Shown: positions 1 through 64,000 of the stretch, in pieces
How the letters are laid out: every line of letters begins with the position of its first letter
Position numbering within the stretch: the first letter of the stretch is position 1
Assembly (NCBI GenBank): GCA_019694655.1
Contig: JAIBBN010000002.1
Coordinates: forward strand, 434,001 to 498,000
Source of the DNA: Leptospirales bacterium
Lineage (GTDB): Bacteria; Spirochaetota; Leptospiria; Leptospirales; Leptonemataceae
Length of the DNA: 64,000 bases
Reading direction: 5' to 3'
The notes under the pieces: model-generated
The model's input: only the letters and a program-made list of their open reading frames with translations
What the model was told of the DNA's origin: nothing
Databases searched by the model: none
Program-made: the position numbers and the translations under genes

Positions 1-2643
1 GACGGCAAAGCCGGTATTGATGCCAATACCAATGTCGATAGAGAAGTTTCCTCGCTCCTTCCAGACCTGCTGCAGCTCTTTCAGTCGCCGCGATTGTGCC
101 AGCGCTGCCACACAGGCAAAGTATGCGTGCTCATCATTGTGCACGGGGGCGCCCCAGAAGGCCATGATTGCGTCGCCCATGTATTTGTCGATGGTTCCGC
201 GGTAGTGAATGATTAGCTCCGTCATCTCGGAGAGGTATTCGTTCAGCAACTGAACCAGATCTTCCGGCCCCAGAGCTTCAGAAATGGTCGTAAAGCCGCG
301 CACGTCAGAGAAGAATACGCTGATCTCCTTCTTTGATCCGCCGAGAGCGATCGCTTCCGGATTGGCGAGAAGCTCGTTTACCACATCCTGAGACACAAAT
401 TTGGAGAAAGTATTTCTAATGTACTTAACGTTCTCCTCTTCGGCAAAGATTCGAAAGCCGATGAAGGCCACGAGTATTACAATCTGCTCAACAAGAACGG
501 TCGGCAGGGTGTGAATGTAGCTATATACGCCAAAGGTTAAGAGCACCGTCAGCGCCAGATACAACGCCATAATTCCGATGGAGATCAAGAAGCTCAATCC
601 GGTGGAGACCCTCGGCTGGAACCAGGCGGCCAACAAGGCAACAGCGACCAGAATCAGCAAATTGACCCAGGGCGGCGCCTGCAGGGCAAAGTCCTGGTTG
701 AGGATCGTATTGATGGCGTAGGCCTGGTGTTCAATCCCAGCCATATTGCCGTAGGGAGAAAGGTGAATGTCCTTCGCCGTATCAACTCCGGTCGCATAGT
801 ACATTGCCACCAGAACGATCTTATCTTTCATCGTACTGGCGATATCGGCCACGCTCTTGTCACGAGCAATGTTGAACACATTATTGTAGCGGAAACAGTA
901 GAGGCCTCCGCGAAAGTTGATGTTCATGAAGCCGTCTTGATCGATAGGAATGCGCAGACTTCGATCAGGCGTTGGAAAGCGCATGATATCGCGATTCACG
1001 ACTTCCAGTCGGACGTTATCAACTTCCTGAAAAGTACGCTCGGGAATATTCTTTATAAGAACATATCCTTTGAGAAAGTCAATTTCAACATCCTTAACAG
1101 GGTCGACGCCGAAGTAGGTGAGCGCAGCGGAGAGCGCAACAGAAGGATAGTAACGGTCATCGACCGATGGATCATAGGCTTCCGGGGATGCGTTTAGCTT
1201 TTCGAGATTGGGCACCCTCAACACCAGGGGCACCCGTCGGTTGATCTTCGTATCCTCGTCTGGAAACACATTGGCATAACCCATCGTGTCCATCTGTTCG
1301 CCGAGCACGGCAATGGGCGGCACCGGCAGCTGCGCTTGAATGCGAGCGATGTCGCCATTGTGCACATTCCGAATTGCAGACTTCTGATCCAGAATTCGCA
1401 GCCGCTCGGAGTAGTTCTGCAATTGTCCAAACTGCTCGGTGGTCGATTCGATCGGGTAGTCGGCAATGACCTTATTGGGCGAATTGTGCATCGCCTCGGC
1501 AAACAGTTCATCTTGCCGGCGAACCACAACACCTGGACGCGGGCTGCAAACCATCAGACTCTCGCAGGCGCCGGCGCCGAAGACGCCCTTGGCATCAAGA
1601 AAGTTAATGTCAAATACCAGGATGTTGTTCTCCGCTTTAGCCATGCGGTTGGTAATGTCGGCGTAAAGCTGCCAGTCCAGCGGCCAGCCGCCGTTGCGTT
1701 CAATATCCTGGGTGGTTACGCCAATGATTCGAATGTCTTCGCGCACCCCCGGCGGAGTCGGAAACTCTTCAAGCACAACCGAATAGGGACGATTTTCGGC
1801 TAGAGCTTGCTGCTCTTCCTGCTTCAAGGCCGCTTCATATCTCGCAATTAGCTCCTGTGTCGGGCAGTAGGGAAGTCCATTCGGCCCGTCTTCCCCCTGG
1901 TAGTTGCGGGTATACTGGTAGAGTAATGCAACAGAAGACTCCTCGAGGTAGCGAAAGACGCCAGCGCGCGCCAGCCCAAGAGCCAGGGCCACAGCGATAA
2001 TCGAGTTCATTACGATTGCGCCGACTTTGGTTCGATCGAGGCCAATTCGGGTCAGCGATCGAAAAACCAGAATCGCCAGAACCAGAAAGGACTGCGCCGA
2101 GTGGTAGAGCACAAAGGTGAACAGATCTGGGCCAAAACGAACGTTGGAGGATTCAAAGTAGGGCAGTCCGTAGAAGCGCGTTTCCAGGAAAGGAAAGAGC
2201 GGATCAATTCGGTGAAAAAAAGAGTCGTTGGGAGAGCCGTAGGCTGCTGCAAAGAGCGCCACAGCAAGGCCCGCTCCGCCGATCTTGAGCCAGTCGGAGC
2301 GCTGCAGTACTTTTGCCGCCTTCGAATCGCCGGCGGCGCTGTTCTCGCGAGTCAGGAATAGAATGATATAGATCACGCCAGGCAGCAGCGTGAAGTAGAG
2401 CTCGCGCATCAGCCAGGCCAGGATCTTTGCTGGCGCCTCCCACTGAAATGCAATCCAGTTTAGCGCGAAAGCAACAGGGATCAGGACCAGTGCAAACGCG
2501 CCGGCCGCAAGCACAAGCCTCCGTAGAAGCAGTCCAAAGTCCAGGCGATCCTCGCCGGTCCCGGACCCCCGGCCGATGCGCATGACGAAGGCGAAAATCC
2601 CGCGAAAAAAAGACAACAACGCGCGCATGGGAGGGACGCTCAT
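1..2643 (-). CDS. CHASE2-domain adenylate/guanylate cyclase (3' end missing)
   Basis: Class III nucleotide cyclase with an extracytoplasmic CHASE2 sensor, making cAMP or cGMP at the inner membrane. The frame is open to the left edge, giving about 881 residues without a stop. Hydrophobic segments lie near residues 30-50 and 65-95, a CHASE2-like region follows, and a hydrophobic stretch sits at about 640-720 just before the catalytic domain. The cyclase domain shows FFSDVRGFT with the first metal Asp at 780, YMGDAIMAFWG with the second at 824, and IDIGIGINTG near the edge. The ATG start at 2643 has an AGGGGAGGGG Shine-Dalgarno and lies 14 bases after trpA, so it is probably cotranscribed with the trp genes. 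The purine-selecting residues lie outside the window, so cAMP versus cGMP cannot be decided. Confidence 0.9.
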   Translation of the reverse strand, partial: MSVPPMRALLSFFRGIFAFVMRIGRGSGTGEDRLDFGLLLRRLVLAAGAFALVLIPVAFALNWIAFQWEAPAKILAWLMRELYFTLLPGVIYIILFLTRENSAAGDSKAAKVLQRSDWLKIGGAGLAVALFAAAYGSPNDSFFHRIDPLFPFLETRFYGLPYFESSNVRFGPDLFTFVLYHSAQSFLVLAILVFRSLTRIGLDRTKVGAIVMNSIIAVALALGLARAGVFRYLEESSVALLYQYTRNYQGEDGPNGLPYCPTQELIARYEAALKQEEQQALAENRPYSVVLEEFPTPPGVREDIRIIGVTTQDIERNGGWPLDWQLYADITNRMAKAENNILVFDINFLDAKGVFGAGACESLMVCSPRPGVVVRRQDELFAEAMHNSPNKVIADYPIESTTEQFGQLQNYSERLRILDQKSAIRNVHNGDIARIQAQLPVPPIAVLGEQMDTMGYANVFPDEDTKINRRVPLVLRVPNLEKLNASPEAYDPSVDDRYYPSVALSAALTYFGVDPVKDVEIDFLKGYVLIKNIPERTFQEVDNVRLEVVNRDIMRFPTPDRSLRIPIDQDGFMNINFRGGLYCFRYNNVFNIARDKSVADIASTMKDKIVLVAMYYATGVDTAKDIHLSPYGNMAGIEHQAYAINTILNQDFALQAPPWVNLLILVAVALLAAWFQPRVSTGLSFLISIGIMALYLALTVLLTFGVYSYIHTLPTVLVEQIVILVAFIGFRIFAEEENVKYIRNTFSKFVSQDVVNELLANPEAIALGGSKKEISVFFSDVRGFTTISEALGPEDLVQLLNEYLSEMTELIIHYRGTIDKYMGDAIMAFWGAPVHNDEHAYFACVAALAQSRRLKELQQVWKERGNFSIDIGIGINTGFAV

Positions 2644-2657
2644 CCCCTCCCCTGGCC

Positions 2658-3524
2658 TTACAACTCTTTTTCCCCGGCGGCCAAGGCCGGACGTCGAGAG
2701 GCGGCCTTGAAGGCTGCAGTGACGCGCGCCAGCTCTGCCTCAGCCCGCTCCGCGCTCTCGGCTATGATTCGATGATTCAGACTGCCGACGATGATTCCAT
2801 CCAGCACTCCTGCCAGCTCGGCGGCCTGCTCCGGACTGCTGAAACCAAAACCGGCAAGCACAGGCAATCCGGATAGCCTGCGCACCAATGCGACTCGTTC
2901 TTGCAATTCCGGCGGCAGCGCCTGGCGAACGCCGGTTACTCCCAAACTTGTGACGTAGTAGATAAAGCCTCGCGAGGCGGCGCAAATTGCTCGCAAACGA
3001 TCATCGCTGCTGTTGGGCGCGGCCATCAAGATTGAATCGATACCATAGCCAGCCCCAAGCTTACGCAGCAGACCGCCCTCCGGGGAATCGAAGGGCAAAT
3101 CTGGCGTGACCAGAGCACGCACGCCGCATTGCGCCGCCCGACCTAAGAAAAGGTCCAGCGAATCTGCGATGGGTTGGTCCGGGCCAGTTCGCAGGCCGCG
3201 CAAGACGGGATTAGCATAGCTCAGGATGACCAGCGGCGTTTTTGGGCGCAACTTGTGAATGGACTCGATTGTATCGAAAGTAGCGGAGAGATTGAAGCCC
3301 GGTTGCGCCATGGCGCGGACCATCGCTGCCTGGATGACCGGACCGTCGGCCGTAGGGTCAGAAAAAGGGAGCCCCAGTTCCATCAAGTCAGCGCCGGCGT
3401 CAATCATCGCCGCCGCATAGCGAATGGTCGCCTCCCGACTGGGATCGCCAACGGTAAGGTAGGGCATGTATACAGGCCCATCGGCCAGGCGAGATGATAT
3501 GTATTCCTTAAGATCCTGGCTCAT
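2658..3524 (-). CDS. trpA: Tryptophan synthase alpha chain
   Basis: Cleaves indole-3-glycerol phosphate to indole and glyceraldehyde 3-phosphate, passing indole to TrpB. The 288-residue protein has the family length and the MELGLPFSDPTADGP signature with catalytic Glu49 and Asp60. LVILSYANPV and the C-terminal GFGFSSPEQ phosphate-binding loop are also present. The start overlaps the end of trpB by 17 bases, the usual translationally coupled trpBA order. No other trp genes are visible nearby, so the rest of the pathway must lie elsewhere. Confidence 0.98.
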   Translation of the reverse strand: MSQDLKEYISSRLADGPVYMPYLTVGDPSREATIRYAAAMIDAGADLMELGLPFSDPTADGPVIQAAMVRAMAQPGFNLSATFDTIESIHKLRPKTPLVILSYANPVLRGLRTGPDQPIADSLDLFLGRAAQCGVRALVTPDLPFDSPEGGLLRKLGAGYGIDSILMAAPNSSDDRLRAICAASRGFIYYVTSLGVTGVRQALPPELQERVALVRRLSGLPVLAGFGFSSPEQAAELAGVLDGIIVGSLNHRIIAESAERAEAELARVTAAFKAASRRPALAAGEKEL

Positions 3525-4767
3525 GCTCTGCTCCGGTCGAAATCAGCGCACGGCCAGAAAGTCGGGCGACCTCAACAACATCCTTGTCGCCTCGTCCAGA
3601 AAGGCAAATCAAGATCCGGCCGCCGCGTCCGATGCGGCCAGCGAGCTCCCGCGCATAGGCCAGGCTGTGCGAGGTTTCAAGGGCCGGAAGGATTCCTTCC
3701 AGGCGCGCCGTTTCACGAAAAGCTGCCAGCGCAGCCTCATCTGAAACGCGTACGTATCTGGCGCGTCCGCTACGCGCCAGGCTGGCATGTTCCGGGCCGA
3801 CGCCCGGATAATCCAGGCCCGCCGAGACGCTATGCACATTTTCGATCTGTCCGTCATTGCTCTGGATGAAGAGCGATCGCGTTCCGTGGAAATATCCGAC
3901 TTCGCCAAAAGTTATGCTGGCCGAGTTTTCACCGACGCTATCTCCGCGGCCCCCGGCCTCTACGCCATACAATTCGACGCTGGCGTCATCGAGAAAAGCC
4001 GCAAAGGCGCCAATCGCGTTGGAGCCTCCGCCGACACAGGCAACCACGGCATCTGGCAAAGCTCCGCAACGCTGCTGCAGCTGTGCGCGCGCTTCCTGGC
4101 TGATTACGCTTTGCAACTCGCGCACAATCGTTGGAAATGGATGAGGACCAATTGCAGATCCGATGATATAGTGCGTGCTGCCAACGTTTTGCGCCCAGTC
4201 GCGCATCGCTTCGTTCGTAGCATCTTTCAACGTTGCACTTCCGCAGCGGACGGGAAACACTTCCGTTCCAAGTAGCTCCATGCGATAGCAATTCAAGGCC
4301 TGACGGCGCACATCCTCCGCGCCCATATAGACGCGACACTCCATGCCAAAGCGCGCAGCCATCGTTGCCGTCGCAACGCCATGCTGGCCGGCGCCGGTTT
4401 CAGCAATCAGTCGTCTTTTGCCCATCGCCCGCGCCAGAAGGGCCTGGCCCAATGCATTTGTAATCTTGTGCGAGCCGGTATGATTCAGGTCCTCGCGCTT
4501 CAGGTAAATCTCAGCGCCGCCCCAGGCCTCCGTCAGCCGGGGCGCATATGTCAATTGCGAAGGTCGTCCCGCATATTCACACAGCAACGATTCCAGCTCC
4601 TTACAAAACTGCGGATCGGCGCGCAGTCGATTGTAGGTCGCCTCCAGCTCCTCCAGCGCCGGAATCAGAACCTCGGGGCTGTAGCGCCCGCCAAATTCTC
4701 CAAAATAGCCGGGTAAATCGCTGCGCTTCGACTCCGCCTGGCCTTTGGTCAGCGTTTGTTCAGACAC
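3508..4767 (-). CDS. trpB: Tryptophan synthase beta chain
   Basis: PLP enzyme condensing indole with serine to tryptophan. The 419-residue protein carries HTGSHK with the PLP lysine at about residue 101, the GAGQHG motif, and the glycine-rich phosphate-binding motif GGGSNA. The N-terminus GYFGEFGGRY is typical of the TrpB1 type that partners TrpA. It overlaps proS by 8 bases upstream and trpA by 17 bases downstream, so the three genes are very likely one transcript. Confidence 0.98.
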   Translation of the reverse strand: MSEQTLTKGQAESKRSDLPGYFGEFGGRYSPEVLIPALEELEATYNRLRADPQFCKELESLLCEYAGRPSQLTYAPRLTEAWGGAEIYLKREDLNHTGSHKITNALGQALLARAMGKRRLIAETGAGQHGVATATMAARFGMECRVYMGAEDVRRQALNCYRMELLGTEVFPVRCGSATLKDATNEAMRDWAQNVGSTHYIIGSAIGPHPFPTIVRELQSVISQEARAQLQQRCGALPDAVVACVGGGSNAIGAFAAFLDDASVELYGVEAGGRGDSVGENSASITFGEVGYFHGTRSLFIQSNDGQIENVHSVSAGLDYPGVGPEHASLARSGRARYVRVSDEAALAAFRETARLEGILPALETSHSLAYARELAGRIGRGGRILICLSGRGDKDVVEVARLSGRALISTGAEHEPGS

Positions 4768-6517
4768 GCATCGCCTCCTCGACCCCTCGCTCTAATTCAG
4801 AGTAGAGTTCAGCGCGCAGTGCAAGGAGTTGCTTTGCCAGTGAAGCCGTATCGCCTTTCAGCTTGCGTTCCTGGCCCGACTGGCGCAGCTGCACCTCGAT
4901 CTCTCCATTCTGGAAGAAGCCCTTGCCCATGGTTACTCGAATCGGATAGCCGATCAATTCCGCATCCGTGAATCGTACTCCTGGACGCAGATCGCGATCA
5001 TCCCAGAGCGTATCGATGCCTGCCGCCAGCATTGCTTGATAAAGCCCGGCCGCTTGCTCAAGCTCTGTTTGGCTGCGAGTAATGGAAATCAAGGCCGCCT
5101 CATAGGGCGCAGCGGAGATCGGCCAGCGAATGCCCTTGGGATCATGCCACTGCTCAATGATCGCAGCAACCGTACGGTTTACGCCAATCCCGTAACAACC
5201 CATGATGGGCGTTACCTGACGCCCGTTTTCATCTAAAACGGAGAGCTCAAAAGCGCGTGAATACTTGTATCCAAGCTTGAAAATATGGCCCAGCTCAATG
5301 CCGCGCATCTCCTTGAGCGGTCCAGCGCCATCGGGGGACGGATCGCCGGCGCGGGCAAGGGCGACATCTACGCTGGCCCGCTCCGCAGGAGGGACATAGC
5401 CTTTGAGGTGATAGTCCAACTCATTGGCGCCGACAATCCACTCTTCGTCGCCGTCCAGCGATCGGTCCCAGACGACGGCAATCGCCGTACTAAGTCCATG
5501 AGGTCCGATGAAGCCGGGTACGACGCCGGCGGCGCTGATTTCTGAGGCTTCGGCCGGGGCCAGTTCGCCAACGCCGAGGTGATTCTTGAGCTTGATTTCA
5601 TTTACTTCGCGATCGCCGCGAATAGCGACTGCCACCAATTGCTGTTCGGCCCGAAAAATGGCCATTTTCAATATGTTGCGCGTCGCGCAGCCCAGCGCTG
5701 CCGCTACTTCCTCAATGCTTTTCAATCGCGGCGTATGCACGCGCTCCAATGCTTCGGACTCTTTGGTTGCCGATCGGCCCTTCCGTTTAGCTTCGGGGTA
5801 CAACACCGGCGTCTTTTCCCGATTGGATCGATAACTGCCACTCTCCGAAAGGAGCAGTACTTCTTCGCCGATCTCGGAGGGCGTCATGAATTCTTCAGAG
5901 GCGGCGCCGCCCATGGCGCCGGTATCGGCCTCCACGGGAGTCGTATCGAGTCCCAGCCGCGCAAAGATCCGACGATAGGCAATGCGCATTGCCTGATAAG
6001 TGCGATCCAGTCCAGCCTCGTCCAGATCGAAGGAATAGGCGTCCTTCATTACAAATTCGCGGGAACGGATCACGCCAAAGCGCGGCCGAATCTCATCGCG
6101 AAATTTAGTATGTATTTGATAAACATTTTTTGGCAAATCGCGATATGACTGCAGCAGCTCCTTCATCAAGAGCGTAAAACTTTCTTCGTGAGTGGGCCCG
6201 AGAAGATTCCAAACATCGTGTCTATCGCGGACTCGAAACATTTCACGGCCCATGGCGTCCCAGCGACCGCTTTGCTGCCAGACTTCTGCTGGCGTCAGGA
6301 TGGGAAGTACAAATTCCAGAGCGCCGGCGGCATTCATCTCCTCTCGAATCACCTGCTCCACGCGGCGCATGGCGCGCAAGCCGAGCGGCAAGAAATGGTA
6401 CAACCCGGCGCCCAGCTTGCGAATCAAACCGGAGCGGATCATCAGTCGGTGGGAGGCTACCGCCGCGTCGCCTGGATCATCGCGCAGGGTCGCAATAAAC
6501 GTCTGTGAAGCGCGCAT
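4760..6517 (-). CDS. proS: Prolyl-tRNA synthetase (bacterial type with editing domain)
   Basis: Charges tRNA-Pro with proline. The 585-residue length and order are those of the bacterial ProRS. Class II motif 2 lies around GPTHEE and RDEIRPRFGVIRSREF, followed by a YbaK-like INS editing insertion at about residues 230-390. The class II motif 3 region MGCYGIGVNR and a C-terminal anticodon-binding domain complete it. The INS domain in this family deacylates Ala-tRNA-Pro. It follows rseP by 2 bases and overlaps trpB by 8. Confidence 0.98.
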   Translation of the reverse strand: MRASQTFIATLRDDPGDAAVASHRLMIRSGLIRKLGAGLYHFLPLGLRAMRRVEQVIREEMNAAGALEFVLPILTPAEVWQQSGRWDAMGREMFRVRDRHDVWNLLGPTHEESFTLLMKELLQSYRDLPKNVYQIHTKFRDEIRPRFGVIRSREFVMKDAYSFDLDEAGLDRTYQAMRIAYRRIFARLGLDTTPVEADTGAMGGAASEEFMTPSEIGEEVLLLSESGSYRSNREKTPVLYPEAKRKGRSATKESEALERVHTPRLKSIEEVAAALGCATRNILKMAIFRAEQQLVAVAIRGDREVNEIKLKNHLGVGELAPAEASEISAAGVVPGFIGPHGLSTAIAVVWDRSLDGDEEWIVGANELDYHLKGYVPPAERASVDVALARAGDPSPDGAGPLKEMRGIELGHIFKLGYKYSRAFELSVLDENGRQVTPIMGCYGIGVNRTVAAIIEQWHDPKGIRWPISAAPYEAALISITRSQTELEQAAGLYQAMLAAGIDTLWDDRDLRPGVRFTDAELIGYPIRVTMGKGFFQNGEIEVQLRQSGQERKLKGDTASLAKQLLALRAELYSELERGVEEAMRV

Positions 6518-6519
6518 AG

Positions 6520-8139
6520 TCAGAGTCCAAGCGACCAGAGTAAATCGCGATACATAACCCAGGCCCCGAACCCCAGCAGCACAATGAGACCGAAACGATA
6601 GTAAGCATCAAGCACCTTGATGGAGGGCATACGGCCGGAGATCGCCTCGTAGGCAAACATCACCAGGTGGCCGCCATCGACCATTGGGAATGGCATCATG
6701 TTCATCACAAATAGTGCGATAGAAATGAAGGCGAAAAAGGTGAAATAGGTCTGGTATTCGGAGCGAACGATGACTCCAGCCAGCATGAAAATCTTCACCG
6801 GCCCGCCCGTATTTTCGATGAAAGAGACGCGTCCTGAAAAAACCTTCTGAAAGAACGCCGGATAAACCGCGATCTGCTTCCAGAGGTCCTCGGCGGCGGC
6901 GGCGGCAGCAGCCGCTGCGCTGGCATGCGCCGGCAAGTAATCGCCGCGAATTTGCGGCGACATGATAAAGCCCAGGGCCCCTACCGGCTCTACGCGAACG
7001 ATAGCGCTATAGCCGCGACCGTCCAGATCGATGCGAGCGGCGCGGCTCTCTGGAAACATCCGAGCGATGTTCGGGAAAGACTGAGCCTGCCGACCGTCGA
7101 TTTGCAGTCCGGCGATACCCTGCTCATACTCCGGAAGTCGCGAATAAAGGTCACGATCAGCTACCGGCTGATTGTACTTCAGGTCCACGACCTCGCGCAA
7201 ACGCACAATGAACTCGGCCGATGATGGCATGCGTACTTCTTCGCGCTCCGTAAACCACGGCGCCAGCCACGGAAGGCTTTCACGCTCCAGAATGAGTAGC
7301 GCCTCCTGACCATGGCGCAGTGCAAGAGCCTGTTGCAACTCAGTTACGTTGTGGACCTCGACTCCGTTGGCGCTCAGAATCACATCGCCATCACGCAGAT
7401 AGGGCAGCGCTGCAAGCGTCGGCGGAATTTGCGGCGGATCAAAAACGATCGAAAGCGCCGAGCGCAAGCGGTAGTTCCAGACCTCGCGAAAAGGGAAGTC
7501 CACCGAGATGCGCATATCGCCCGGCATACGCACGCCAATCTCGCTGATGCCGCCAGGACCGGTGAGCGGATGCACCGTAAAGCGCTGGCTCTGGCCATCG
7601 CGAAGGACATCAAACTCCAGAGCGGCGCCGCCCGAAAGAGCGACGGCATTGACCAGGTCAGTCCAGCTGGCAACAGCTTGCCCGTTGATTGCAGCGACCA
7701 GGTCGCCATCGCGCAATCCTGCCGCAAAAGCCGGCGCTCGATCACGCACCGAGGGATCAAAGGCAATACGCGGCGCCAGCGGCCCTGAACTAAGATGTAG
7801 CGCCAGTAGTACCAGAGCGCCAAGGACAAGATTGAAGATCGGACCGCCAAGCACAGGAATCATGCGTTTCAGCGGACCTACCGAGTAGAAGCCGCCAGGA
7901 ATTTCGCGATGCCGTTCGGCGTAGTCAGCGCCCTTGAAGAGTACATAGCCGCCGAGCGGGATGGCAGTGATTTGCCAGGTGGTTTCGCCGATCTTCCTTT
8001 TCCAGATACCGCGACCGTAACCAATTGAGAAGACCTCGGCATGAACTCCGACCAATCGCCCAAAAAGGTAGTGCCCCAGTTCGTGCAAGAAAATGCAGAC
8101 GCCCAGCATCAGAGCGCCCCCCAGGATAAATGCCAGCAT
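6520..8139 (-). CDS. rseP: Site-2 intramembrane metalloprotease, RseP family
   Basis: Membrane zinc protease that cleaves anti-sigma factors or signal-peptide remnants within the bilayer. From the ATG at 8139 the protein has 539 residues. HELGH lies in the first transmembrane segment and PFPMVDGGH near the C-terminus supplies the third zinc ligand. Two PDZ-like regions lie between, around residues 130-220 and 240-310. An earlier start at 8193 is possible but lacks a ribosome site and adds residues in front of the first membrane segment. An alanine tract interrupts the region before the C-terminal membrane part. The 98-base gap to dxr contains an AT-rich stretch (TATAAACATTATT on the minus strand) that could be an internal promoter; this is weak evidence. 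Confidence 0.93.
   Translation of the reverse strand: MLAFILGGALMLGVCIFLHELGHYLFGRLVGVHAEVFSIGYGRGIWKRKIGETTWQITAIPLGGYVLFKGADYAERHREIPGGFYSVGPLKRMIPVLGGPIFNLVLGALVLLALHLSSGPLAPRIAFDPSVRDRAPAFAAGLRDGDLVAAINGQAVASWTDLVNAVALSGGAALEFDVLRDGQSQRFTVHPLTGPGGISEIGVRMPGDMRISVDFPFREVWNYRLRSALSIVFDPPQIPPTLAALPYLRDGDVILSANGVEVHNVTELQQALALRHGQEALLILERESLPWLAPWFTEREEVRMPSSAEFIVRLREVVDLKYNQPVADRDLYSRLPEYEQGIAGLQIDGRQAQSFPNIARMFPESRAARIDLDGRGYSAIVRVEPVGALGFIMSPQIRGDYLPAHASAAAAAAAAAEDLWKQIAVYPAFFQKVFSGRVSFIENTGGPVKIFMLAGVIVRSEYQTYFTFFAFISIALFVMNMMPFPMVDGGHLVMFAYEAISGRMPSIKVLDAYYRFGLIVLLGFGAWVMYRDLLWSLGL
6892..6918 (-). repeat. Alanine-codon tract inside rseP (nine Ala codons)
   Basis: Nine consecutive alanine codons, mostly GCC followed by GCT, GCG and GCA, encode a polyalanine run between the PDZ region and the C-terminal catalytic membrane segments of RseP. 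The five identical GCC codons at 6892-6906 make a trinucleotide repeat that could slip in frame. Confidence 0.85.
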
Positions 8140-8237
8140 ACCTGCTTCCCTCAATCCTCTACGGCATGGACCGTCAGAGCTTACTGGTAACAAGGAAATA
8201 ATGTTTATACAGAAAGACGTCCTGGTTGACGGAAAAA

Positions 8238-9464
8238 TCAGCGAAGCGCTGAGGCCAGTTGGCCAACCAGGACCCGCGCCTGTCGGTCAGCTTCCAGCAA
8301 TTCCTCCAGCTGCTCGCCAGGCAAATCGACAAGGCGCTCCAGGGCCCTCGCAATTATTTGCGGAATCTCCGCAAAGCGAATGCGGTCCGCCAGCAGAAGT
8401 TCGACAGCCGCCTCATTTGCTGCATTGAGCACGGCCGGCGCCGCCCCGCCGTGCTGACCGGCCTGCAGACAGAGCGCAAAGCCAGGGTAGCGGTCGATCG
8501 CGACCTCTTCAAAATGCAGCTCGGACCACGCAGTGGGCGGGGTACTTTCCGGCAATGGATCGGAGCTCGCTTCCGGGTAGTCCAGAGCGAACTGAATTGG
8601 AAAGACCATGTCAGGTTGGGATGCCGCCATCATATAGCTGCCGTCGGCAGTTTCGGCAATTGCGTGTACCAGGCTCTTCCGGTGGACGACGGCGCCAATC
8701 TGAGAATAGGGAATCGAGAATAGAAAGTGAGCTTCGATTAGCTCCAGGCCCTTGTTGATCATGCCAGCAGAGTCCACTGTGATTTTTGGTCCCATGTTCC
8801 ATGTCGGGTGGCGGAGGGCCTGCTCGCGAGTCACCTGCTGGATCTGCTCTGGACTCAAATCACGAAACGGGCCGCCGGATCCTGTGAGCAGCAATCGACG
8901 CAGCCTTCGAGCTGGCAAAATTTCCAGCAACTGGAAGGCGGCGCTATGTTCCGAATCGACGGGAATAATACAGGCGCCGCTGGCATCGTGCAAACGGAGT
9001 TGCAGCATTCGCTGCAACACGGGTCCGGCGGTTACGAGCGTCTCCTTGTTCGCCAGCGCCACCTTGAGGCCAAGCTCAATGGCGCGAATTGTTGCTCGAA
9101 TCCCGGCGGCGCCAACTACGGCGGTCAGCACCGTATCCGCGCCATCCTCAGCGGCGGCAGTAAGCATTTCCAGCAGACCGGCCGCGCCCTGGAAGAATTG
9201 AGTCCGAGGATAGTCCGTTCGCAATCGGGCGACATCGATGGCGTCGTCGGAAATGGCGGCAAAGCGCGGCTGAAATTCCTTCAGTATCGCAGCAAGGCGG
9301 TCCACAGAGCGATGAACCGAGACCGCATTCAGTTTAAATTCCGATCTTCGACGCAGACAGCGCAAAGTGCTGGCGCCAATGGAACCCGATGCGCCAAGCA
9401 AAACCAGTTTGCGCGTCTTGCGAGCGCGCTGCGCCGCCAGCAGCTCACCAAAACGAGCAACCAT
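8238..9464 (-). CDS. dxr: 1-deoxy-D-xylulose 5-phosphate reductoisomerase
   Basis: Second enzyme of the MEP isoprenoid pathway, converting DXP to 2-C-methyl-D-erythritol 4-phosphate with NADPH. The 408-residue protein has the N-terminal nucleotide motif GASGSIG, the ANKE(T) motif, and the metal-binding VDSEHSA. GSGGPF and the flexible-loop region HPTWNMGPKITVDSA follow. A TTG one codon earlier is possible; the ATG at 9464 lies inside the 3' neighbourhood of cdsA. It sits with uppS and cdsA, linking isoprenoid synthesis to undecaprenyl carriers and phospholipids. Confidence 0.97.
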   Translation of the reverse strand: MVARFGELLAAQRARKTRKLVLLGASGSIGASTLRCLRRRSEFKLNAVSVHRSVDRLAAILKEFQPRFAAISDDAIDVARLRTDYPRTQFFQGAAGLLEMLTAAAEDGADTVLTAVVGAAGIRATIRAIELGLKVALANKETLVTAGPVLQRMLQLRLHDASGACIIPVDSEHSAAFQLLEILPARRLRRLLLTGSGGPFRDLSPEQIQQVTREQALRHPTWNMGPKITVDSAGMINKGLELIEAHFLFSIPYSQIGAVVHRKSLVHAIAETADGSYMMAASQPDMVFPIQFALDYPEASSDPLPESTPPTAWSELHFEEVAIDRYPGFALCLQAGQHGGAAPAVLNAANEAAVELLLADRIRFAEIPQIIARALERLVDLPGEQLEELLEADRQARVLVGQLASALR

Positions 9465-9473
9465 CAATAGCGC

Positions 9474-10403
9474 CTACAGTGCGAAGCCGGCCCAAACGCG
9501 CAGCGTAAGGTAAAGATAGCCGGCCGGAAGACAGAAGAAAATGGCGTCGGCAAGATCAAGCACCCCGCCGTGGCCAGGAATGGTTGAAGCCGAGTCCTTC
9601 ACCCGGGAATCGCGCTTGAGTGCGCTCTCAGCAAGATCGCCAAAAATCGCCAGAAAGGAAAAGAAGAATGCCATGACGCCCATTTCGATTGAGCCAATAG
9701 CGATCGATTGCAAAGGCGCAGGCGCCAGATTGCGCCAGGCCATGGTAAAGCCCAGCGCAACCACCACAGTAAATATCACGCCGCCTACGTAACCCTCGTA
9801 GGTCTTGCGCGGACTGACTTTCAAACCGGCATTGTGACGACCAAACCAGCGGCCAGCAAAGTAGGCGCCGGTATCGCAGGAGATCGGAATCACGATGAAG
9901 AGCACTGTGTAGAACATGCCCTGCGGCAGGGCATAGAGCAAGAGGCCAAAGCTCACGCTGACCACAGTATAGAGCGGGCCAAATACAGTTACGGCGACGC
10001 TGTAGACGGTCCCGTCCAACGGACGCAGCAGTAGCTGCCCAACCATGGCGCAAACCAGCATCAATACTAGAAAAAGAGGCGTGAGCGATTGACCCGGATA
10101 CAAAAAGCCGGCGGCCGCTAGCAGCCAATTGGGCGCCAGATGACCAGCGCTCAACTGCGTCTGCAAGAATTGAGCGTAGGCGCCAAGAATGATCAGCACA
10201 CTGAAGAAGTAGCCAGCAAATCGAAGGGGTCGACCGTCCATGCCCCGGTCAGTGAGCCGGTAGTATTCCGTCAGACCCAGCAGACCAAAGAGCATGATCA
10301 ACGCCAGAAGAAAGACCCAGTGATAGGTATCGAGCCCAAGCGCGGCAAGGGCCAGGGCGCCAAGCGCCAGTCCGGAGAGAATTCTTTTAGCAGTTTCGCC
10401 CAT
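9474..10403 (-). CDS. cdsA: Phosphatidate cytidylyltransferase
   Basis: Integral membrane enzyme making CDP-diacylglycerol from phosphatidic acid and CTP. The 309-residue protein is almost entirely hydrophobic helices. It carries the C-terminal CdsA signature in SALKRDSRVKDSAS followed by PGHGGVLDLADA. Three bases separate it from uppS, and dxr begins within ten bases of its stop, so the genes are tightly coupled. Confidence 0.97.
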   Translation of the reverse strand: MGETAKRILSGLALGALALAALGLDTYHWVFLLALIMLFGLLGLTEYYRLTDRGMDGRPLRFAGYFFSVLIILGAYAQFLQTQLSAGHLAPNWLLAAAGFLYPGQSLTPLFLVLMLVCAMVGQLLLRPLDGTVYSVAVTVFGPLYTVVSVSFGLLLYALPQGMFYTVLFIVIPISCDTGAYFAGRWFGRHNAGLKVSPRKTYEGYVGGVIFTVVVALGFTMAWRNLAPAPLQSIAIGSIEMGVMAFFFSFLAIFGDLAESALKRDSRVKDSASTIPGHGGVLDLADAIFFCLPAGYLYLTLRVWAGFAL

Positions 10404-10406
10404 GAA

Positions 10407-11180
10407 TCAAAGCCCTCCGAATCGACGCTTGCGACTCTGGTACCAAAGCAATGCCTGCACCAGATGTTGCTCTGTGAAATCGGGCCAGAGCGTATCCGTC
10501 ACGTAAATTTCAGCGTAGGCCGATTGCCAGAGCAGGAAATTGGAGATGCGCCATTCGCCTCCCGGCCGCACCAGAAGATCCACGGGCGGCAGCGGATAGG
10601 TATAAAGGTGGCGCTCCAATTCCCGGGCGCTGATAGGTGCGAAGGCCTTCTTGTGCTGTCCCTGCTCTAGAGCCTGCAATCGAAGTTGAAGTACGGAGCT
10701 GGCAGCGTGCAGTATTTCAGCCTGCGAACCATAGTTTACGCAGAAATTGACTGTAAGCCGTTTGTGACGCCTCGTCATTTCGAGGACACGCTCGACTCGT
10801 CTGCGGTTTTCAGTCGGCAGCCGCGACAGGTCGCCCGAGGCCATGACTCGAATCTTGAGATCCATGCATAGCTGTAGCCGGGACTCAAAAAACTCGTTCA
10901 TCAGTCGCCAGATGGCTTTGACCTCTGTCTTCGGTCGACGCCAGTTCTCGGTACTGAAGACGTAGAGCGAAACTGACGGAACTCGGAGCTCAATAAAGAA
11001 ATCAAGGAGTCTCGTGAGCGTTTCGCCGCCAGCTCGATGGCCCTCCGATCGACTCAAACCACGGCTGGTTGCCCACCGTCCGTTGCCATCCAGAATAATG
11101 GCGACGTGCCGGGGCCGCGCGCCGTTATCCGTTCCGAGGAGTAACTGCTGCGCTTGTTGGCGCGCTGGCGAGAGTTCCAT
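10407..11180 (-). CDS. uppS: Isoprenyl transferase (undecaprenyl diphosphate synthase)
   Basis: Cis-prenyltransferase extending farnesyl diphosphate with IPP units to the C55 carrier lipid for peptidoglycan and O-antigen. The 257-residue protein shows the family signature AIILDGNGRWA with the catalytic Asp, then GHRAGGE, the YVFSTENW motif, and the C-terminal DLLVRPGGEWRISNFLLWQ signature. It lies between frr and cdsA, the usual bacterial order. Confidence 0.97.
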   Translation of the reverse strand: MELSPARQQAQQLLLGTDNGARPRHVAIILDGNGRWATSRGLSRSEGHRAGGETLTRLLDFFIELRVPSVSLYVFSTENWRRPKTEVKAIWRLMNEFFESRLQLCMDLKIRVMASGDLSRLPTENRRRVERVLEMTRRHKRLTVNFCVNYGSQAEILHAASSVLQLRLQALEQGQHKKAFAPISARELERHLYTYPLPPVDLLVRPGGEWRISNFLLWQSAYAEIYVTDTLWPDFTEQHLVQALLWYQSRKRRFGGL

Positions 11181-11194
11181 GGCGCGCTCGCCGC

Positions 11195-12497
<1,303 letters not shown>

Positions 12498-13094
12498 TCA
12501 GCCGATCTGGAAGCGAGCGTAGCGCGCAACCGTGATATTCTCGCCGAAACGCGAGATGTAGTCCTTTAGTAGATCCTGCACCGTCATTTTGGGATCTTTT
12601 ATGAAGGCCTGCTCCAGAAGCGCCACTTCGGACATGAACTTCTTGATTTTGCCTTCGAGGATTTTGTCAATCTGCTCCGGTTTTTTCCCTTCTTTCAGCA
12701 GTTGCTCGCGAATAATTTCCTTTTCCTTGTCAATCACGGCGCTGTCGACATCCTCAGCGCGCAGCGCCAGTGGATTGGCCGCTGCAATTTGCATGGCCAC
12801 ATCGCGTCCTAGCGCCTCAAATTCGTCGTTCTTGGCGACGAAATCGGTTTCGCAGTTGAGTTGCAGCAGCACGCCGATCGAACCGCCGCCGTGAATATAG
12901 CTGAATACGCGACCGACAGACGTATCTCGATCCATGCGTTTTGCGGCGCGTGCGAGTCCCTTTTTGCGCAGGCTTTCTGCGGCTTTGTCCAGGTCCCCCG
13001 AACTTTCAATCAGAGCATTCTTGCAGTCCATCATTCCTGCGCCGGTCATATCGCGCAGTTGTTTGATGGAGTCCGCCTTTACTTCTACTGCCAT
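12498..13094 (-). CDS. tsf: Elongation factor Ts (compact form)
   Basis: Nucleotide exchange factor for EF-Tu. The N-terminal UBA-like part shows KQLRDMTGAGMMDCKNAL and the EF-Tu contact segment contains NCETDFVAKNDEF. At 198 residues it is much shorter than the E. coli protein of about 283, a compact form seen in several phyla. The ATG has a GGGAAGG ribosome site. It lies 37 bases after rpsB and 3 before pyrH. Confidence 0.97.
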   Translation of the reverse strand: MAVEVKADSIKQLRDMTGAGMMDCKNALIESSGDLDKAAESLRKKGLARAAKRMDRDTSVGRVFSYIHGGGSIGVLLQLNCETDFVAKNDEFEALGRDVAMQIAAANPLALRAEDVDSAVIDKEKEIIREQLLKEGKKPEQIDKILEGKIKKFMSEVALLEQAFIKDPKMTVQDLLKDYISRFGENITVARYARFQIG

Positions 13095-13131
13095 ACTACC
13101 AACCTTCCCCTACTGCTTGCCCTGCAGCGGC

Positions 13132-14007
13132 TTACTCAGCAACTGCCGGCTCGCCTTCCGGGGCCGGCGTCGCTGCCGCCGGTTGCGCGCCGCGCACCGG
13201 CTCGTCGGGAATAAATTCACCCGTCTCGTCGTACTCGCCTTTGTACTTCATCGAATCGACGCGGAGCGAATCGCTATCCATCGTAGCATCATCGTCTGTA
13301 AACTCGGCGCCCGATACGATGCCCTGCGTTCCCTCAATGACCGCATCGGCCATCGTTTGCAAGAAGAGCGAAATTGCGCGAATGGCGTCGTCGTTGCCTG
13401 GAATCGGATAGTCGATTTCGTCCGGGTTGCAGTTGGAATCAACTACAGCAAAGATCTTACAGCCCATCTTGCGGCCTTCCTGGATCGCAATGCTTTCTTT
13501 GCTTGGATCGATCACAAAGAGAATCTCTGGAATGCCGAGCATATCCTTGATGCCGGCCAGGTTCTTGCGCAGTTTTTCCAACTCGCGTCGAAGCTCCAGG
13601 GCTTCCTTCTTGGTGCGGGCTTCTTGCTCAAAGCTGCCGGTTTCCTCCATGGACTCCAGGCGCTTCATCCGGGCGATGGATTTCTTCACGGTAGCCCAGT
13701 TCGTCAAAAGACCGCCAGGCCAGCGGTTATTTATGTAGAACATGCCGCAGCGCTGGGCCTCGCGCTCAATGGCGCTGCGGGCCTGCTTTTTCGTGCCAAT
13801 GAAGAGCACTTTCTCGCCGCGGTGGGTGTATTCGCGCAGAGCCTCGTAGGCCTGCTTGGCGAGCTGCACCGTCTTTTGCAGATCGATGATATGGATGCCA
13901 TTGCGCGCCGTGAAGATATAGGGCGCCATTTTCGGATTCCACTTTCGAGTCTGGTGTCCGAAATGTACGCCCGCCTCGAGCAGGTTCTTCATGGAAATGG
14001 TCGACAT
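13132..14007 (-). CDS. rpsB: Small ribosomal subunit protein S2
   Basis: Component of the 30S head/body junction. From the ATG at 14007 the protein has 291 residues. The start is chosen because [15 protein letters not shown] begins the conserved domain and a GAGGA site lies upstream; a longer frame to 14058 would read into the DUF4321 gene. [11 protein letters not shown] and LFVIDPSKE are conserved S2 segments. The C-terminus carries an acidic, then Pro/Ala/Glu-rich tail of about 50 residues beyond the usual fold. Confidence 0.97.
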
Positions 14008-14014
14008 AGTTTTC

Positions 14015-14260
14015 TTAGTTCCTCGTGTATCGATAGAAGAACCAGCCGGCAAGGCCAAGACCCAGGAGGGCGCCCGGCGTCAGCTGCAGTTCCAAACGCT
14101 TCAGCAGATAAAAGTCCTCAATTGTTACGGGGCTCCCAAAGAGCTCAACATTCAACCAGCCGAATCCAAAGACCTGTTCTAGAAGCGAGCCCAGGGCCGC
14201 TCCCAGGAACATGCTGAGGAGGCAGGCCAGGATCACAAATGCGATCGGCAGCTTCCCCAT
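14015..14260 (-). CDS. Small membrane protein, DUF4321-like
   Basis: An 81-residue protein with an N-terminal hydrophobic helix (residues 5-30) and a C-terminal one (about 60-77) ending in YRYTRN. The layout GSLLEQ, then GWLN, a short soluble loop, and a final [13 protein letters not shown] helix resembles the DUF4321 family of small membrane proteins known from spirochaetes and clostridia. Function is unknown. It lies 7 bases upstream of rpsB and looks like the first gene of the long minus-strand operon. The 119 bases in front show no convincing promoter. Confidence 0.7.
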
Positions 14261-14379
14261 GCCGGATTCCTCTCACCGACGTCAGTTTTCAGAACTGAAC
14301 GACGCTGATCGAGCCTTCGAAAGCTATTTCGTTGGCTCAGAACGGCCAGGATTGTGATTCTGCAACCGGCGTCAATCAA

Positions 14380-14781
14380 TTAGCCCCTGGCCTCCAGCCG
14401 TGGTAGCAAGCAGAGCTCGGCCAGACCGCTGCCGGCATCGAGCACCATTGTGGATTCGTTGCTCAAAGCCGATACAGCCTCACGCGCAAGCCAGCCTGGA
14501 AGGTCGCGCAGCCGCTTCAACTCCAGCGAGCGCTCCAGCTCCTCGCGCCCAAACGCCGATATCTCGGCCACGATATCACGCAGGCAAGGCCATAGTTCGG
14601 CAAACGCGTCCGAAGCGGCCGTCCGCTCGAAAAGGTCCTGCAATCGTTGCACGCTGGCGGCGCCGGTAACTGCCAGATCGCCCCTCTTCAATGCCAACTG
14701 GAGAGCCAGATTGAGCGAACGGCCCTCAGGTCCAGCCAGAGCTAACATTCCCATCGCACCAAGATAGATGCGCTCCTTCAC
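14380..14781 (-). CDS. PIN-like protein with degenerate active site, partner of RHH protein
   Basis: A 133-residue protein starting at GTG and overlapping the RHH gene by 4 bases (GTGA). Its predicted alternation resembles a small VapC-type PIN domain: a first strand YLGAMGML, a helix containing QDLFER, a helix containing LAREAVSAL, and a late strand MVLDAG. PIN nucleases normally carry Asp, Glu, Asp and Asp at these places. Here the first is Gly8, the second Asp49, the third Glu101, and the fourth is Gly117 or a shifted Asp115. RNase activity is therefore doubtful. The PIN assignment is by eye and moderate; the operon layout is that of a toxin-antitoxin pair. Confidence 0.55.
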   Translation of the reverse strand: MKERIYLGAMGMLALAGPEGRSLNLALQLALKRGDLAVTGAASVQRLQDLFERTAASDAFAELWPCLRDIVAEISAFGREELERSLELKRLRDLPGWLAREAVSALSNESTMVLDAGSGLAELCLLPRLEARG

Positions 14782-15017
14782 CCGCGCTGCGCCTCGCGCC
14801 GCAATTGAGCCTGCTGCTCCAGCGAGAGCGGCGGCCGATGAATCAAGCTCTCAAGGGCGCGTAGCGAAGCATAGGCCCCGGCCGGTTGATGCACGCTGAG
14901 CAGCGCCGAACGCAGCACCTCCGCCGCCGGGCGACCTTGCTTTGCCGAGATTTGATCGAGCAGCAGTCGCTCTTCCTCAGTCAGCAGCATCTGGAAGCGC
15001 TCCGCCCGTCTTGGCAT
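14778..15017 (-). CDS. Ribbon-helix-helix protein, antitoxin-like
   Basis: A 79-residue protein with the RHH pattern in its first 45 residues: strand RFQMLLT, then helix EEERLLLDQISAKQ, a turn at GRP, and helix AAEVLRSALL. This fold binds operator DNA as a dimer and is common in antitoxins. The C-terminal half is charged and could clamp a partner. The ATG has an AAGGA ribosome site. It is followed by an overlapping PIN-like gene. Autoregulation is expected from the family, but no clear operator repeat was identified upstream. Confidence 0.65.
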   Translation of the reverse strand: MPRRAERFQMLLTEEERLLLDQISAKQGRPAAEVLRSALLSVHQPAGAYASLRALESLIHRPPLSLEQQAQLRREAQRG

Positions 15018-15134
15018 GGGGAATCCTTCAGCAGCATTGCTCGGCAGTCAAGCAGCCGACGCCACCGCGTCCCGACCGAAGGTTGACTTTTTTTGTTTGC
15101 CCGCAGGGCTACGCTGCCGGCATTCCAGAGTCGA

Positions 15135-16127
15135 ATGTCCCTCGCCTTCCTTGTCGCGGCCTGTCTCCTGCTGGCGCTGCTTATCGGCCACTACGGATTG
15201 CCGGAGAAGGCGCTGCCGATGCCGCCTGCGCCAGACCCGGAACATATGCTGGAAGGCGCCGCGCCCTGGCGCTTCGAGGGCAAGAGCGGCATTGCCTTTC
15301 TGGTCATTCATGGCTACGGCGGCAGTCCCTTCAACGTACGACCGCTTGGGGAATTCCTCCATAGTTTGGGCCATACTGCAATTGGACCACTGCTGCCCGG
15401 CCACGGTACGCGCATCGAGGACCTGGCGCGTACCCGCTTCCAGCATTGGGAGAGTTACATCGAACGAATGTATCTCGAAGAACGGTCGCGTTACCGCAAA
15501 CTATTTCTGGTTGGATTTTCCATGGGCGGCGCCGTTGCCCTGCGCATTGCATCGCGGCATGCCGATACCTTTCGACCGGCTGGACTGATTACCATCAGCA
15601 GTCCCGTTTTCTTTAATGGCTTCTTCAATGGCCGCCTCATCTTCCATCAGCCTACAATGCCACTGACCGGCTTGATCAAGATCTTTCAGCCCATTCTTCG
15701 TCTGGAGCGCAACCGACCTGGACAGGTGGAGCGCCTCAATCCCTGGGTCGGCTACCGTTACCAGCACGCCCTGGCCGCGCTGCACAGTTTCAAGCGCGCA
15801 CTGCCCGCCGTGCGAGCTGGGCTGGGCAGAATTCATGCCCCCTATTGCTCGATCATGGCAGCCAATGACCGGACAGTGAGCGCCGAAAACCAGGCCTACA
15901 TATACAATCGAATTCAGAGTCGTGAAAAGCGCGCTTTGATGTTTATCCTGCCTCCCGATCTTTCCACCATGCATACTTTGCTCACACACGAGCGCGCTCG
16001 CGATCGCGTGTTCCGTTTCCTTCAATCATTCATTGATGAAACCTTGAACGCTGATTCCGCCCCGCGACCTGCGCCGAAGGGCTGGAAATTTCCGCGTCTG
16101 CGGCGCGGCAAATTGACAGCGATATAG
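15135..16127 (+). CDS. Alpha/beta hydrolase, membrane-anchored esterase-like
   Basis: A hydrolase of the carboxylesterase/monoacylglycerol-lipase type. From the ATG at 15135 (330 residues) it begins with a hydrophobic signal anchor, then HGYGGSPFNVRPL and LPGHG. The nucleophile elbow GFSMGG places Ser at about 129, the candidate acid is in AANDRTVS, and the candidate base is His in MHTLLTHERA. A TTG at 15093 would add 14 residues. A TTGACT box at 15083 may mark a promoter, but no good -10 lies at 16-18 bases. Substrate unknown. Confidence 0.8.
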   Translation: MSLAFLVAACLLLALLIGHYGLPEKALPMPPAPDPEHMLEGAAPWRFEGKSGIAFLVIHGYGGSPFNVRPLGEFLHSLGHTAIGPLLPGHGTRIEDLARTRFQHWESYIERMYLEERSRYRKLFLVGFSMGGAVALRIASRHADTFRPAGLITISSPVFFNGFFNGRLIFHQPTMPLTGLIKIFQPILRLERNRPGQVERLNPWVGYRYQHALAALHSFKRALPAVRAGLGRIHAPYCSIMAANDRTVSAENQAYIYNRIQSREKRALMFILPPDLSTMHTLLTHERARDRVFRFLQSFIDETLNADSAPRPAPKGWKFPRLRRGKLTAI

Positions 16128-16210
16128 CGTTCAACGGCAAAGTGAACGAAGCTCGACCTGACTTGCCCGATCCCGCTTGCCGCCGCCCCTCTATCTCGAA
16201 ACCTGGCGAA

Positions 16211-17803
16211 ATGAAGCACTGCATTGTCGTTGCAGACAAGTTTGATCCGGAAGGCGTGGCTCGACTTCGCCAGCAGTCAGGCCTGGAAGTGCTTTATGAT
16301 GGCGGCTACAGTCGCGATCGCCTGCTGGAAATCATGCCGCAGGCGCAGGGACTGATCATTCGCTCGGCAACACGCGTGGATGCCGCGCTTCTGGAGCGCG
16401 CGCCAAACTTGAAGATTGTCATACGCGCCGGCGTAGGCGTAGACAATATCGATATTCTGGAGAGTTCGCGCCGCGGCGTCATCGTAATGAACGCTCCGGG
16501 CGGCAATACTGTCTCCACTGCGGAGCAGGCTCTGGCGCTGCTCTTTGCCCTGGCGCGCAAGACGCCGCAGGCCAATGCCTCGATGAAGCAGGGAAAATGG
16601 GAAAAGAGCAAGTTTGTCGGCGTTGAACTGACCGGCAAGACCCTGGGCGTTGTCGGTCTTGGCCGGATCGGAAAGGAGGTCGTCAAGCGCGCCCGCGGGC
16701 TGCAAATGAATGTCGTTGGCTATGATCCCTATATACCGCCGGCCAACCTGAGCCATCTTGAAATTGATATCGTCGCTCTGGAGGAGCTGCTGGCGCAGTC
16801 GGACTTTGTAACGGTGCATACTCCGCTGACCGACGCCACGCGCGGTCTGGTCAATTTGCAAAACCTGGCTCGCCTGAAAGACGGCGTGCGACTGATCAAC
16901 TGCGCGCGCGGCGGAATTTACGAGGAAGCCGCGCTGGCCGAGGGATTGCGCAGCGGCAAAATCGCCGCCGTGGCGCTGGATGTTTTTTCGGAGGAGCCTC
17001 CGCCGTCCGGGTTTGCTCTTACCGAGATGGAAAATTGTATAATGACGCCCCATCTTGGAGCGTCGACCGGCGATGCCGAATTCGCCGTAGCCATGGAGTC
17101 GGTGGACCAGCTCATCGAATACTTTGAGCGCGGCATTGCTCGCAATGCCTTGAATTTTCCGACGGTCGATCCGGAGGCTATGGACTACCTGAAGCCCTTC
17201 TTCCAGGGCGGAGAGAAAGTAGGTCGCATGCTGGCGCACATGCTTCCCGGCGATCTGGCCAGCGTGCAAATCGACTACTGTGGAGAAGTTGCAAACTTTG
17301 CCACCCAGCCGGTAAGCACGGCCATACTCTGTGGCGCACTCAGCGTTGCCATGGGCGATGAAGTGAATTTCGTCAATGCGCCCGTTTTTGCTCGCGACCG
17401 CGGCATTCAATTGCAGGAGAACAAGAAAGCTGCCGAGCGTGGATTCTCCAGCTATGTGCACGTCCGCTTCTCCACGTCGCGCGGTCAGAGTACAGAGAGC
17501 AAATTTACTAGCGTCAATCGCGAACCGCTGGTTTTTTCGATGTTTGGCCTGCCCATCGAGTTCAAGCCGGATGGCATCATGTTACTGGTTACCAATCGCG
17601 ATGTGCCGCGCGTTGTTGGCACGCTTGGAAATTTCCTGGGCGATCTCAATATCAACATTGCCCATCTCGAGCTCAGTCGCGACGACAAAGGCGGCACGGC
17701 CTATTGCATGATGACCGTGGACGACCTGCTGAGCCCGGAGGCGCTGGCAAAGCTGCGCGGCCTGGACAATATCCTGAACGCGGTGCAGCTGGATCTGCGC
17801 TGA
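16211..17803 (+). CDS. serA: D-3-phosphoglycerate dehydrogenase
   Basis: First step of serine synthesis, oxidising 3-phosphoglycerate with NAD. From the ATG at 16211 it has 530 residues, the length of long SerA proteins with an intervening ASB domain and a C-terminal ACT domain. The nucleotide motif is GVVGLGRIGKEV, the signature DFVTVHTPLT and the GGIYEEAAL segment follow, and catalytic Arg (INCARGG), Glu (SEEPP) and His (MTPHLGAST) are present. The ACT-like end spans MLLVTNRDVPRVVGT to the terminus. A GTG at 16142 would add 23 residues that do not match the family. Confidence 0.96.
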   Translation: MKHCIVVADKFDPEGVARLRQQSGLEVLYDGGYSRDRLLEIMPQAQGLIIRSATRVDAALLERAPNLKIVIRAGVGVDNIDILESSRRGVIVMNAPGGNTVSTAEQALALLFALARKTPQANASMKQGKWEKSKFVGVELTGKTLGVVGLGRIGKEVVKRARGLQMNVVGYDPYIPPANLSHLEIDIVALEELLAQSDFVTVHTPLTDATRGLVNLQNLARLKDGVRLINCARGGIYEEAALAEGLRSGKIAAVALDVFSEEPPPSGFALTEMENCIMTPHLGASTGDAEFAVAMESVDQLIEYFERGIARNALNFPTVDPEAMDYLKPFFQGGEKVGRMLAHMLPGDLASVQIDYCGEVANFATQPVSTAILCGALSVAMGDEVNFVNAPVFARDRGIQLQENKKAAERGFSSYVHVRFSTSRGQSTESKFTSVNREPLVFSMFGLPIEFKPDGIMLLVTNRDVPRVVGTLGNFLGDLNINIAHLELSRDDKGGTAYCMMTVDDLLSPEALAKLRGLDNILNAVQLDLR

Positions 17804-17971
17804 GCCACTCGGCGCCGCATCGCCACTGAGATCGGAGCGCGGGGCCCGCGCGACATAAGGCGCGAAGCAGGTACAGGATTTAACTTCCAGCAGGGCCAGC
17901 AGACTCTTTTGGAAGCCATTGAAGCGACGTAATACGTTCCACAAGAAACCCCCGGAGCGGCCGACCCAAAC

Positions 17972-18001
17972 AAAAAGCCGGCCCCAGGGGACCGGCCTTT
18001 T
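17972..18001. terminator. Bidirectional rho-independent terminator between serA and pckG
   Basis: Stem GCCGG-CCCC pairs with GGGG-ACCGGC around a minimal loop, flanked by AAAAA on the left and TTTT on the right, so it can stop transcripts from both convergent sides. The 168 bases between serA and this hairpin show no gene or other signal I can support. Confidence 0.8.
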
Positions 18002-18033
18002 GCGCATCCGTGCTCCGCTGTGCGCCCTGGAGC

Positions 18034-19938
18034 TCAGCGCACGGCAAGCTCCTCGCCGTAGCGCTCCGGCGCCAGCTCCCAGCGCGCCGGCGAGCGCCAC
18101 AAACTGGACAGAATCAGTTCACGCATCGCGATGAATTCTTTAGGCAGTCGGTCATAGAGCTTTTCAAAGAGCTCTTCGTGCATCAGCACCTCCTGCTTCC
18201 ATAACTCACGATCTACAGTCATCAGCTGGTTGAATCGCTCACGGCTGAAATCCAGTCCGCTCCAGTCAATATCCTCGTAACGCGGCATCCAGCCCAGCGG
18301 AGATTCAATTCCAGAGGCGCGACCATTGACACGATCCACCACCCACTTCAGCACGCGCATATTGTCGCCAAAGCCTGGCCACATGAACTTGCCATTCTCG
18401 TCTTTGCGAAACCAGTTCACACAGAAGATGCGCGGAGGGTTGGGCAGTCCGCGTCCCATTTGCAGCCAGTGATTGAAATAGTCGCCCATGTGGTAGCCAC
18501 AGAAAGGCAACATAGCAAACGGATCCCGCCGCACCTGGCCGATAGTACCGGCGGCGGCGGCAGTCATTTCTGATCCAATAGTGGCCGCAAGGTAGACGCC
18601 AAAGTTCCAGTTTACGGCCTGATAGACCAGAGGGACCGTGCTGGCGCGACGTCCGCCAAAGATAAAGGCTGAGATCGGGACGCCCTTGGGGTCTTCCCAG
18701 GCTGGATCAATGGAAGGACATTGCGAGGCCGGCGCGGTAAAGCGCGCGTTGGGATGCGCCGCCTTGCGACCGCTTTCCTTTGCAATCTGCGGGGTCCACT
18801 TCTGTCCCTGCCAGTCAGTCAATTCCGGCGGCGCCTCGTCGGTCATCTCTTCCCACCAGACATCTCCGTCCGGGGTCAGAGCGACGTTGGTGAAAATGGA
18901 ATTGGCTTTGATGCTATCCATCGCGTTGGGGTTCGACTTGTACGAGGTGCCGGGCGCAACGCCAAAGTAGCCGGCTTCCGGGTTGATCGCATAGAGTCGC
19001 CCGTCGCTGCCCTGCTTGATCCAGGCAATGTCGTCGCCGACGGTTGTTACCTTCATGCGGCTCAGCGGGCCCGGCGGTATCAACATCGCGAAGTTCGTCT
19101 TTCCACAGGCGCTGGGGAAAGCCGCCGCAACGTAGTTCTTCTCCCCGCCCGGCTGCTCAACGCCAAGGATCAACATGTGTTCCGCAAGCCATCCCTCATC
19201 CCGCCCCATCGTTGAGGCGATGCGCAAGGCGAAGCACTTCTTACCAAGGAGAGCATTGCCGCCATAGCCGCTGCCATAGGACCAGATTTCCCGGTCCTCC
19301 GGGAAATGTACTATGTACTTGTTGTCTTTATTGCAGGGCCATGGAACGTCCCTTTGGCCCTGCGCCAGCGGCATACCAACGCTGTGCAGACAGGGAACAA
19401 AATCGTTATTGCCCATCACATCCCAGACCTTGCGGCCCATGCGGGTCATGATCTTCATATTAACGGCAACGTAGGGCGAATCGCTCAACTCCACGCCGAT
19501 TTGCGCGATATCCGATCCCAGAGGCCCCATGCTGAAAGGCACAACGTACAGAGTGCGCCCGCGCATTGCGCCGCGGAACAATCCGTTGAGCGTAGCGCGC
19601 ATTTCGGAGGGCTCGATCCAATTGTTAGTGGGGCCGGCATCCTGCCGGCGACGCGAACAGATGAACGTACGATCCTCGACGCGAGCTACATCGCCTGGAT
19701 CAGAAAATGCCAGATAGCTATTGGGACGCTTGGCGGGATTCAGGCGGACAAATGTGCCGTGTTCGACCATGCTCTCGCACATCGATTTCCATTCGGCGTC
19801 GCTGCCATCGCACCAGTGCACTTGATCTGGCTGACAAAGATCTACTACTTGATGGAACCACGCTTTGAATTTCTCGTTCTTGACGTATTCCGGGACTGCA
19901 AAACGTTCCGGAACTGTGCTGGCATTGCTTGCGCTCAT
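18034..19938 (-). CDS. pckG: Phosphoenolpyruvate carboxykinase (GTP)
   Basis: Converts oxaloacetate and GTP to PEP, CO2 and GDP for gluconeogenesis, which fits an organism living on fatty acids. From the ATG at 19938 it has 634 residues. The P-loop FPSACGKTN includes the hyper-reactive Cys of GTP-type enzymes, and [20 protein letters not shown] and [19 protein letters not shown] are family segments. The start is chosen for an AAGAGG ribosome site eight bases upstream; a frame extending to 19989 has none. Confidence 0.97.
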
Positions 19939-20007
19939 CAATATACCTCTTACCGGAACTACAGAGCGGTTTTCCGTCCGGCGCTGCAAGCGAAAAGCCC
20001 GGCAGAC

Positions 20008-20352
20008 TCAGGCGAAGTTGGCGATGCCCTCTTCAAGCGTAGCATATTGATCGTAGATGCCGTCCAGTCCGAGGTATTGCAGCAAGCGTCGAATGGCTGG
20101 CTGCAGTCCGCAGAGTTTCAAGTCGCCGCGAAGATCGCGAACTTGCTGCCCTGCGGACATGATGGCGCCAATTCCACTGCTGGAGACGTATGCCAGCTGT
20201 TTGCAATCGAGCAAGATTCTTCGCGAGCCGCCCTTGAGCAGTGCAATCAGCTCCGATTCTAACTTGAAGGATGCCTCTGAATCGAAGTTCCCGACCAGAG
20301 AGACCACGGTGATTGCGCCATGCAATTCCGTAGAAATGCTGTACTTTTCCAA
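20008..20352 (-). CDS. STAS-domain anti-sigma factor antagonist-like protein
   Basis: A 114-residue single STAS domain of the SpoIIAA/RsbV type, which binds partner-switch kinases and is released by Ser phosphorylation. The candidate site is in YVSSSGIGAI (Ser58 or Ser59). The start codon is TTG with a GGGAG site. It lies after the flgE terminator and 69 bases before pckG. No HPK-type kinase or PP2C phosphatase gene is nearby, so the partners are elsewhere. Confidence 0.88.
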   Translation of the reverse strand: MEKYSISTELHGAITVVSLVGNFDSEASFKLESELIALLKGGSRRILLDCKQLAYVSSSGIGAIMSAGQQVRDLRGDLKLCGLQPAIRRLLQYLGLDGIYDQYATLEEGIANFA

Positions 20353-20382
20353 ACGATCGCGCTCCCTGCAGAGTCAGGGCAT

Positions 20383-20414
20383 AAAAAAACCCGGCTGCCG
20401 TCGAGCCGGGTTTT
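20383..20414 (-). terminator. Rho-independent terminator after fliK-flgD-flgE
   Basis: On the minus strand the sequence reads AAAACCCGGCT, a 7-base loop, AGCCGGGTTTT and further T residues: an 11-base perfect stem with a T tract, 24 bases after the flgE stop. The A-rich left side could also work weakly in the other direction. Confidence 0.92.
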
Positions 20415-20437
20415 CAATTATCGACGAGAAGCCGACC

Positions 20438-21829
20438 TTAGCGCTTCAGTCCCAGGACCTCTTGAATCATCTGATCGCTGGTTGTAATTGTACGCGAATT
20501 TGCCTGAAATCCGCGCTGGGTTACGATCATGTCCGTAAACTGATCGGTCAGGTCCACGTTGGACATTTCCAGCAGTCCGGCATTGATCTTTCCGCGGCCG
20601 CCGATACCGGCCTCGCCGATGTTTGGTTCGCCGGAATTGATCGAGAAGCTGAACTTGGTTTCGCCCTCTTTGGTCAGACCGCCCGGGTTGGTGAATACGG
20701 CCAGTGCAATGCGGGCCAGAGGCTCCTTCACGCCATTGGAAAAAGTTCCGGTCACGGTTCCAGTGTTGTCAATGGAAAAGCTTTCCAGATATCCCATTGC
20801 GTAGCCGTCCTGCTCGCGGGCGCGAGTCGTGAATGGCGCTGCAAACTGAGTGACGCCGCGCATTTGGCCGGCTTCGCCCATATTCAGGCGAATGGTTTGC
20901 GTTTCCGGATTCCCGGGGATGCGAAAGGAAAGCTGCACATCAAGCTTGCCGGCGTTGAGCGTATCTACTCCATCAGATACGGAGAGTACCCGGCCGTCTG
21001 AACTGAAATTGATATCGAAGCTGTTGCTGCCGCCGATCGCTGTATCCTGGCCCCCCGGACCTACCACGTTTACGGATACATTGGAAGCATCTTGCAAATT
21101 GGTGCGCACGCGCCAACGGTTCTCACCCACTTTCAAGAACTCCAAACGCAGTTCGCGCTGATTCCCCTCGGGGTCGTAGACGTTGATGGTAGTCACGTGT
21201 CCGCGCCGCGTTTCCGGCGGCCCGGAAAGAAACTGCTGGATTTGTTCCTCCGTCGCATCCGGCGGTATCGCCTCTACGTTCTGCCGCAGATTGGATTCGT
21301 AGGATACTTCGGTAGTTGCATGCGCCGGCTTCTTGGAATACAGCGGAATGTGAATATTCTCGATGCTGGCGCTGGAATTGATGTAGCGATTGCCATTCTC
21401 GTCTTCTCGGGCATTCCAGCCCTGAACGCGCAGGCCCGTGCCCGGATGAACATAGAATCCGTCGCGGTCGATGGTGAACTGGCCGGCGCGCGTATAGTAC
21501 TGCTTTTCACCATCGCGGATGATAAAGAATCCTTCGCCGGATACGGCGACATCCGTGTTGCGACCGGTAGTTTGCAAACTGCCCTGCGTCATGATCTTGT
21601 CGATGGACGCCATCATTACGCCCAGTCCAACCTGCATCGGGTTGATACCGCCGATATTTTCACGCGGTTCTGAGGCCCCGGACATCTCCTGACTGATCAT
21701 GTCCATGAATGTCACTCGCTCAGCCTTAAAGCCGTGCGTGTTGACGTTGGAAACGTTGTTACCAATCACATCCATCCGCACCTGGTGGTTTTTCAGGCCC
21801 GCAACACCGGAATACAGCGATCGCATCAT
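20438..21829 (-). CDS. flgE: Flagellar hook protein FlgE
   Basis: Builds the hook joining motor and periplasmic filament. The 463-residue protein has the N-terminal rod/hook signature [22 protein letters not shown], the SGEGFFII segment, and the C-terminal [20 protein letters not shown] coiled-coil end. It is third in a fliK-flgD-flgE operon, 62 bases after flgD. The translation contains no cysteine at all, which is notable because spirochaete hooks are reported to be cross-linked by lysinoalanine formed from Cys and Lys. Two adjacent ATG codons at 21829 and 21826 are both possible starts. Confidence 0.97.
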
Positions 21830-21891
21830 AAGCTTTCTTTTTCCTACCTGGTCTCTTGCACTCTTAGATTGAGTTCTCTATTCGCTTGTTT

Positions 21892-22695
21892 CTACTGTCG
21901 GGATTCTGGCGGCAGGCTTGACTGGATTTGTTCGCCCGCTGCCTGCGGAGTGACAGTTTCCGAATCAGGCTCCTGCGACGCTGGCGCCGGATTCAAATTG
22001 GATTCATAGCCGGCTGCCGCTCGCCTTGCCAGTTCCGGATCTCCTGTCGGCGTGGCGGCAATTGGCGGCGCTGGCGGCGCTGGCGGCGACGAGGCGCTCC
22101 CGGAATTTGCGGGCCCGGATTGAGGCGTCCGGTTTGCCGCGCCGGGCGGCTGTGACTGCGCCGGAGATGGCGAAACAGCGCCAGTTCCGCCAAATTCAGG
22201 GCGGAATTGCTCTGGATCTCCAATCAGGATCACATCATCGACGCGCACCGCTCGACCGCCAACTTTCAAGAACGGAATGCCGCTTTCATCATAGAAGAAT
22301 GCCTGTGCTACGCCGCTGACCTGTTCGCCGTGTACGAAGTCGCGCCCGACGACGAAGCGACCAACCAGCGTATGGCCCTGCCGCTCCGCCATCCGATTCA
22401 GAGCGCTGGACATGTTCTGCATTTGTTCCAGCGAGCTAAACTGCGCCATCTGGGCGATGAACTGTTGATCCTGAACTGGCTGGGTGGGATCCTGGTGACT
22501 CAATTGCGTAATCAGAAGCTTGAGAAAGTCGTCCTTGCCCAGCTGTTTGGGCGATTCGCGCACTTCGATGTCCTGAAGTCCGCTCTGCTGCAATTGTTCT
22601 TGCTCGCGCAAGGTTTGCTGAATATTTACCTGACGATCCTGATTCAGGTATCGGTTGCGTAACTGGTCGGAACTCAGCTGACTGACTTCTGGCAT
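21892..22695 (-). CDS. flgD: Flagellar hook assembly scaffold FlgD
   Basis: Caps the growing hook and is discarded when it is complete. The 267-residue protein has the conserved FlgD core at about residues 45-100, with GKDDFLKLLITQLSHQDP and FIAQMAQFSSLEQMQN. A short beta region follows to about residue 165. The last 100 residues are a low-complexity tail rich in Pro, Ala, Ser and Gln, probably disordered. It lies 16 bases after fliK. Confidence 0.93.
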   Translation of the reverse strand: MPEVSQLSSDQLRNRYLNQDRQVNIQQTLREQEQLQQSGLQDIEVRESPKQLGKDDFLKLLITQLSHQDPTQPVQDQQFIAQMAQFSSLEQMQNMSSALNRMAERQGHTLVGRFVVGRDFVHGEQVSGVAQAFFYDESGIPFLKVGGRAVRVDDVILIGDPEQFRPEFGGTGAVSPSPAQSQPPGAANRTPQSGPANSGSASSPPAPPAPPIAATPTGDPELARRAAAGYESNLNPAPASQEPDSETVTPQAAGEQIQSSLPPESRQ

Positions 22696-22711
22696 GGCGA
22701 TCTTCCTTCTT

Positions 22712-24352
22712 TCAAGCGACTAGATTCAGGGCGCTCAAATCCTGGTGCGATGCTGTAAGTTGCAGGCTATCTTGCTCAAATGCATTGCCGGCCTGCTGCT
22801 GCTCGTAGTCTAACATTGCTACCTCTTCGCTCGAAGCGGCGAAACGCTGACTGCTATCCTGGCCGCTGTTGTCGCTATTCATTTGCGTCCAGCTGGCCGA
22901 TTCCTCGCCGCGCGATTGCCCCGCTCCGGCGCCTTCGCCGCTTTCACGTACGCGAACACTGACGCTTTCGACTTGAATCCCCTGACGCCGCAGTTCGCTG
23001 CGAAGCGCGTCGATCTCATTTTCAACAAGCTTGCGGGCCGCTTCGCTCTCCACCACAGCCTGGGCGTGCACTTGATTTTCCCGCACCTGAAGATGCAGTG
23101 TAAGGCGCCCCAGATGCTCGGGGTGCATCCGAATCGAGGCGATGGAACTGCCATCGGCATTCAGCTGCAAACGCGCAGCCTGGACCAGTTCTTGAAACAT
23201 CTTCGCTGGTTCCTGAATCGAAGAAGATGCAGCGCTCGGTCCGCGCAACGACCCTATCTCCTTTTCAATAGAACGAGCCAGCCATTCAACGTGCGACTGT
23301 AGCGATCCGCGATCCTCGCGCGAGGACTGGGAGTCAGAGCGCGAACGCCGCTGTTCGGTGCGCGGCGAGTTGTCCGTGAAAACGGCGCGCTCGCGGCGGT
23401 CATCGATCTTGATCTTCTCGCCGATTTGCTGCGATTGCGGGCGCTCTTCCGACGTCCCAGCGCTTAGCGCACGCAATGCTCCGGGGTCCGGCGACTTTGA
23501 AATTTCCTGCCGTGATAGATTGATTTGCTGAGACTGGCCTTCGCCTTTGTGCACGCCGCCGCGGCGACCGCCCGTCTCGGCGGCCGTCAGACGCAGACCT
23601 GTCCGTGGATCGCCTGACTTTTGCAGTAGCGACGCCGCGTTGGATGCGGCGCTTTCCTCTGGCGCGAGCTCGGCGCGCTTGAGCCGGGCAAATAGCGTCG
23701 AGGGCAAAGGATCGAAAGCAGATGCCGGGTGCAGTTGCTTTGCCTTTAGCTGGCGGCTTTGAAGTGCGACGGCAGCGTCGCCCTCTATCGTTCCAGAGCC
23801 GCTCCCCTCTTTGGCTTTGGCGGCGGACCGAGTAGAACCTGGCGCATTTTGCGGCAAGCTGTCCGGTCTTTTCTCCGGAGCGTCCGCATTTGCGGTGGCC
23901 GCTATCGGACCCTTACTCAAGGCGCGCTCCGAGTCCCGCTCTTCTCGCGCCTCGCGCCGGTCGCGCGTATCTCGCCGTTCACGAGCCTCTGTTGCTTCTC
24001 GAGCCTGCAGGACCTCTTGCCCTTCCAGGGGACTGCGTTGAACCGCTCCAACCTCGAATGCCTCATCAGGAGTTTGCGGGCGCAGCGGCGCTGGCGTCGT
24101 CTCGGCAGAGCCTTGAACGCCAATTGGTTCAGTCGGCCGGTTGAAGGCAAGTTGAGCAGCCGTCTGCAATTGACGCATGAATAGCCCGTCGCTGCTGCCA
24201 GGAGCGACGATCGAGGATTCTATCGAATCTACGGACGGTCCCGGACCAGGACGCCGAAGAGCTTGCGCAGGGTTCATCAATAGAGGTGTCGCCTGAAACG
24301 GCTGCGACCATGAGGGAAATTGTCCCGCCTGCAGGCTGTCGGTCGGCGACAT
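22712..24352 (-). CDS. fliK: Flagellar hook-length control protein FliK
   Basis: Secreted molecular ruler that switches export from hook to filament. The 546-residue protein has a long, variable, low-complexity N-terminal two thirds, including a strongly charged Arg/Glu/Asp stretch at about 120-150. The conserved C-terminal domain spans about 385-470 with SIRMHPEHLGRLTLHLQV and LRSELRRQGI. Its position before flgD and flgE supports the name. No good ribosome site lies close to the ATG; GAGGG is 12 bases away. Confidence 0.88.
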   Translation of the reverse strand: MSPTDSLQAGQFPSWSQPFQATPLLMNPAQALRRPGPGPSVDSIESSIVAPGSSDGLFMRQLQTAAQLAFNRPTEPIGVQGSAETTPAPLRPQTPDEAFEVGAVQRSPLEGQEVLQAREATEARERRDTRDRREAREERDSERALSKGPIAATANADAPEKRPDSLPQNAPGSTRSAAKAKEGSGSGTIEGDAAVALQSRQLKAKQLHPASAFDPLPSTLFARLKRAELAPEESAASNAASLLQKSGDPRTGLRLTAAETGGRRGGVHKGEGQSQQINLSRQEISKSPDPGALRALSAGTSEERPQSQQIGEKIKIDDRRERAVFTDNSPRTEQRRSRSDSQSSREDRGSLQSHVEWLARSIEKEIGSLRGPSAASSSIQEPAKMFQELVQAARLQLNADGSSIASIRMHPEHLGRLTLHLQVRENQVHAQAVVESEAARKLVENEIDALRSELRRQGIQVESVSVRVRESGEGAGAGQSRGEESASWTQMNSDNSGQDSSQRFAASSEEVAMLDYEQQQAGNAFEQDSLQLTASHQDLSALNLVA

Positions 24353-24456
24353 AAAACAGTTGCCAGCCCTCAGGCAGAGGACGGCTTGTTTCTGTGCGCG
24401 AGGAGCAGGACCCGGATCTATTTGAACCGCAAAGTACGGCCGGCGTCGTTCGCGCC

Positions 24457-24909
24457 ATGAGTAGCGCGACCTTTCGCTTTCGGTGTACAGGCTGCGGCCA
24501 ATGCTGTCGCGGCCCGGGCAGCGTCTATTTTACTGCGGACGATCTGGCGGCGATCTATGAACACCTTGACTTGAGCGCCGCCGAACGCCGCAGTCTGCGC
24601 CAGCGCTTGATTCAAGGGAAAGAAAACGGATATTACTATCATCGCACCGGGGGCGCCTGTCATTTCCTGGATAGTGAAGAACGCTGTCGAATCTACGAAG
24701 TCCGGCCGCTGCAATGTCGCTCTTTCCCCTTCTGGCCCTCCTCTTTTGCCGATCAGGAGAGCTATACTGAGATGCGCGCGGAGTGTCCGGGCGTCGATGC
24801 AAACGAGCCGGAAACTTTCAGTGCGCTGGGCGTCGCGCGCCGGGTGAACGAAACGCAGCGCTCCTTTCTTGCCCCGCAAAAGGTTCAGCGCCGTCGCTTC
24901 ATGATCTAG
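24457..24909 (+). CDS. YkgJ-type zinc/iron-chelating cysteine-cluster protein
   Basis: A 150-residue protein with the YkgJ cluster: CTGCGQCC near the N-terminus, then CHFLD, CRIYEVRPLQCRSFPFWP and a later ECPG. This spacing of cysteines is the family hallmark and probably binds a metal or Fe-S centre; the substrate is unknown. The ATG at 24457 is chosen because the family begins just before the cluster. A GTG at 24394 with an AGAGGA box would add 21 residues. It is divergent from fliK and 10 bases before purC. Confidence 0.85.
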   Translation: MSSATFRFRCTGCGQCCRGPGSVYFTADDLAAIYEHLDLSAAERRSLRQRLIQGKENGYYYHRTGGACHFLDSEERCRIYEVRPLQCRSFPFWPSSFADQESYTEMRAECPGVDANEPETFSALGVARRVNETQRSFLAPQKVQRRRFMI

Positions 24910-24919
24910 TTGTCTGTCC

Positions 24920-25810
24920 ATGAGCGCTCTTCCTGAACCGTTCTATCGCGGCAAGGTTCGCGACCTTTACTCAGTCGATGAAAGGAGCATGCTCGTAGCG
25001 GCAAGCGACCGACTCTCGGCATTTGATGTGGTCTTTGATCAACTAATACCTGGCAAGGGCGCGATTCTGACGCGGATCTCTACGCTATGGTTTCAGGCGC
25101 TGCGCCGCTCGGGCTTGATGGATCAATGGGACTTTGAAGATCACTTGCTCAGCGCCGACTTTCACAACTATCCGCCGCCCTTCAATACCGAGGAGCTTGC
25201 CGACCGCAGTATGTACGTACGGAGAACCCAACGCGTCGATTTCGAATGTGTGGTGCGCGGTTTTCTGGCTGGTTCGGCGTGGAAGGAATACAGCGCGACG
25301 GGCGCTGTGTGCGAAATCGCATTGCCGTCCGGGCTGCAGCAGTCTTCGCGCCTGCCGGGCCCGATCTTCACGCCTGCCACCAAGGCCCCGCTTGGCGACC
25401 ACGACATGAATGTCGGCTTTGCGGCGATGGCCGCATCCTTGCCGAACGGTCTGGCCGAACGCTTGCGCGATATATCCGTCGCCATCTACCAGTTCGCAGC
25501 GGAACGCATGGGACGGGTCGGGATTCTACTTTGCGATACCAAATTTGAGTTTGGAATACTCAACGATAGGATTCTGCTGATCGACGAGGCATTGACGCCG
25601 GACTCCAGCCGCTACTGGGAAAGCAGCGAGTACAGCACCGGCGCATCGCCGGCTGGCTTCGATAAGCAGTTCATTCGCGATTACGTAGAATCAATTGGCT
25701 GGAACAAGACGCCGCCGGCCCCGGCGCTGCCGCAGTCTGTGATTGATGAGACAGTGCGCCTCTATCGGCAAATCGAAATGCGCATTGAACAGGCGCTCTC
25801 GGCTGCCTAG
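24920..25810 (+). CDS. purC: SAICAR synthase (phosphoribosylaminoimidazole-succinocarboxamide synthase)
   Basis: Joins aspartate to CAIR with ATP in de novo purine synthesis. The 296-residue protein begins FYRGKVRDLYSV and has SDRLSAFDVVFDQ and the FECVVRGFLAGSAWKEY segment. LCDTKFEFGI and DEALTPDSSRYW close the active site. It is of the longer, yeast-like subtype. The stop overlaps the converging methyltransferase gene by 4 bases. Confidence 0.97.
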   Translation: MSALPEPFYRGKVRDLYSVDERSMLVAASDRLSAFDVVFDQLIPGKGAILTRISTLWFQALRRSGLMDQWDFEDHLLSADFHNYPPPFNTEELADRSMYVRRTQRVDFECVVRGFLAGSAWKEYSATGAVCEIALPSGLQQSSRLPGPIFTPATKAPLGDHDMNVGFAAMAASLPNGLAERLRDISVAIYQFAAERMGRVGILLCDTKFEFGILNDRILLIDEALTPDSSRYWESSEYSTGASPAGFDKQFIRDYVESIGWNKTPPAPALPQSVIDETVRLYRQIEMRIEQALSAA

Positions 25811-26571
25811 GCCCCCGGCAGTCCATGCACTCGTCCAGCCCGCAAGAAAATTTGCCAGCGAACGCATCGCCGTTGAGCATCGCCCCACAGCGAACGCAGC
25901 GGTTCGACTATCTCGTCGATCGGATTCTGCCCCTTTATCTCGCGATAGCGGACCACGGCCGACCAGGTTCCCAGGTAACCCAGAAAGTCGGCCAGATCCA
26001 TAAATAGCTCGATTTGCGGCTGGTCCATTGCAACTTCCGCAAACGGGAAGTCCAAAGCGCGATAGCCGTTTTCAATGTGACGCCGATCCGGAGGCCAGAA
26101 TGGTCCTACTGTATTCCTGTAGAAATGCAAAACGAGTTCGTCGATCAGAGGATCAATCGAGTTCAGGCCATAGCCCCAGACCGCCAGCCAGCCATGGCGA
26201 CGCACCACGCGCCGTAGCGCCGTGTAGAACTGTGGCAAGCGCAGCCAGTGGAAGGCCTGCGCCACCGTCACCAGATCGATACTATCATCTTCGAGGTCCG
26301 GCTCCTCAGCCGTAAAGACGCGGTATTCGACGCCGGCACAAGACAGCGCTTGCTCAATTTGGCGAGCGCTGCCATCGCTGGCAATGACCTGCTTGAAGCG
26401 CGCCGCAAGCGGCCGGGCTGCCTGTCCGTTGCCCGTCGCACAATCCCAGGCGCAAATACGCTGTTCCGGCGACAGCAAAGCAGCTACAGAGTCGAAGAGG
26501 GACTCTGGATATTGTGGCCGAAACCTTGCATACTGGCCGGAATGGCTGGAAAAATGGTCCTGGAAAGCCAT
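25807..26571 (-). CDS. Class I SAM-dependent methyltransferase
   Basis: A small-molecule methyltransferase of the UbiE/TMT1-like type. From the ATG at 26571 it has 254 residues and begins FQDHFSSHSGQYARFRPQYP, a start seen in this subgroup. Motif I is AWDCATGNGQAARPLA, the acidic ribose ligand is in VIASDGS, and AQAFHWL follows motif II. The C-terminal half is specific and gives no hint of substrate. A longer start at 26610 is possible. It is head-on to purC. Confidence 0.82.
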   Translation of the reverse strand: MAFQDHFSSHSGQYARFRPQYPESLFDSVAALLSPEQRICAWDCATGNGQAARPLAARFKQVIASDGSARQIEQALSCAGVEYRVFTAEEPDLEDDSIDLVTVAQAFHWLRLPQFYTALRRVVRRHGWLAVWGYGLNSIDPLIDELVLHFYRNTVGPFWPPDRRHIENGYRALDFPFAEVAMDQPQIELFMDLADFLGYLGTWSAVVRYREIKGQNPIDEIVEPLRSLWGDAQRRCVRWQIFLRAGRVHGLPGA

Positions 26572-26622
26572 AGGGTTTTGCTGCGTCGTCCTGCAATCGT
26601 AGACAATCAAGCAGGTGGACGA

Positions 26623-27165
26623 CTAGGGCGCCGCCCCGCCGCCGCGAACACACAGTGCAAAAGCTCTGGGCCCCTGCATTGCGAAGCGAGCGCCGGTCAA
26701 AAAGTTGATCGCTTCGCCGTGCACGCCGCGCTCGTCGGTGATAGCCGCTGCATTCCATAGCACCGGCGGATTCATGGCCCCAAAGTATTCCGCCGGATAG
26801 TAGGGCGCGGAAAGGCCCATGTCCAGCAGGCTGAGCAAATCGTCGCGCGAAGGCAGGCGCCAATCGTGAAAGCCAAGGTCGTGCCGCAAAGCGCAGCGTT
26901 GCTGGGCGCGCCGCCAGCCAAGCAATTGCGCATGGCCGCTGCAGAGATGGCCCGCATAGCGCTGTCCAACCGGACACTTAAGCCATGTCAGGTTGCTCCG
27001 GCTGTCCTGAATCGACCCGTCGCCTCGGTCTGATAGCTGAGGAGACGGCTGAGCGGCTATCGACGCCGTCAACCCTGCAAACAATGCGGCAGCTGGCAAC
27101 CAGCGGCGTTGCCATCGCGGGTAAAAATTCTCTTTGCCCGTTTGGGGCTCCGGCAAGGCTGGCAT
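26623..27165 (-). CDS. Secreted DUF1566 (Lcl-type) domain protein
   Basis: A 180-residue protein with a signal peptide (WQRRWLPAAALFAGLTASIAAQ). A DUF1566-like domain follows: NLTWLKCPVGQ, then WRRAQQRCA, HDWRLPSRDDLLSLLD, and a final FALCVRGG. Such domains occur in secreted or surface proteins of spirochaetes and other bacteria and are related to Lcl adhesin C-termini. Four cysteines could form disulfides. The start lies only 11 bases from the divergent purS start. Confidence 0.78.
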   Translation of the reverse strand: MPALPEPQTGKENFYPRWQRRWLPAAALFAGLTASIAAQPSPQLSDRGDGSIQDSRSNLTWLKCPVGQRYAGHLCSGHAQLLGWRRAQQRCALRHDLGFHDWRLPSRDDLLSLLDMGLSAPYYPAEYFGAMNPPVLWNAAAITDERGVHGEAINFLTGARFAMQGPRAFALCVRGGGAAP

Positions 27166-27176
27166 GGTTGACAGCA

Positions 27177-27428
27177 ATGTATCTGGCCCGTATCCAAATC
27201 AAGCTCAAAGAATCGATCCTGGACCCGCAAGGTCAGGCAGTGCTTCATGCGCTTCACAATCTGAATCACCGCGAGGTGCAAGACGTGCGCATCGGCAAGT
27301 TTGTGGAATTGCTTCTGGAAAGCCGCTCTGCGGAGGATGCCGAGCAGCAGGTGCGAAAGTACTGCGAATCGCTGCTGTCAAATCCGGTGATTGAAACTTT
27401 TGAATTTACGATCGGGGCCGCGCCGTGA
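27177..27428 (+). CDS. purS: Phosphoribosylformylglycinamidine synthase subunit PurS
   Basis: Small structural subunit that joins PurQ and PurL in FGAM synthase. The 83-residue frame begins MYLARIQIKLKESILDPQGQ, the typical PurS start, and ends at a GTGA overlap with purQ. The frame stays open upstream to 26985, but that part is antisense to the DUF1566 gene. No clear Shine-Dalgarno precedes the ATG. purL is not in the window. Confidence 0.94.
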   Translation: MYLARIQIKLKESILDPQGQAVLHALHNLNHREVQDVRIGKFVELLLESRSAEDAEQQVRKYCESLLSNPVIETFEFTIGAAP

Positions 27429-28099
27429 AGGCCGGCGTTCTTACTTTTCCAGGATCCAATTGTGATCAGGACATACTGCGCGGTTTGAAGCTGGCTTTTG
27501 ATCTCGAAGCCGACCTCCTCTGGCATGCCGACGCAATTGAAAGGCGCTATGACCTGCTGATCGTACCCGGCGGCTTTTCCTATGGAGACTACTTGCGCTG
27601 CGGCGCCATTGCAAGATTTGCCAGGGCCATGGATTCCTTGCGCGAACATCGCCGTAGTGGACGGCCAGTCGTCGGGATTTGCAATGGTTTTCAAATCCTT
27701 TGCGAGGCAGGCCTGCTTCCCGGCGCTCTGATTCGCAACGTCACGCTGAAACACATCTGCAAGACGGTCGCACTCAAAGCGAATCCGCACAACGCATTCG
27801 CACGCGGTTTGCAGGCCAATCGCGAATATCGAATCCCCGTCTCCCACGGCGAGGGCAATTTCCGAATCGATGAGGAGGAATTGCGGAGCCTTTTTGACCA
27901 TGATCAAATTGCATTTCAGTATGCGGACAATGTCAATGGTTCCGCCGAGCAAATCGCGGGGATCACCGACCGTGAACATCTCTGTCTGGGCTTGATGCCG
28001 CATCCGGAGCGCGCCGTTGATCCGCTGACCTCCTCGTCACTGGACGGTCTGTTGCTTCTGCAATCTTTCCTGGAGCGCTGCCAGCTGGCGGTCGCCTGA
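27425..28099 (+). CDS. purQ: Phosphoribosylformylglycinamidine synthase subunit PurQ
   Basis: Glutaminase subunit of FGAM synthase, delivering ammonia to PurL. The 224-residue protein begins at GTG with AGVLTFPGSNCDQD. The nucleophile Cys is in GICNGFQIL, and the triad His/Glu is in MPHPERAVDP. It overlaps purS by 4 bases and precedes nadE by 9, making a group of glutamine-using enzymes. Confidence 0.97.
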   Translation: MKAGVLTFPGSNCDQDILRGLKLAFDLEADLLWHADAIERRYDLLIVPGGFSYGDYLRCGAIARFARAMDSLREHRRSGRPVVGICNGFQILCEAGLLPGALIRNVTLKHICKTVALKANPHNAFARGLQANREYRIPVSHGEGNFRIDEEELRSLFDHDQIAFQYADNVNGSAEQIAGITDREHLCLGLMPHPERAVDPLTSSSLDGLLLLQSFLERCQLAVA

Positions 28100-28108
28100 C
28101 GCAGTGCG

Positions 28109-30199
28109 ATGCTTACCGTCGCGGTTGCCACGCTGGCTGTAAATCAGACGCCGCTCGATTGGAGCGGCAATCTCGATCGAATTCTACGCGCCCTGCGGAC
28201 GCTCGGCAAACCGATCGACCTGGCGCTCTTCCCAGAGCTGTGCATTACCGGCTATGGCTGTGAGGACGCCTTTCATTCCCCGGATGTTCAGGAGCGAGCG
28301 CTGCAATTGCTGCGTGAGATCGCTCAAGAAGCTGATCGGCGTTTGCCTGGCGGTGCGGTGATTGTCGGACTTCCAATCGCACGTAACGATCGTCTTTACA
28401 ATTGCGCTGCGGTACTGAACGGCGGGCGTATCGCTGGCATTACAGCCAAGGGGCGCCTCGCCGGCGATGGCGTTCACTATGAGCCGCGCTGGTTTAGCGC
28501 CTGGCATGGCCAACAGACAGAAGTAATAGAAATCGACGGACAGAGCATCCCTTTTGGCAATCCGCTGTTTGCACTCGGCGACATTCGCTTTGCCATCGAA
28601 ATCTGCGAGGATGCCTGGGTGCCAGACCGGCCCGGAGTGCAGCACTTGAATGGCGGCGTCGATTTACTGCTCAATCCCTCGGCCTCGCATTTTGCGTTTG
28701 GCAAGTTTGAGCTGCGCCGCCGTATTGTGCAGGAGTCATCGCGCAACTTTGGCTGCGCTTATGCAATGGTGAACCTGCTGGGCAACGAGGCCGGCCGGAT
28801 GATCTACGATGGCGCCGCGGTAGTTGCAGCCGGCGGCGAAATGCTGCTTGAGGATCGCGGCTTTTCCTTTGCCGACTATCGCGTCCAGAATACCCTCATT
28901 GACCTTGAGCGGCTGCGCGTCCAGCGCGCGCGTCAGTACAGCTTTGTACGTCAGGGCGACGCAACGCCTGGACCCGTTGCTCCAGTACAGTTGCTACGGG
29001 GCCGCACGAGAACCATCGGTTTTGGTTCGCCGCCCAATTCTGCCAATGCCTCTCCATTGCCCCGGACTTGCTGGGCGGAGACGGTAGGCGCGGCCCAGCT
29101 GGCATCGCGCGAAGCCGAGTTTTTGCGCGCGGAAGGTCTTGGACTTTTTGACTATTTGCGCAAGAGCCACAGCCGCGGCTTTGTCATATCGTTATCGGGC
29201 GGCGCCGACTCGGCCTGCTGCGCTGTGCTGGTGCAGCGAATGCTGGCGCTGGCCATTGCTGAGCTTGGACCTCGCGAGTGTCTGGAGCGACTTGGTCGCC
29301 GCGACTTGATTGAGTTGCTGCCCGATGAGAGCCACGAGAGCGAAGACGGACTACGCAAAATCGTCCCCGTCCTGAGTTCACAGCTGCTGCTCACGGTCTA
29401 TCAATCCACACGGCAATCCAGCGAAACGACGCGCAGCGCCGCGAGCGCACTGGCTGACGCACTGCATGCCGATCATTACGAAATCGACGTCGAAGAGCAG
29501 GCCGCAGCCTATCTCCAGCGCGGAGCGGCTATCGCCGGGCGCACGCTGGAATGGAAGACCGATGACCTTGCCCTGCAAAATATCCAGGCTCGCACGCGCG
29601 CGCCCATGGTCTGGCTACTGGCAAACTTGCGCGGCGATCTGTTATTGACCACCAGCAATCGGAGTGAAGCAGCCGTCGGCTACTGCACGATGGACGGAGA
29701 TACCGCGGGAGGCCTAGCGCCCATTGCGGGAATCGATAAGCACTTTGTCCAGAACTGGCTGCGCTGGATGGAAATTCAGGGCGACTGGCTGCTTGGGCCG
29801 ATTGCGGCTCTGCAGGCCATCACGCGTCAGGCGCCCACAGCAGAACTGCGGCCGGCTGCGGCGGGACAGAGCGACGAGTCGGATCTAATGCCATACCGAC
29901 TGCTTGATCGCATTGAACGGCTGGCGATACGCGACCGTAAGCCGCCTGCGGAGATTTTCGAGCATCTGCATGCAGACCCGGAGTGGTCCGACGCAAATCA
30001 GTTGCGCGCTGCAATTCGGCGCTTCTTCGAACTCTGGTCAAGAAACCAATGGAAACGCGAACGCTATGCGCCCTCATTCCATCTGGACGACGTCAATCTG
30101 GATCCGCGCAGCTGGTACCGCTTTCCTATTTTGAATGGCGGCTACCGCACAGAGCTCGATGAAATGGATGATCAAGCAGCAGGAGGCGCCAATCGATGA
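28109..30199 (+). CDS. nadE: Glutamine-dependent NAD(+) synthetase
   Basis: Amidates nicotinate adenine dinucleotide to NAD using glutamine. The 696-residue protein is the long two-domain form. The N-terminal nitrilase-like glutaminase has the triad Glu in LFPELCITGYG, Lys in TAKGRLAGDG and Cys in IEICEDAW. The C-terminal ATP-pyrophosphatase domain has the P-loop SLSGGADSA near residue 360 and LTTSNRSEAAVGY later. It overlaps the next gene by 4 bases. Confidence 0.97.
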   Translation: MLTVAVATLAVNQTPLDWSGNLDRILRALRTLGKPIDLALFPELCITGYGCEDAFHSPDVQERALQLLREIAQEADRRLPGGAVIVGLPIARNDRLYNCAAVLNGGRIAGITAKGRLAGDGVHYEPRWFSAWHGQQTEVIEIDGQSIPFGNPLFALGDIRFAIEICEDAWVPDRPGVQHLNGGVDLLLNPSASHFAFGKFELRRRIVQESSRNFGCAYAMVNLLGNEAGRMIYDGAAVVAAGGEMLLEDRGFSFADYRVQNTLIDLERLRVQRARQYSFVRQGDATPGPVAPVQLLRGRTRTIGFGSPPNSANASPLPRTCWAETVGAAQLASREAEFLRAEGLGLFDYLRKSHSRGFVISLSGGADSACCAVLVQRMLALAIAELGPRECLERLGRRDLIELLPDESHESEDGLRKIVPVLSSQLLLTVYQSTRQSSETTRSAASALADALHADHYEIDVEEQAAAYLQRGAAIAGRTLEWKTDDLALQNIQARTRAPMVWLLANLRGDLLLTTSNRSEAAVGYCTMDGDTAGGLAPIAGIDKHFVQNWLRWMEIQGDWLLGPIAALQAITRQAPTAELRPAAAGQSDESDLMPYRLLDRIERLAIRDRKPPAEIFEHLHADPEWSDANQLRAAIRRFFELWSRNQWKRERYAPSFHLDDVNLDPRSWYRFPILNGGYRTELDEMDDQAAGGANR

Positions 30200-31146
30200 T
30201 ACGCCGCCAATTGGGGATTCGCAGTTTAATATTGGCCTGCTTTTGGGCGGCCGCGCTAGCGGCCCTTGCGCAATGCAGTCAGCTTGCTACACCGGAAGCC
30301 CATGCCAAACAGGTGCTGGATGAAATCGAACAGACGCGGCTTGCAGTGGATCGTTTTGCACGCAATGGCGTGCAACCCTGCGCCTCGCCGGGCTGCATCT
30401 TTGTAGCAGTGTGGGATTTTGATGGAACAATTTTGGATGGCGACCTGACCGAAGGACTGACTCGCAATGGGCAGACCCTTTATGCGGGACTGCAAGAAGA
30501 ATTGATCGGCAGAGGCTTATCGCCACGCTATGCAGGGCCCGGCGCCTTTGAACGCTACCGGCGCGACTATCTGGCGCTGGAAAATCGCGCCGGCTATGCT
30601 ACGGCATATGGCTTTACTGCCCAGACCTTTGCCGGCGCCAGGGTCCAGGATATCGCCTCCGCCGGCGACCAGGTGCGTCATCGATTTCCGCCGCATTTTT
30701 TTGCAAGTTCCATCGCCATTCTTCGCGCCCTGGAAAGCCGCGGGGTTCACAACTACATCATCTCTGCTTCGCCGGATTTCTTTGTGAAACGTATGGCGAC
30801 CGCTCTGGCGCTGCCTCCAGAGCGAGTCCTGGGCATCGCTCTGGAGAGCCGCGGCGATCGATACACCGATCGCATCGTTCCTCCCATCCACTGGGGACCA
30901 GGTAAGGTGCAGCGCATTCAGATGATAGTGGAACAGGAGCGGGCTGCAGCGGGAGCGAAAGAGATCTTTGTCCTGGCCGCCTTCGGAAACAGCCCGCACA
31001 CCGATGGACCCATGTTGAGCTGGGTGCGAAATCAAACTCTTCCAGCCCGACACGCGATCAGCGTAATGATCAATGGCGATCTTGGGCCGCGGATTCCAGG
31101 CGTCCTCTACGTTTCACAGTCGGCGACGCTTGGCCAGAGCCCTTGA
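30196..31146 (+). CDS. HAD-superfamily phosphatase, predicted lipoprotein
   Basis: A 316-residue protein with an N-terminal export signal ending in LAALAQC, a plausible spirochaetal lipobox with Cys27. The HAD fold follows: motif I WDFDGTILDGD with the nucleophile Asp, motif II IISASPDFF, a Lys in GPGKVQRI, and a motif IV-like FGNSPHTDGPML. This resembles phosphoserine-phosphatase-like (SerB/PSP) enzymes, but the location would be outside the cytoplasm. Substrate unknown. It overlaps nadE by 4 bases. Confidence 0.82.
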   Translation: MIRRQLGIRSLILACFWAAALAALAQCSQLATPEAHAKQVLDEIEQTRLAVDRFARNGVQPCASPGCIFVAVWDFDGTILDGDLTEGLTRNGQTLYAGLQEELIGRGLSPRYAGPGAFERYRRDYLALENRAGYATAYGFTAQTFAGARVQDIASAGDQVRHRFPPHFFASSIAILRALESRGVHNYIISASPDFFVKRMATALALPPERVLGIALESRGDRYTDRIVPPIHWGPGKVQRIQMIVEQERAAAGAKEIFVLAAFGNSPHTDGPMLSWVRNQTLPARHAISVMINGDLGPRIPGVLYVSQSATLGQSP

Positions 31147-31249
31147 TATCGGCGGCGCAACTCGTGTAGCGCGTCGCTTCCTGGGCGCGCCAGGGTCAAT
31201 CGTCGTTCCTTTGAGTTGACGGCGCGGGGCTCCGCTCCAATCTGAATGG

Positions 31250-33043
31250 ATGGGCGATCGCAACGGAAAAATTCTCAACTGGAATAGCATAGGCATGACC
31301 GAGGGCGATCGTCGGGCCCCCAATCGTGCCATGCTGCGAGCTGTCGGCTTTGGCGATGGCGACTTCAGCAAGCCCATCGTGGGCATTGCATCTGGACACA
31401 GTACTATTACTCCCTGTAATTCGGGACTGCGCCGACTCGAAGAAGCGGCGGCCAGCGGCGTCGCCAATGCCGGAGGAATGCCCCAGACCTTCGGCACGAT
31501 CACGATTTCCGACGGAATCTCAATGGGAACTCAGGGAATGAAGCTATCGCTGGTAAGCCGTGAGGTCATTGCGGACTCGATCGAGACGGTTTGTCGCGGG
31601 CAGTCAATGGATGGCGTGGTAGCGATTGGCGGCTGCGACAAGAATCAGCCAGGCGCCCTGATAGCCCTTGCTCGATTGAATATCCCGTCGCTCTTTGTCT
31701 ATGGCGGCACGATCAAACCCGGAAAATGGGAAGGCCGGGACCTCAACATTGTTTCGGTCTTTGAAGCAGTAGGACAATTCAATAGCGGCGCAATCAATCG
31801 CGAGGCATTTGGCGAAGTCGAGCGCCACGCCTGTCCCGGCAGCGGCAGCTGCGGCGGAATGTATACGGCAAATACCATGTCCAGCGCCATAGAAGCCCTT
31901 GGCATGGCTCTGCCCTATACCTCGACGATGGCCTCGCCCGATCAGGAGACGACCGATGCCGCTCGCCGCGCTGGCGAAACTGTTCTCAATTTGATCCGCC
32001 GGGATCTTCGACCGCGCCAGATCATGACGCGCGAGGCATTTGAAAATGCAATCGCCGTAGTGATGGCCACTGGCGGCTCAACCAACGCAGTCCTGCATCT
32101 ACTGGCAATTGCCCACGCGATGGGAGTGCCGCTGGCGCTGGAAGATTTTGAGACGATTGCTCGCAAGACCCCGCACCTCGCGGATATGAAACCGTCAGGC
32201 AAATATTTGGCCGTTGATTTGCATGCCCAGGGCGGCGTACCGCGCATCATGAAAATGCTGCTGGCCCAGGGCTTGTTACATGGCCACTGTATGACTGTGA
32301 CCGGATTGACAGTGGCAGAGAATCTATCCAGCATTGAAGCAGCGCCCCCCGCCGGGCAGGATGTCATCCATTCCGTTGCCGAACCCGTCTATCGCCGAGG
32401 GCACCTGGTGATTCTGCGCGGCAACCTTGCTCCCGGAGGCGCCGTGGCTAAGATCTCCGGCGTCAAGAAGCCGGCGATGACCGGCGAGGCGCGCGTCTTC
32501 GATTCCGAAGAAGAATGCATGGATGCCATCCTCGCCGACCGCATCAAAGAGGGCGATATTCTGGTCATACGCTACGAAGGTCCAAAGGGCGGACCTGGAA
32601 TGCGAGAAATGCTGGGACCGACTTCCGCCCTGATTGGCAAGGGGCTTGGCGATTCGGTTGGTTTGATCACTGACGGGCGCTTCAGCGGCGGCACCTACGG
32701 CATGGTAGTTGGGCACGTCTCACCCGAGGCCGCGGTGGGCGGGCCAATTGCGCTATTGCGCGAAGGCGATCTGATTACAATCGATGCCTACTCCAATCTG
32801 CTGGAAGCGCACCTGACAATAGAAGAATTGATGGCGCGAGCGCGGGACTGGCAGCCAGCGAAGCAAACCGGGCAACGCGGCGTTCTGTACAAGTATGCCA
32901 GGCAGGTAGGCTCTGCTGAATTTGGAGCGGTGACTGACGCGGATGATACGCAGGATCGCGCCTCCTTCCTGGACCCGGAGTGGCACAAGAAGGGACGCGA
33001 ATTCAGCAGCGCCAGGGAAATGCGATCGGAGGAATCGAAATGA
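31250..33043 (+). CDS. ilvD: Dihydroxy-acid dehydratase
   Basis: Fe-S enzyme dehydrating dihydroxy acids in valine, isoleucine and leucine synthesis. The 597-residue protein has the three cluster cysteines in [16 protein letters not shown] and [11 protein letters not shown], and the C-terminal [11 protein letters not shown] signature. The 103 bases before it hold a TTGACG but no fitting -10. The stop overlaps the meaA ATG by 4 bases. Confidence 0.97.
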
Positions 33044-35067
33044 GCGAAGCCAACGGCAAATCGAAGCATCTGCTTTATGACAACGGCGGCCAGGCCGTGC
33101 GCGATCAGCCCTGGATCTTCCGCACATACGCGGGACACTCCAATGCTCGCGAATCGAACAAGCTGTATCGCTCCAATCTGGACAAGGGACAGACCGGGCT
33201 TTCCATTGCCTTCGACCTGCCGACTCAATGCGGCTACTCCTCGGACCATGCCATCGCTCGCCCCGAAATTGGCAAGGTAGGAGTGCCGATCAACAGCCTC
33301 GACGATTTTCACACGCTTTTCGAAGGAATCCCTATCGAAAAGATGAACACCTCCATGACAATCAACGCCACGTCAATGTGGTTGCTGGCTCTGTATGTTG
33401 CCCTCGCGCGGGAGCGCGGCGAGAATGCGGCGCTGCTGCAGGGCACCACGCAAAATGATATCATCAAGGAGTACCTGGCGCGCGGTACTTATATTTTTCC
33501 GCCAGAAGCAAGCCTGCGTATGATTGCCGAGATGTATGAATACAGTCTTGGCAATATTCCAAAATGGAACGCATCGAACATCTGTTCTTACCACCTGCAA
33601 GAGGCCGGCGCCACTCCGGCGCAAGAGCTGGCCTTTGCTCTGGCTAACGCCATCGGCATTCTGGATTTGATACGGCAGCGCGGCCAGATCCAGGGCGAGG
33701 ACTTTGAGAAAGTAGTCGGCCGAATCAGTTTCTTCGTAAATGCGGGCATTCGCTTTGTAGAAGAGATGTGCAAAATGCGGGCCTTTACTGAGCTCTGGGA
33801 GGAAATCACGCGCGATCGCTATGGCGTCAAAAACCCGCGCTATCGAATCTTTCGCTACGGCGTACAGGTCAATTCGCTGGGCTTAACGGAATCACAGCCT
33901 GAAAACAACGCCTGGCGGATCCTGATCGAGGCGCTCGGCGTTTCGCTCTCGCGCAAGGCGCGCTGCCGCGCCCTGCAACTGCCAGCCTGGAACGAAGCCC
34001 TTTCGTTGCCACGCCCGTGGGATCAGCAATGGTCTTTGCGCCTGCAACAAATCCTTGCCTACGAAACCGATCTGCTGGAATACCCCGACATCTTTGACGG
34101 CAGCGTGGTCATTGAATCCAAGGTCGGCGCATTGAAGGAAGAGGCGCGCAAGGAAATTGATCGTATTCTGGGCATGGGCGGCGTGCGCTCTGCAGTTGAA
34201 TCCGGCTATATGAAGTCGGCTCTGGTACGCTCAATGTCCGAGCGCGTCAGCCGCATCAACTCCGGCGACCAGATTGTAGTCGGTCTCAATCGCTGGACCG
34301 AAGCCCTGCCCTCGCCGCTGCTGGGCGGCGACGACGGCGGGGTATTCAAGATTGATCCAGCCGCCGCCCGCGAGACGCTCGAAGCACTGCAAAAGCTCAA
34401 GACGCAACGCGATGGAAGCAAGGTCGAGAAGGCATTGCAGCGATTGCGCGAGGCGGCTCGAAGCGGACAGAACATGATGGAGCCATCCATCGAATGCGCA
34501 CTGGCCCGCGTCACCACTGGAGAATGGGCCGGCGCTTTGCGCGAAGTCTTTGGCGAATACCGCCCGGCCACCGGCATCGAAGGTCAGAAGCTGATGCTGG
34601 AAGACCAGCGCGTCCAGGACCTCCGAAAGCGAGTCGACGACTACGCTGCTCGCAACGGGCGGCGACCGCGCATTGTCGTCGGCAAGCCGGGATTGGACGG
34701 ACATTCGAATGGCGCGGAGGTCATTGCCGTCAGCGCCCGCCATACTGGCTTCGACGTGATTTACTCCGGCATTCGACTGACGCCGGAAGAAATCGTACAG
34801 AGCGCCGTCGAAGAGAACGCCGACATCATTGGAGTTTCGATCCTGTCTGGATCGCACCTGGAACTGGCCGATCAATTGATGGAAAGGCTGCGTCGTAGCG
34901 GCGCTGAGATACCGGTAGTGTTTGGCGGGATCATTCCTCCGCCCGATTTCGACGCCCTTCGCCAACGGGGAGTCCAGGCAATCTTTACGCCGCGCGACTA
35001 TTCGCTCATGGATATCATGGAAAAGATCATGACGTTGATTGAAGAGCGTCAGGCGGCGCGCCGCTGA
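33040..35067 (+). CDS. meaA: B12-dependent acyl-CoA mutase, MeaA/ethylmalonyl-CoA mutase type
   Basis: Adenosylcobalamin enzyme rearranging a branched acyl-CoA. From the ATG at 33040 (GGAGG site seven bases upstream) it has 675 residues with catalytic and cobalamin domains fused. The catalytic part shows [13 protein letters not shown] and [18 protein letters not shown], which resemble MeaA/ethylmalonyl-CoA mutases more than classical methylmalonyl-CoA mutases. The C-terminal B12 domain has [12 protein letters not shown], the DxHxxG base-off motif. It is followed by its GTPase partner. The true substrate is inferred, not shown. Confidence 0.9.
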
Positions 35068-36020
35068 GCGAAGCCGAGCTCCTTGATCTTGCGGCGCGAG
35101 CAATCGACCGAGATACCTGGTCGATTGCTCGCCTGATTACACTATTTGAGGATCGTCGACCGCAATGCGCTGCGGATCGCGCTCTGGTCTTGAAGCACCT
35201 GGAACGAGCCGGCGCCCGACCCGACGGCCGCTTCCTCGGCATGACCGGCGCTCCAGGCGCTGGCAAATCCTCGCTGATTGGCCGCGCTGCACAGCGCTTG
35301 ATTGAAAGCGATCATCAAGTGAGCCTTGCCGTGCTGGCCGTAGATCCCAGCAGCCACATTAGCGGCGGCGCAATCCTTGGCGATCGCACGCGCGTACGCT
35401 TTCCACTTGATGAGCGGCGACTTTTTTTTCGCAGCCAGGCTTCCGACCAGGAACTGGGCGGCGTCAGCCGATCCACATTTCAGGCCGGTCGATTGTTGAT
35501 GCGCCTTTTTGACCTGATTGTTGTGGAAACGGTAGGAATTGGTCAGAACGAAATTGAGATCCAGTACATTGCCGATCGAGTGTATCTGGTCATGCAGCCG
35601 ATGGCTGGCGATCAAGTGCAGTTTATGAAAGCCGGAATCATGGAGATTCCGGATTGTTTTATTTTGAACAAATGCGATCAGGAAGACGCGACCCGTCCAA
35701 CTTATCATGCCCTGCGCGTCAGTATGTCCTTTGCCCGCCCCGGCGAGGAGCGCCAACTGCCGGTGCTTTTGACCAGCGCCCAAAGCGGCGCCGGCATTGA
35801 TGATCTGGTCGCCGACTGGAAAAGCGTGCGCAATGGGCATGGCCGTCATAGCCTGCTGGACCGCGAGGCCTACTATTTCCAGCGCTGGGTACGCGATGAA
35901 TTTGGCCGACAGGGTCTGCTGCGATTACAGTCAAGCCATGGCAGCGCCGTCGACTTTTTGCGCAAGGCCGGCGATTTCGACCAGGCGCAGCTGAAGTTCG
36001 CCGCGGAGCAGGCAAATTAG
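35064..36020 (+). CDS. meaB: MeaB/ArgK-family G-protein chaperone, CTG start
   Basis: GTPase that loads and protects adenosylcobalamin mutases; it sits directly after the mutase. Walker A is GAPGAGKS (residues 62-69), followed by LAVDPSSHISGGAILGD, VVETVGIGQNE and the guanine motif NKCD. The only ordinary start, TTG at 35190, would remove the conserved N-terminal helix IARLITLFEDRRP. The frame has a stop at 35040-35042, and between that and 35190 there is no ATG, GTG or TTG. The CTG at 35064 overlaps the meaA stop as CTGA and has AGGCGG seven bases upstream. It yields 318 residues, the usual length. A CTG start is therefore the best reading, though a sequence error cannot be excluded. Confidence 0.88.
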   Translation: MSEAELLDLAARAIDRDTWSIARLITLFEDRRPQCAADRALVLKHLERAGARPDGRFLGMTGAPGAGKSSLIGRAAQRLIESDHQVSLAVLAVDPSSHISGGAILGDRTRVRFPLDERRLFFRSQASDQELGGVSRSTFQAGRLLMRLFDLIVVETVGIGQNEIEIQYIADRVYLVMQPMAGDQVQFMKAGIMEIPDCFILNKCDQEDATRPTYHALRVSMSFARPGEERQLPVLLTSAQSGAGIDDLVADWKSVRNGHGRHSLLDREAYYFQRWVRDEFGRQGLLRLQSSHGSAVDFLRKAGDFDQAQLKFAAEQAN

Positions 36021-36076
36021 ATGCGCCAGGTCGGAATCTGATTGTCGTTGCGGCATTGCAAGGACAAGCGACCAGG

Positions 36077-37174
36077 ATGCCCGATCGCATTCGAGTGGCA
36101 GTATTGTTTGGCGGCCGATCGGCCGAACACGAGATTTCGCTGGTCAGCGCTCGCAATATCATCGGCGGCCTTGATCCCGCGCGCTACGAGGTAATCCCTG
36201 TTGCCATCAGCAAAGAGGGTCGCTGGCTTTCAGCAACGGCTGCGGCCGAATTGCTGGAAGATGGCGCCAGTCTGCCGCGCTTGCGCGAGGCATCAGCAAA
36301 GGCTGTAGCACTCTTCCCGGAGGGCAGTCCCGGACACTGGCTGCAGCGCGCCGGCGAGCGTATCGCGGTAGATGTGGTATTTCCGGCCCTGCATGGCCCC
36401 TTTGGCGAGGATGGATCTGTTCAAGGCTTGCTGCGCTGCCTGGACACTCCCTGTGTCGGCCCGGGCGTCCTGGGTTCCGCGGTGGGCATGGACAAAGATG
36501 TGATGAAGCGACTGTTGCGCGATGCCGGGCTGCCGATGACAAAATTTACGACGCTGCGCCAATCGACCGGAACCAGCCGCCCTTTAGCGTCCTGGTTTGC
36601 CGAACTCGGACCGGTGCTCTATGTAAAGCCGGCCAATCTTGGTTCGTCGGTCGGCATCAGCCGTGTGGAAAACGAGGCGCAACTGCAAAAGGCAATCGAG
36701 CACGCCTTTCTATTCGATAGCAAGATCGTCATAGAAGAAGGCGCAACAGTGCGGGAAATTGAGGTTGCCGTGCTTGGCAATGACGATCCGCAGGCCTCGC
36801 TACCGGGCGAGATTGTACCTCGCAGCGGATGGTACTCCTATGAAGCCAAGTACCTGGACAAGGACGGCGCGGAGCTGGTAATCCCGGCGCAGCTGTCGCC
36901 GTCGCAAACCGCCGAAGCCCGCGATCTTGCTTTGCGTTCCTTTCAGGCGCTCTGCCTGCAGGGAATGTCCCGCGTTGATCTATTTCTGACGGAAGGCGGT
37001 AGATGGTATGTCAATGAGGTGAACACCATTCCAGGCTTTACCAGCATCAGCATGTACCCCAAGCTCTGGGAGGCCAGCGGTCTTCCCTTGCCGGCGCTGC
37101 TCGACCGATTGATCGCGCTGGCAATGGAACGTCATCACCGCGAAAGCGTCCTCAAGACAAGCGCGGATGGATGA
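36077..37174 (+). CDS. ddl: D-alanine--D-alanine ligase
   Basis: Makes D-Ala-D-Ala for peptidoglycan. From the ATG at 36077 it has 365 residues. The start region RVAVLFGGRSAEHEISL is diagnostic. The ATP-grasp core has PALHGPFGEDGSVQG, KPANLGSSVGISRV and the C-terminal VNEVNTIPGFTSISMYPKLW. An earlier TTG at 36056 would add seven residues. It overlaps the next gene by 8 bases. Confidence 0.97.
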   Translation: MPDRIRVAVLFGGRSAEHEISLVSARNIIGGLDPARYEVIPVAISKEGRWLSATAAAELLEDGASLPRLREASAKAVALFPEGSPGHWLQRAGERIAVDVVFPALHGPFGEDGSVQGLLRCLDTPCVGPGVLGSAVGMDKDVMKRLLRDAGLPMTKFTTLRQSTGTSRPLASWFAELGPVLYVKPANLGSSVGISRVENEAQLQKAIEHAFLFDSKIVIEEGATVREIEVAVLGNDDPQASLPGEIVPRSGWYSYEAKYLDKDGAELVIPAQLSPSQTAEARDLALRSFQALCLQGMSRVDLFLTEGGRWYVNEVNTIPGFTSISMYPKLWEASGLPLPALLDRLIALAMERHHRESVLKTSADG

Positions 37175-37547
37175 GCCCCTATTATTTGTGTATGGCACCC
37201 TGCGCCGCGGCGGCGCCGCTCACGATCGATACTTGAACGATGCGAAGCGCATTGGCGACGCCTTCGTATGTGGCGCGCTTTTTGATCTTGGCGGTTATCC
37301 TGCGCTGGTCTGCGGCGGCCAGCAGCGTGTAGCAGGCGAGCTCTATGCTGTGCAGAATGTTGCCTTGCTTGCATTGGATGAGTATGAAGGCTGCGCCTTC
37401 AACGATCCGCCGCCCCATGAATACGCGCGCGTCATAGTTGAAGCCTACCTGAACGATGGCAGCAAGCGCGAGGCCTGGACCTATGAATACCGCTGGCCGT
37501 TGCATCGGGCGCGCCGTATTGATAGTGGCGACTACCTGAAGTCATAG
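37167..37547 (+). CDS. Gamma-glutamylcyclotransferase-fold (AIG2-like) protein
   Basis: A 126-residue protein starting FVYGTLRRGG, the GGCT/AIG2 substrate-loop signature. The expected catalytic Glu lies in LDEYEG, the usual place. Members release 5-oxoproline from gamma-glutamyl compounds, but many small bacterial ones have no known substrate. It overlaps ddl by 8 bases, so cotranslation is likely. The 124 bases that follow hold no gene or terminator that I can support. Confidence 0.88.
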   Translation: MDEPLLFVYGTLRRGGAAHDRYLNDAKRIGDAFVCGALFDLGGYPALVCGGQQRVAGELYAVQNVALLALDEYEGCAFNDPPPHEYARVIVEAYLNDGSKREAWTYEYRWPLHRARRIDSGDYLKS

Positions 37548-37671
37548 CCTGGGCCCCGGCAAAGTCCCGCTTGCGCCAGGGGAATCCACCTGCACCAGTG
37601 CCTTCGTGGCCTACTGCTAAACCAATTGGCGCCCCTGCTCGAGCGTAAAGCGGGGACCGGAGCGCAGCAAA

Positions 37672-38508
37672 ATGAGCGAAGCGATCAATCTTGGATTTCT
37701 GGGCGCAGGCCGAATGGGCGAGGCGCTGCTCACGGCTGCCGCACGGGAGGGCAGCGACTACCGGCTGCATGCCTTCGATCCTGAACCGCGCCCGGGTTTG
37801 CAACAAAGTCTGCCGATGGTGCGCTTTCATAGCGACGCCTGTGGTCTCGAGGACGCCTGCCAGCTGATCGTACTCTGCGTGAAGCCTCAAGATATGCCAG
37901 TGGCAGCCGCGCCTCTGCGCGGAAACAAACGCTACCTTTCGATCGCCGCAGGTTTGTCATTACAACAACTGGGCGCCATGATACCGGGCGCATCGCCTGC
38001 GCAATTGGCAAGAGCCATGCCTAATATTTCAGCGCTAGTTGGCGCTTCGGCGAGCGCATACTTTACAACCAGCGACTCGCTGGCATCTGAAGTTGAGAGA
38101 ATACTGAAAAGCGCAGGCAGTGCGCTACGCGTCGCCAGGGAAGAGCTACTGCATGCGGTAACCGGTCTATCAGGCAGCGGCCCGGCCTACGTCTGCGAAT
38201 TCATCCATGCCCTGGCCGAAGGGGGCGTGGCCGAGGGCTTGAGCTTTGATGCTGCATTGCAATTGGCCGTGCAAACCCTGCGCGGAACGGCCGCAATGCT
38301 GGAGAGCGGGCGGCATCCGATAGAATTGCGCAATCAGGTTGCTTCGCCGGCAGGGACGACCATCAGCGGCTTGCGCGCGCTCGAAGAGCGCGCCTTTCAC
38401 GCCGCCGTCATGGATGCAGTCTGCGCAGCGGCGCAACGCAGTCGTCAATTGGGCGAGATCGCCGGCGATGCAAGACAGTCTAGAGCAACTGGCGAAGCTC
38501 CTCGCTGA
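37672..38508 (+). CDS. proC: Pyrroline-5-carboxylate reductase
   Basis: Last step of proline synthesis, reducing P5C with NAD(P)H. The 278-residue protein begins LGFLGAGRMGEALL (nucleotide motif), has VKPQDM and RAMPNISALVG, and ends with the P5CR signature VASPAGTTISGL. The ATG has a GGAG site. Its 3' end overlaps the converging ACT-domain gene by 29 bases. Confidence 0.96.
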   Translation: MSEAINLGFLGAGRMGEALLTAAAREGSDYRLHAFDPEPRPGLQQSLPMVRFHSDACGLEDACQLIVLCVKPQDMPVAAAPLRGNKRYLSIAAGLSLQQLGAMIPGASPAQLARAMPNISALVGASASAYFTTSDSLASEVERILKSAGSALRVAREELLHAVTGLSGSGPAYVCEFIHALAEGGVAEGLSFDAALQLAVQTLRGTAAMLESGRHPIELRNQVASPAGTTISGLRALEERAFHAAVMDAVCAAAQRSRQLGEIAGDARQSRATGEAPR

Positions 38509-39115
38509 GCCGCGCACAGAACTCCTCGCTGGCGAAGCGCCGGTCGGAGGGATATACCAGAAAACGATTGCGTATTCGGCCATCTGGATCCGTATGAATA
38601 TCTGCTTCGCGAACATCGATGTCCATCAAGTAGAACGCTTGCGCCAGCCCCAGCAGCAAGCCGTTTCGGTCACGGCCCTTTATCTCGATGCTGATTTGCT
38701 CCCCTTCGTGCAGAACTCGGATTTCGGCCTGCGCTGAAGCGGGCGGCGGGGGCGGCGGCGACGCTTTGCGGGCGCTGAGATAGTCAAGGACCGAGAGTCC
38801 GCCAAACAGAAGCGATTCGAGGTCATCCACCATGGCCCGCAATTCAGGTTCGCCAACTGGCGGTGCACCCGGCCGCGGCATTATTTCAAATTCATCGCTG
38901 ATCCGATCTGCGGCGGGACTGTTTATGTGTGCGGCGACTATGGCCCATTCGTAGGCATAGAGAACCGAGCAGACGCGAAAAAGGACGCCTACCTCATTCA
39001 ATCCGGCCTCAATTCGGATGCGCAGCCCGCCGCCCATCTCGCGTATAGAGATGTCCAGTCTGTGTTGCGGTTCATCGATCGACCGGGAGTACACTGCTCT
39101 GCTCGCGCCCTTCAT
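38480..39115 (-). CDS. Tandem ACT-domain protein
   Basis: A 211-residue protein with two ACT-like units joined by a Pro-rich linker (PPPPPP near residue 125). The first, at about 30-110, has IRIEAGLNEVGVLFRVCSVLYAYEWAI; the second, at about 130-200, has ISIEIKGRDRNGLLLGLAQAFYLMDIDV. The arrangement resembles the C-terminal tandem ACT of the PII uridylyltransferase GlnD, but no nucleotidyltransferase or HD domain is attached. A role as a freestanding amino-acid sensor is inference. Confidence 0.65.
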   Translation of the reverse strand: MKGASRAVYSRSIDEPQHRLDISIREMGGGLRIRIEAGLNEVGVLFRVCSVLYAYEWAIVAAHINSPAADRISDEFEIMPRPGAPPVGEPELRAMVDDLESLLFGGLSVLDYLSARKASPPPPPPASAQAEIRVLHEGEQISIEIKGRDRNGLLLGLAQAFYLMDIDVREADIHTDPDGRIRNRFLVYPSDRRFASEEFCARLSEELRQLL

Positions 39116-39250
39116 CGCACCCCGCGGCGAAGCAAGTTCTATGCCACCGTCGCCGAGGGCCTGTGGAAGGATTCCGCTCCTATCCGGATTTTGTCTGAGC
39201 TAAGTCGCTGGCGCCTAAATTGCTTTGCCTGCTGATTGCTTGTGACAACC

Positions 39251-39880
39251 ATGCCGGCCATGAATTCGGGGGTGTGCATCGCGGTCTTCGATCGCTGCAT
39301 TGCGGACTACCATCGCCACAATGCCCCGGAGACCGGCCAGTCGTGCCCTTATCCTACCGGCAGTTTCGAGGCGCAGCTATACGCAAAGTCCTGGATCGAC
39401 TGTGTCCAGTGGCACCTGGAAGATGAGATTCGCAATCCCGATCTGCCGGCGGAGCGCATTGCCGAACTCAAGCGCCGTATCGACGCCTGCAATCAGCGTC
39501 GCAATGACAAGGTCGAGCGACTCGATGACTGCTTTCTCGAACATTTCCAGGACTGCCAGCCCTCGCCCGGGGCGCGCCAGAATTCAGAAACGCCCGCCTG
39601 GTTGATTGATCGCCTATCCATTCTTTCGCTCAAATTGTATCACTGCGCCGAGTACTGTGCTGATCGGACTCGCTCGCCGGCAGCCGCGGAGCGGGCCGCG
39701 CAAATGCTGGCGCTGGCGAACCAGCAACGGCTGGACCTGGCGCGCTGTCTCGATGAGCTTATAGAAGACATTCGCTGCGGCCGACGATATATGAAAGTCT
39801 ATCGCCAGCTCAAGATGTACAATGACGAGGAATTGAATCCGGTGCTGAAGCAGCGACGCCAGGCCGGCGCCAGAAACTAG
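39251..39880 (+). CDS. DUF4254 protein
   Basis: A cytoplasmic, mainly helical protein of about 209 residues. It matches DUF4254 by the segments WHLEDEIRNPDLP, ELKRRIDACNQRRND, TPAWLIDRLSILSLKLYH and YRQLKMYNDEELNPVL. It holds eleven cysteines, unusually many. It ends one base before the GT9 start codon, and DUF4254 proteins occur with envelope glycosyltransferases elsewhere, so a role in LPS-like polysaccharide assembly is likely but unproven. Starts at 39236 (TTG), 39251 and 39260 (ATG) are all possible. Confidence 0.8.
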   Translation: MPAMNSGVCIAVFDRCIADYHRHNAPETGQSCPYPTGSFEAQLYAKSWIDCVQWHLEDEIRNPDLPAERIAELKRRIDACNQRRNDKVERLDDCFLEHFQDCQPSPGARQNSETPAWLIDRLSILSLKLYHCAEYCADRTRSPAAAERAAQMLALANQQRLDLARCLDELIEDIRCGRRYMKVYRQLKMYNDEELNPVLKQRRQAGARN

Positions 39881-40966
39881 ATGCGGCTATTGGTCTTGCG
39901 CTTTTCGTCCCTTGGCGACGTCGCTCTGCTGACGCCGGTACTGCAGGCTCTCTCGCGTCGCTATTCCAGCTTGAGTGTGACGCTGGTAACCAGAAAAGTA
40001 TTTGAGCCATTCTTCTACAATATTCCGGGCGTCGAGGTAATCGGGGCCGATGTGGACCGCGACTACCGCGGCTTGCTTGGCCTTTACCGCCTGTTTCGAG
40101 AGCTGCGCAAACTTGGCCCGTACACCATTGGTATCGATGTACATGCCAGCATCCGATCCCGAATACTGAAGTTTCTCTTCCGCGCACTTGGCGGATTGCG
40201 TTTTGAAACGATCGTGAAAGGTCGGCGCGAGAAAAAACTTCTTACGCGTTGGTCGCAGAAGGTGCGGCAACCTTTGCCGCATATGGTCGAGCGCTACATG
40301 CGCGTATTTGAACGCGCCGGCCTGAGCGCCGAGCCGGATCGCGGACCATGGATCAATCCTGATACGCAGTGTCGGCAGCAAGCCAGAGAATTTTTGAGTG
40401 CAGCCGGCGTTGAAAATAAGCGGAACATCTGGGTCGGAATCGCTCCCTTTGCCGCTCATTCTCCTAAGATCTGGCCCAGACACCACCTGCTACGCCTGTT
40501 GCAGTTGATCCAGCAGCGAATGGACGCTCGCGTCTTTTTGTTTGGCGGCGGCGTTGAAGAGGTTAAGGCCATCGCTGAAATTGCGGCAGCCTTCAGCAAT
40601 TCGGTGCAGGTCGCCGGCCGCCTCGAGCTGGAAGGCGAGATGGCGCTGATGCTGCGTATGGACGCCGTAGTTGCCATGGATTCATTTAACATGCACCTTG
40701 GCGCGCTACTGGGTCGACCGGTCCTTTCCATCTGGGGTGCAACCCATCGCTACTCGGGCTTCGGTCCTTACGGTCAGCCCGAGCAAAACATCATTGAGAT
40801 TCCTATTCGAGAGCTGGAATGCCGGCCTTGTTCCATCTTCGGCGACCGACCCTGTCGCCGAGGAGACCTGGCCTGCATGGAATGGATTGAGCCGGAATTG
40901 GTCTTTCATCGCCTGCAGTCGTTGTTAGAGCGACAAACGCGCGGCGCGGCTGCCGGAACGGGCTAG
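39881..40966 (+). CDS. Glycosyltransferase family 9 (heptosyltransferase-like)
   Basis: Transfers a heptose or similar sugar from an ADP-sugar during LPS core synthesis at the inner membrane. The 361-residue protein begins LLVLRFSSLGDVALLTPVL, the GT9 N-terminal motif. It has GIAPFAAHSPKIWP for the donor phosphate, FGGG, AMDSFNMHLGALLGRP, and the typical late cysteines in LECRPCSIFGDRPC. It follows the DUF4254 stop directly. The exact sugar cannot be told. Confidence 0.9.
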   Translation: MRLLVLRFSSLGDVALLTPVLQALSRRYSSLSVTLVTRKVFEPFFYNIPGVEVIGADVDRDYRGLLGLYRLFRELRKLGPYTIGIDVHASIRSRILKFLFRALGGLRFETIVKGRREKKLLTRWSQKVRQPLPHMVERYMRVFERAGLSAEPDRGPWINPDTQCRQQAREFLSAAGVENKRNIWVGIAPFAAHSPKIWPRHHLLRLLQLIQQRMDARVFLFGGGVEEVKAIAEIAAAFSNSVQVAGRLELEGEMALMLRMDAVVAMDSFNMHLGALLGRPVLSIWGATHRYSGFGPYGQPEQNIIEIPIRELECRPCSIFGDRPCRRGDLACMEWIEPELVFHRLQSLLERQTRGAAAGTG

Positions 40967-41377
40967 GCGCAATGCCTTGCGCATTGTACGCAGCAGCGGC
41001 CCTTCTCGTCGCAGAGCGCCAGCAAAGCAGAGTCGAACTACGCCGCCCTCCAGATACAGAGAAAGGTGCAGTCGCAGCTGGTCCATGGCCTGGATTTCCA
41101 GACGTATCAAATCGAAGGTTGCCCGCAAATAGTCGGCTTCGATGTGCAGATCCCATCTGCTCAGCGGCGGCAATTCCATGATTTGCCGGCTGCGCCTGGC
41201 GTGATCTGAGCTCTGTCCCTCCAGTTCAATCTGCAACCCCGTGTCTGTACAGCTGAGACGGCACAATTCGGCTGCGGCCGGTCGATCGGGATCGCCGTGC
41301 ACCCCCGAACCTGTCCAGCTGCCGCGCAGATAGGCGGCGAGCTGATCGACATCAGAAAAATGGCGAAAAACCAGCAA
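40925..41377 (-). CDS. Unrecognised protein downstream of LptF/LptG-type permease
   Basis: A 150-residue soluble protein without signal peptide or membrane segment. I do not recognise a family. The N-terminus LVFRHFSDVDQLAAYL is helical, the middle is beta-rich (LHIEADYLRATFDLIRLEI), and the C-terminus is Arg-rich. It starts 13 bases after the permease gene, so it is probably cotranscribed. Its last 42 bases overlap the converging GT9 gene. Confidence 0.55.
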   Translation of the reverse strand: MLVFRHFSDVDQLAAYLRGSWTGSGVHGDPDRPAAAELCRLSCTDTGLQIELEGQSSDHARRSRQIMELPPLSRWDLHIEADYLRATFDLIRLEIQAMDQLRLHLSLYLEGGVVRLCFAGALRREGPLLRTMRKALRLARSGSRAARLSL

Positions 41378-41390
41378 AGTCCTGCCTGCC

Positions 41391-42485
41391 TCAACGCCGA
41401 AAGCGAAGCACCATGAACCCGGCTACCGCCAGGAAAAAGCCGGTGGGCCCCCAACCGGCGACGGCCGGGGGCAACACATTGGCGCCGCCCAGACTCTCGC
41501 CCAGATTAAAGAGTACGAAATACAATACAATCGCGCCGGCCGAAATTAAGATCGAACGAACCAGAGGATTGCCGCCACGGTGGTTGCCGGAATGGCCGGC
41601 AATGCTGGCAGCGACGGCAAGGATGATACAGACCAGCGATTCGGCAAAAATTGCGTGGAGCCGAACCTCGTAAGGCGCCGCATCAAAGCCCAGCGCGTGC
41701 AGTCGACCTACTTCCTGAAAAAGCTCCAGCGCATTGAGTTCTTTTGGATCGCGCGCCGGACGTGTAAAGGTGTCCGGTTCGTCAGGGAAATACAGTGACA
41801 GGCTCGCAGCGTTTTCCACGCTCTCGGCCAATCCCTCGGAGTCAAATCGCACTCGCCGCGCATTGCTCAGTTGCCACTCGCCGCTCTGTGGGTTGAGCCG
41901 CGCCTCTTGCGCTTCCACCATCCACTCCGGAGTTCCGTCAGCCTGCAGCTGAATATAGTTAAATCCGCCAATGACCTTGTTTGCTTCCCGATCAAAGTAG
42001 TAGAGAAAGTAGAAGCCCTTGCGACCGCGAATATTCTTCTGAAAAACCATTTCGCGCATCAGCGCGCGCGGCGCTCCTTTCTTGTACTGATCCTGTTCCT
42101 GATTTGCAAGGCGTGTGGCGACTGGCGCAACGGTATTGGTCAGCACAAATGACAACGCGGTGGAGATGGCCGCCGCAACAAAGAGCGGCGTCAGCGCCCG
42201 GTAAAAGGAGCGCCCGGCTGAGTACAGGGCAACCAATTCTCTGGTCTTTGTAAAGTGTGCAGTCGTGAAACAAACCGAAAAGGTTAGCGCCATGGGCAGA
42301 GTGCGTACGAAAAAACCGGGCGTAGAGTAAAGCAAGTAGAGGTACAGATGGATCCGAGGCTTGTCCGATTCTAGCCGGGTCAATTGCAAAGCCTGAATCA
42401 AGAGTAGCAACGCATTGAATGCGACCAGGCCAAAGATAAATGAGCGCAAGAACTGGCCGCTAATGTAGCGATCGACTATTTGCAT
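41391..42485 (-). CDS. LptF/LptG (YjgP/YjgQ) family permease
   Basis: Transmembrane part of the ABC exporter that pulls LPS from the inner membrane. The 364-residue protein has the family layout: a first helix after DRYISGQFLRSFIFGLVAF, three helices in the first 125 residues, a long periplasmic beta region, and three C-terminal helices. The TKTRELVALYSAGRSFYR segment is the coupling region. It cannot be told whether it acts as LptF or LptG. It lies one base after the lipid-kinase-like gene. Confidence 0.9.
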   Translation of the reverse strand: MQIVDRYISGQFLRSFIFGLVAFNALLLLIQALQLTRLESDKPRIHLYLYLLYSTPGFFVRTLPMALTFSVCFTTAHFTKTRELVALYSAGRSFYRALTPLFVAAAISTALSFVLTNTVAPVATRLANQEQDQYKKGAPRALMREMVFQKNIRGRKGFYFLYYFDREANKVIGGFNYIQLQADGTPEWMVEAQEARLNPQSGEWQLSNARRVRFDSEGLAESVENAASLSLYFPDEPDTFTRPARDPKELNALELFQEVGRLHALGFDAAPYEVRLHAIFAESLVCIILAVAASIAGHSGNHRGGNPLVRSILISAGAIVLYFVLFNLGESLGGANVLPPAVAGWGPTGFFLAVAGFMVLRFRR

Positions 42486-42486
42486 T

Positions 42487-43287
42487 CTAAAACAGGGCGC
42501 CGGCCCAGGCGCGAAGCACGCCGCGTCCCAGAAGCATGGGTTCGAAGAGCTCCGGGGTCAGCTGGTAGGCAAACAAACACATGCCCGCAGCGCCAAAGAG
42601 CGGAACAACAAGGTTGTCGTCGAGGATGCCGCGTGCACTGACGACTGAGAAAAATTCAGCCAGGGCCGCAGCCAGAACCCCTCCCAGAAGCGGCGCAAGC
42701 AGCGCCGCGTTCCAGGCGCCGTCTGGCAATTGCAGCGAAAAGGGGCCGCCCGCGCTAATGCTGCTGTGCAGCGAAAGAAAAAGCAAAGCGCCGGCCAAAC
42801 CGAAAACTAGAAACGCAACCAGACCCTCCAGCGATTTGCCATTCGAGAAACGAATGCGGCCAAAGCGCATGCCAACAAACGCGGCGAAAGGATCGCCGAT
42901 CATCAGAAAGATGCAGGCCAGCGTGGCCGCAACATCCGAGAAAAAAAGCAGCAGAATGATACAGGCTGTGAAATAAGGAATCGTAGCATTGTAACGTTCG
43001 CTCTCTTCCTCCTTCAATAATACTCCTAAGTACTTCTGGAAGAGGGCGTTGAGCGGCGGCCAGGCAAAGCGCAGCGTATCCAATGCAAGCAAGAGCAAAA
43101 GGGAGGAAACTAAAATCGCCAGGCAGACAAAACGCGAATAGTGCGGGATGCTTTGCGCCCCGGCCGCGCCGTCAAAAACACGAAAGTAGACTGCCAGCGG
43201 CACCAAAAGGCCAAGCATGTGATAGGCTTTGCGCGAAAAGTTGAATGGAATGCCGGCCTTCGGCGCCTCGATTCTGACCCAGGACAT
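42487..43287 (-). CDS. Polyprenol/dolichol/diacylglycerol kinase-like membrane protein
   Basis: A 266-residue integral membrane protein with about seven helices. It carries IGDPFAAFVGMRFGRIRF followed by GKSLEGLVAF, the CTP-binding-like motifs shared by dolichol kinase (SEC59), phytol/VTE5 kinases and bacterial homologues. FNFSRKAYHMLGLL at the start is also typical. It probably phosphorylates a lipid alcohol with CTP. Its pairing with an LPS permease fits envelope lipid metabolism, but the substrate is unknown. Confidence 0.78.
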   Translation of the reverse strand: MSWVRIEAPKAGIPFNFSRKAYHMLGLLVPLAVYFRVFDGAAGAQSIPHYSRFVCLAILVSSLLLLLALDTLRFAWPPLNALFQKYLGVLLKEEESERYNATIPYFTACIILLLFFSDVAATLACIFLMIGDPFAAFVGMRFGRIRFSNGKSLEGLVAFLVFGLAGALLFLSLHSSISAGGPFSLQLPDGAWNAALLAPLLGGVLAAALAEFFSVVSARGILDDNLVVPLFGAAGMCLFAYQLTPELFEPMLLGRGVLRAWAGALF

Positions 43288-43334
43288 AGCTATCGCCAGC
43301 AGGCCCGGCGCTCAGCGTGAACGCATGACCGGGA

Positions 43335-43790
43335 ATGGTTGTTGACAGTCGGCAAAAAGCAACCGAAAATGCAAGCGTGAATCTGAAGGTCGTTCACCTG
43401 CTGCACAAATTGGAAATGATTGAGCGCGATCTGGCCGAAATCACCGCCATGCAGGAATCGCTAAAGGACGACAGAGGTTATGCGGCTCGCCTGCGGGATT
43501 CTCTGGGCGACGAGGCATTGCGGCTCAAGGAGCTGCAATCTCGCATCCGCAGTCAGGTCATCCGCAATCCCCCGAGGGAGTTGCAAACGATAACGCCAGG
43601 AGCTTCGCAAACGTCGGCCAGCGCCGAAACTCGGAGCGAGGAGCTGTGGCAGCCGCCGGAAATCACGGGCTCCGCAGCCCCGGCAAAAAATAGCGGCGGC
43701 GCCAGGCGCAACCGGGAGCGGGACAGCAGCGCCCAGGAAGGGGCGCCGGCCGATCGGGACGACTTCAATTTTCGATTTATCCAGAATTGA
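43335..43790 (+). CDS. Unrecognised coiled-coil protein
   Basis: A 151-residue soluble protein. Residues 15-75 form a likely coiled coil (VHLLHKLEMIERDLAEITAMQ and later LKELQSRIRSQ). The rest is low-complexity Ser/Ala/Arg/Glu sequence and probably disordered. No family recognised. It is divergent from the lipid-kinase-like gene and 73 bases before the parvulin-like lipoprotein. Confidence 0.6.
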   Translation: MVVDSRQKATENASVNLKVVHLLHKLEMIERDLAEITAMQESLKDDRGYAARLRDSLGDEALRLKELQSRIRSQVIRNPPRELQTITPGASQTSASAETRSEELWQPPEITGSAAPAKNSGGARRNRERDSSAQEGAPADRDDFNFRFIQN

Positions 43791-43863
43791 CGGCAGCGGG
43801 GGCAATGCAGAATGTCCTCCGGTCTCCTGCCGGGCCCCATCTGGCGGAGTCTGGAGTAAACGA

Positions 43864-45345
43864 ATGCCTCATTTTTCGCTGCAGGTAGCGGGACGGCATG
43901 CAAAGCATGCACTGCTTTGCTGCTTGCTCCTGATCGCTGGCGCCTGTGTGCGCGCCGGCGAAACACTGGCCGAATTCCAGGGCGGCAGCATTGAACGTCG
44001 CGACCTACGCTATCTATTGCGGCTCTACCATGGTCAGCAGGCGGAAGCAGAATCCTCTACGGAAGAACAGGATCGCTTGCTGCGCGCCTACGCTTTGCAG
44101 CGTATTGCTTCCCAGGCCGCTGAATCCGCCGGCCTGCAAAACTCCGCGGAGTTCAAACGATCGCAGACAATTCTTGAATCTCGCGCCCGACTGCTGGCTG
44201 CCAATCTGCGTTTGATCGAAAGCTTCGCCGACCGCAAGTTGAAATTCTACGAGATGCAATTCCTGTTGCTGGCCGCCGCACCGACTCCCGGCAGCTCCGC
44301 AACTCGCTTGCAAGAGGCGAAGGATTTGCTCCAGCAGTTGGACCGCATTCAGGACAAGGATCAGGAGGTCGAGGACCTAATCAGTCGGAAGACCGATCAG
44401 ACAACCTACCGTTATCTAGGCGGCTATATCGATCCGCACTGTGTGAGCTGCCAGCCAAACATGTTATCCTTTCTCACTGACAAGTTGAAGGATGCGGCGG
44501 AAAAGAAATTTGTCATCGTCGAAACGCCGACAGCCATCTATTTGATCAGAAAGTACCGCGAATACGAGATGGAACCCGACGAGGTGCGGCAGCGCTATCA
44601 GTCCTTTTACAATCGGGTCAACACCGTTGCTTTGCGCCTGACTGGAGGTTTGAGCCAGGCCCAGCGTCAACAACCGGAAATGCAAGCGCTGCTCGGCCAA
44701 ATCATGATGCCGGAAGCGCAACGCAATGAGATGGCTAAGCAGCAGGCCGAGCGCATTATGGTGCAGGAGGGACGCAATCCGTTGAATTCGCGAATGATGA
44801 GCCTGCGCGAGACGCTGCCCGTTGAACTTGCACCGGCGCTACAAGGCGAATCGGCTGCGCCCTTTGCGGCGTTGGCCGATGATGCGATGCTCTTCAAGGT
44901 CGGGGACAGAATCTTCACGCGCGGCGAGCTTCGCCAGAGACTGAAAGATGCGGGCCCATTAACTCCCGAGCAAGAGCTGCAAGCGTTGACCAACGTGATC
45001 CTGCCGGAGGCGGTGCTGGCTCAGGATTCTGAGTTCGCGAGTATCGAGGAGAGCGATGAATACCGCTTTGCTCTGGAATACTATCGCTGCGGCGCGCTGG
45101 AACAGGCCTACTATCAGCAGGAGTTGCATCCGGCAGCCGTTACCGAAACTCAGATTGTAGAGTGGTACAACTTGCGCCGACAGCAAAGTTATGCCAATAA
45201 GAGTCTGGCCGAAGTGCGTGCAAGCATTCGGGCTCAATTGGAAAATGACGAACGACAGCGCGCCATCCAGGAGCTGCAACAGAAGTTGGCGGAAAAGTAC
45301 AATTTGGCGGTGCAGCGCGATCGATTGAAGGCCAACGTCTTCTGA
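43864..45345 (+). CDS. Parvulin/SurA-like periplasmic lipoprotein with a CxxC
   Basis: A 493-residue protein with a signal ending LLLIAGAC (lipobox, Cys28). A SurA/PrsA-like N-terminal helical part follows, then a parvulin-like region at about 128-225 with KFYEMQFLLLAA, YRYLGGYID and FVIVETPTAIYLIRKY. It probably chaperones outer-membrane or periplasmic proteins. Within the parvulin-like unit a CxxC (Cys193 and Cys196) is unusual. The C-terminal half is helical and contains a second short GDRIFTRGELRQRLKDAG segment. Isomerase activity is not assured. Confidence 0.72.
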   Translation: MPHFSLQVAGRHAKHALLCCLLLIAGACVRAGETLAEFQGGSIERRDLRYLLRLYHGQQAEAESSTEEQDRLLRAYALQRIASQAAESAGLQNSAEFKRSQTILESRARLLAANLRLIESFADRKLKFYEMQFLLLAAAPTPGSSATRLQEAKDLLQQLDRIQDKDQEVEDLISRKTDQTTYRYLGGYIDPHCVSCQPNMLSFLTDKLKDAAEKKFVIVETPTAIYLIRKYREYEMEPDEVRQRYQSFYNRVNTVALRLTGGLSQAQRQQPEMQALLGQIMMPEAQRNEMAKQQAERIMVQEGRNPLNSRMMSLRETLPVELAPALQGESAAPFAALADDAMLFKVGDRIFTRGELRQRLKDAGPLTPEQELQALTNVILPEAVLAQDSEFASIEESDEYRFALEYYRCGALEQAYYQQELHPAAVTETQIVEWYNLRRQQSYANKSLAEVRASIRAQLENDERQRAIQELQQKLAEKYNLAVQRDRLKANVF

Positions 45346-45389
45346 GCGCCGGCAAGCAGGCAAAAGCGAGCGCAGCAAGCGGGCTGCGC

Positions 45390-46085
45390 TTGCTGGCGAG
45401 CGCTGATGATTACTTGATTGTTCACAAACCGGCCGGCTTGAGCTTCCACAGCGAGGAGAACCGGCCGGGGGTGCTGCAAGTAGTGCGTGCAATGGAGGAA
45501 GCGGGGCAACTGCCTCGCGGCGCACGGCTCTTCCCGGTACATCGCCTGGACCGGGTGACCTCCGGGATACTGGTCTTTGCACGCGGACGGAAAAATGCCA
45601 ATCTGCTTGGCAATGAATTCCGTCACGGGCGCGTCGAGAAAATCTATGCGGCGCTCTCCGATCGCAAGCCACACAAGAAGCAAGGTCAAATCATTGGCGA
45701 CATGGCGCAAGGACGCAATGGGCAATGGATCCTGTTGCGCAGCCATAGGAACCCGGCGATTACGCGCTTTATCAGTGTGCCTGTTCCTGGACGGCGCCCG
45801 GGACTACGCCTCTATGTTGTTAAGCCAAAGACGGGCCGCACCCATCAAATTCGCGCGGCGCTCAAATCGATTGCTGCGCCGATACTTGGCGATCCGCAGT
45901 ATGGCCGCTTTGACCTGGCGCGGTGCGAGGATCGGACCTATTTGCATGCATCCGCCATCCGTTTCCAGCTGAACGGCGCCGTGGTCTCGTGCTACAGTGC
46001 GCCCGCCGACGGCGCTGAATTCGCCAGCCGCGAATTTCAACAATGCCTGGCCCAGCTTGGCGACCTTCTGGAACTCAAAATCTAG
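45390..46085 (+). CDS. RluA-family pseudouridine synthase
   Basis: Isomerises uridine in rRNA or tRNA. The 231-residue frame has YLIVHKPAGLSFH, the catalytic FPVHRLDRVTSGIL with the active Asp, and KTGRTHQIRAAL. No S4 domain is present. No ATG opens the frame: the TTG at 45390 is used here, but the frame runs back to a CTG at 45342 that overlaps the previous stop as CTGA and would add 16 residues. The RNA target is unknown. Confidence 0.88.
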   Translation: MLASADDYLIVHKPAGLSFHSEENRPGVLQVVRAMEEAGQLPRGARLFPVHRLDRVTSGILVFARGRKNANLLGNEFRHGRVEKIYAALSDRKPHKKQGQIIGDMAQGRNGQWILLRSHRNPAITRFISVPVPGRRPGLRLYVVKPKTGRTHQIRAALKSIAAPILGDPQYGRFDLARCEDRTYLHASAIRFQLNGAVVSCYSAPADGAEFASREFQQCLAQLGDLLELKI

Positions 46086-46101
46086 TCCGCCGGTTCCGCA
46101 G

Positions 46102-46959
46102 ATGAAGCTAAGGGCTCGCTGCAAATCTGCCGTTGATCTATGCGTGAGCGTGGCGTCTGAATACGCTGGCCTGGGAGGCCCGAGGCCGCCGGCGCCCCGT
46201 TGGCCCGCTGCCGTGGCAATTCTTGCCCTACTCTTCTGGCAAAGGAGCCCGGAAGCCCGCAGCCTTCCGCAGCCCTACGACGCCGAAGCACAGATCCAGA
46301 TCTGGACTGGATTGCTGCGCAGCGAACCGGAGCGCTATGAGCTGACTGCAATCGACCTCTTTGAACCGGACAGCGCGCCCTACGCGCCGCGCGCCAATTC
46401 CACCATGCTTGCCGACCTGCGTTACCTATTTCGCACGCCGGAGTCTGCGGCCTTTCAGGCCGAAGGCCGACTGCTACAGGAACGGAGCGGCGGCGATCCC
46501 ACTTTTGAGCGTTCGCTGTTTGTCCATACTTCGTTTGAATTGCCGGGCCAGCAGTCCTTCTTTTTCGCACCACGAATCCCGCTACACGTTCGCGGTCAGG
46601 TGCTGCGCATTGGACTGTGGGTTCGAAGCGACATGTACCGAGATCGCTTGTGGCTGGTTTTTCGCAGCGCCGGCGGACGAGAAGTGCGGGCCGACGCGGG
46701 AACCCTGCAATTCCGCGGCTGGCGTCGGCTGGATCTTAGCCCGCCGCCGGAACTTTTCGCTGAAAGCCGACTGATGGAGCACCCTTACGATCACCAATTT
46801 CTGGGCTTCTTGATTGAATCGAGCCCCCATTCTGAGGCCGGGGCCATCGCCATCCAGCTCGACAACCTTACGGCGCTGGTGGACATGCAGCGATTGCGCT
46901 ATCCTGGGGCTGAATATATCGACGGTTGGCCTCAGGCAGGACGCGGCGGCAGCCGGTAG
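46102..46959 (+). CDS. FlaA-family periplasmic flagellar filament sheath protein
   Basis: Outer-layer protein of the periplasmic filament in spirochaetes. The protein has about 285 residues from the ATG at 46102; a GTG at 46144 is also possible. It shows a signal-like helix AAVAILALLFW. The mature part shows the FlaA pattern: IPLHVRGQVLRIGLWVRSDM, GTLQFRGWRRLDL, FLGFLIESSP and IQLDNLTALVD. It is far from the hook genes and next to unrelated genes, as FlaA genes often are. It could be a paralogue rather than the main sheath protein. It converges on and overlaps the MBL gene by 28 bases. Confidence 0.72.
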   Translation: MKLRARCKSAVDLCVSVASEYAGLGGPRPPAPRWPAAVAILALLFWQRSPEARSLPQPYDAEAQIQIWTGLLRSEPERYELTAIDLFEPDSAPYAPRANSTMLADLRYLFRTPESAAFQAEGRLLQERSGGDPTFERSLFVHTSFELPGQQSFFFAPRIPLHVRGQVLRIGLWVRSDMYRDRLWLVFRSAGGREVRADAGTLQFRGWRRLDLSPPPELFAESRLMEHPYDHQFLGFLIESSPHSEAGAIAIQLDNLTALVDMQRLRYPGAEYIDGWPQAGRGGSR

Positions 46960-47897
46960 ACATCGCCCTCGCGCGCCATCTGGATACGCAATTCCGTAGC
47001 TCCGGTGGCAAATTCAGCAAGGTACTCATGCGCCTCCTGAAAGATTTCCCAGATAGAGTGGTCTCCGTGGGCCGGTTCATGATGGGTCAGGGCCAGCTCT
47101 CGCACCTGCCAGTGCAAAGAGCAATCCACAGCAATGGTCATAGCTGTATGGCCCCATCCGCGCTTTTGCTCCGCCTCTTCCAATGAATATTGCGCATCCA
47201 TGACCAGCAGGTCGGCATGGTTGAAGAAAGCATAGTAGTCGTCCATCTGGCGGTGAAGATCCGGACCGTAAAACTCGGTGTCCGTTGCAAAAGTGAAGCT
47301 CCGACCGCCATACTCGATCTTGTAGGCAATGGAACCGCCGGGATGAATCAGCGGTTTGGTTGTAACCTGGAATCCGCCAATGCTGAAGCTGGCGCCAGGT
47401 TCGAGCAATTCAAAGCTGACGCGGGCTGGAAGTCGATCGAAGGATAGCGGAAAGTGATCCGGATGCTGCTGACGCTCCAGACGCTGCCGCAGGTCGGGCA
47501 AGCAGGAATACAGATGGATATGATTTTCAGCTTGATATGCGGGCCGAAAAAAAGGCCATCCCTGTATGTGATCCCAGTGGGTATGGGTCAGGAGGATGTG
47601 CAGGTCGCCGCGGAAATCCTGCCGCTCCAGCTGCTGGCCAAGTCGAACGGAGCCAGTACCCAGATCGAGTATCAATATGTCGTCGCCGGCGCGAACCTCA
47701 ACACAGGTGGTATCGCCGCCTATGACTCCGCAGAACTCCGGACTCAACTGGCGGATCAGATCGGCGGAGCTCTGCGCTGGATTCGAGCGCCAGAGTTCGC
47801 AAGCCTGGGCAAGGGCGTTGACCAGCTTATGGCGATATTCTGCGCCTGTCATCGGGGTCGGCAGCGATCCGCGCACCCCCCAGAGTCTGATTTCCAT
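46932..47897 (-). CDS. MBL-fold metallo-hydrolase
   Basis: A 321-residue metallo-beta-lactamase-fold protein starting MEIRLWGVRGSLPTP, typical of the group with CRP/cAMP-PDE-like or phosphodiesterase relatives. Metal motifs are THTHWDHIQG, His in KPLIHPGG, the bridging Asp in FATDTEF, and the final THHEPAHGD. The substrate is unknown; phosphodiesterase or RNase Z-like activity is possible. The ATG at 47897 is chosen because the frame beyond it (to 48149) is low-complexity and antisense to the CBS gene region. Confidence 0.85.
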   Translation of the reverse strand: MEIRLWGVRGSLPTPMTGAEYRHKLVNALAQACELWRSNPAQSSADLIRQLSPEFCGVIGGDTTCVEVRAGDDILILDLGTGSVRLGQQLERQDFRGDLHILLTHTHWDHIQGWPFFRPAYQAENHIHLYSCLPDLRQRLERQQHPDHFPLSFDRLPARVSFELLEPGASFSIGGFQVTTKPLIHPGGSIAYKIEYGGRSFTFATDTEFYGPDLHRQMDDYYAFFNHADLLVMDAQYSLEEAEQKRGWGHTAMTIAVDCSLHWQVRELALTHHEPAHGDHSIWEIFQEAHEYLAEFATGATELRIQMAREGDVYRLPPRPA

Positions 47898-48081
47898 TCT
47901 ACCGCCGTCGACCTGCTGATTCCCGAAGGCAGCCGTTGGCGGCCGCTCCCTGCAACTCTTTTCGACCGCTCCAGCGCGCTTAAGCAGCGGGACCGGACTG
48001 CTTTTCGACTTGCCTTGCGATCGGCGGGCGGCAAAGCTTTGAACGGGACGTCGCGTCAGACAGTACGCGGCAGGGGGGAGC

Positions 48082-48534
48082 ATGCGCAGCGTCAGTATTC
48101 GAGAAATCCTGCAGGCCAAGAGCGGCGATGTAGCCGCGGTCGTAGCCATGGCCCCGGACGCAACAGTTTATGATGCAATCTGCCTTCTGGCGGATCGCGG
48201 CATCGGTTCGGTGCTGGTTATGGATGGCGAGCGATTGGTCGGGATCGTATCCGAGCGCGATTGCGTGCGCAAAATTAGCCGGCAGGACAAGAATGCGCAT
48301 GATGTTCCGGTCAGCCAGATCATGGCCGCCAATCCGGTGACCGCAAGCCCAGAGGACACAGTCTGGCAGGCAATGAACGTTATGAACGAGAAGCGCTTTC
48401 GCCACCTGCCGGTGCTGGAGGGAGAACGGGTGGTTGGCATGATATCCATTGGCGACCTGGTCAAGACCATAATGGAAGAACAGGAGAAGATCATCCGCCA
48501 TCTGGAAGGCTACATCACTGGCGGCATCGCCTGA
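48082..48534 (+). CDS. CBS-domain pair protein
   Basis: A 150-residue stand-alone pair of CBS domains that binds adenine nucleotides or SAM and senses energy state. The repeats run about 20-70 (TVYDAICLLADRGIGSVLVMDGERLVGIVSERD) and 82-135 (TVWQAMNVMNEKRFRHLPVLEGERVVGMISIGD). The ATG has a GGGGGGAG site. It lies 93 bases before nuoA. A role in sensing energy charge next to complex I is suggestive only. Confidence 0.92.
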   Translation: MRSVSIREILQAKSGDVAAVVAMAPDATVYDAICLLADRGIGSVLVMDGERLVGIVSERDCVRKISRQDKNAHDVPVSQIMAANPVTASPEDTVWQAMNVMNEKRFRHLPVLEGERVVGMISIGDLVKTIMEEQEKIIRHLEGYITGGIA

Positions 48535-48600
48535 TTCGGGCAGCTGGAATGCTCCATTTTCGCCTGAGACGGCCGCCGAATTCTGAAAATCGCTTGTTGC

Positions 48601-48620
48601 GGGCGGCGTGAAAGCCGCCC
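48601..48620 (+). promoter_or_regulatory. GC hairpin directly before nuoA
   Basis: GGGCGGC, a GTGAAA loop and GCCGCCC form a perfect 7-base all-GC stem ending eight bases before the nuoA ATG. The remaining leader CTTCCCC has no Shine-Dalgarno and no T tract, so it is not an ordinary terminator. It may control translation of the nuo operon; function is inferred from position only. Confidence 0.5.
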
Positions 48621-48627
48621 CTTCCCC

Positions 48628-48999
48628 ATGGCCGAGCAGTACCTGCCGCTGGCAATCTACACCCTCATCGCACTGCTGATTGCAACCGTCCCGTTGCTGA
48701 TTTCTTTTCGCCTGGGACCGCGAACGCAAAGCGCACACAAGTTCGATCCATACGAATGCGGCATGGATCAGATCGACTCGCCGCATAAGCCCTTGCCGAT
48801 CAAGTTCTATGCCGTCGCCCTGCTCTTCATGCTATTTGATATTGAAACGATCTTCTTTTTGCCCTGGGCGGCGTCCTATGTGGACAACAACTTTGGCGCC
48901 GCGGGCTGGGCCGCATTGGGCTCTATTCTTTTTTTCACGGCTATTGTAACCCTGGGTTTGATCTACGAAATTCGAATGAGGGTGCTGGAATGGGACTGA
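48628..48999 (+). CDS. nuoA: NADH-quinone oxidoreductase subunit A
   Basis: Small membrane subunit at the junction of the arms of complex I. The 123-residue protein has three helices and the conserved loop [15 protein letters not shown], whose Cys shields the quinone tunnel, followed by [22 protein letters not shown]. It opens the operon but has no visible Shine-Dalgarno. It overlaps nuoB by 10 bases. Confidence 0.97.
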
Positions 49000-49496
49000 G
49001 CGGACAGAAGTCCTTTGATTTTGCAACCACCAGATTGGATTCGATTATCAACTATTGCCGGGGCGCAAGTCTGTGGCCCATGCCTTTTGGCGTAGCCTGC
49101 TGTGCCATTGAAATGATGGCTTCCTACATGCCTAAATATGATTCATCACGCTTTGGCGCGGAGGTTCTAAAGTTTTCGCCGCGCCAATCAGATTTGCTGA
49201 TCGTATCCGGCCGCATTTCGCTGAAGATGATGCCGGTGCTGACGCGCATCTGGGAACAGATGCCAGAACCCAAATGGTGTATGTCCATGGGCGCTTGCGC
49301 CTCTAGCGGCGGCGTCTTCGACACTTACGCACTCGTTCAGGGCATAGATCAATTTATTCCGGTTGATGCTTACATTCCCGGCTGTCCGCCGCGGCCGGAA
49401 GCCTTCATAGACGCGCTGATGATGATCCAGGAGAAAGCGCGCAATGGAATCCAGCGCAGCCGCGATTTCACCTCGGCCGCCGGAGCTGGAGCATGA
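48990..49496 (+). CDS. nuoB: NADH-quinone oxidoreductase subunit B
   Basis: Carries cluster N2, the last Fe-S centre before quinone. The 168-residue protein has the adjacent Cys37-Cys38 in FGVACCAIE, then Cys103 in MGACASSGG and Cys132 in PGCPPRPE, the full ligand set. It overlaps nuoA by 10 and nuoC by 4 bases. Confidence 0.98.
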
Positions 49497-50044
49497 TCGT
49501 TCTGGACCTGAGTCGCCGAGAACTGGCCGCACAATTGATCGGCGAAATTGCTGGCAATTCGTTGGTTCGCATGGAGGAAATTGACCAGGGACTGCGCGTT
49601 CAACTGCGTCGCGAGGGCGCCCGTCAGATCCTCGGCAAGATGCGCAGCGATCCCGACCTGGGCTTTGAGCTCTTCGTCGATTTAACGGCCGTGGACTACG
49701 CTGGCTACTCGCTGCCAATGCCCGAACGTTTTGCCGTTGCATACCAGCTGCTCTCTTTTCGGCTCGCTCTGCGCCTTGAGGCGATCGTCTGGATTCCAGA
49801 GTCCGAACCCTGTGCGGAGTCTGTTTCCGATTTGTTTGCCGCGGCGGTCTGGGCGGAACGCGAAGCCTTCGATATGTTTGGCATTGATTTTAGCGGACAT
49901 CCAGATCTGCGGCGTATCCTCTTGCCAGAAGGCTACAAGGGACATCCGCTGCGTAAAGAGTATCCGCTGAAGGGGCGAGGCGAGCGCGCCGCCTTTGAAA
50001 CCTATGAGGCGCAAGCCGGGCGTCCCGCAGAAATAGACGGCTGA
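49493..50044 (+). CDS. nuoC: NADH-quinone oxidoreductase subunit C
   Basis: Peripheral-arm subunit without cofactor that packs on NuoD. The 183-residue protein ends with the 30 kDa signature: [24 protein letters not shown] then [10 protein letters not shown]. It is separate from NuoD, unlike the fused CD of E. coli. Confidence 0.97.
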
Positions 50045-50063
50045 TTGGCGGACAGGCGAGCAA

Positions 50064-51275
50064 ATGTACAGCTACCAATCTGATGTTCTGGAAAAGAGCG
50101 AAGACTCACTGCTCTTGAATGTAGGCCCTTCGCATCCAGCCACCCATGGCACCTTGCGACTGAAGCTGAAAATCCAGGGAGAAACCGTCGTAGGCTGCGA
50201 ACAAGAAATTGGCTTCTTACATACCGGCTTTGAAAAGTTGGGCGAGCATCGCTCTTTCAATCAGTTCGTGACGATCACCGATCGTATGAACTACATTTCG
50301 CCGCTGAATAACAATATTGGCTACGCGGTAGCAGTGGAAGAGCTCCTCGGGATCGAGGTTCCGCGACGTTGCGCGCAGATTCGCGTCATTCTTGCCGAGC
50401 TGTCGCGGATAGCAGACCATATCTTCAGTCTGGGCGCTATGACTATGGACATGGGGGCCTTCAGCAGCATTCTCTGGGCCTTTGTGGAGCGGGAAAAGTT
50501 ATACGATGTATTTGAGAGCGTGACTGGAACGCGCCTGACCACCAGCTATACGCGAGTCGGCGGTCTGGCCTTCGATTTGCCGGAGGGCTTCGAGGCGCGC
50601 GTTCGAGAGATTCTGGATGAGGCGGCTGGCACCATTGATAAGTTCCGCGCCTCATTTTTGAGCAACCCGATCTTTCTGGAGCGCACGTCCGGCGTCGGCG
50701 TCATTACCCGCGAAGACGCCTTGAACTTTGGCCTGACCGGGCCAATTGCGCGCGCATCAGGCGTGGACTACGACCTGCGCAAATTCAGGCCCTACCTGGG
50801 CTACCAGGAATACGATTTCGATACGCCCATTTACGCCGAAGGCGATAGCTACGCGCGCTACGTAATTCGTCTCGATGAGATGGACGAGAGCATTCGCATT
50901 GTGCGCCAGGCGCTTGATCGTCTGGAGCCCGGTCCCATCAATTATGCCGACCAAAAGCATGTGCTTCCTGACAAACAGTCCGTTTACCACGATATGGAGT
51001 CCTTGATCCATCACTTCAAGGTCATAATGCCTGGCGGCAATCACGGAGTACAGCCGCCAAAGGCCAGCCACTATTCAGCCAGCGAGGCCCCCAACGGCGA
51101 ACTGGGCTTCTATCTGGTCAGCGACGGAGGATCTATGCCATATCGAGTGCGCGTACGTCCTCCTTCCTTCTATAATTTCCAGGTCTACAGCAAGGTGCTG
51201 ACCGGTCGCATGGTCGCGGACCTGGTTACGATACTGGCTTCCTTCAATGTTATTGCAGGAGAACTTGATCGATGA
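50064..51275 (+). CDS. nuoD: NADH-quinone oxidoreductase subunit D
   Basis: 49 kDa-type subunit forming the quinone site with NuoB. The 403-residue protein begins its core with NVGPSHPATHGTLRL, which includes the quinone-pocket His, followed by EIGFLHTGFEKLGE. It ends FNVIAGELDR, the normal terminus. It overlaps nuoE by 4 bases. Confidence 0.98.
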   Translation: MYSYQSDVLEKSEDSLLLNVGPSHPATHGTLRLKLKIQGETVVGCEQEIGFLHTGFEKLGEHRSFNQFVTITDRMNYISPLNNNIGYAVAVEELLGIEVPRRCAQIRVILAELSRIADHIFSLGAMTMDMGAFSSILWAFVEREKLYDVFESVTGTRLTTSYTRVGGLAFDLPEGFEARVREILDEAAGTIDKFRASFLSNPIFLERTSGVGVITREDALNFGLTGPIARASGVDYDLRKFRPYLGYQEYDFDTPIYAEGDSYARYVIRLDEMDESIRIVRQALDRLEPGPINYADQKHVLPDKQSVYHDMESLIHHFKVIMPGGNHGVQPPKASHYSASEAPNGELGFYLVSDGGSMPYRVRVRPPSFYNFQVYSKVLTGRMVADLVTILASFNVIAGELDR

Positions 51276-51877
51276 CCGGCGCAGGTGAAACGCTTCATTT
51301 TTCCGCTGCCGCCAGCGTCGAGGTTGATCGACTGCTGGCGGACTTTCCCAATCCGCGCTCGGCATTGTTGATGGTGATGCGCGTAGCTGAACGCGAATTT
51401 GGCGCGCTCAACGACGCGGCCATGGAATTGGTCGCAAGAACCTGTGGAGTGAGTCCATCCCACGTGCTGGGAATGGCAACCTTTTACACTCATTTCAAAA
51501 GGCCGGCGCATGGGAAGCACCGCTTGATGGTTTGCGCTACTCTAATTTGCGATTTGGGCGGCGCTGGCGATGCTTTGCAGGTCATCTATGAAATGCTTGG
51601 ATTGCGTCCAGGTCAGCGCACGGCCGACGGCCTGTTTTCCCTCGAAAAGGTCGAGTGTCTTGCGGATTGCAATCGACCGCCAGCTATGCAAATCGACGGC
51701 CTGCACCTTTCCGGTATGAACCGCCAGCGCCTGCAAAGTGTCGTGCTGGAGTATCTGGGCAAAGAGGGCAAGAGCGCCGGCGCCTATCGCGCTGAGGACG
51801 CTGTGGAGATGGATTTGCGCACGCCGGTGATCTCGGTCAAACAGGCTGCGCCCGGGCAGGGAGCGCAAAGCAAATGA
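51272..51877 (+). CDS. nuoE: NADH-quinone oxidoreductase subunit E
   Basis: 24 kDa-type subunit with [2Fe-2S] cluster N1a in a thioredoxin-like fold. The 201-residue protein has the ligand pairs CATLIC and CLADC with the usual CxxxxC and CxxxC spacing, and GMATFYTHF before them. A C-terminal extension of about 35 residues follows the domain. It overlaps nuoF by 4 bases. Confidence 0.95.
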   Translation: MTGAGETLHFSAAASVEVDRLLADFPNPRSALLMVMRVAEREFGALNDAAMELVARTCGVSPSHVLGMATFYTHFKRPAHGKHRLMVCATLICDLGGAGDALQVIYEMLGLRPGQRTADGLFSLEKVECLADCNRPPAMQIDGLHLSGMNRQRLQSVVLEYLGKEGKSAGAYRAEDAVEMDLRTPVISVKQAAPGQGAQSK

Positions 51878-53142
51878 GCGACGTTCCGTTTGAAGCGGTG
51901 CTTCTCAAGCACATCCAATCGCCGGACAGCCACACCCTTGCCCACTACCAGCAGCGCGGCGGATACCAGACAGCGAGAGAGTGGCTGGGCAAGGATCGAG
52001 CCGCTATTTTGCAGACCATTGTCGATTCGGGTCTGCGCGGACGCGGCGGCGCCGGTTTCCCAACAGGGAAGAAATGGAGCTTCCTCGCCAAAGGAACAGG
52101 CAAGCCGAGCTATCTGGTAGTCAATGGCGACGAGTCCGAGCCGGGCACTTTCAAGGATCGCTACTTGATCGAATGTGATCCTCACCAGTTGATCGAAGGC
52201 GTGATTCTGTCTGCCTATGCGATCGAGTGTCATCACGCATTTATCTATATGCGCGGGGAATTTATCCTGGGATACGAGCGGCTGCGCAAGGCCCTGGATG
52301 AGGCGGAGGCGGCAGGTTTTGTTGGTAAGGATATCTTTGGCAAAGGTTACGATCTGAAAATTACCGCGGCGCGCGGCGCTGGCGCCTATATCTGCGGAGA
52401 AGAGACCGGTTTGTTGACTTCCCTCGAAGGCGACCGCGGCTATCCCAAATTGAAGCCGCCCTTCCCCGCGGTGAGCGGGCTGCTTGGCGCTCCCACAATC
52501 GTGAACAATGTCGAAACGATCTGCAATGTGCCACACATTCTAAAAAATGGCGTGGCATGGTTCCGGCAATGGGGTACAGGCGACAGTCCAGGTTTCAAAA
52601 TCTTCTCCATTTCCGGTCGCGTAAATCGACCCGGCAACTATGAAGTCCCGCTGGGTACGCCGCTCCGCCATCTGATCGATGAATGCGCTGGCGGCGTCCT
52701 GGATGGCAAAAAGATCCGAGCAGTGATTCCGGGAGGCTCGTCGACTCCGCTATTGACAGGCGACAAGATCGACAATGCTCGAATGGACTATGAATCGCTG
52801 GCGGCAATGGGCACCTTTCTGGGCTCCGGCGGCATCATTGTATTAGATGAAAGCGTCGACATGACTCGAGCCCTCTACAACCTGATGCGTTTCTACCACC
52901 ATGAGTCCTGCGGCCAATGCACGCCCTGTCGCGAGGGAACCGGTTGGTTGGAAAAGGTAATGGAGCGACTTTACCACGGCCACGGCCGGACAGAGGATCT
53001 TGCCCTGCTGAAAGAAATCAGCGGCAATATGCGCGGTCGCACAATATGCCCGCTGGCCGATGCAGCGGCCATGCCAATGGGCAGCTTTTTGAGCGAATGC
53101 GGCGAGCAACTGCTGGCCCATTCACGGGCGGCGCAGAACTGA
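51874..53142 (+). CDS. nuoF: NADH-quinone oxidoreductase subunit F
   Basis: NADH-oxidising flavoprotein. The 422-residue protein has the NADH/FMN glycine-rich loop GRGGAGFPTGKKW (56-68), NGDESEPGTFKDR, and GAYICGEETGL. Cluster N3 ligands are Cys346, Cys349, Cys352 (ESCGQCTPCREG) and Cys392. Its start overlaps nuoE, and nuoG follows after 24 bases. Confidence 0.98.
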   Translation: MSDVPFEAVLLKHIQSPDSHTLAHYQQRGGYQTAREWLGKDRAAILQTIVDSGLRGRGGAGFPTGKKWSFLAKGTGKPSYLVVNGDESEPGTFKDRYLIECDPHQLIEGVILSAYAIECHHAFIYMRGEFILGYERLRKALDEAEAAGFVGKDIFGKGYDLKITAARGAGAYICGEETGLLTSLEGDRGYPKLKPPFPAVSGLLGAPTIVNNVETICNVPHILKNGVAWFRQWGTGDSPGFKIFSISGRVNRPGNYEVPLGTPLRHLIDECAGGVLDGKKIRAVIPGGSSTPLLTGDKIDNARMDYESLAAMGTFLGSGGIIVLDESVDMTRALYNLMRFYHHESCGQCTPCREGTGWLEKVMERLYHGHGRTEDLALLKEISGNMRGRTICPLADAAAMPMGSFLSECGEQLLAHSRAAQN

Positions 53143-53166
53143 TCGATCGATATCTGGACGAAGACA

Positions 53167-54624
53167 ATGGCCGACGAGAAGCTTGTTAAGATTAAGGTAA
53201 ATGAACGTGATCTGGAAGTGCCAGCTGGTTGGAGCGTGATCCGCGCCTGCCATGAAAATCAGATAAGCGTTCCACACTACTGCTACCACCAGGATCTGAG
53301 CGTGGCCGGCAACTGCCGCATGTGCCTGGTGAAGGTGAAGAACTTGCCAAAGCCGGTCATTGCCTGCGGCACGCCGGTAGTCGAGGGCATGGAAATTGAT
53401 ACGATTTCCGATGAGGTAGTAAAGGCTCGCAGTTCGGTGATGGAGTTTTTGCTGATCAATCATCCTCTGGATTGTCCGGAATGCGATCAAGCCGGCGAGT
53501 GTCGTTTACAGGACTATTCCTATACCTATGGTCGCGATCATGGCCGCTTTCAAGAAAAGAAGGTTGTCCGGCGCAAGGCCAGCCTGGGACCGCACGTCAA
53601 GTACTGGGGCTCGCGCTGCATCGTCTGTACGCGTTGCGTCCGGTTTACTAATGAAATCAGCGGAGGCCACGAATTGACGGTGGCCAACCGCGGAGACCGC
53701 AGCGAAATTCAGGTTTTTCCGGGCAAGAGTCTGGATAACCCGCTGTCAATGAACGTCGTTGATGTCTGCCCGGTGGGCGCCCTGGTTTCGGCGGATTTTC
53801 TCTATCAACAGCGCGTTTGGTACCTGAATCGCAAACCTTCGCTGTGTGCTGAATGCTCTGTCGGCTGCAACACGCGGGTCGATAGCGATCGGGCCGGACA
53901 GGTGAAGCGGATTGTGCCGCGGCGCAATGATGCTGTGAACAAAGAATGGATGTGCGACCACGGCCGCTTGAGCTTTGAATATCTTAGCCGCAACCGCCTG
54001 GCCGAGCCTCTGATTCGCGGAGCATCCACACAGGGCAGCGAGGCCATCGAACTCGGTGCGTCGCTCCTGGCTGCGGCGCATCGCCCCTTGATTTTGTTAA
54101 GTTCCTTTTGCACCAACGAAGCAATTGCGGAGGGCAAAGCGCTGGCTTCGGCTTTGCGGCAGGGACGCGTCGCCTACTTCGCGCGCGCCGAGGGCGCGGA
54201 TCAGAGCTTCCCGGGATTTTTTATCAGCGGCGATCGCAATCCAAATCGCGCCGGCCTGGAGAAGGTCCTGGGCGCTGGCAGCGCAATAGAAAACATTTCT
54301 GCCAGCGAGAGCTTTGATGTCGTGCTCATCGCCTCCTGTACTCCTGAACTGCAGCCTTCGGCGGCGATGGCGCGCATCACTGGAACTGCGGAGAAATTGG
54401 TGGTCATCGACTTTGCCAGCAGCTCTCTCAGCGAAGGCCCCAATGCCGCGGTTGTTCTGCCAGGCCTCAGTCACTTCGAAAAGAGCGGCAGCTTTACCAA
54501 TCGTCAGGGTATCGAGCAAAGCTTTGCTCCTGCAGTTCAGGGTCCGACCGAAGCGCTACCAGAGGCCGAGTGGTTGCAGCGCCTGCGCATTCGAATTGAA
54601 AAAGGGGCTCCAGTCGGAGCTTAG
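53167..54624 (+). CDS. nuoG: NADH-quinone oxidoreductase subunit G (short form)
   Basis: 75 kDa-type subunit carrying several Fe-S clusters. Ligands are visible for the [2Fe-2S] centre (Cys39, 50, 53, 67), the His-Cys cluster (His99, Cys103, 106, 112), N4 (Cys151, 154, 157, 201) and the off-path N7 motif (Cys227, 230, 234, 263). At 485 residues it is far shorter than the E. coli protein of about 900, because the molybdopterin-like domain after N7 is cut down to about 220 residues. The electron path itself is complete. Confidence 0.96.
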   Translation: MADEKLVKIKVNERDLEVPAGWSVIRACHENQISVPHYCYHQDLSVAGNCRMCLVKVKNLPKPVIACGTPVVEGMEIDTISDEVVKARSSVMEFLLINHPLDCPECDQAGECRLQDYSYTYGRDHGRFQEKKVVRRKASLGPHVKYWGSRCIVCTRCVRFTNEISGGHELTVANRGDRSEIQVFPGKSLDNPLSMNVVDVCPVGALVSADFLYQQRVWYLNRKPSLCAECSVGCNTRVDSDRAGQVKRIVPRRNDAVNKEWMCDHGRLSFEYLSRNRLAEPLIRGASTQGSEAIELGASLLAAAHRPLILLSSFCTNEAIAEGKALASALRQGRVAYFARAEGADQSFPGFFISGDRNPNRAGLEKVLGAGSAIENISASESFDVVLIASCTPELQPSAAMARITGTAEKLVVIDFASSSLSEGPNAAVVLPGLSHFEKSGSFTNRQGIEQSFAPAVQGPTEALPEAEWLQRLRIRIEKGAPVGA

Positions 54625-54638
54625 ACCGGGGGAGTATC

Positions 54639-55685
54639 GTGTCTCACGACCTATCCATAGTACTGGCCAAGGCCGGATTTGCCCTCGCCCTTCTACTGGC
54701 AATGGTGCCGCTGCTGGTCTGGATGGAGCGCAAGGTAAGCGCTCGCTTTCAGCGTCGTATCGGGCCCAATCGCGCCGGGCCCTTTGGCCTTTTGCAAACG
54801 CTCTTTGATGCCGGTAAACTGATGTTCAAAGAGCAATTTGCGCCCCGCGGCGCTGATCGTTTTATCTTCTTTATCGCTCCAGTGATGACCTTTATGCCGG
54901 CGGTGGTTTCCTTCGGGCTGATCCCGATGGGCGATCTGCAGCTTGGCGATTCAGATATTCTGATCTCTGTCACCCGCGCCGATCTGGCGCTGGTGGCAAT
55001 CATGGCCTTTTCGTCGCTGGCCTCTTACGGAATTGCTTATGCCGGCTGGTCTTCCAGCAACCAGTACTCGTTGATGGGCGGAATTCGGTCCTGCGCACAG
55101 CTGGTCAGCTATGAGATCGTGCTCGGTCTGGCCGTGATCTCGGTAGTTTTGCTGACCGGTTCGCTGGATCTGGCAACAATCGTCGAAAAGCAAAACCATC
55201 TGCTCTTTGGCTGGCTGCCAGCCTGGAATATTTTCCTGCAGCCGCTGACCTTTTTCCTGTTCTTGATCGCCGCCTTTGCGGAGACCAACCGCGCGCCCTT
55301 TGATTTACCAGAAGCGGAACAAGAGCTGGTGGGCGGCTATCACACCGAATACAGTGGGCTGCGCTGGTCGTGGTTTATGTTTGGCGAGTATGCCGCGCTT
55401 TTTACCATGTGCTCGCTGATTACAACGCTCTTTCTGGGCGGCTATACTCTGCCCGGCGTCAATGATCTGGCCGCGCCAGGCTGGCCGGCCGCACTCCTTG
55501 GCTTCGGCATTTTTATGACCAAAGTCTTTGCTTTGATTTTCTTTTTCATGTGGGTGCGCTGGACGCTGCCACGCTTGCGCTGGGATCAGTTGATGAAATT
55601 GGGCTGGATGCGGCTCATTCCGCTGGGCCTGGTAAATGTGTTTCTGACCGTATTGGTTGTGGAACGTCTCAGGGGGATTCTATGA
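54639..55685 (+). CDS. nuoH: NADH-quinone oxidoreductase subunit H
   Basis: ND1-type membrane subunit forming the quinone channel. The 348-residue protein has WMERKVSARFQRRIGPNRAGP in the first loop, AETNRAPFDLPEAEQELVGGYHTEYSG in the acidic quinone-chamber loop, and eight or so helices. The start GTG/ATG region follows nuoG by 14 bases. It overlaps nuoI as ATGA. Confidence 0.98.
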   Translation: MSHDLSIVLAKAGFALALLLAMVPLLVWMERKVSARFQRRIGPNRAGPFGLLQTLFDAGKLMFKEQFAPRGADRFIFFIAPVMTFMPAVVSFGLIPMGDLQLGDSDILISVTRADLALVAIMAFSSLASYGIAYAGWSSSNQYSLMGGIRSCAQLVSYEIVLGLAVISVVLLTGSLDLATIVEKQNHLLFGWLPAWNIFLQPLTFFLFLIAAFAETNRAPFDLPEAEQELVGGYHTEYSGLRWSWFMFGEYAALFTMCSLITTLFLGGYTLPGVNDLAAPGWPAALLGFGIFMTKVFALIFFFMWVRWTLPRLRWDQLMKLGWMRLIPLGLVNVFLTVLVVERLRGIL

Positions 55686-56176
55686 GCTCCGCTGAAATGC
55701 ACCGTCCAATGGGCGCCGATCTGCGACGATCGGTGCGGCCCTACGGTTTTCGCGCCTTGCTGCTGCAGATCCCCGCTATTCTACGCGGCCTGATGATTTC
55801 GTTGGGCCAATTCCTGCGCCCGCCGGTGACGGCGCAGTACCCCGAGGCGCCGCCGCCGGTCAGTCCGCGCTTCCGCGGCGAACACCGACTGACGCGCGAT
55901 GATCAGGGTCACATGAAGTGCGTAGCCTGCTTCATGTGCGCGACGGCTTGCCCGGCGGAATGCATTCACATCGAAGCGCAACAGGCGCCGGAGGCCTGGG
56001 AGGGCCGCGACAAGATCCCGGCTGTTTTCGAGATCGACATGCTTCGCTGCATCTACTGCGGCTTTTGCGTGGAAGCTTGCCCCAAGGCGGCAATCGAAAT
56101 GACCAATCGCACGCCAATTGTGCACGACAATCGCAAGGACTTCATCTACGACATGCAGAAGCTGCTGAACAATTGA
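55682..56176 (+). CDS. nuoI: NADH-quinone oxidoreductase subunit I
   Basis: Ferredoxin-like subunit with clusters N6a and N6b. The 164-residue protein, from the ATG overlapping the nuoH stop, has ligands Cys80, 83, 86, 90 (CVACFMCATAC) and Cys123, 126, 129, 133 (CIYCGFCVEAC). The open frame extends upstream to 55550, but that is inside nuoH and not used. Confidence 0.98.
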   Translation: MSSAEMHRPMGADLRRSVRPYGFRALLLQIPAILRGLMISLGQFLRPPVTAQYPEAPPPVSPRFRGEHRLTRDDQGHMKCVACFMCATACPAECIHIEAQQAPEAWEGRDKIPAVFEIDMLRCIYCGFCVEACPKAAIEMTNRTPIVHDNRKDFIYDMQKLLNN

Positions 56177-56193
56177 GCAGTGCGGATCGATTC

Positions 56194-56739
56194 ATGATAG
56201 ATTTGACAGCGCAAGATCTGCTTTTTTTGGTCCTGGCGGGCATCATCATTGTGGCATCGCTTTGGACTGTGTTTGCTGAAAATCCAGTGCGAGCGACGTT
56301 TTTCTTGATCGTCTCGTTCCTGCCGACGGCCGGCATCTATATGATGCTGCACGCGCCTCTGGCCGGCCTCCTGCAGGTGCTGGTGTACACCGGCGCCATA
56401 CTTGTTCTCTTTACGTTCGTTGTAATGATGATTAACCCGAGCCCAGGACCCTCCAGCGAACGCCTCACTCCGCCGCCTTACATACGGCGCACGCGGTTAC
56501 TGGCTGCACTTGCCAGCCTGGCGATTGCAGGCTCCGGACTGTGGCTGGTGCTTTTGTTGCCGGCGGGCGGCGCCGTTGAGGTCCAGAGTGAATTTGGTTC
56601 GGTACGGGCCATCGGTCGGCTGCTATTTGAAAATCCATTAGAAAATCCGCATACGATATCATTGCAGATGCTGGGCCTGTTGATCCTGGGCGGCATCATC
56701 CTGGCTGTCAATCTGAGCCGCGGAAGGAATGTGCGATGA
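56194..56739 (+). CDS. nuoJ: NADH-quinone oxidoreductase subunit J
   Basis: ND6-type membrane subunit. The 181-residue protein from the ATG at 56194 has five hydrophobic helices. The third, AGLLQVLVYTGAILVLFTFVVMM, contains the pi-bulge region typical of ND6. It overlaps nuoK by 4 bases. The frame extends upstream within nuoI but without family similarity. Confidence 0.96.
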   Translation: MIDLTAQDLLFLVLAGIIIVASLWTVFAENPVRATFFLIVSFLPTAGIYMMLHAPLAGLLQVLVYTGAILVLFTFVVMMINPSPGPSSERLTPPPYIRRTRLLAALASLAIAGSGLWLVLLLPAGGAVEVQSEFGSVRAIGRLLFENPLENPHTISLQMLGLLILGGIILAVNLSRGRNVR

Positions 56740-57056
56740 CCTTTTTCAATCTCAAAGCCTGTCTGGCGCTGGCGGTCATCCTTTTTGCCGCCGGTGGTTT
56801 TGGCGTCTTTCTGCGGCGCAACATGCTGCAGATTTTCCTATCGCTGGAAATTATGCTCAATGGCGTAAACATTGCTCTGGTTTCGCTGAATCGCTTCCTG
56901 TGGCCAGAAACACAAACTGGCCACTATCTCTACATGCTCTCGATTGGCGTGGCCGCCGTGGAAGCGGCCATCGGACTTTCGATGCTGATTGCGGTTTTTC
57001 GCAATTCGCGCGCAGTAGAGAGTTCCGAATTGAGAAAGTTGGGAGATGCTTCGTGA
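56736..57056 (+). CDS. nuoK: NADH-quinone oxidoreductase subunit K
   Basis: ND4L-type membrane subunit. The 106-residue protein has three helices, with MLQIFLSLEIMLNGVNIAL carrying the first conserved Glu and GVAAVEAAIGLSMLIAV the second, both part of the proton path. It overlaps nuoJ by 4 bases and nuoL as GTGA. Confidence 0.97.
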   Translation: MTFFNLKACLALAVILFAAGGFGVFLRRNMLQIFLSLEIMLNGVNIALVSLNRFLWPETQTGHYLYMLSIGVAAVEAAIGLSMLIAVFRNSRAVESSELRKLGDAS

Positions 57057-58981
57057 ATAGCGAATCGGCCTTGCTGCTTGGCGCCATTCTGCCTGGAGTG
57101 AATGCGGCGCTGCTGGCGATCTATGGACGGCGACTGCCCGGCGTCCTTTGCGGTTGGCTCAGCGTGGCCGCGGCAACAGCCAGCGCCTCGTGCTTTATTC
57201 TGCTGGCGTCCGTGCAAGGCGTGGCGACCGCCAACTGGATTGCCGCGCCAGGTGAATGGATTCGCTTCGGTGCAGTGGGCGTGGGCGCGCTGCAAGCCAG
57301 CATGGCGCTTTCTGCAGACCAGCTCGGGCTGGCCATGGCGCTACTGGTCAGCATTGCGGGGACGCTCATCGCACTCTACTCGATTCAGTATATGGAGCAT
57401 GACGAGAATTCCTCGCGCTATTTTGCAGGATTCAGTCTGTTCTTGACAGCGATGTTGATTCTGGTCCTGGCCGACAACATCTTTCTCACCTTTGTAGGCT
57501 GGGAAGGCGTTGGACTGGCCAGCTACCTGTTAATCGGGCACTACTGGAAGGAAAGCTTTGCACCTCCCGCAGCGTGGAAGGCCTTCTTCACCAATCGTAT
57601 TGGCGATGTCTTCTTCTTACTGGGCGCCTTCCTGCTCTACCGCGAGTTGGGCGCCGCCGACTACGTATCGATGGAGGCCAACTTCAAAGCGCTGGATGGC
57701 AGCGAAGCGCTGAATAGCGGCCGGATCGTCATCGCCGCCTTTTTCTTGCTGGGAGGCATTGCCGGCAAGTCAGCGCAAATCCCACTGCATGTCTGGCTCC
57801 CCGACGCAATGGCCGGCCCCACGCCAGTCAGCGCATTGATCCATGCCGCGACAATGGTAACAGCGGGCGTCTATCTGGCAGCACGGTTGAGCTGGGTATT
57901 TGTGGCAGCCCCTGTAGTGCAGGCTGTACTGCTGATTGCAGCAATTATTACACTGCTTCTGGGTTCGGTACTCGCAGCTTACCAGGCTGATATCAAGCGC
58001 GCGCTGGCCTACTCCACATTGGCCAATCTGGGGCTGATGTTTGTGGCTCATGCCTCCTCCGCGCCGCGCGCGGCGATGGAGCATTTGTTTGCCCACGCGG
58101 CCTTCAAGGCGTTGTTGTTCCTTGCCGCCGGCAGCATCATTCATTTTGCCCATCATGAACAGAACCTGCACCGATTGAAGGGCGTCTTGCGCCGGATGCC
58201 TGTAACACGCGTTGCATTTTGGGTCGGGGCCATTGGCTCGGTTGGCGCTCTTCCCTTTGCATCGGCCTCGTTCTACAGCAAGGAGGCAATCCTTCAAAGT
58301 TTGGCTCACAGCCAGTTTGTTGCGGGCCCGTGGGGCATCGCTGGCGCCAGCGCTTACTGGCTGGTTTTTGCAGCTGAATTGATAACCGTGCTCTATACCT
58401 TTCGCCTGCTGGGCTATCTGGAATCGAATCCGGATGATAGTCGCAGCGCTCACTGGCGCGAAAGCGGCGTTTGGATTCGGCTGACGCTGGTAGCGCTCAG
58501 CGTGGCCGCGGTGGCCGGCGGCATTGCACGCGGCATGGGCTGGTTGGAAAAATCCTTCTACTCCGGCTGGGGTCCCGAACTGCACGCAGATTCAGATTGG
58601 CTGCATGCACTGGTCTTTGTAGCGCTTGCTGTTGCTGTTTTTGCCAACTTTGCAACGCCCTCGGTACGCAGTCGCTGGCAGCGCTATGTTCGCTGGCTGG
58701 CTACGCCACGCGGTCCGCTGGAGCGGAACTTCTATTTCGATGATATCAATCGCAAGCTCTTGGCCGAACCGTTGCTGCAGCTAGCGCGGACGGCGTCAGC
58801 ATTCGCCGACCCAGAAAGCGAGGGCGGAGCGCCCGGAATGATCGGACAATTGATGCTGGCCGCAAGCGGACGAGTGCGTCGACTGCTCGCTGGCCTGTTG
58901 AACGAGTACGCCGCGTGGATGGCGGCCGCAGCAGCCGCCGGGCTGGCCATTGCGCTCTGGCTATCGGGCGCCTCGTTGTGA
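57053..58981 (+). CDS. nuoL: NADH-quinone oxidoreductase subunit L
   Basis: ND5-type antiporter-like pump subunit at the distal end of the membrane arm. From the GTG at 57053 (GGGAG site upstream) it has 642 residues. FVGWEGVGLASYLLIGHYW and LPDAMAGPTPVSALIHAATMVTAGVY are the conserved channel helices, and a long C-terminal part forms the lateral helix and last membrane segment. The frame runs open to 56729 inside nuoK, which is not coding in this frame. Confidence 0.97.
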   Translation: MNSESALLLGAILPGVNAALLAIYGRRLPGVLCGWLSVAAATASASCFILLASVQGVATANWIAAPGEWIRFGAVGVGALQASMALSADQLGLAMALLVSIAGTLIALYSIQYMEHDENSSRYFAGFSLFLTAMLILVLADNIFLTFVGWEGVGLASYLLIGHYWKESFAPPAAWKAFFTNRIGDVFFLLGAFLLYRELGAADYVSMEANFKALDGSEALNSGRIVIAAFFLLGGIAGKSAQIPLHVWLPDAMAGPTPVSALIHAATMVTAGVYLAARLSWVFVAAPVVQAVLLIAAIITLLLGSVLAAYQADIKRALAYSTLANLGLMFVAHASSAPRAAMEHLFAHAAFKALLFLAAGSIIHFAHHEQNLHRLKGVLRRMPVTRVAFWVGAIGSVGALPFASASFYSKEAILQSLAHSQFVAGPWGIAGASAYWLVFAAELITVLYTFRLLGYLESNPDDSRSAHWRESGVWIRLTLVALSVAAVAGGIARGMGWLEKSFYSGWGPELHADSDWLHALVFVALAVAVFANFATPSVRSRWQRYVRWLATPRGPLERNFYFDDINRKLLAEPLLQLARTASAFADPESEGGAPGMIGQLMLAASGRVRRLLAGLLNEYAAWMAAAAAAGLAIALWLSGASL

Positions 58982-59006
58982 GCTTACAGAGACGGAGCGC
59001 TGAACA

Positions 59007-60488
59007 ATGATCACACTGCTGCCGCTATTTCTCGCGCTCCTGCCCTTTGTTATTGCGACGCTGCACCTCGCACTTCCCGGGAGGGACTCGCTGCAGGGTT
59101 TGCTGGGTCGAGCGGGTCAGTGGCTCTACATCCTGTCCCTCGCCCTATCTTCACTCTTTGCGGTTTTTGTGGCGCCTGAGGCTCTCGTCTGGCAGGGACC
59201 GCAATTGCATGCCATTGCCGGCGGCTGGCAGCTACAGCCTTCCTTTCAGCTGGGTGGAGTATCGGCAATCGCCCTTCTGACACTGGCATTGAGTTCCGGC
59301 GCTGTGCAATGCTTCTTACCTGAGGAGGCTTCTGCACGCAAGCGGGCCTGGCATGTTGCACTCCTGACTACGCAGGCGGGAATTGGCGGCGCTTTCCTGG
59401 CTAACTCTTTGAGCTTTTTCTATGTTTTCTTTGAGCTCTCGCTCATTGGCGTCTATTTCTGGATTGGCCTGTTTGGGAACCAGGATAGCAGCGAGGCTCG
59501 TTCGGCTCTGACGCGCTTTTTCATTTTCACGCTGCTTGGTTCGTTGACGCTGCTCGCTGCGCTGGGCGCTATTTTTTCGGTCAACGGCGGAGACCCGGGT
59601 TGGCGCGAACTGCCGGCCATTGTCGCCCAGATGTCGCCAACTGCGCGGCGCTGGACCATGGCTGGTATGCTGACCGCTTTTCTAATCAAGCTGCCGCTCT
59701 TTCCGCTGCATGGCTGGATGCTGGCCGCCTACCGTGGTTCGCCAGCCAGCGCACGAGCCTTGCTTTCTGGCGCGCTTTCCAAGCTTGGCGCTTTTGGACT
59801 GCTGATGATGGCGCCTGCCTTTGCCGGCGAGCTGCGCGAATTTGCTTCGCCTATGGCGGCGCTGGCAGCCGCCGGCGTTCTGCTGGGCGGCGTCCTGGCC
59901 CTTGGCAGCAGCTCGTTGCGTGATACACTGATCTACGCTTCGCTCTCGCACCTTAACCTGATCGCTCTGGGAGTCGCCGTAAGCTTTGTCACGCCCGCTT
60001 CAGGGGCCAGCGCTGCGGCCGCCGCCTACCAGATGCTGAATCATGGTGCGGTAATGGCGGCGCTATTTGCACTGGAGGCGCGTTGTAGCGAGCATGCCGG
60101 CGCCCTATTTGCAAATCACCGAAGATTGGCAGCTTTCTTTCTGACGGCAACACTGGCCGCTATCAGTCTGCCTGGCATGGGCAGCTTTGTCGCCGAATTG
60201 ACGATGCTATTTGAAGCCTCAAAACTCAGCATGCCTTTGACTATCGTTGCCTTTGTCGGCCTGCTGACGGGCGCGATGGCCTTGATGCTACAGTATCATC
60301 GTCGCTTCTTGAACTCAAGTCCTGCAGCGGAGCGCAGCGCAGCAGAGTTATCCTGGCCAGCGGGGCTGGCGGCCTTAGGCATGGCGGCGCTCTGGATCTA
60401 TTTTGGTCTGCAGCCCGCAGACTGGCTACAGTATCTTGAGCAGGCCGTGCAAAAAACGGCAATGCTGCATCAGACGGGATTGTTATGA
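59007..60488 (+). CDS. nuoM: NADH-quinone oxidoreductase subunit M
   Basis: ND4-type pump subunit. The 493-residue protein is a chain of about 14 helices with FYVFFELSLIGVYFWIGLFG, KLPLFPLHGWMLAAYRGSPASARALLSGALSKLG and SLSHLNLIALG. Several positions differ from the E. coli form, for example GWMLAAYRGSP instead of WLPDAHxxAP, but the Lys and His of the channel are kept. It overlaps nuoN by 4 bases. Confidence 0.95.
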   Translation: MITLLPLFLALLPFVIATLHLALPGRDSLQGLLGRAGQWLYILSLALSSLFAVFVAPEALVWQGPQLHAIAGGWQLQPSFQLGGVSAIALLTLALSSGAVQCFLPEEASARKRAWHVALLTTQAGIGGAFLANSLSFFYVFFELSLIGVYFWIGLFGNQDSSEARSALTRFFIFTLLGSLTLLAALGAIFSVNGGDPGWRELPAIVAQMSPTARRWTMAGMLTAFLIKLPLFPLHGWMLAAYRGSPASARALLSGALSKLGAFGLLMMAPAFAGELREFASPMAALAAAGVLLGGVLALGSSSLRDTLIYASLSHLNLIALGVAVSFVTPASGASAAAAAYQMLNHGAVMAALFALEARCSEHAGALFANHRRLAAFFLTATLAAISLPGMGSFVAELTMLFEASKLSMPLTIVAFVGLLTGAMALMLQYHRRFLNSSPAAERSAAELSWPAGLAALGMAALWIYFGLQPADWLQYLEQAVQKTAMLHQTGLL

Positions 60489-61900
60489 ACGCTTATCTAT
60501 TGTCACAAGTCCCTCTGTTGGCCGGCATCGCGTTGGTTACGCTGCTCTCAGCGGCCATTCGATTTCGCAGCGAACGCTCTTCGGCTTACATCAGCGCCCT
60601 CTCAAGCGTGGCTACTTTGTACTACATATCAAAGCTTCCCGTTGGGGCGGCTTTTTTTGGCGGTTCGATTGTAATCACAGAGGGCGGACGTCTGGCAGCC
60701 ATTCTGATTTTACTGTTCAGCACCGTAGCCTTCGTCCTGAGCGATCCGTATCTGAACAAGGTGGGTGTCCACCCCGCTGATTGGCGAGCCGTGCAATTGA
60801 TTTTGAGCGCCGGCGCAGTGAACGCAGTCCTGGCGGCCGACCTTCTCACGTTTTTTCTATCCTTCGAAACGGCTTCGATCCTTTCGGCCGCCACGGTCGG
60901 TTTGAGCCGGTTTGATCGCCGCTCCAATGAAGCGGGATTGAAGTACTTGCTGCTTGGGATTCTGAGCGGCGCTATGCTGCTCTTTGGCATTGCGTTGGTT
61001 TTTGGCGCGACCGGCAGCGCGCAATACAGTGCAATCGCGGCAGCGCTTCAATACAGCAGCCCGCTCAGCGCCTGGCTGGGGGCCGCAGGACTCGCGTTGA
61101 TACTTTCGTCGCTGTTGTTCAAAGCGGCGGCGGCGCCATTCCATTTCTGGCTGGCGGACATCTATCAGGGCGCCAGCCTCTCGGCGCTGTCGATGATCGC
61201 AGCGCCCGCAAAAATCGCGGCGTTTGCAAGCCTGGCCCTGCTCTGTCAGGGACCTCTCGCTGGCCTGCAAGCGATCTGGTCGCCGCTCTTGCTTGGCGCG
61301 GCAATCCTGTCCTTTCTTTTTGGCGGCTTGCAGGGTCTGACTCAACCCAATTTGAAGCGACTGCTGGCCAGCTCCGCTATCGTGCACGCGGGCTTTCTGT
61401 TGCTGGCCGTTTCCGTCGGCGGACGAGGCGCCTGGAGCTGGCAATTCTACCTGATGATCTATGCGCTGCAAACAGCAACGATTATTGCTCTGATGATGAT
61501 GCTGGGTACGGCTGAGAGCGACGTCGATGAGCTGCGCGACCTGGCCGGCCTTGGGCGGCGCCTGCCCTGGCTTGCAGTAGCTTTGACCGCAACTATCTTC
61601 GCATTTGCCGGAATTCCCCCATCGGCGGGTTTTGCTGCAAAGCTGGCCGCCTTCTACGCCGCAGGACAGGAGTTTCTGGCAAAGGGCAACGCCTTGCTGG
61701 GCGCCACAATCATTGCCGGCGCGCTGGCGTCGACATTGTCGCTGTATTTCTATTTTCGATTGGTGCGTGCGATCTGGTTGGAAACCCCGGGCGCCCCTGT
61801 CGGCCGCATGGAGCTTCGATTGAGCTATCTGAGCGTCAGCTTTGCCGGGACCTTAACGCTCAGCGGCGGCTACCTAGCACTGCTTTTTACCGTCAGCTAG
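60485..61900 (+). CDS. nuoN: NADH-quinone oxidoreductase subunit N
   Basis: ND2-type pump subunit, last gene of the operon. The 471-residue protein has about 14 helices with LTFFLSFETASILSAATVG, LLLGILSGAMLLFGIALVFGATGS and KAAAAPFHFWLADIYQGAS, the channel helix with its Lys. The segment FAGIPPSAGFAAKLAAFYAA is also typical. No clear terminator follows within 60 bases. Confidence 0.96.
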   Translation: MNAYLLSQVPLLAGIALVTLLSAAIRFRSERSSAYISALSSVATLYYISKLPVGAAFFGGSIVITEGGRLAAILILLFSTVAFVLSDPYLNKVGVHPADWRAVQLILSAGAVNAVLAADLLTFFLSFETASILSAATVGLSRFDRRSNEAGLKYLLLGILSGAMLLFGIALVFGATGSAQYSAIAAALQYSSPLSAWLGAAGLALILSSLLFKAAAAPFHFWLADIYQGASLSALSMIAAPAKIAAFASLALLCQGPLAGLQAIWSPLLLGAAILSFLFGGLQGLTQPNLKRLLASSAIVHAGFLLLAVSVGGRGAWSWQFYLMIYALQTATIIALMMMLGTAESDVDELRDLAGLGRRLPWLAVALTATIFAFAGIPPSAGFAAKLAAFYAAGQEFLAKGNALLGATIIAGALASTLSLYFYFRLVRAIWLETPGAPVGRMELRLSYLSVSFAGTLTLSGGYLALLFTVS

Positions 61901-61942
61901 GACCCGGCGGACAAAAAAAATTGTTTTCTGTTCTTCGGGGCG

Positions 61943-61964
61943 CTGCTCTTTTCGCGCTGAGCAG
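61943..61964 (+). other. Small hairpin in the leader of the RRM gene
   Basis: CTGCTC and GAGCAG form a 6-base stem around a 10-base loop, 67 bases before the RRM start. An A8 run and a T-rich stretch (61912-61934) lie just before. It may be a weak nuo terminator or a structured 5' leader; the sequence does not decide. The rest of 61901-62030 shows nothing else. Confidence 0.3.
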
Positions 61965-62030
61965 TGTGAGTTGTCTACCCTGCAGCGCAGAGGGCGTCGC
62001 CGCTGCTACTTGAGAATTCTGAGGTTTCCC

Positions 62031-62363
62031 ATGTCCCGCAAGCTGTTCGTCGGCGGATTGAGTTGGAATACCAACAACGATGGATTACGCCGTAGCTTTG
62101 AACAATTTGGCGCCGTCGAAGAGGCGAAGGTCATCCTGGATCGAGATACCGGCCGCTCGCGCGGTTTTGGCTTTGTAACCTTCAGCCAGGAGGAAGATGC
62201 AGCCAGGGCAATGGCGGAAATGGACGGGCAGAACCTTGATGGGCGAACGATTCGCGTGAACCAGGCTGAGGACAATCGCGGTCCGCGCGGGGGCGGCGGC
62301 CGCGGCGAGCGCGGGGGCGATCGTGGCGATCGAGGAGATCGCGGCGGACGCCACCACGGCTGA
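62031..62363 (+). CDS. RRM-type RNA-binding protein with RGG tail
   Basis: A 110-residue protein with one RNA recognition motif: RNP2 KLFVGGLSW at residues 4-12 and RNP1 SRGFGFVTF near residue 45. A C-terminal tail of about 30 residues rich in Arg, Gly and Asp (RGG-like) follows. Such glycine-rich RRM proteins act as RNA chaperones and are often cold-induced in bacteria. The ATG is chosen for the RRM start and the TGAGG site upstream; the frame is open to 61971. It has its own leader after the nuo operon. Confidence 0.93.
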   Translation: MSRKLFVGGLSWNTNNDGLRRSFEQFGAVEEAKVILDRDTGRSRGFGFVTFSQEEDAARAMAEMDGQNLDGRTIRVNQAEDNRGPRGGGGRGERGGDRGDRGDRGGRHHG

Positions 62364-62386
62364 TTCAGTCCGAGAGAATTGGAACG

Positions 62387-62959
62387 CTAGCGGGCCCCGG
62401 ACTCAATGGGGGCCTGCCAGCGTGGAACGCCGCTAAGGGCGCCACTTCGAAATTCGGCATTCAGGCTGCCTGATGGGGTGCGTAAACTGGCGCGGAAAAC
62501 CTCCGCGTCGGCGGTTGGCATCCAGGTCGCTTCCTCGAATCGATAAAAATGCCCGCCAGATTGAACCTGGATATCGCGTACCGGTAGGCCATTGATCCAG
62601 ATTGCGCTCAGGCTGGCGCCATCTGACCATCGCAGGACCCCCTGGCCATCCAGAACGCCGCCCTTGAATTGGCCCTCATACTGTGCCGCTAACAAGTCGC
62701 CGTTACAATAGCCGCGCAGGCCAGCGCCAGCCGGACTCAGTCCCTCCCAGGCGCCCAGATAGAAGCCGCCGCTGGCGAAGTAGTTCAATCGCGCCTCAGC
62801 CAGTTCCGATCTGCCAGCGACGCAAAGCGGCGGTGCGCCTGCGGCGGAGGCCGGTTGCGGAGCGGAATCCCCGCGCAGCGACAGCCATGGCAAGCAGCCG
62901 ACAGCGGCCAGCATCATACACAGGCTCAAGATTGTTCGAAGTAAGGTTGTAAGAGTCAC
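62387..62959 (-). CDS. MORN-repeat-like lipoprotein
   Basis: A 190-residue protein with a signal ending MLAAVGC (lipobox, Cys22). It has at least one MORN-like unit, YEGQFKGGVLDGQGVLRWSDG (about 93-113), and a weaker earlier one around YLGAWEGLSPAGAGLRGYCNGD. The second half is beta-rich and unrecognised. Likely on the outer or inner membrane facing the periplasm. It is 23 bases from the converging RRM gene and 12 from the upstream minus-strand gene. Confidence 0.65.
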   Translation of the reverse strand: MTLTTLLRTILSLCMMLAAVGCLPWLSLRGDSAPQPASAAGAPPLCVAGRSELAEARLNYFASGGFYLGAWEGLSPAGAGLRGYCNGDLLAAQYEGQFKGGVLDGQGVLRWSDGASLSAIWINGLPVRDIQVQSGGHFYRFEEATWMPTADAEVFRASLRTPSGSLNAEFRSGALSGVPRWQAPIESGAR

Positions 62960-62971
62960 TCTATTTTGGCC

Positions 62972-63652
62972 TCAAACAAATTCTACCTGGATCGACGAAT
63001 AGCGGTCGCGATACGATTGCAGAGCTGCCTTTATCGCACTCAACTGTGGCTGCGAACGCAACATATGGATAATGCAATGTTCAGAATCATATACGTATGC
63101 GATGTATCTTGAAAATGTAATTAGATACTGATTCTTTTCAATGATGTCGTCCTTCCAGCTGCGACCCTGCGGCTTTCGGTGGAAGGCCGCCAAAATACCA
63201 TCCTCCCCCAACCGGCCATGCAATGACTTCAAATCGACGAGGCTGACATAGCGCACATCGGCCTGCCCCTGAACGCGGATGCCAGAAATCGGGTCAATCA
63301 AGAGATAGGCATTTTTCAGCCGCGGCCCCGCGAGGTCGCTAAAGTACTGTTGCGACTTCTTTTCGACGCCATAGCTCTTTCGTGTTATGTATGGATCGAA
63401 AGGTATGGACTCGCGGCCAAAATATTCCTGCAATTCCTGCAGGCGTCGCGATGGTTCAGCGACAAGGCGATCGACATATTCGCGCAGCAACTGATTCTTT
63501 TCGCCAGCCGCGCCTCGTTCCAGCGGACCAGAGGGCAACTCCTCAACTCCCTCCGGTTGCAATCTGGCATACACCAGGCTCTGCAGCCAGGGCGTGGTCG
63601 AAATTACATGCCGTGCGACGTCGTATCGAAATAGTTCGCGAGCAACGCTCAT
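62972..63652 (-). CDS. Unrecognised protein
   Basis: A 226-residue soluble protein with no signal or membrane helix. The N-terminal half is helical (LLREYVDRLVAEPSRRLQELQEYF). The C-terminal half alternates strands and helices, with DIIEKNQYLITFSRYIAYVYDSEHCIIHMLR. No family recognised; it may be specific to Leptospirales. It is probably cotranscribed with the lipoprotein gene that follows. Confidence 0.6.
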   Translation of the reverse strand: MSVARELFRYDVARHVISTTPWLQSLVYARLQPEGVEELPSGPLERGAAGEKNQLLREYVDRLVAEPSRRLQELQEYFGRESIPFDPYITRKSYGVEKKSQQYFSDLAGPRLKNAYLLIDPISGIRVQGQADVRYVSLVDLKSLHGRLGEDGILAAFHRKPQGRSWKDDIIEKNQYLITFSRYIAYVYDSEHCIIHMLRSQPQLSAIKAALQSYRDRYSSIQVEFV

Positions 63653-63722
63653 GCCTTCTGACTCCAGGGTTCACTTTCTGGCGCAGCACAATGCGGTCAA
63701 CTGAAGCGATGACCGGCGGCGC

Positions 63723-64000
63723 TCAGGAAGGCGATGGATTTTGCATTTCGTCTTCGGCAATGACCTCAAGGTTGCGCAGGTCGCTCAAGAGCTGGACCAA
63801 TTCGCTTCGTGCCGAATTCGGATCCACTGCGGCATCCCTGCGAACACGAATGAGTTGCTTTAGAGCGTGGTGAATAACCTCGACTGCTGCAGTCCGTTGA
63901 CGGGCATCGCCGGCATCGAGCAGGAGAACAACCGCTTCAATCAACTTGATCGTGACATGGTCTATGACCGCCAGCGCATCGGAGCGCGCATCCCCTGGAC
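63723..64000 (-). CDS. Unrecognised helical protein (5' end missing)
   Basis: The minus-strand frame is open to the right edge and ends at 63723, giving 91 or more residues. It is mostly helical, with AVIDHVTIKLIEAVVLLLDAGDARQRTAAVEVIHHALKQLIRVRR and a Leu-rich SELVQLLSDLRNLEVI end. No family recognised. A TTG at 63944 could be an internal start, but the open frame upstream argues for a longer gene. It is 70 bases from the next minus-strand gene. Confidence 0.5.
   Translation of the reverse strand, partial: PGDARSDALAVIDHVTIKLIEAVVLLLDAGDARQRTAAVEVIHHALKQLIRVRRDAAVDPNSARSELVQLLSDLRNLEVIAEDEMQNPSPS

Follow-up and report, generated by a model that had tools for sequence, protein, structure and literature searches.

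The window, that is, the whole stretch of 64,000 nucleotides analysed here, is part of a 575-kb contig, one of the 33 that make up a Leptospirales draft genome of 3.9 Mb. On its minus strand are two small genes, which a sequence-only reading had described as an overlapping RHH and PIN-like pair, and both open reading frames were confirmed. The upstream half of the pair (14778-15017, minus strand, ATG start) encodes a 79-aa ribbon-helix-helix-type (RHH) protein. The downstream half (14380-14781, minus strand, GTG start) encodes a 133-aa protein with a predicted PIN fold, whose catalytic positions are replaced (G8, R46, L98 and G117). The two genes have four nucleotides in common (GTGA, 14778-14781, minus strand), which suggests that their translation is coupled. 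A divergent intergenic region of 117 bp (15018-15134), probably containing promoter and operator, separates the pair from an alpha/beta hydrolase gene transcribed in the opposite direction (15135-16127, plus strand; Abhydrolase_6, E = 4.2e-13). The hydrolase gene is adjoined by a serA-like phosphoglycerate dehydrogenase gene (16142-17803, plus strand; 2-Hacid_dh_C at 2.1e-61, PGDH_inter and ACT). The context on the other side includes rpsB, for ribosomal protein S2 (13132-14058, minus strand; Ribosomal_S2 at 3.5e-95). Between the pair and rpsB lies a membrane-type ORF of 81 aa (14015-14260, minus strand), for which a Pfam search gave nothing over its cut-off.

Searches of Pfam, PDB sequences, PADLOC and NCBIfam with the 133-aa protein were empty except for one PDB match, at E = 1; against Pfam nothing appeared at E-values up to 10, so that no PIN domain stood above the cut-off. 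Among 25 aligned members of the family, nine matched the Pfam PIN domain (PF01850) at E ≤ 1, the best at 4.9e-7. An AlphaFold2 model of the window protein, predicted from an alignment of 10 relatives, had a pLDDT of 93.7 and a pTM of 0.88. When this model was searched with VIA-align, VapC toxins came out on top: the best match was VapC20 (5wzf, Z 14.6, rmsd 2.3, 124 residues), and the R. felis VapBC2-DNA (3zvk, Z 13.5) and FitAB-DNA (2bsq, Z 11.5) complexes were also found. VapC-type proteins made up most of the Foldseek matches as well. The structural matches also include the cyclodehydratase RohQ (Z 10.5) and tRNA synthetases (Z 8-8.8). As modelled, the 133-aa protein is a PIN fold closest to the VapC toxins, in agreement with its first description as PIN-like. 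At the profile level, the Klebsiella RHH-VapC complex 7by2 was matched on chain B by the PIN profile (E = 0.0033) and on chain A by the RHH profile (E = 0.0021), each match being weak by itself. The two top PDB matches of the PIN profile were set aside because they are designed proteins.

The motif columns of the active site were placed by profile alignment against a set of 13 PIN-like proteins found in the phylum, rather than by superposed coordinates. This comparison set consists of 15 regions from the weaker matches of the phylum search, minus L181, an ortholog, and L182, the weakest; its members were counted as PIN by motif, and L187 is aligned without its start. Of the 13 proteins, 12 have D at the first column and 12 have E at the second; the third is D in 9 and the fourth D or N in 11. 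Three or four catalytic residues are retained by 12 of them. In the window protein the same columns hold G8 (Asp1), R46 (Glu2), L98 (Asp3) and G117 (Asp4), and no acid stands within one column of any of them. The spacing of these positions matches that of the FitB catalytic residues, given as D5, E42, D104 and D122 in PMC5086665, but the middle part of FitB is longer. The degenerate active site announced from the sequence is thus borne out in this alignment, all four catalytic positions being replaced, with some correction of the residues involved: Gly8 and Gly117 were correctly placed, whereas Asp49 and Glu101 lie three residues past the motif columns R46 and L98, and Asp115, proposed as a shifted fourth residue, falls two residues before G117. 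The window protein has probably lost nuclease activity, judging from these residues.

The loss is common to the family. With a strict count (D, E, D, D/N), six of 26 family proteins retain none of the catalytic residues, 16 retain one and four retain two, so that the homologue with all four acids that was sought among the orthologs was not found. Asp1 is present in 13 proteins, Glu2 in four and Asp3 in none, and the fourth position is D or N in seven (one of the 26 rows has an unread residue here).

The window RHH protein has an R7-x-Q9-x-L11 motif and R36; L11 and R36 are invariant in 25 members, and most RHH members retain R/K-x-Q/H/N-x-L near their start, the region through which RHH proteins contact DNA. 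RHH_1 (PF01402) was matched at E ≤ 1 by 19 of the 25 aligned members (best 1.5e-7), the window protein itself having no match. Its monomer model is mediocre (pLDDT 79.7, pTM 0.43), with predicted helices at 14-27 and 31-43 and no strand.

As a rule, toxin-antitoxin modules are mobile and patchily distributed. The distribution of this pair was examined in 392 genomes of the phylum, of which 30 belong to the order (22 to the family of the window genome and eight to a sister family); several are incomplete drafts. An ortholog is found in 26 of the 30, always as one strong match per genome, and a small upstream RHH-type gene, overlapping or adjacent in a VapBC-like layout, accompanies 25 of them if one fusion is counted. 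In the window's family, a nine-member PIN profile gave one strong match in each of 19 genomes out of 22. The same 19 have the RHH gene, and ten of the matches were further orthologs with E-values from 6.5e-26 to 8e-9. Six sister-family pairs were reached via RHH matches, with PIN E-values of 2.2e-17 to 3e-4 in the fetched loci. A 25-member PIN profile added genome G028 (3.8e-19), bringing the sister family to seven out of eight; the other E-values from this profile are inflated in strength because the searched sequences sit inside it. The profile matches across both families indicate that this PIN-like family is more than a chance grouping. A possible PIN start codon is found at the same 4-nt-overlap offset in 18 of 25 cassettes.

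The four genomes of the order without the pair are G009, G017 (95% complete), G021 and G023 (99%), and the pair is therefore dispensable. Since 26 of 30 genomes carry the ortholog, 25 with the RHH half, the catalytic loss is not a recent decay. In the tree, the pairs of the sister family group together in a single clade (local support 1.0), and none of the 25 terminal branches is longer than that of the window copy. PIN and hydrolase distances are correlated over 12 genomes (Mantel r 0.55, p 0.0003). A search of plasmids for PIN relatives, using one sister-family protein, gave no match. Outside the order, the best match in the 392-genome sample (G376, 1.3e-13) stands behind an ORF that is RHH-like by reading, and its PIN protein keeps three of the four catalytic residues, Asp3 being changed to Cys. 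Further matches within a genome are much weaker, and those fetched resemble ordinary PINs. The window genome itself (G000; contigs C10, C11 and C23, regions L188-L192) has five other PIN matches over the Pfam cut-off, one with an internal stop; these are likely to be ordinary VapC-type proteins.

Two loci, each known from one draft genome, depart from the usual layout. In G010 the RHH and PIN halves are in a single reading frame of 251 aa from the RHH start (L084:3088-3840, minus strand, same as L041), which is either a genuine gene fusion or an artefact of assembly. In G028 (L181:520-933, minus strand) the PIN-like gene starts a few bases past the stop of an ORF that is nitrite/sulfite-reductase-like, a name given by reading only. 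No RHH match was obtained by profile search in this 75%-complete genome, and none lies between the PIN gene and the preceding ORF. A PIN gene without an adjacent RHH gene hints at non-toxicity.

Selection was estimated from within-genus comparisons of relatives of the window copy. For PIN, all 15 pairs had a pN (0.15-0.48) lower than their pS (0.54-0.88); synonymous change was saturated in eight of them, and the remaining seven gave dN/dS values of 0.20-0.71, two of which are comparatively high (0.50 and 0.71). For RHH, pN (0.12-0.33) was below pS (0.49-0.96) in eight out of eight. None of the 26 strong PIN matches has an internal stop. By these sequence comparisons, purifying selection acts on the pair in relatives of the window copy. 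The one strong match per genome, the open frames and purifying selection in relatives leave the idea of a decayed toxin, or rotting gene, unsupported.

The pair is a constant unit across differing neighbourhoods. In the window's family, the hydrolase gene lies divergently beside it in 14 of 19 cassettes (the fused G010 copy included); of the other five, two have it a few genes away, in two it was not seen next door, and the last stops at the end of its contig. None of the seven sister-family cassettes has the hydrolase called beside the pair. Being absent next door in four of 19 family cassettes and in the seven sister-family ones, it cannot be a universal target. A member of an acyl-CoA dehydrogenase cluster follows directly downstream in six of the 19 family cassettes, with a 4-nt overlap in four of these, and a carboxyl transferase cluster member comes after it in three (both cluster names rest on the Pfam scan of one member each). 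Sister-family neighbours differ from these and are constant as well, with an rpiB-like gene downstream in seven out of seven. The window hydrolase has an N-terminal hydrophobic segment and is 41-66% identical to 11 relatives. Mean pairwise identity is 0.52 for the hydrolase, versus 0.29 and 0.23 for the RHH-PIN pair. Of its 12 closest relatives among the matches listed (at least 42% identity, best segment), 11 carry spirochaete names (Leptospiraceae, Leptospirales, Spirochaetia and others) and one is named "bacterium". In search of a shared operator, the best inverted repeats ahead of the RHH gene were compared for 13 of the 19 cassettes of the window's family, and these had nothing in common. 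We infer the hydrolase as a putative target only because of the shared 117-bp intergenic region.

Taken together, we consider it probable that the pair is a module derived from VapBC/FitAB that has lost its nuclease activity and survives as an RHH regulator in which the PIN protein is a structural co-subunit. Its retention in most genomes of the order suggests that a former toxin has become a fixed and harmless part of a gene-regulating complex. The origin would be a VapBC/FitAB-type toxin-antitoxin module, made of an RHH antitoxin and a PIN toxin. The PIN protein would have lost its metal-binding residues in an ancestor of the order, keeping its fold and its link to RHH; the change would presumably have run from toxin to regulator. 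At present the two proteins would form a physical complex acting as a non-toxic regulator, in which RHH dimers occupy the operator and the PIN dimer serves as a scaffold, joining RHH dimers into a tetramer or octamer and raising their affinity for DNA, like the toxin subunits of FitAB and VapBC. With the catalytic residues gone, such a scaffold is the simplest role left for the PIN half. Likely targets would be the pair's own promoter and, in the window's family, also the divergent alpha/beta hydrolase. According to PMC3384007 and PMC5086665, VapBC complexes control their own transcription, and the higher-order structure of the DNA-bound FitAB hetero-octamer accounts for the way the complex raises the DNA affinity of the antitoxin. 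NTHi VapC1 mutants without toxicity are reported to retain VapB1 binding (PMC4229260). Of the possibilities raised by the sequence-only reading, a regulator that kept only RHH binding is the best supported as regards regulation, itself a deduction; "only" does not hold, as the PIN half was retained too. A more specific version can be put forward as possible but rather doubtful: an order-wide RHH repressor of lipid breakdown genes (alpha/beta hydrolase, acyl-CoA dehydrogenase), with the nuclease-free PIN as a lasting and possibly ligand-sensing subunit, the toxin-antitoxin module having been domesticated before the two families split.

Other explanations have to be weighed against a domesticated regulator. 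The pair might still be a toxin-antitoxin module with a rearranged nuclease site, in which the displaced acids Asp49, Glu101 and Asp115 still hold a single metal ion and support slow cleavage of a specific RNA. The acids of the window protein are indeed three residues from two of the catalytic positions and two from a third, Asp1 is retained in half of the proteins (13/26), and for NTHi VapC toxins an Asn at position 4 has been reported as a variant of the canonical site (PMC4229260). However, Asp3 is missing from all 26 and Glu2 is found in four only, no substitute acid is fixed (the Asp49 column is acidic in 9/26 and the Glu101 column in 12/26), the window protein is without an acid within one column of the four positions, and the G028 PIN copy has no neighbouring RHH. 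We regard this explanation as unlikely.

No more probable, in our view, is a PIN fold that has taken on new chemistry or binds a ligand, and uses the RHH protein as a DNA-binding output. RohQ among the structural matches (Z 10.5) speaks for it, and the lipid-type neighbours (the hydrolase, and acyl-CoA dehydrogenase in 6/19) would suit a metabolite sensor. Yet 25 sequences have no invariant or nearly invariant column. Up to profile column 111, the columns common to half or more of the 26 are mainly hydrophobic or small, and the polar ones, D8 (13), K34 (14), T41 (15), S42 (20) and D83 (17), form no evident constellation. Since no polar set is fixed, the earlier proposal of different chemistry in a PIN-like family is left unsupported.

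It is very unlikely that the dead PIN pairs with another, active PIN of the genome, completing or restraining its site, as for SMG5-SMG6. That precedent (PMC12923823) and the five PIN matches over the Pfam cut-off elsewhere in the window genome would fit, but there is no fixed acid to give in trans, the commonest acid in a non-catalytic column being an Asp (17/26; Glu81 in the window), and the neighbour that stays constant is the RHH gene. Least probable of all is that the toxin gene is simply decaying, a pseudotoxin that is being lost and has been retained by chance: the long branch of the window copy and the four genomes of 30 without the pair would agree with it, against the confident predicted fold, the absence of stops in 26 strong matches and a pN lower than pS in all 15 pairs, with synonymous sites saturated in eight.

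Several known systems resemble the pair in part. FitAB of Neisseria gonorrhoeae (2bsq, 2h1c; fold match Z 11.5-11.6) also associates RHH and PIN partners, but the four FitB residues are replaced in the window protein, and at least two of the four in each of the 26 family proteins. Klebsiella VapBC with its RHH antitoxin (7by2/7by3), two chains of which the two profiles match in 7by2, and VapC20 (5wzf), the best structural match, differ from the present pair, which has lost the catalytic residues, occurs as one strong match per genome in a conserved place and gave no evidence of toxicity here. SMG5, an inactive eukaryotic PIN, likewise retains the fold without catalysis of its own and is used within a complex (PMC12923823); unlike the PIN protein here, it acts in eukaryotic RNA decay, has no RHH partner and completes the site of another PIN. 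The Leptospira VapBC modules are the same kind of gene pair in related organisms (PMC6406750), but databases or assays class those as toxins. Among the open-licence PMC titles and abstract starts listed, none describes a Leptospirales RHH pair whose PIN is inactive.

The pair, held across two families with a toxin half that is predicted to fold and has lost its catalytic site, bears on the question whether chromosomal toxin-antitoxin copies gain ordinary cell functions. It makes a clean test case for the contribution of the PIN half after the loss of toxicity, and it tells that gene order alone is insufficient for calling RHH-PIN pairs VapBC toxins.

One further observation concerns the window genome, which encodes a LipL32-family lipoprotein (G000:C11:64788-65294; L219:4603-5346, plus strand; PF12103, E = 2.2e-62) with a LAGC lipobox by reading. 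LipL32 is a hallmark of pathogenic Leptospira, so that a copy in this genome was unexpected. Among the 30 genomes of the order no match was found beyond the window genome, the sister family having none. The local G+C content of the LipL32 locus, 0.55-0.60, is similar to that of the window (0.58).
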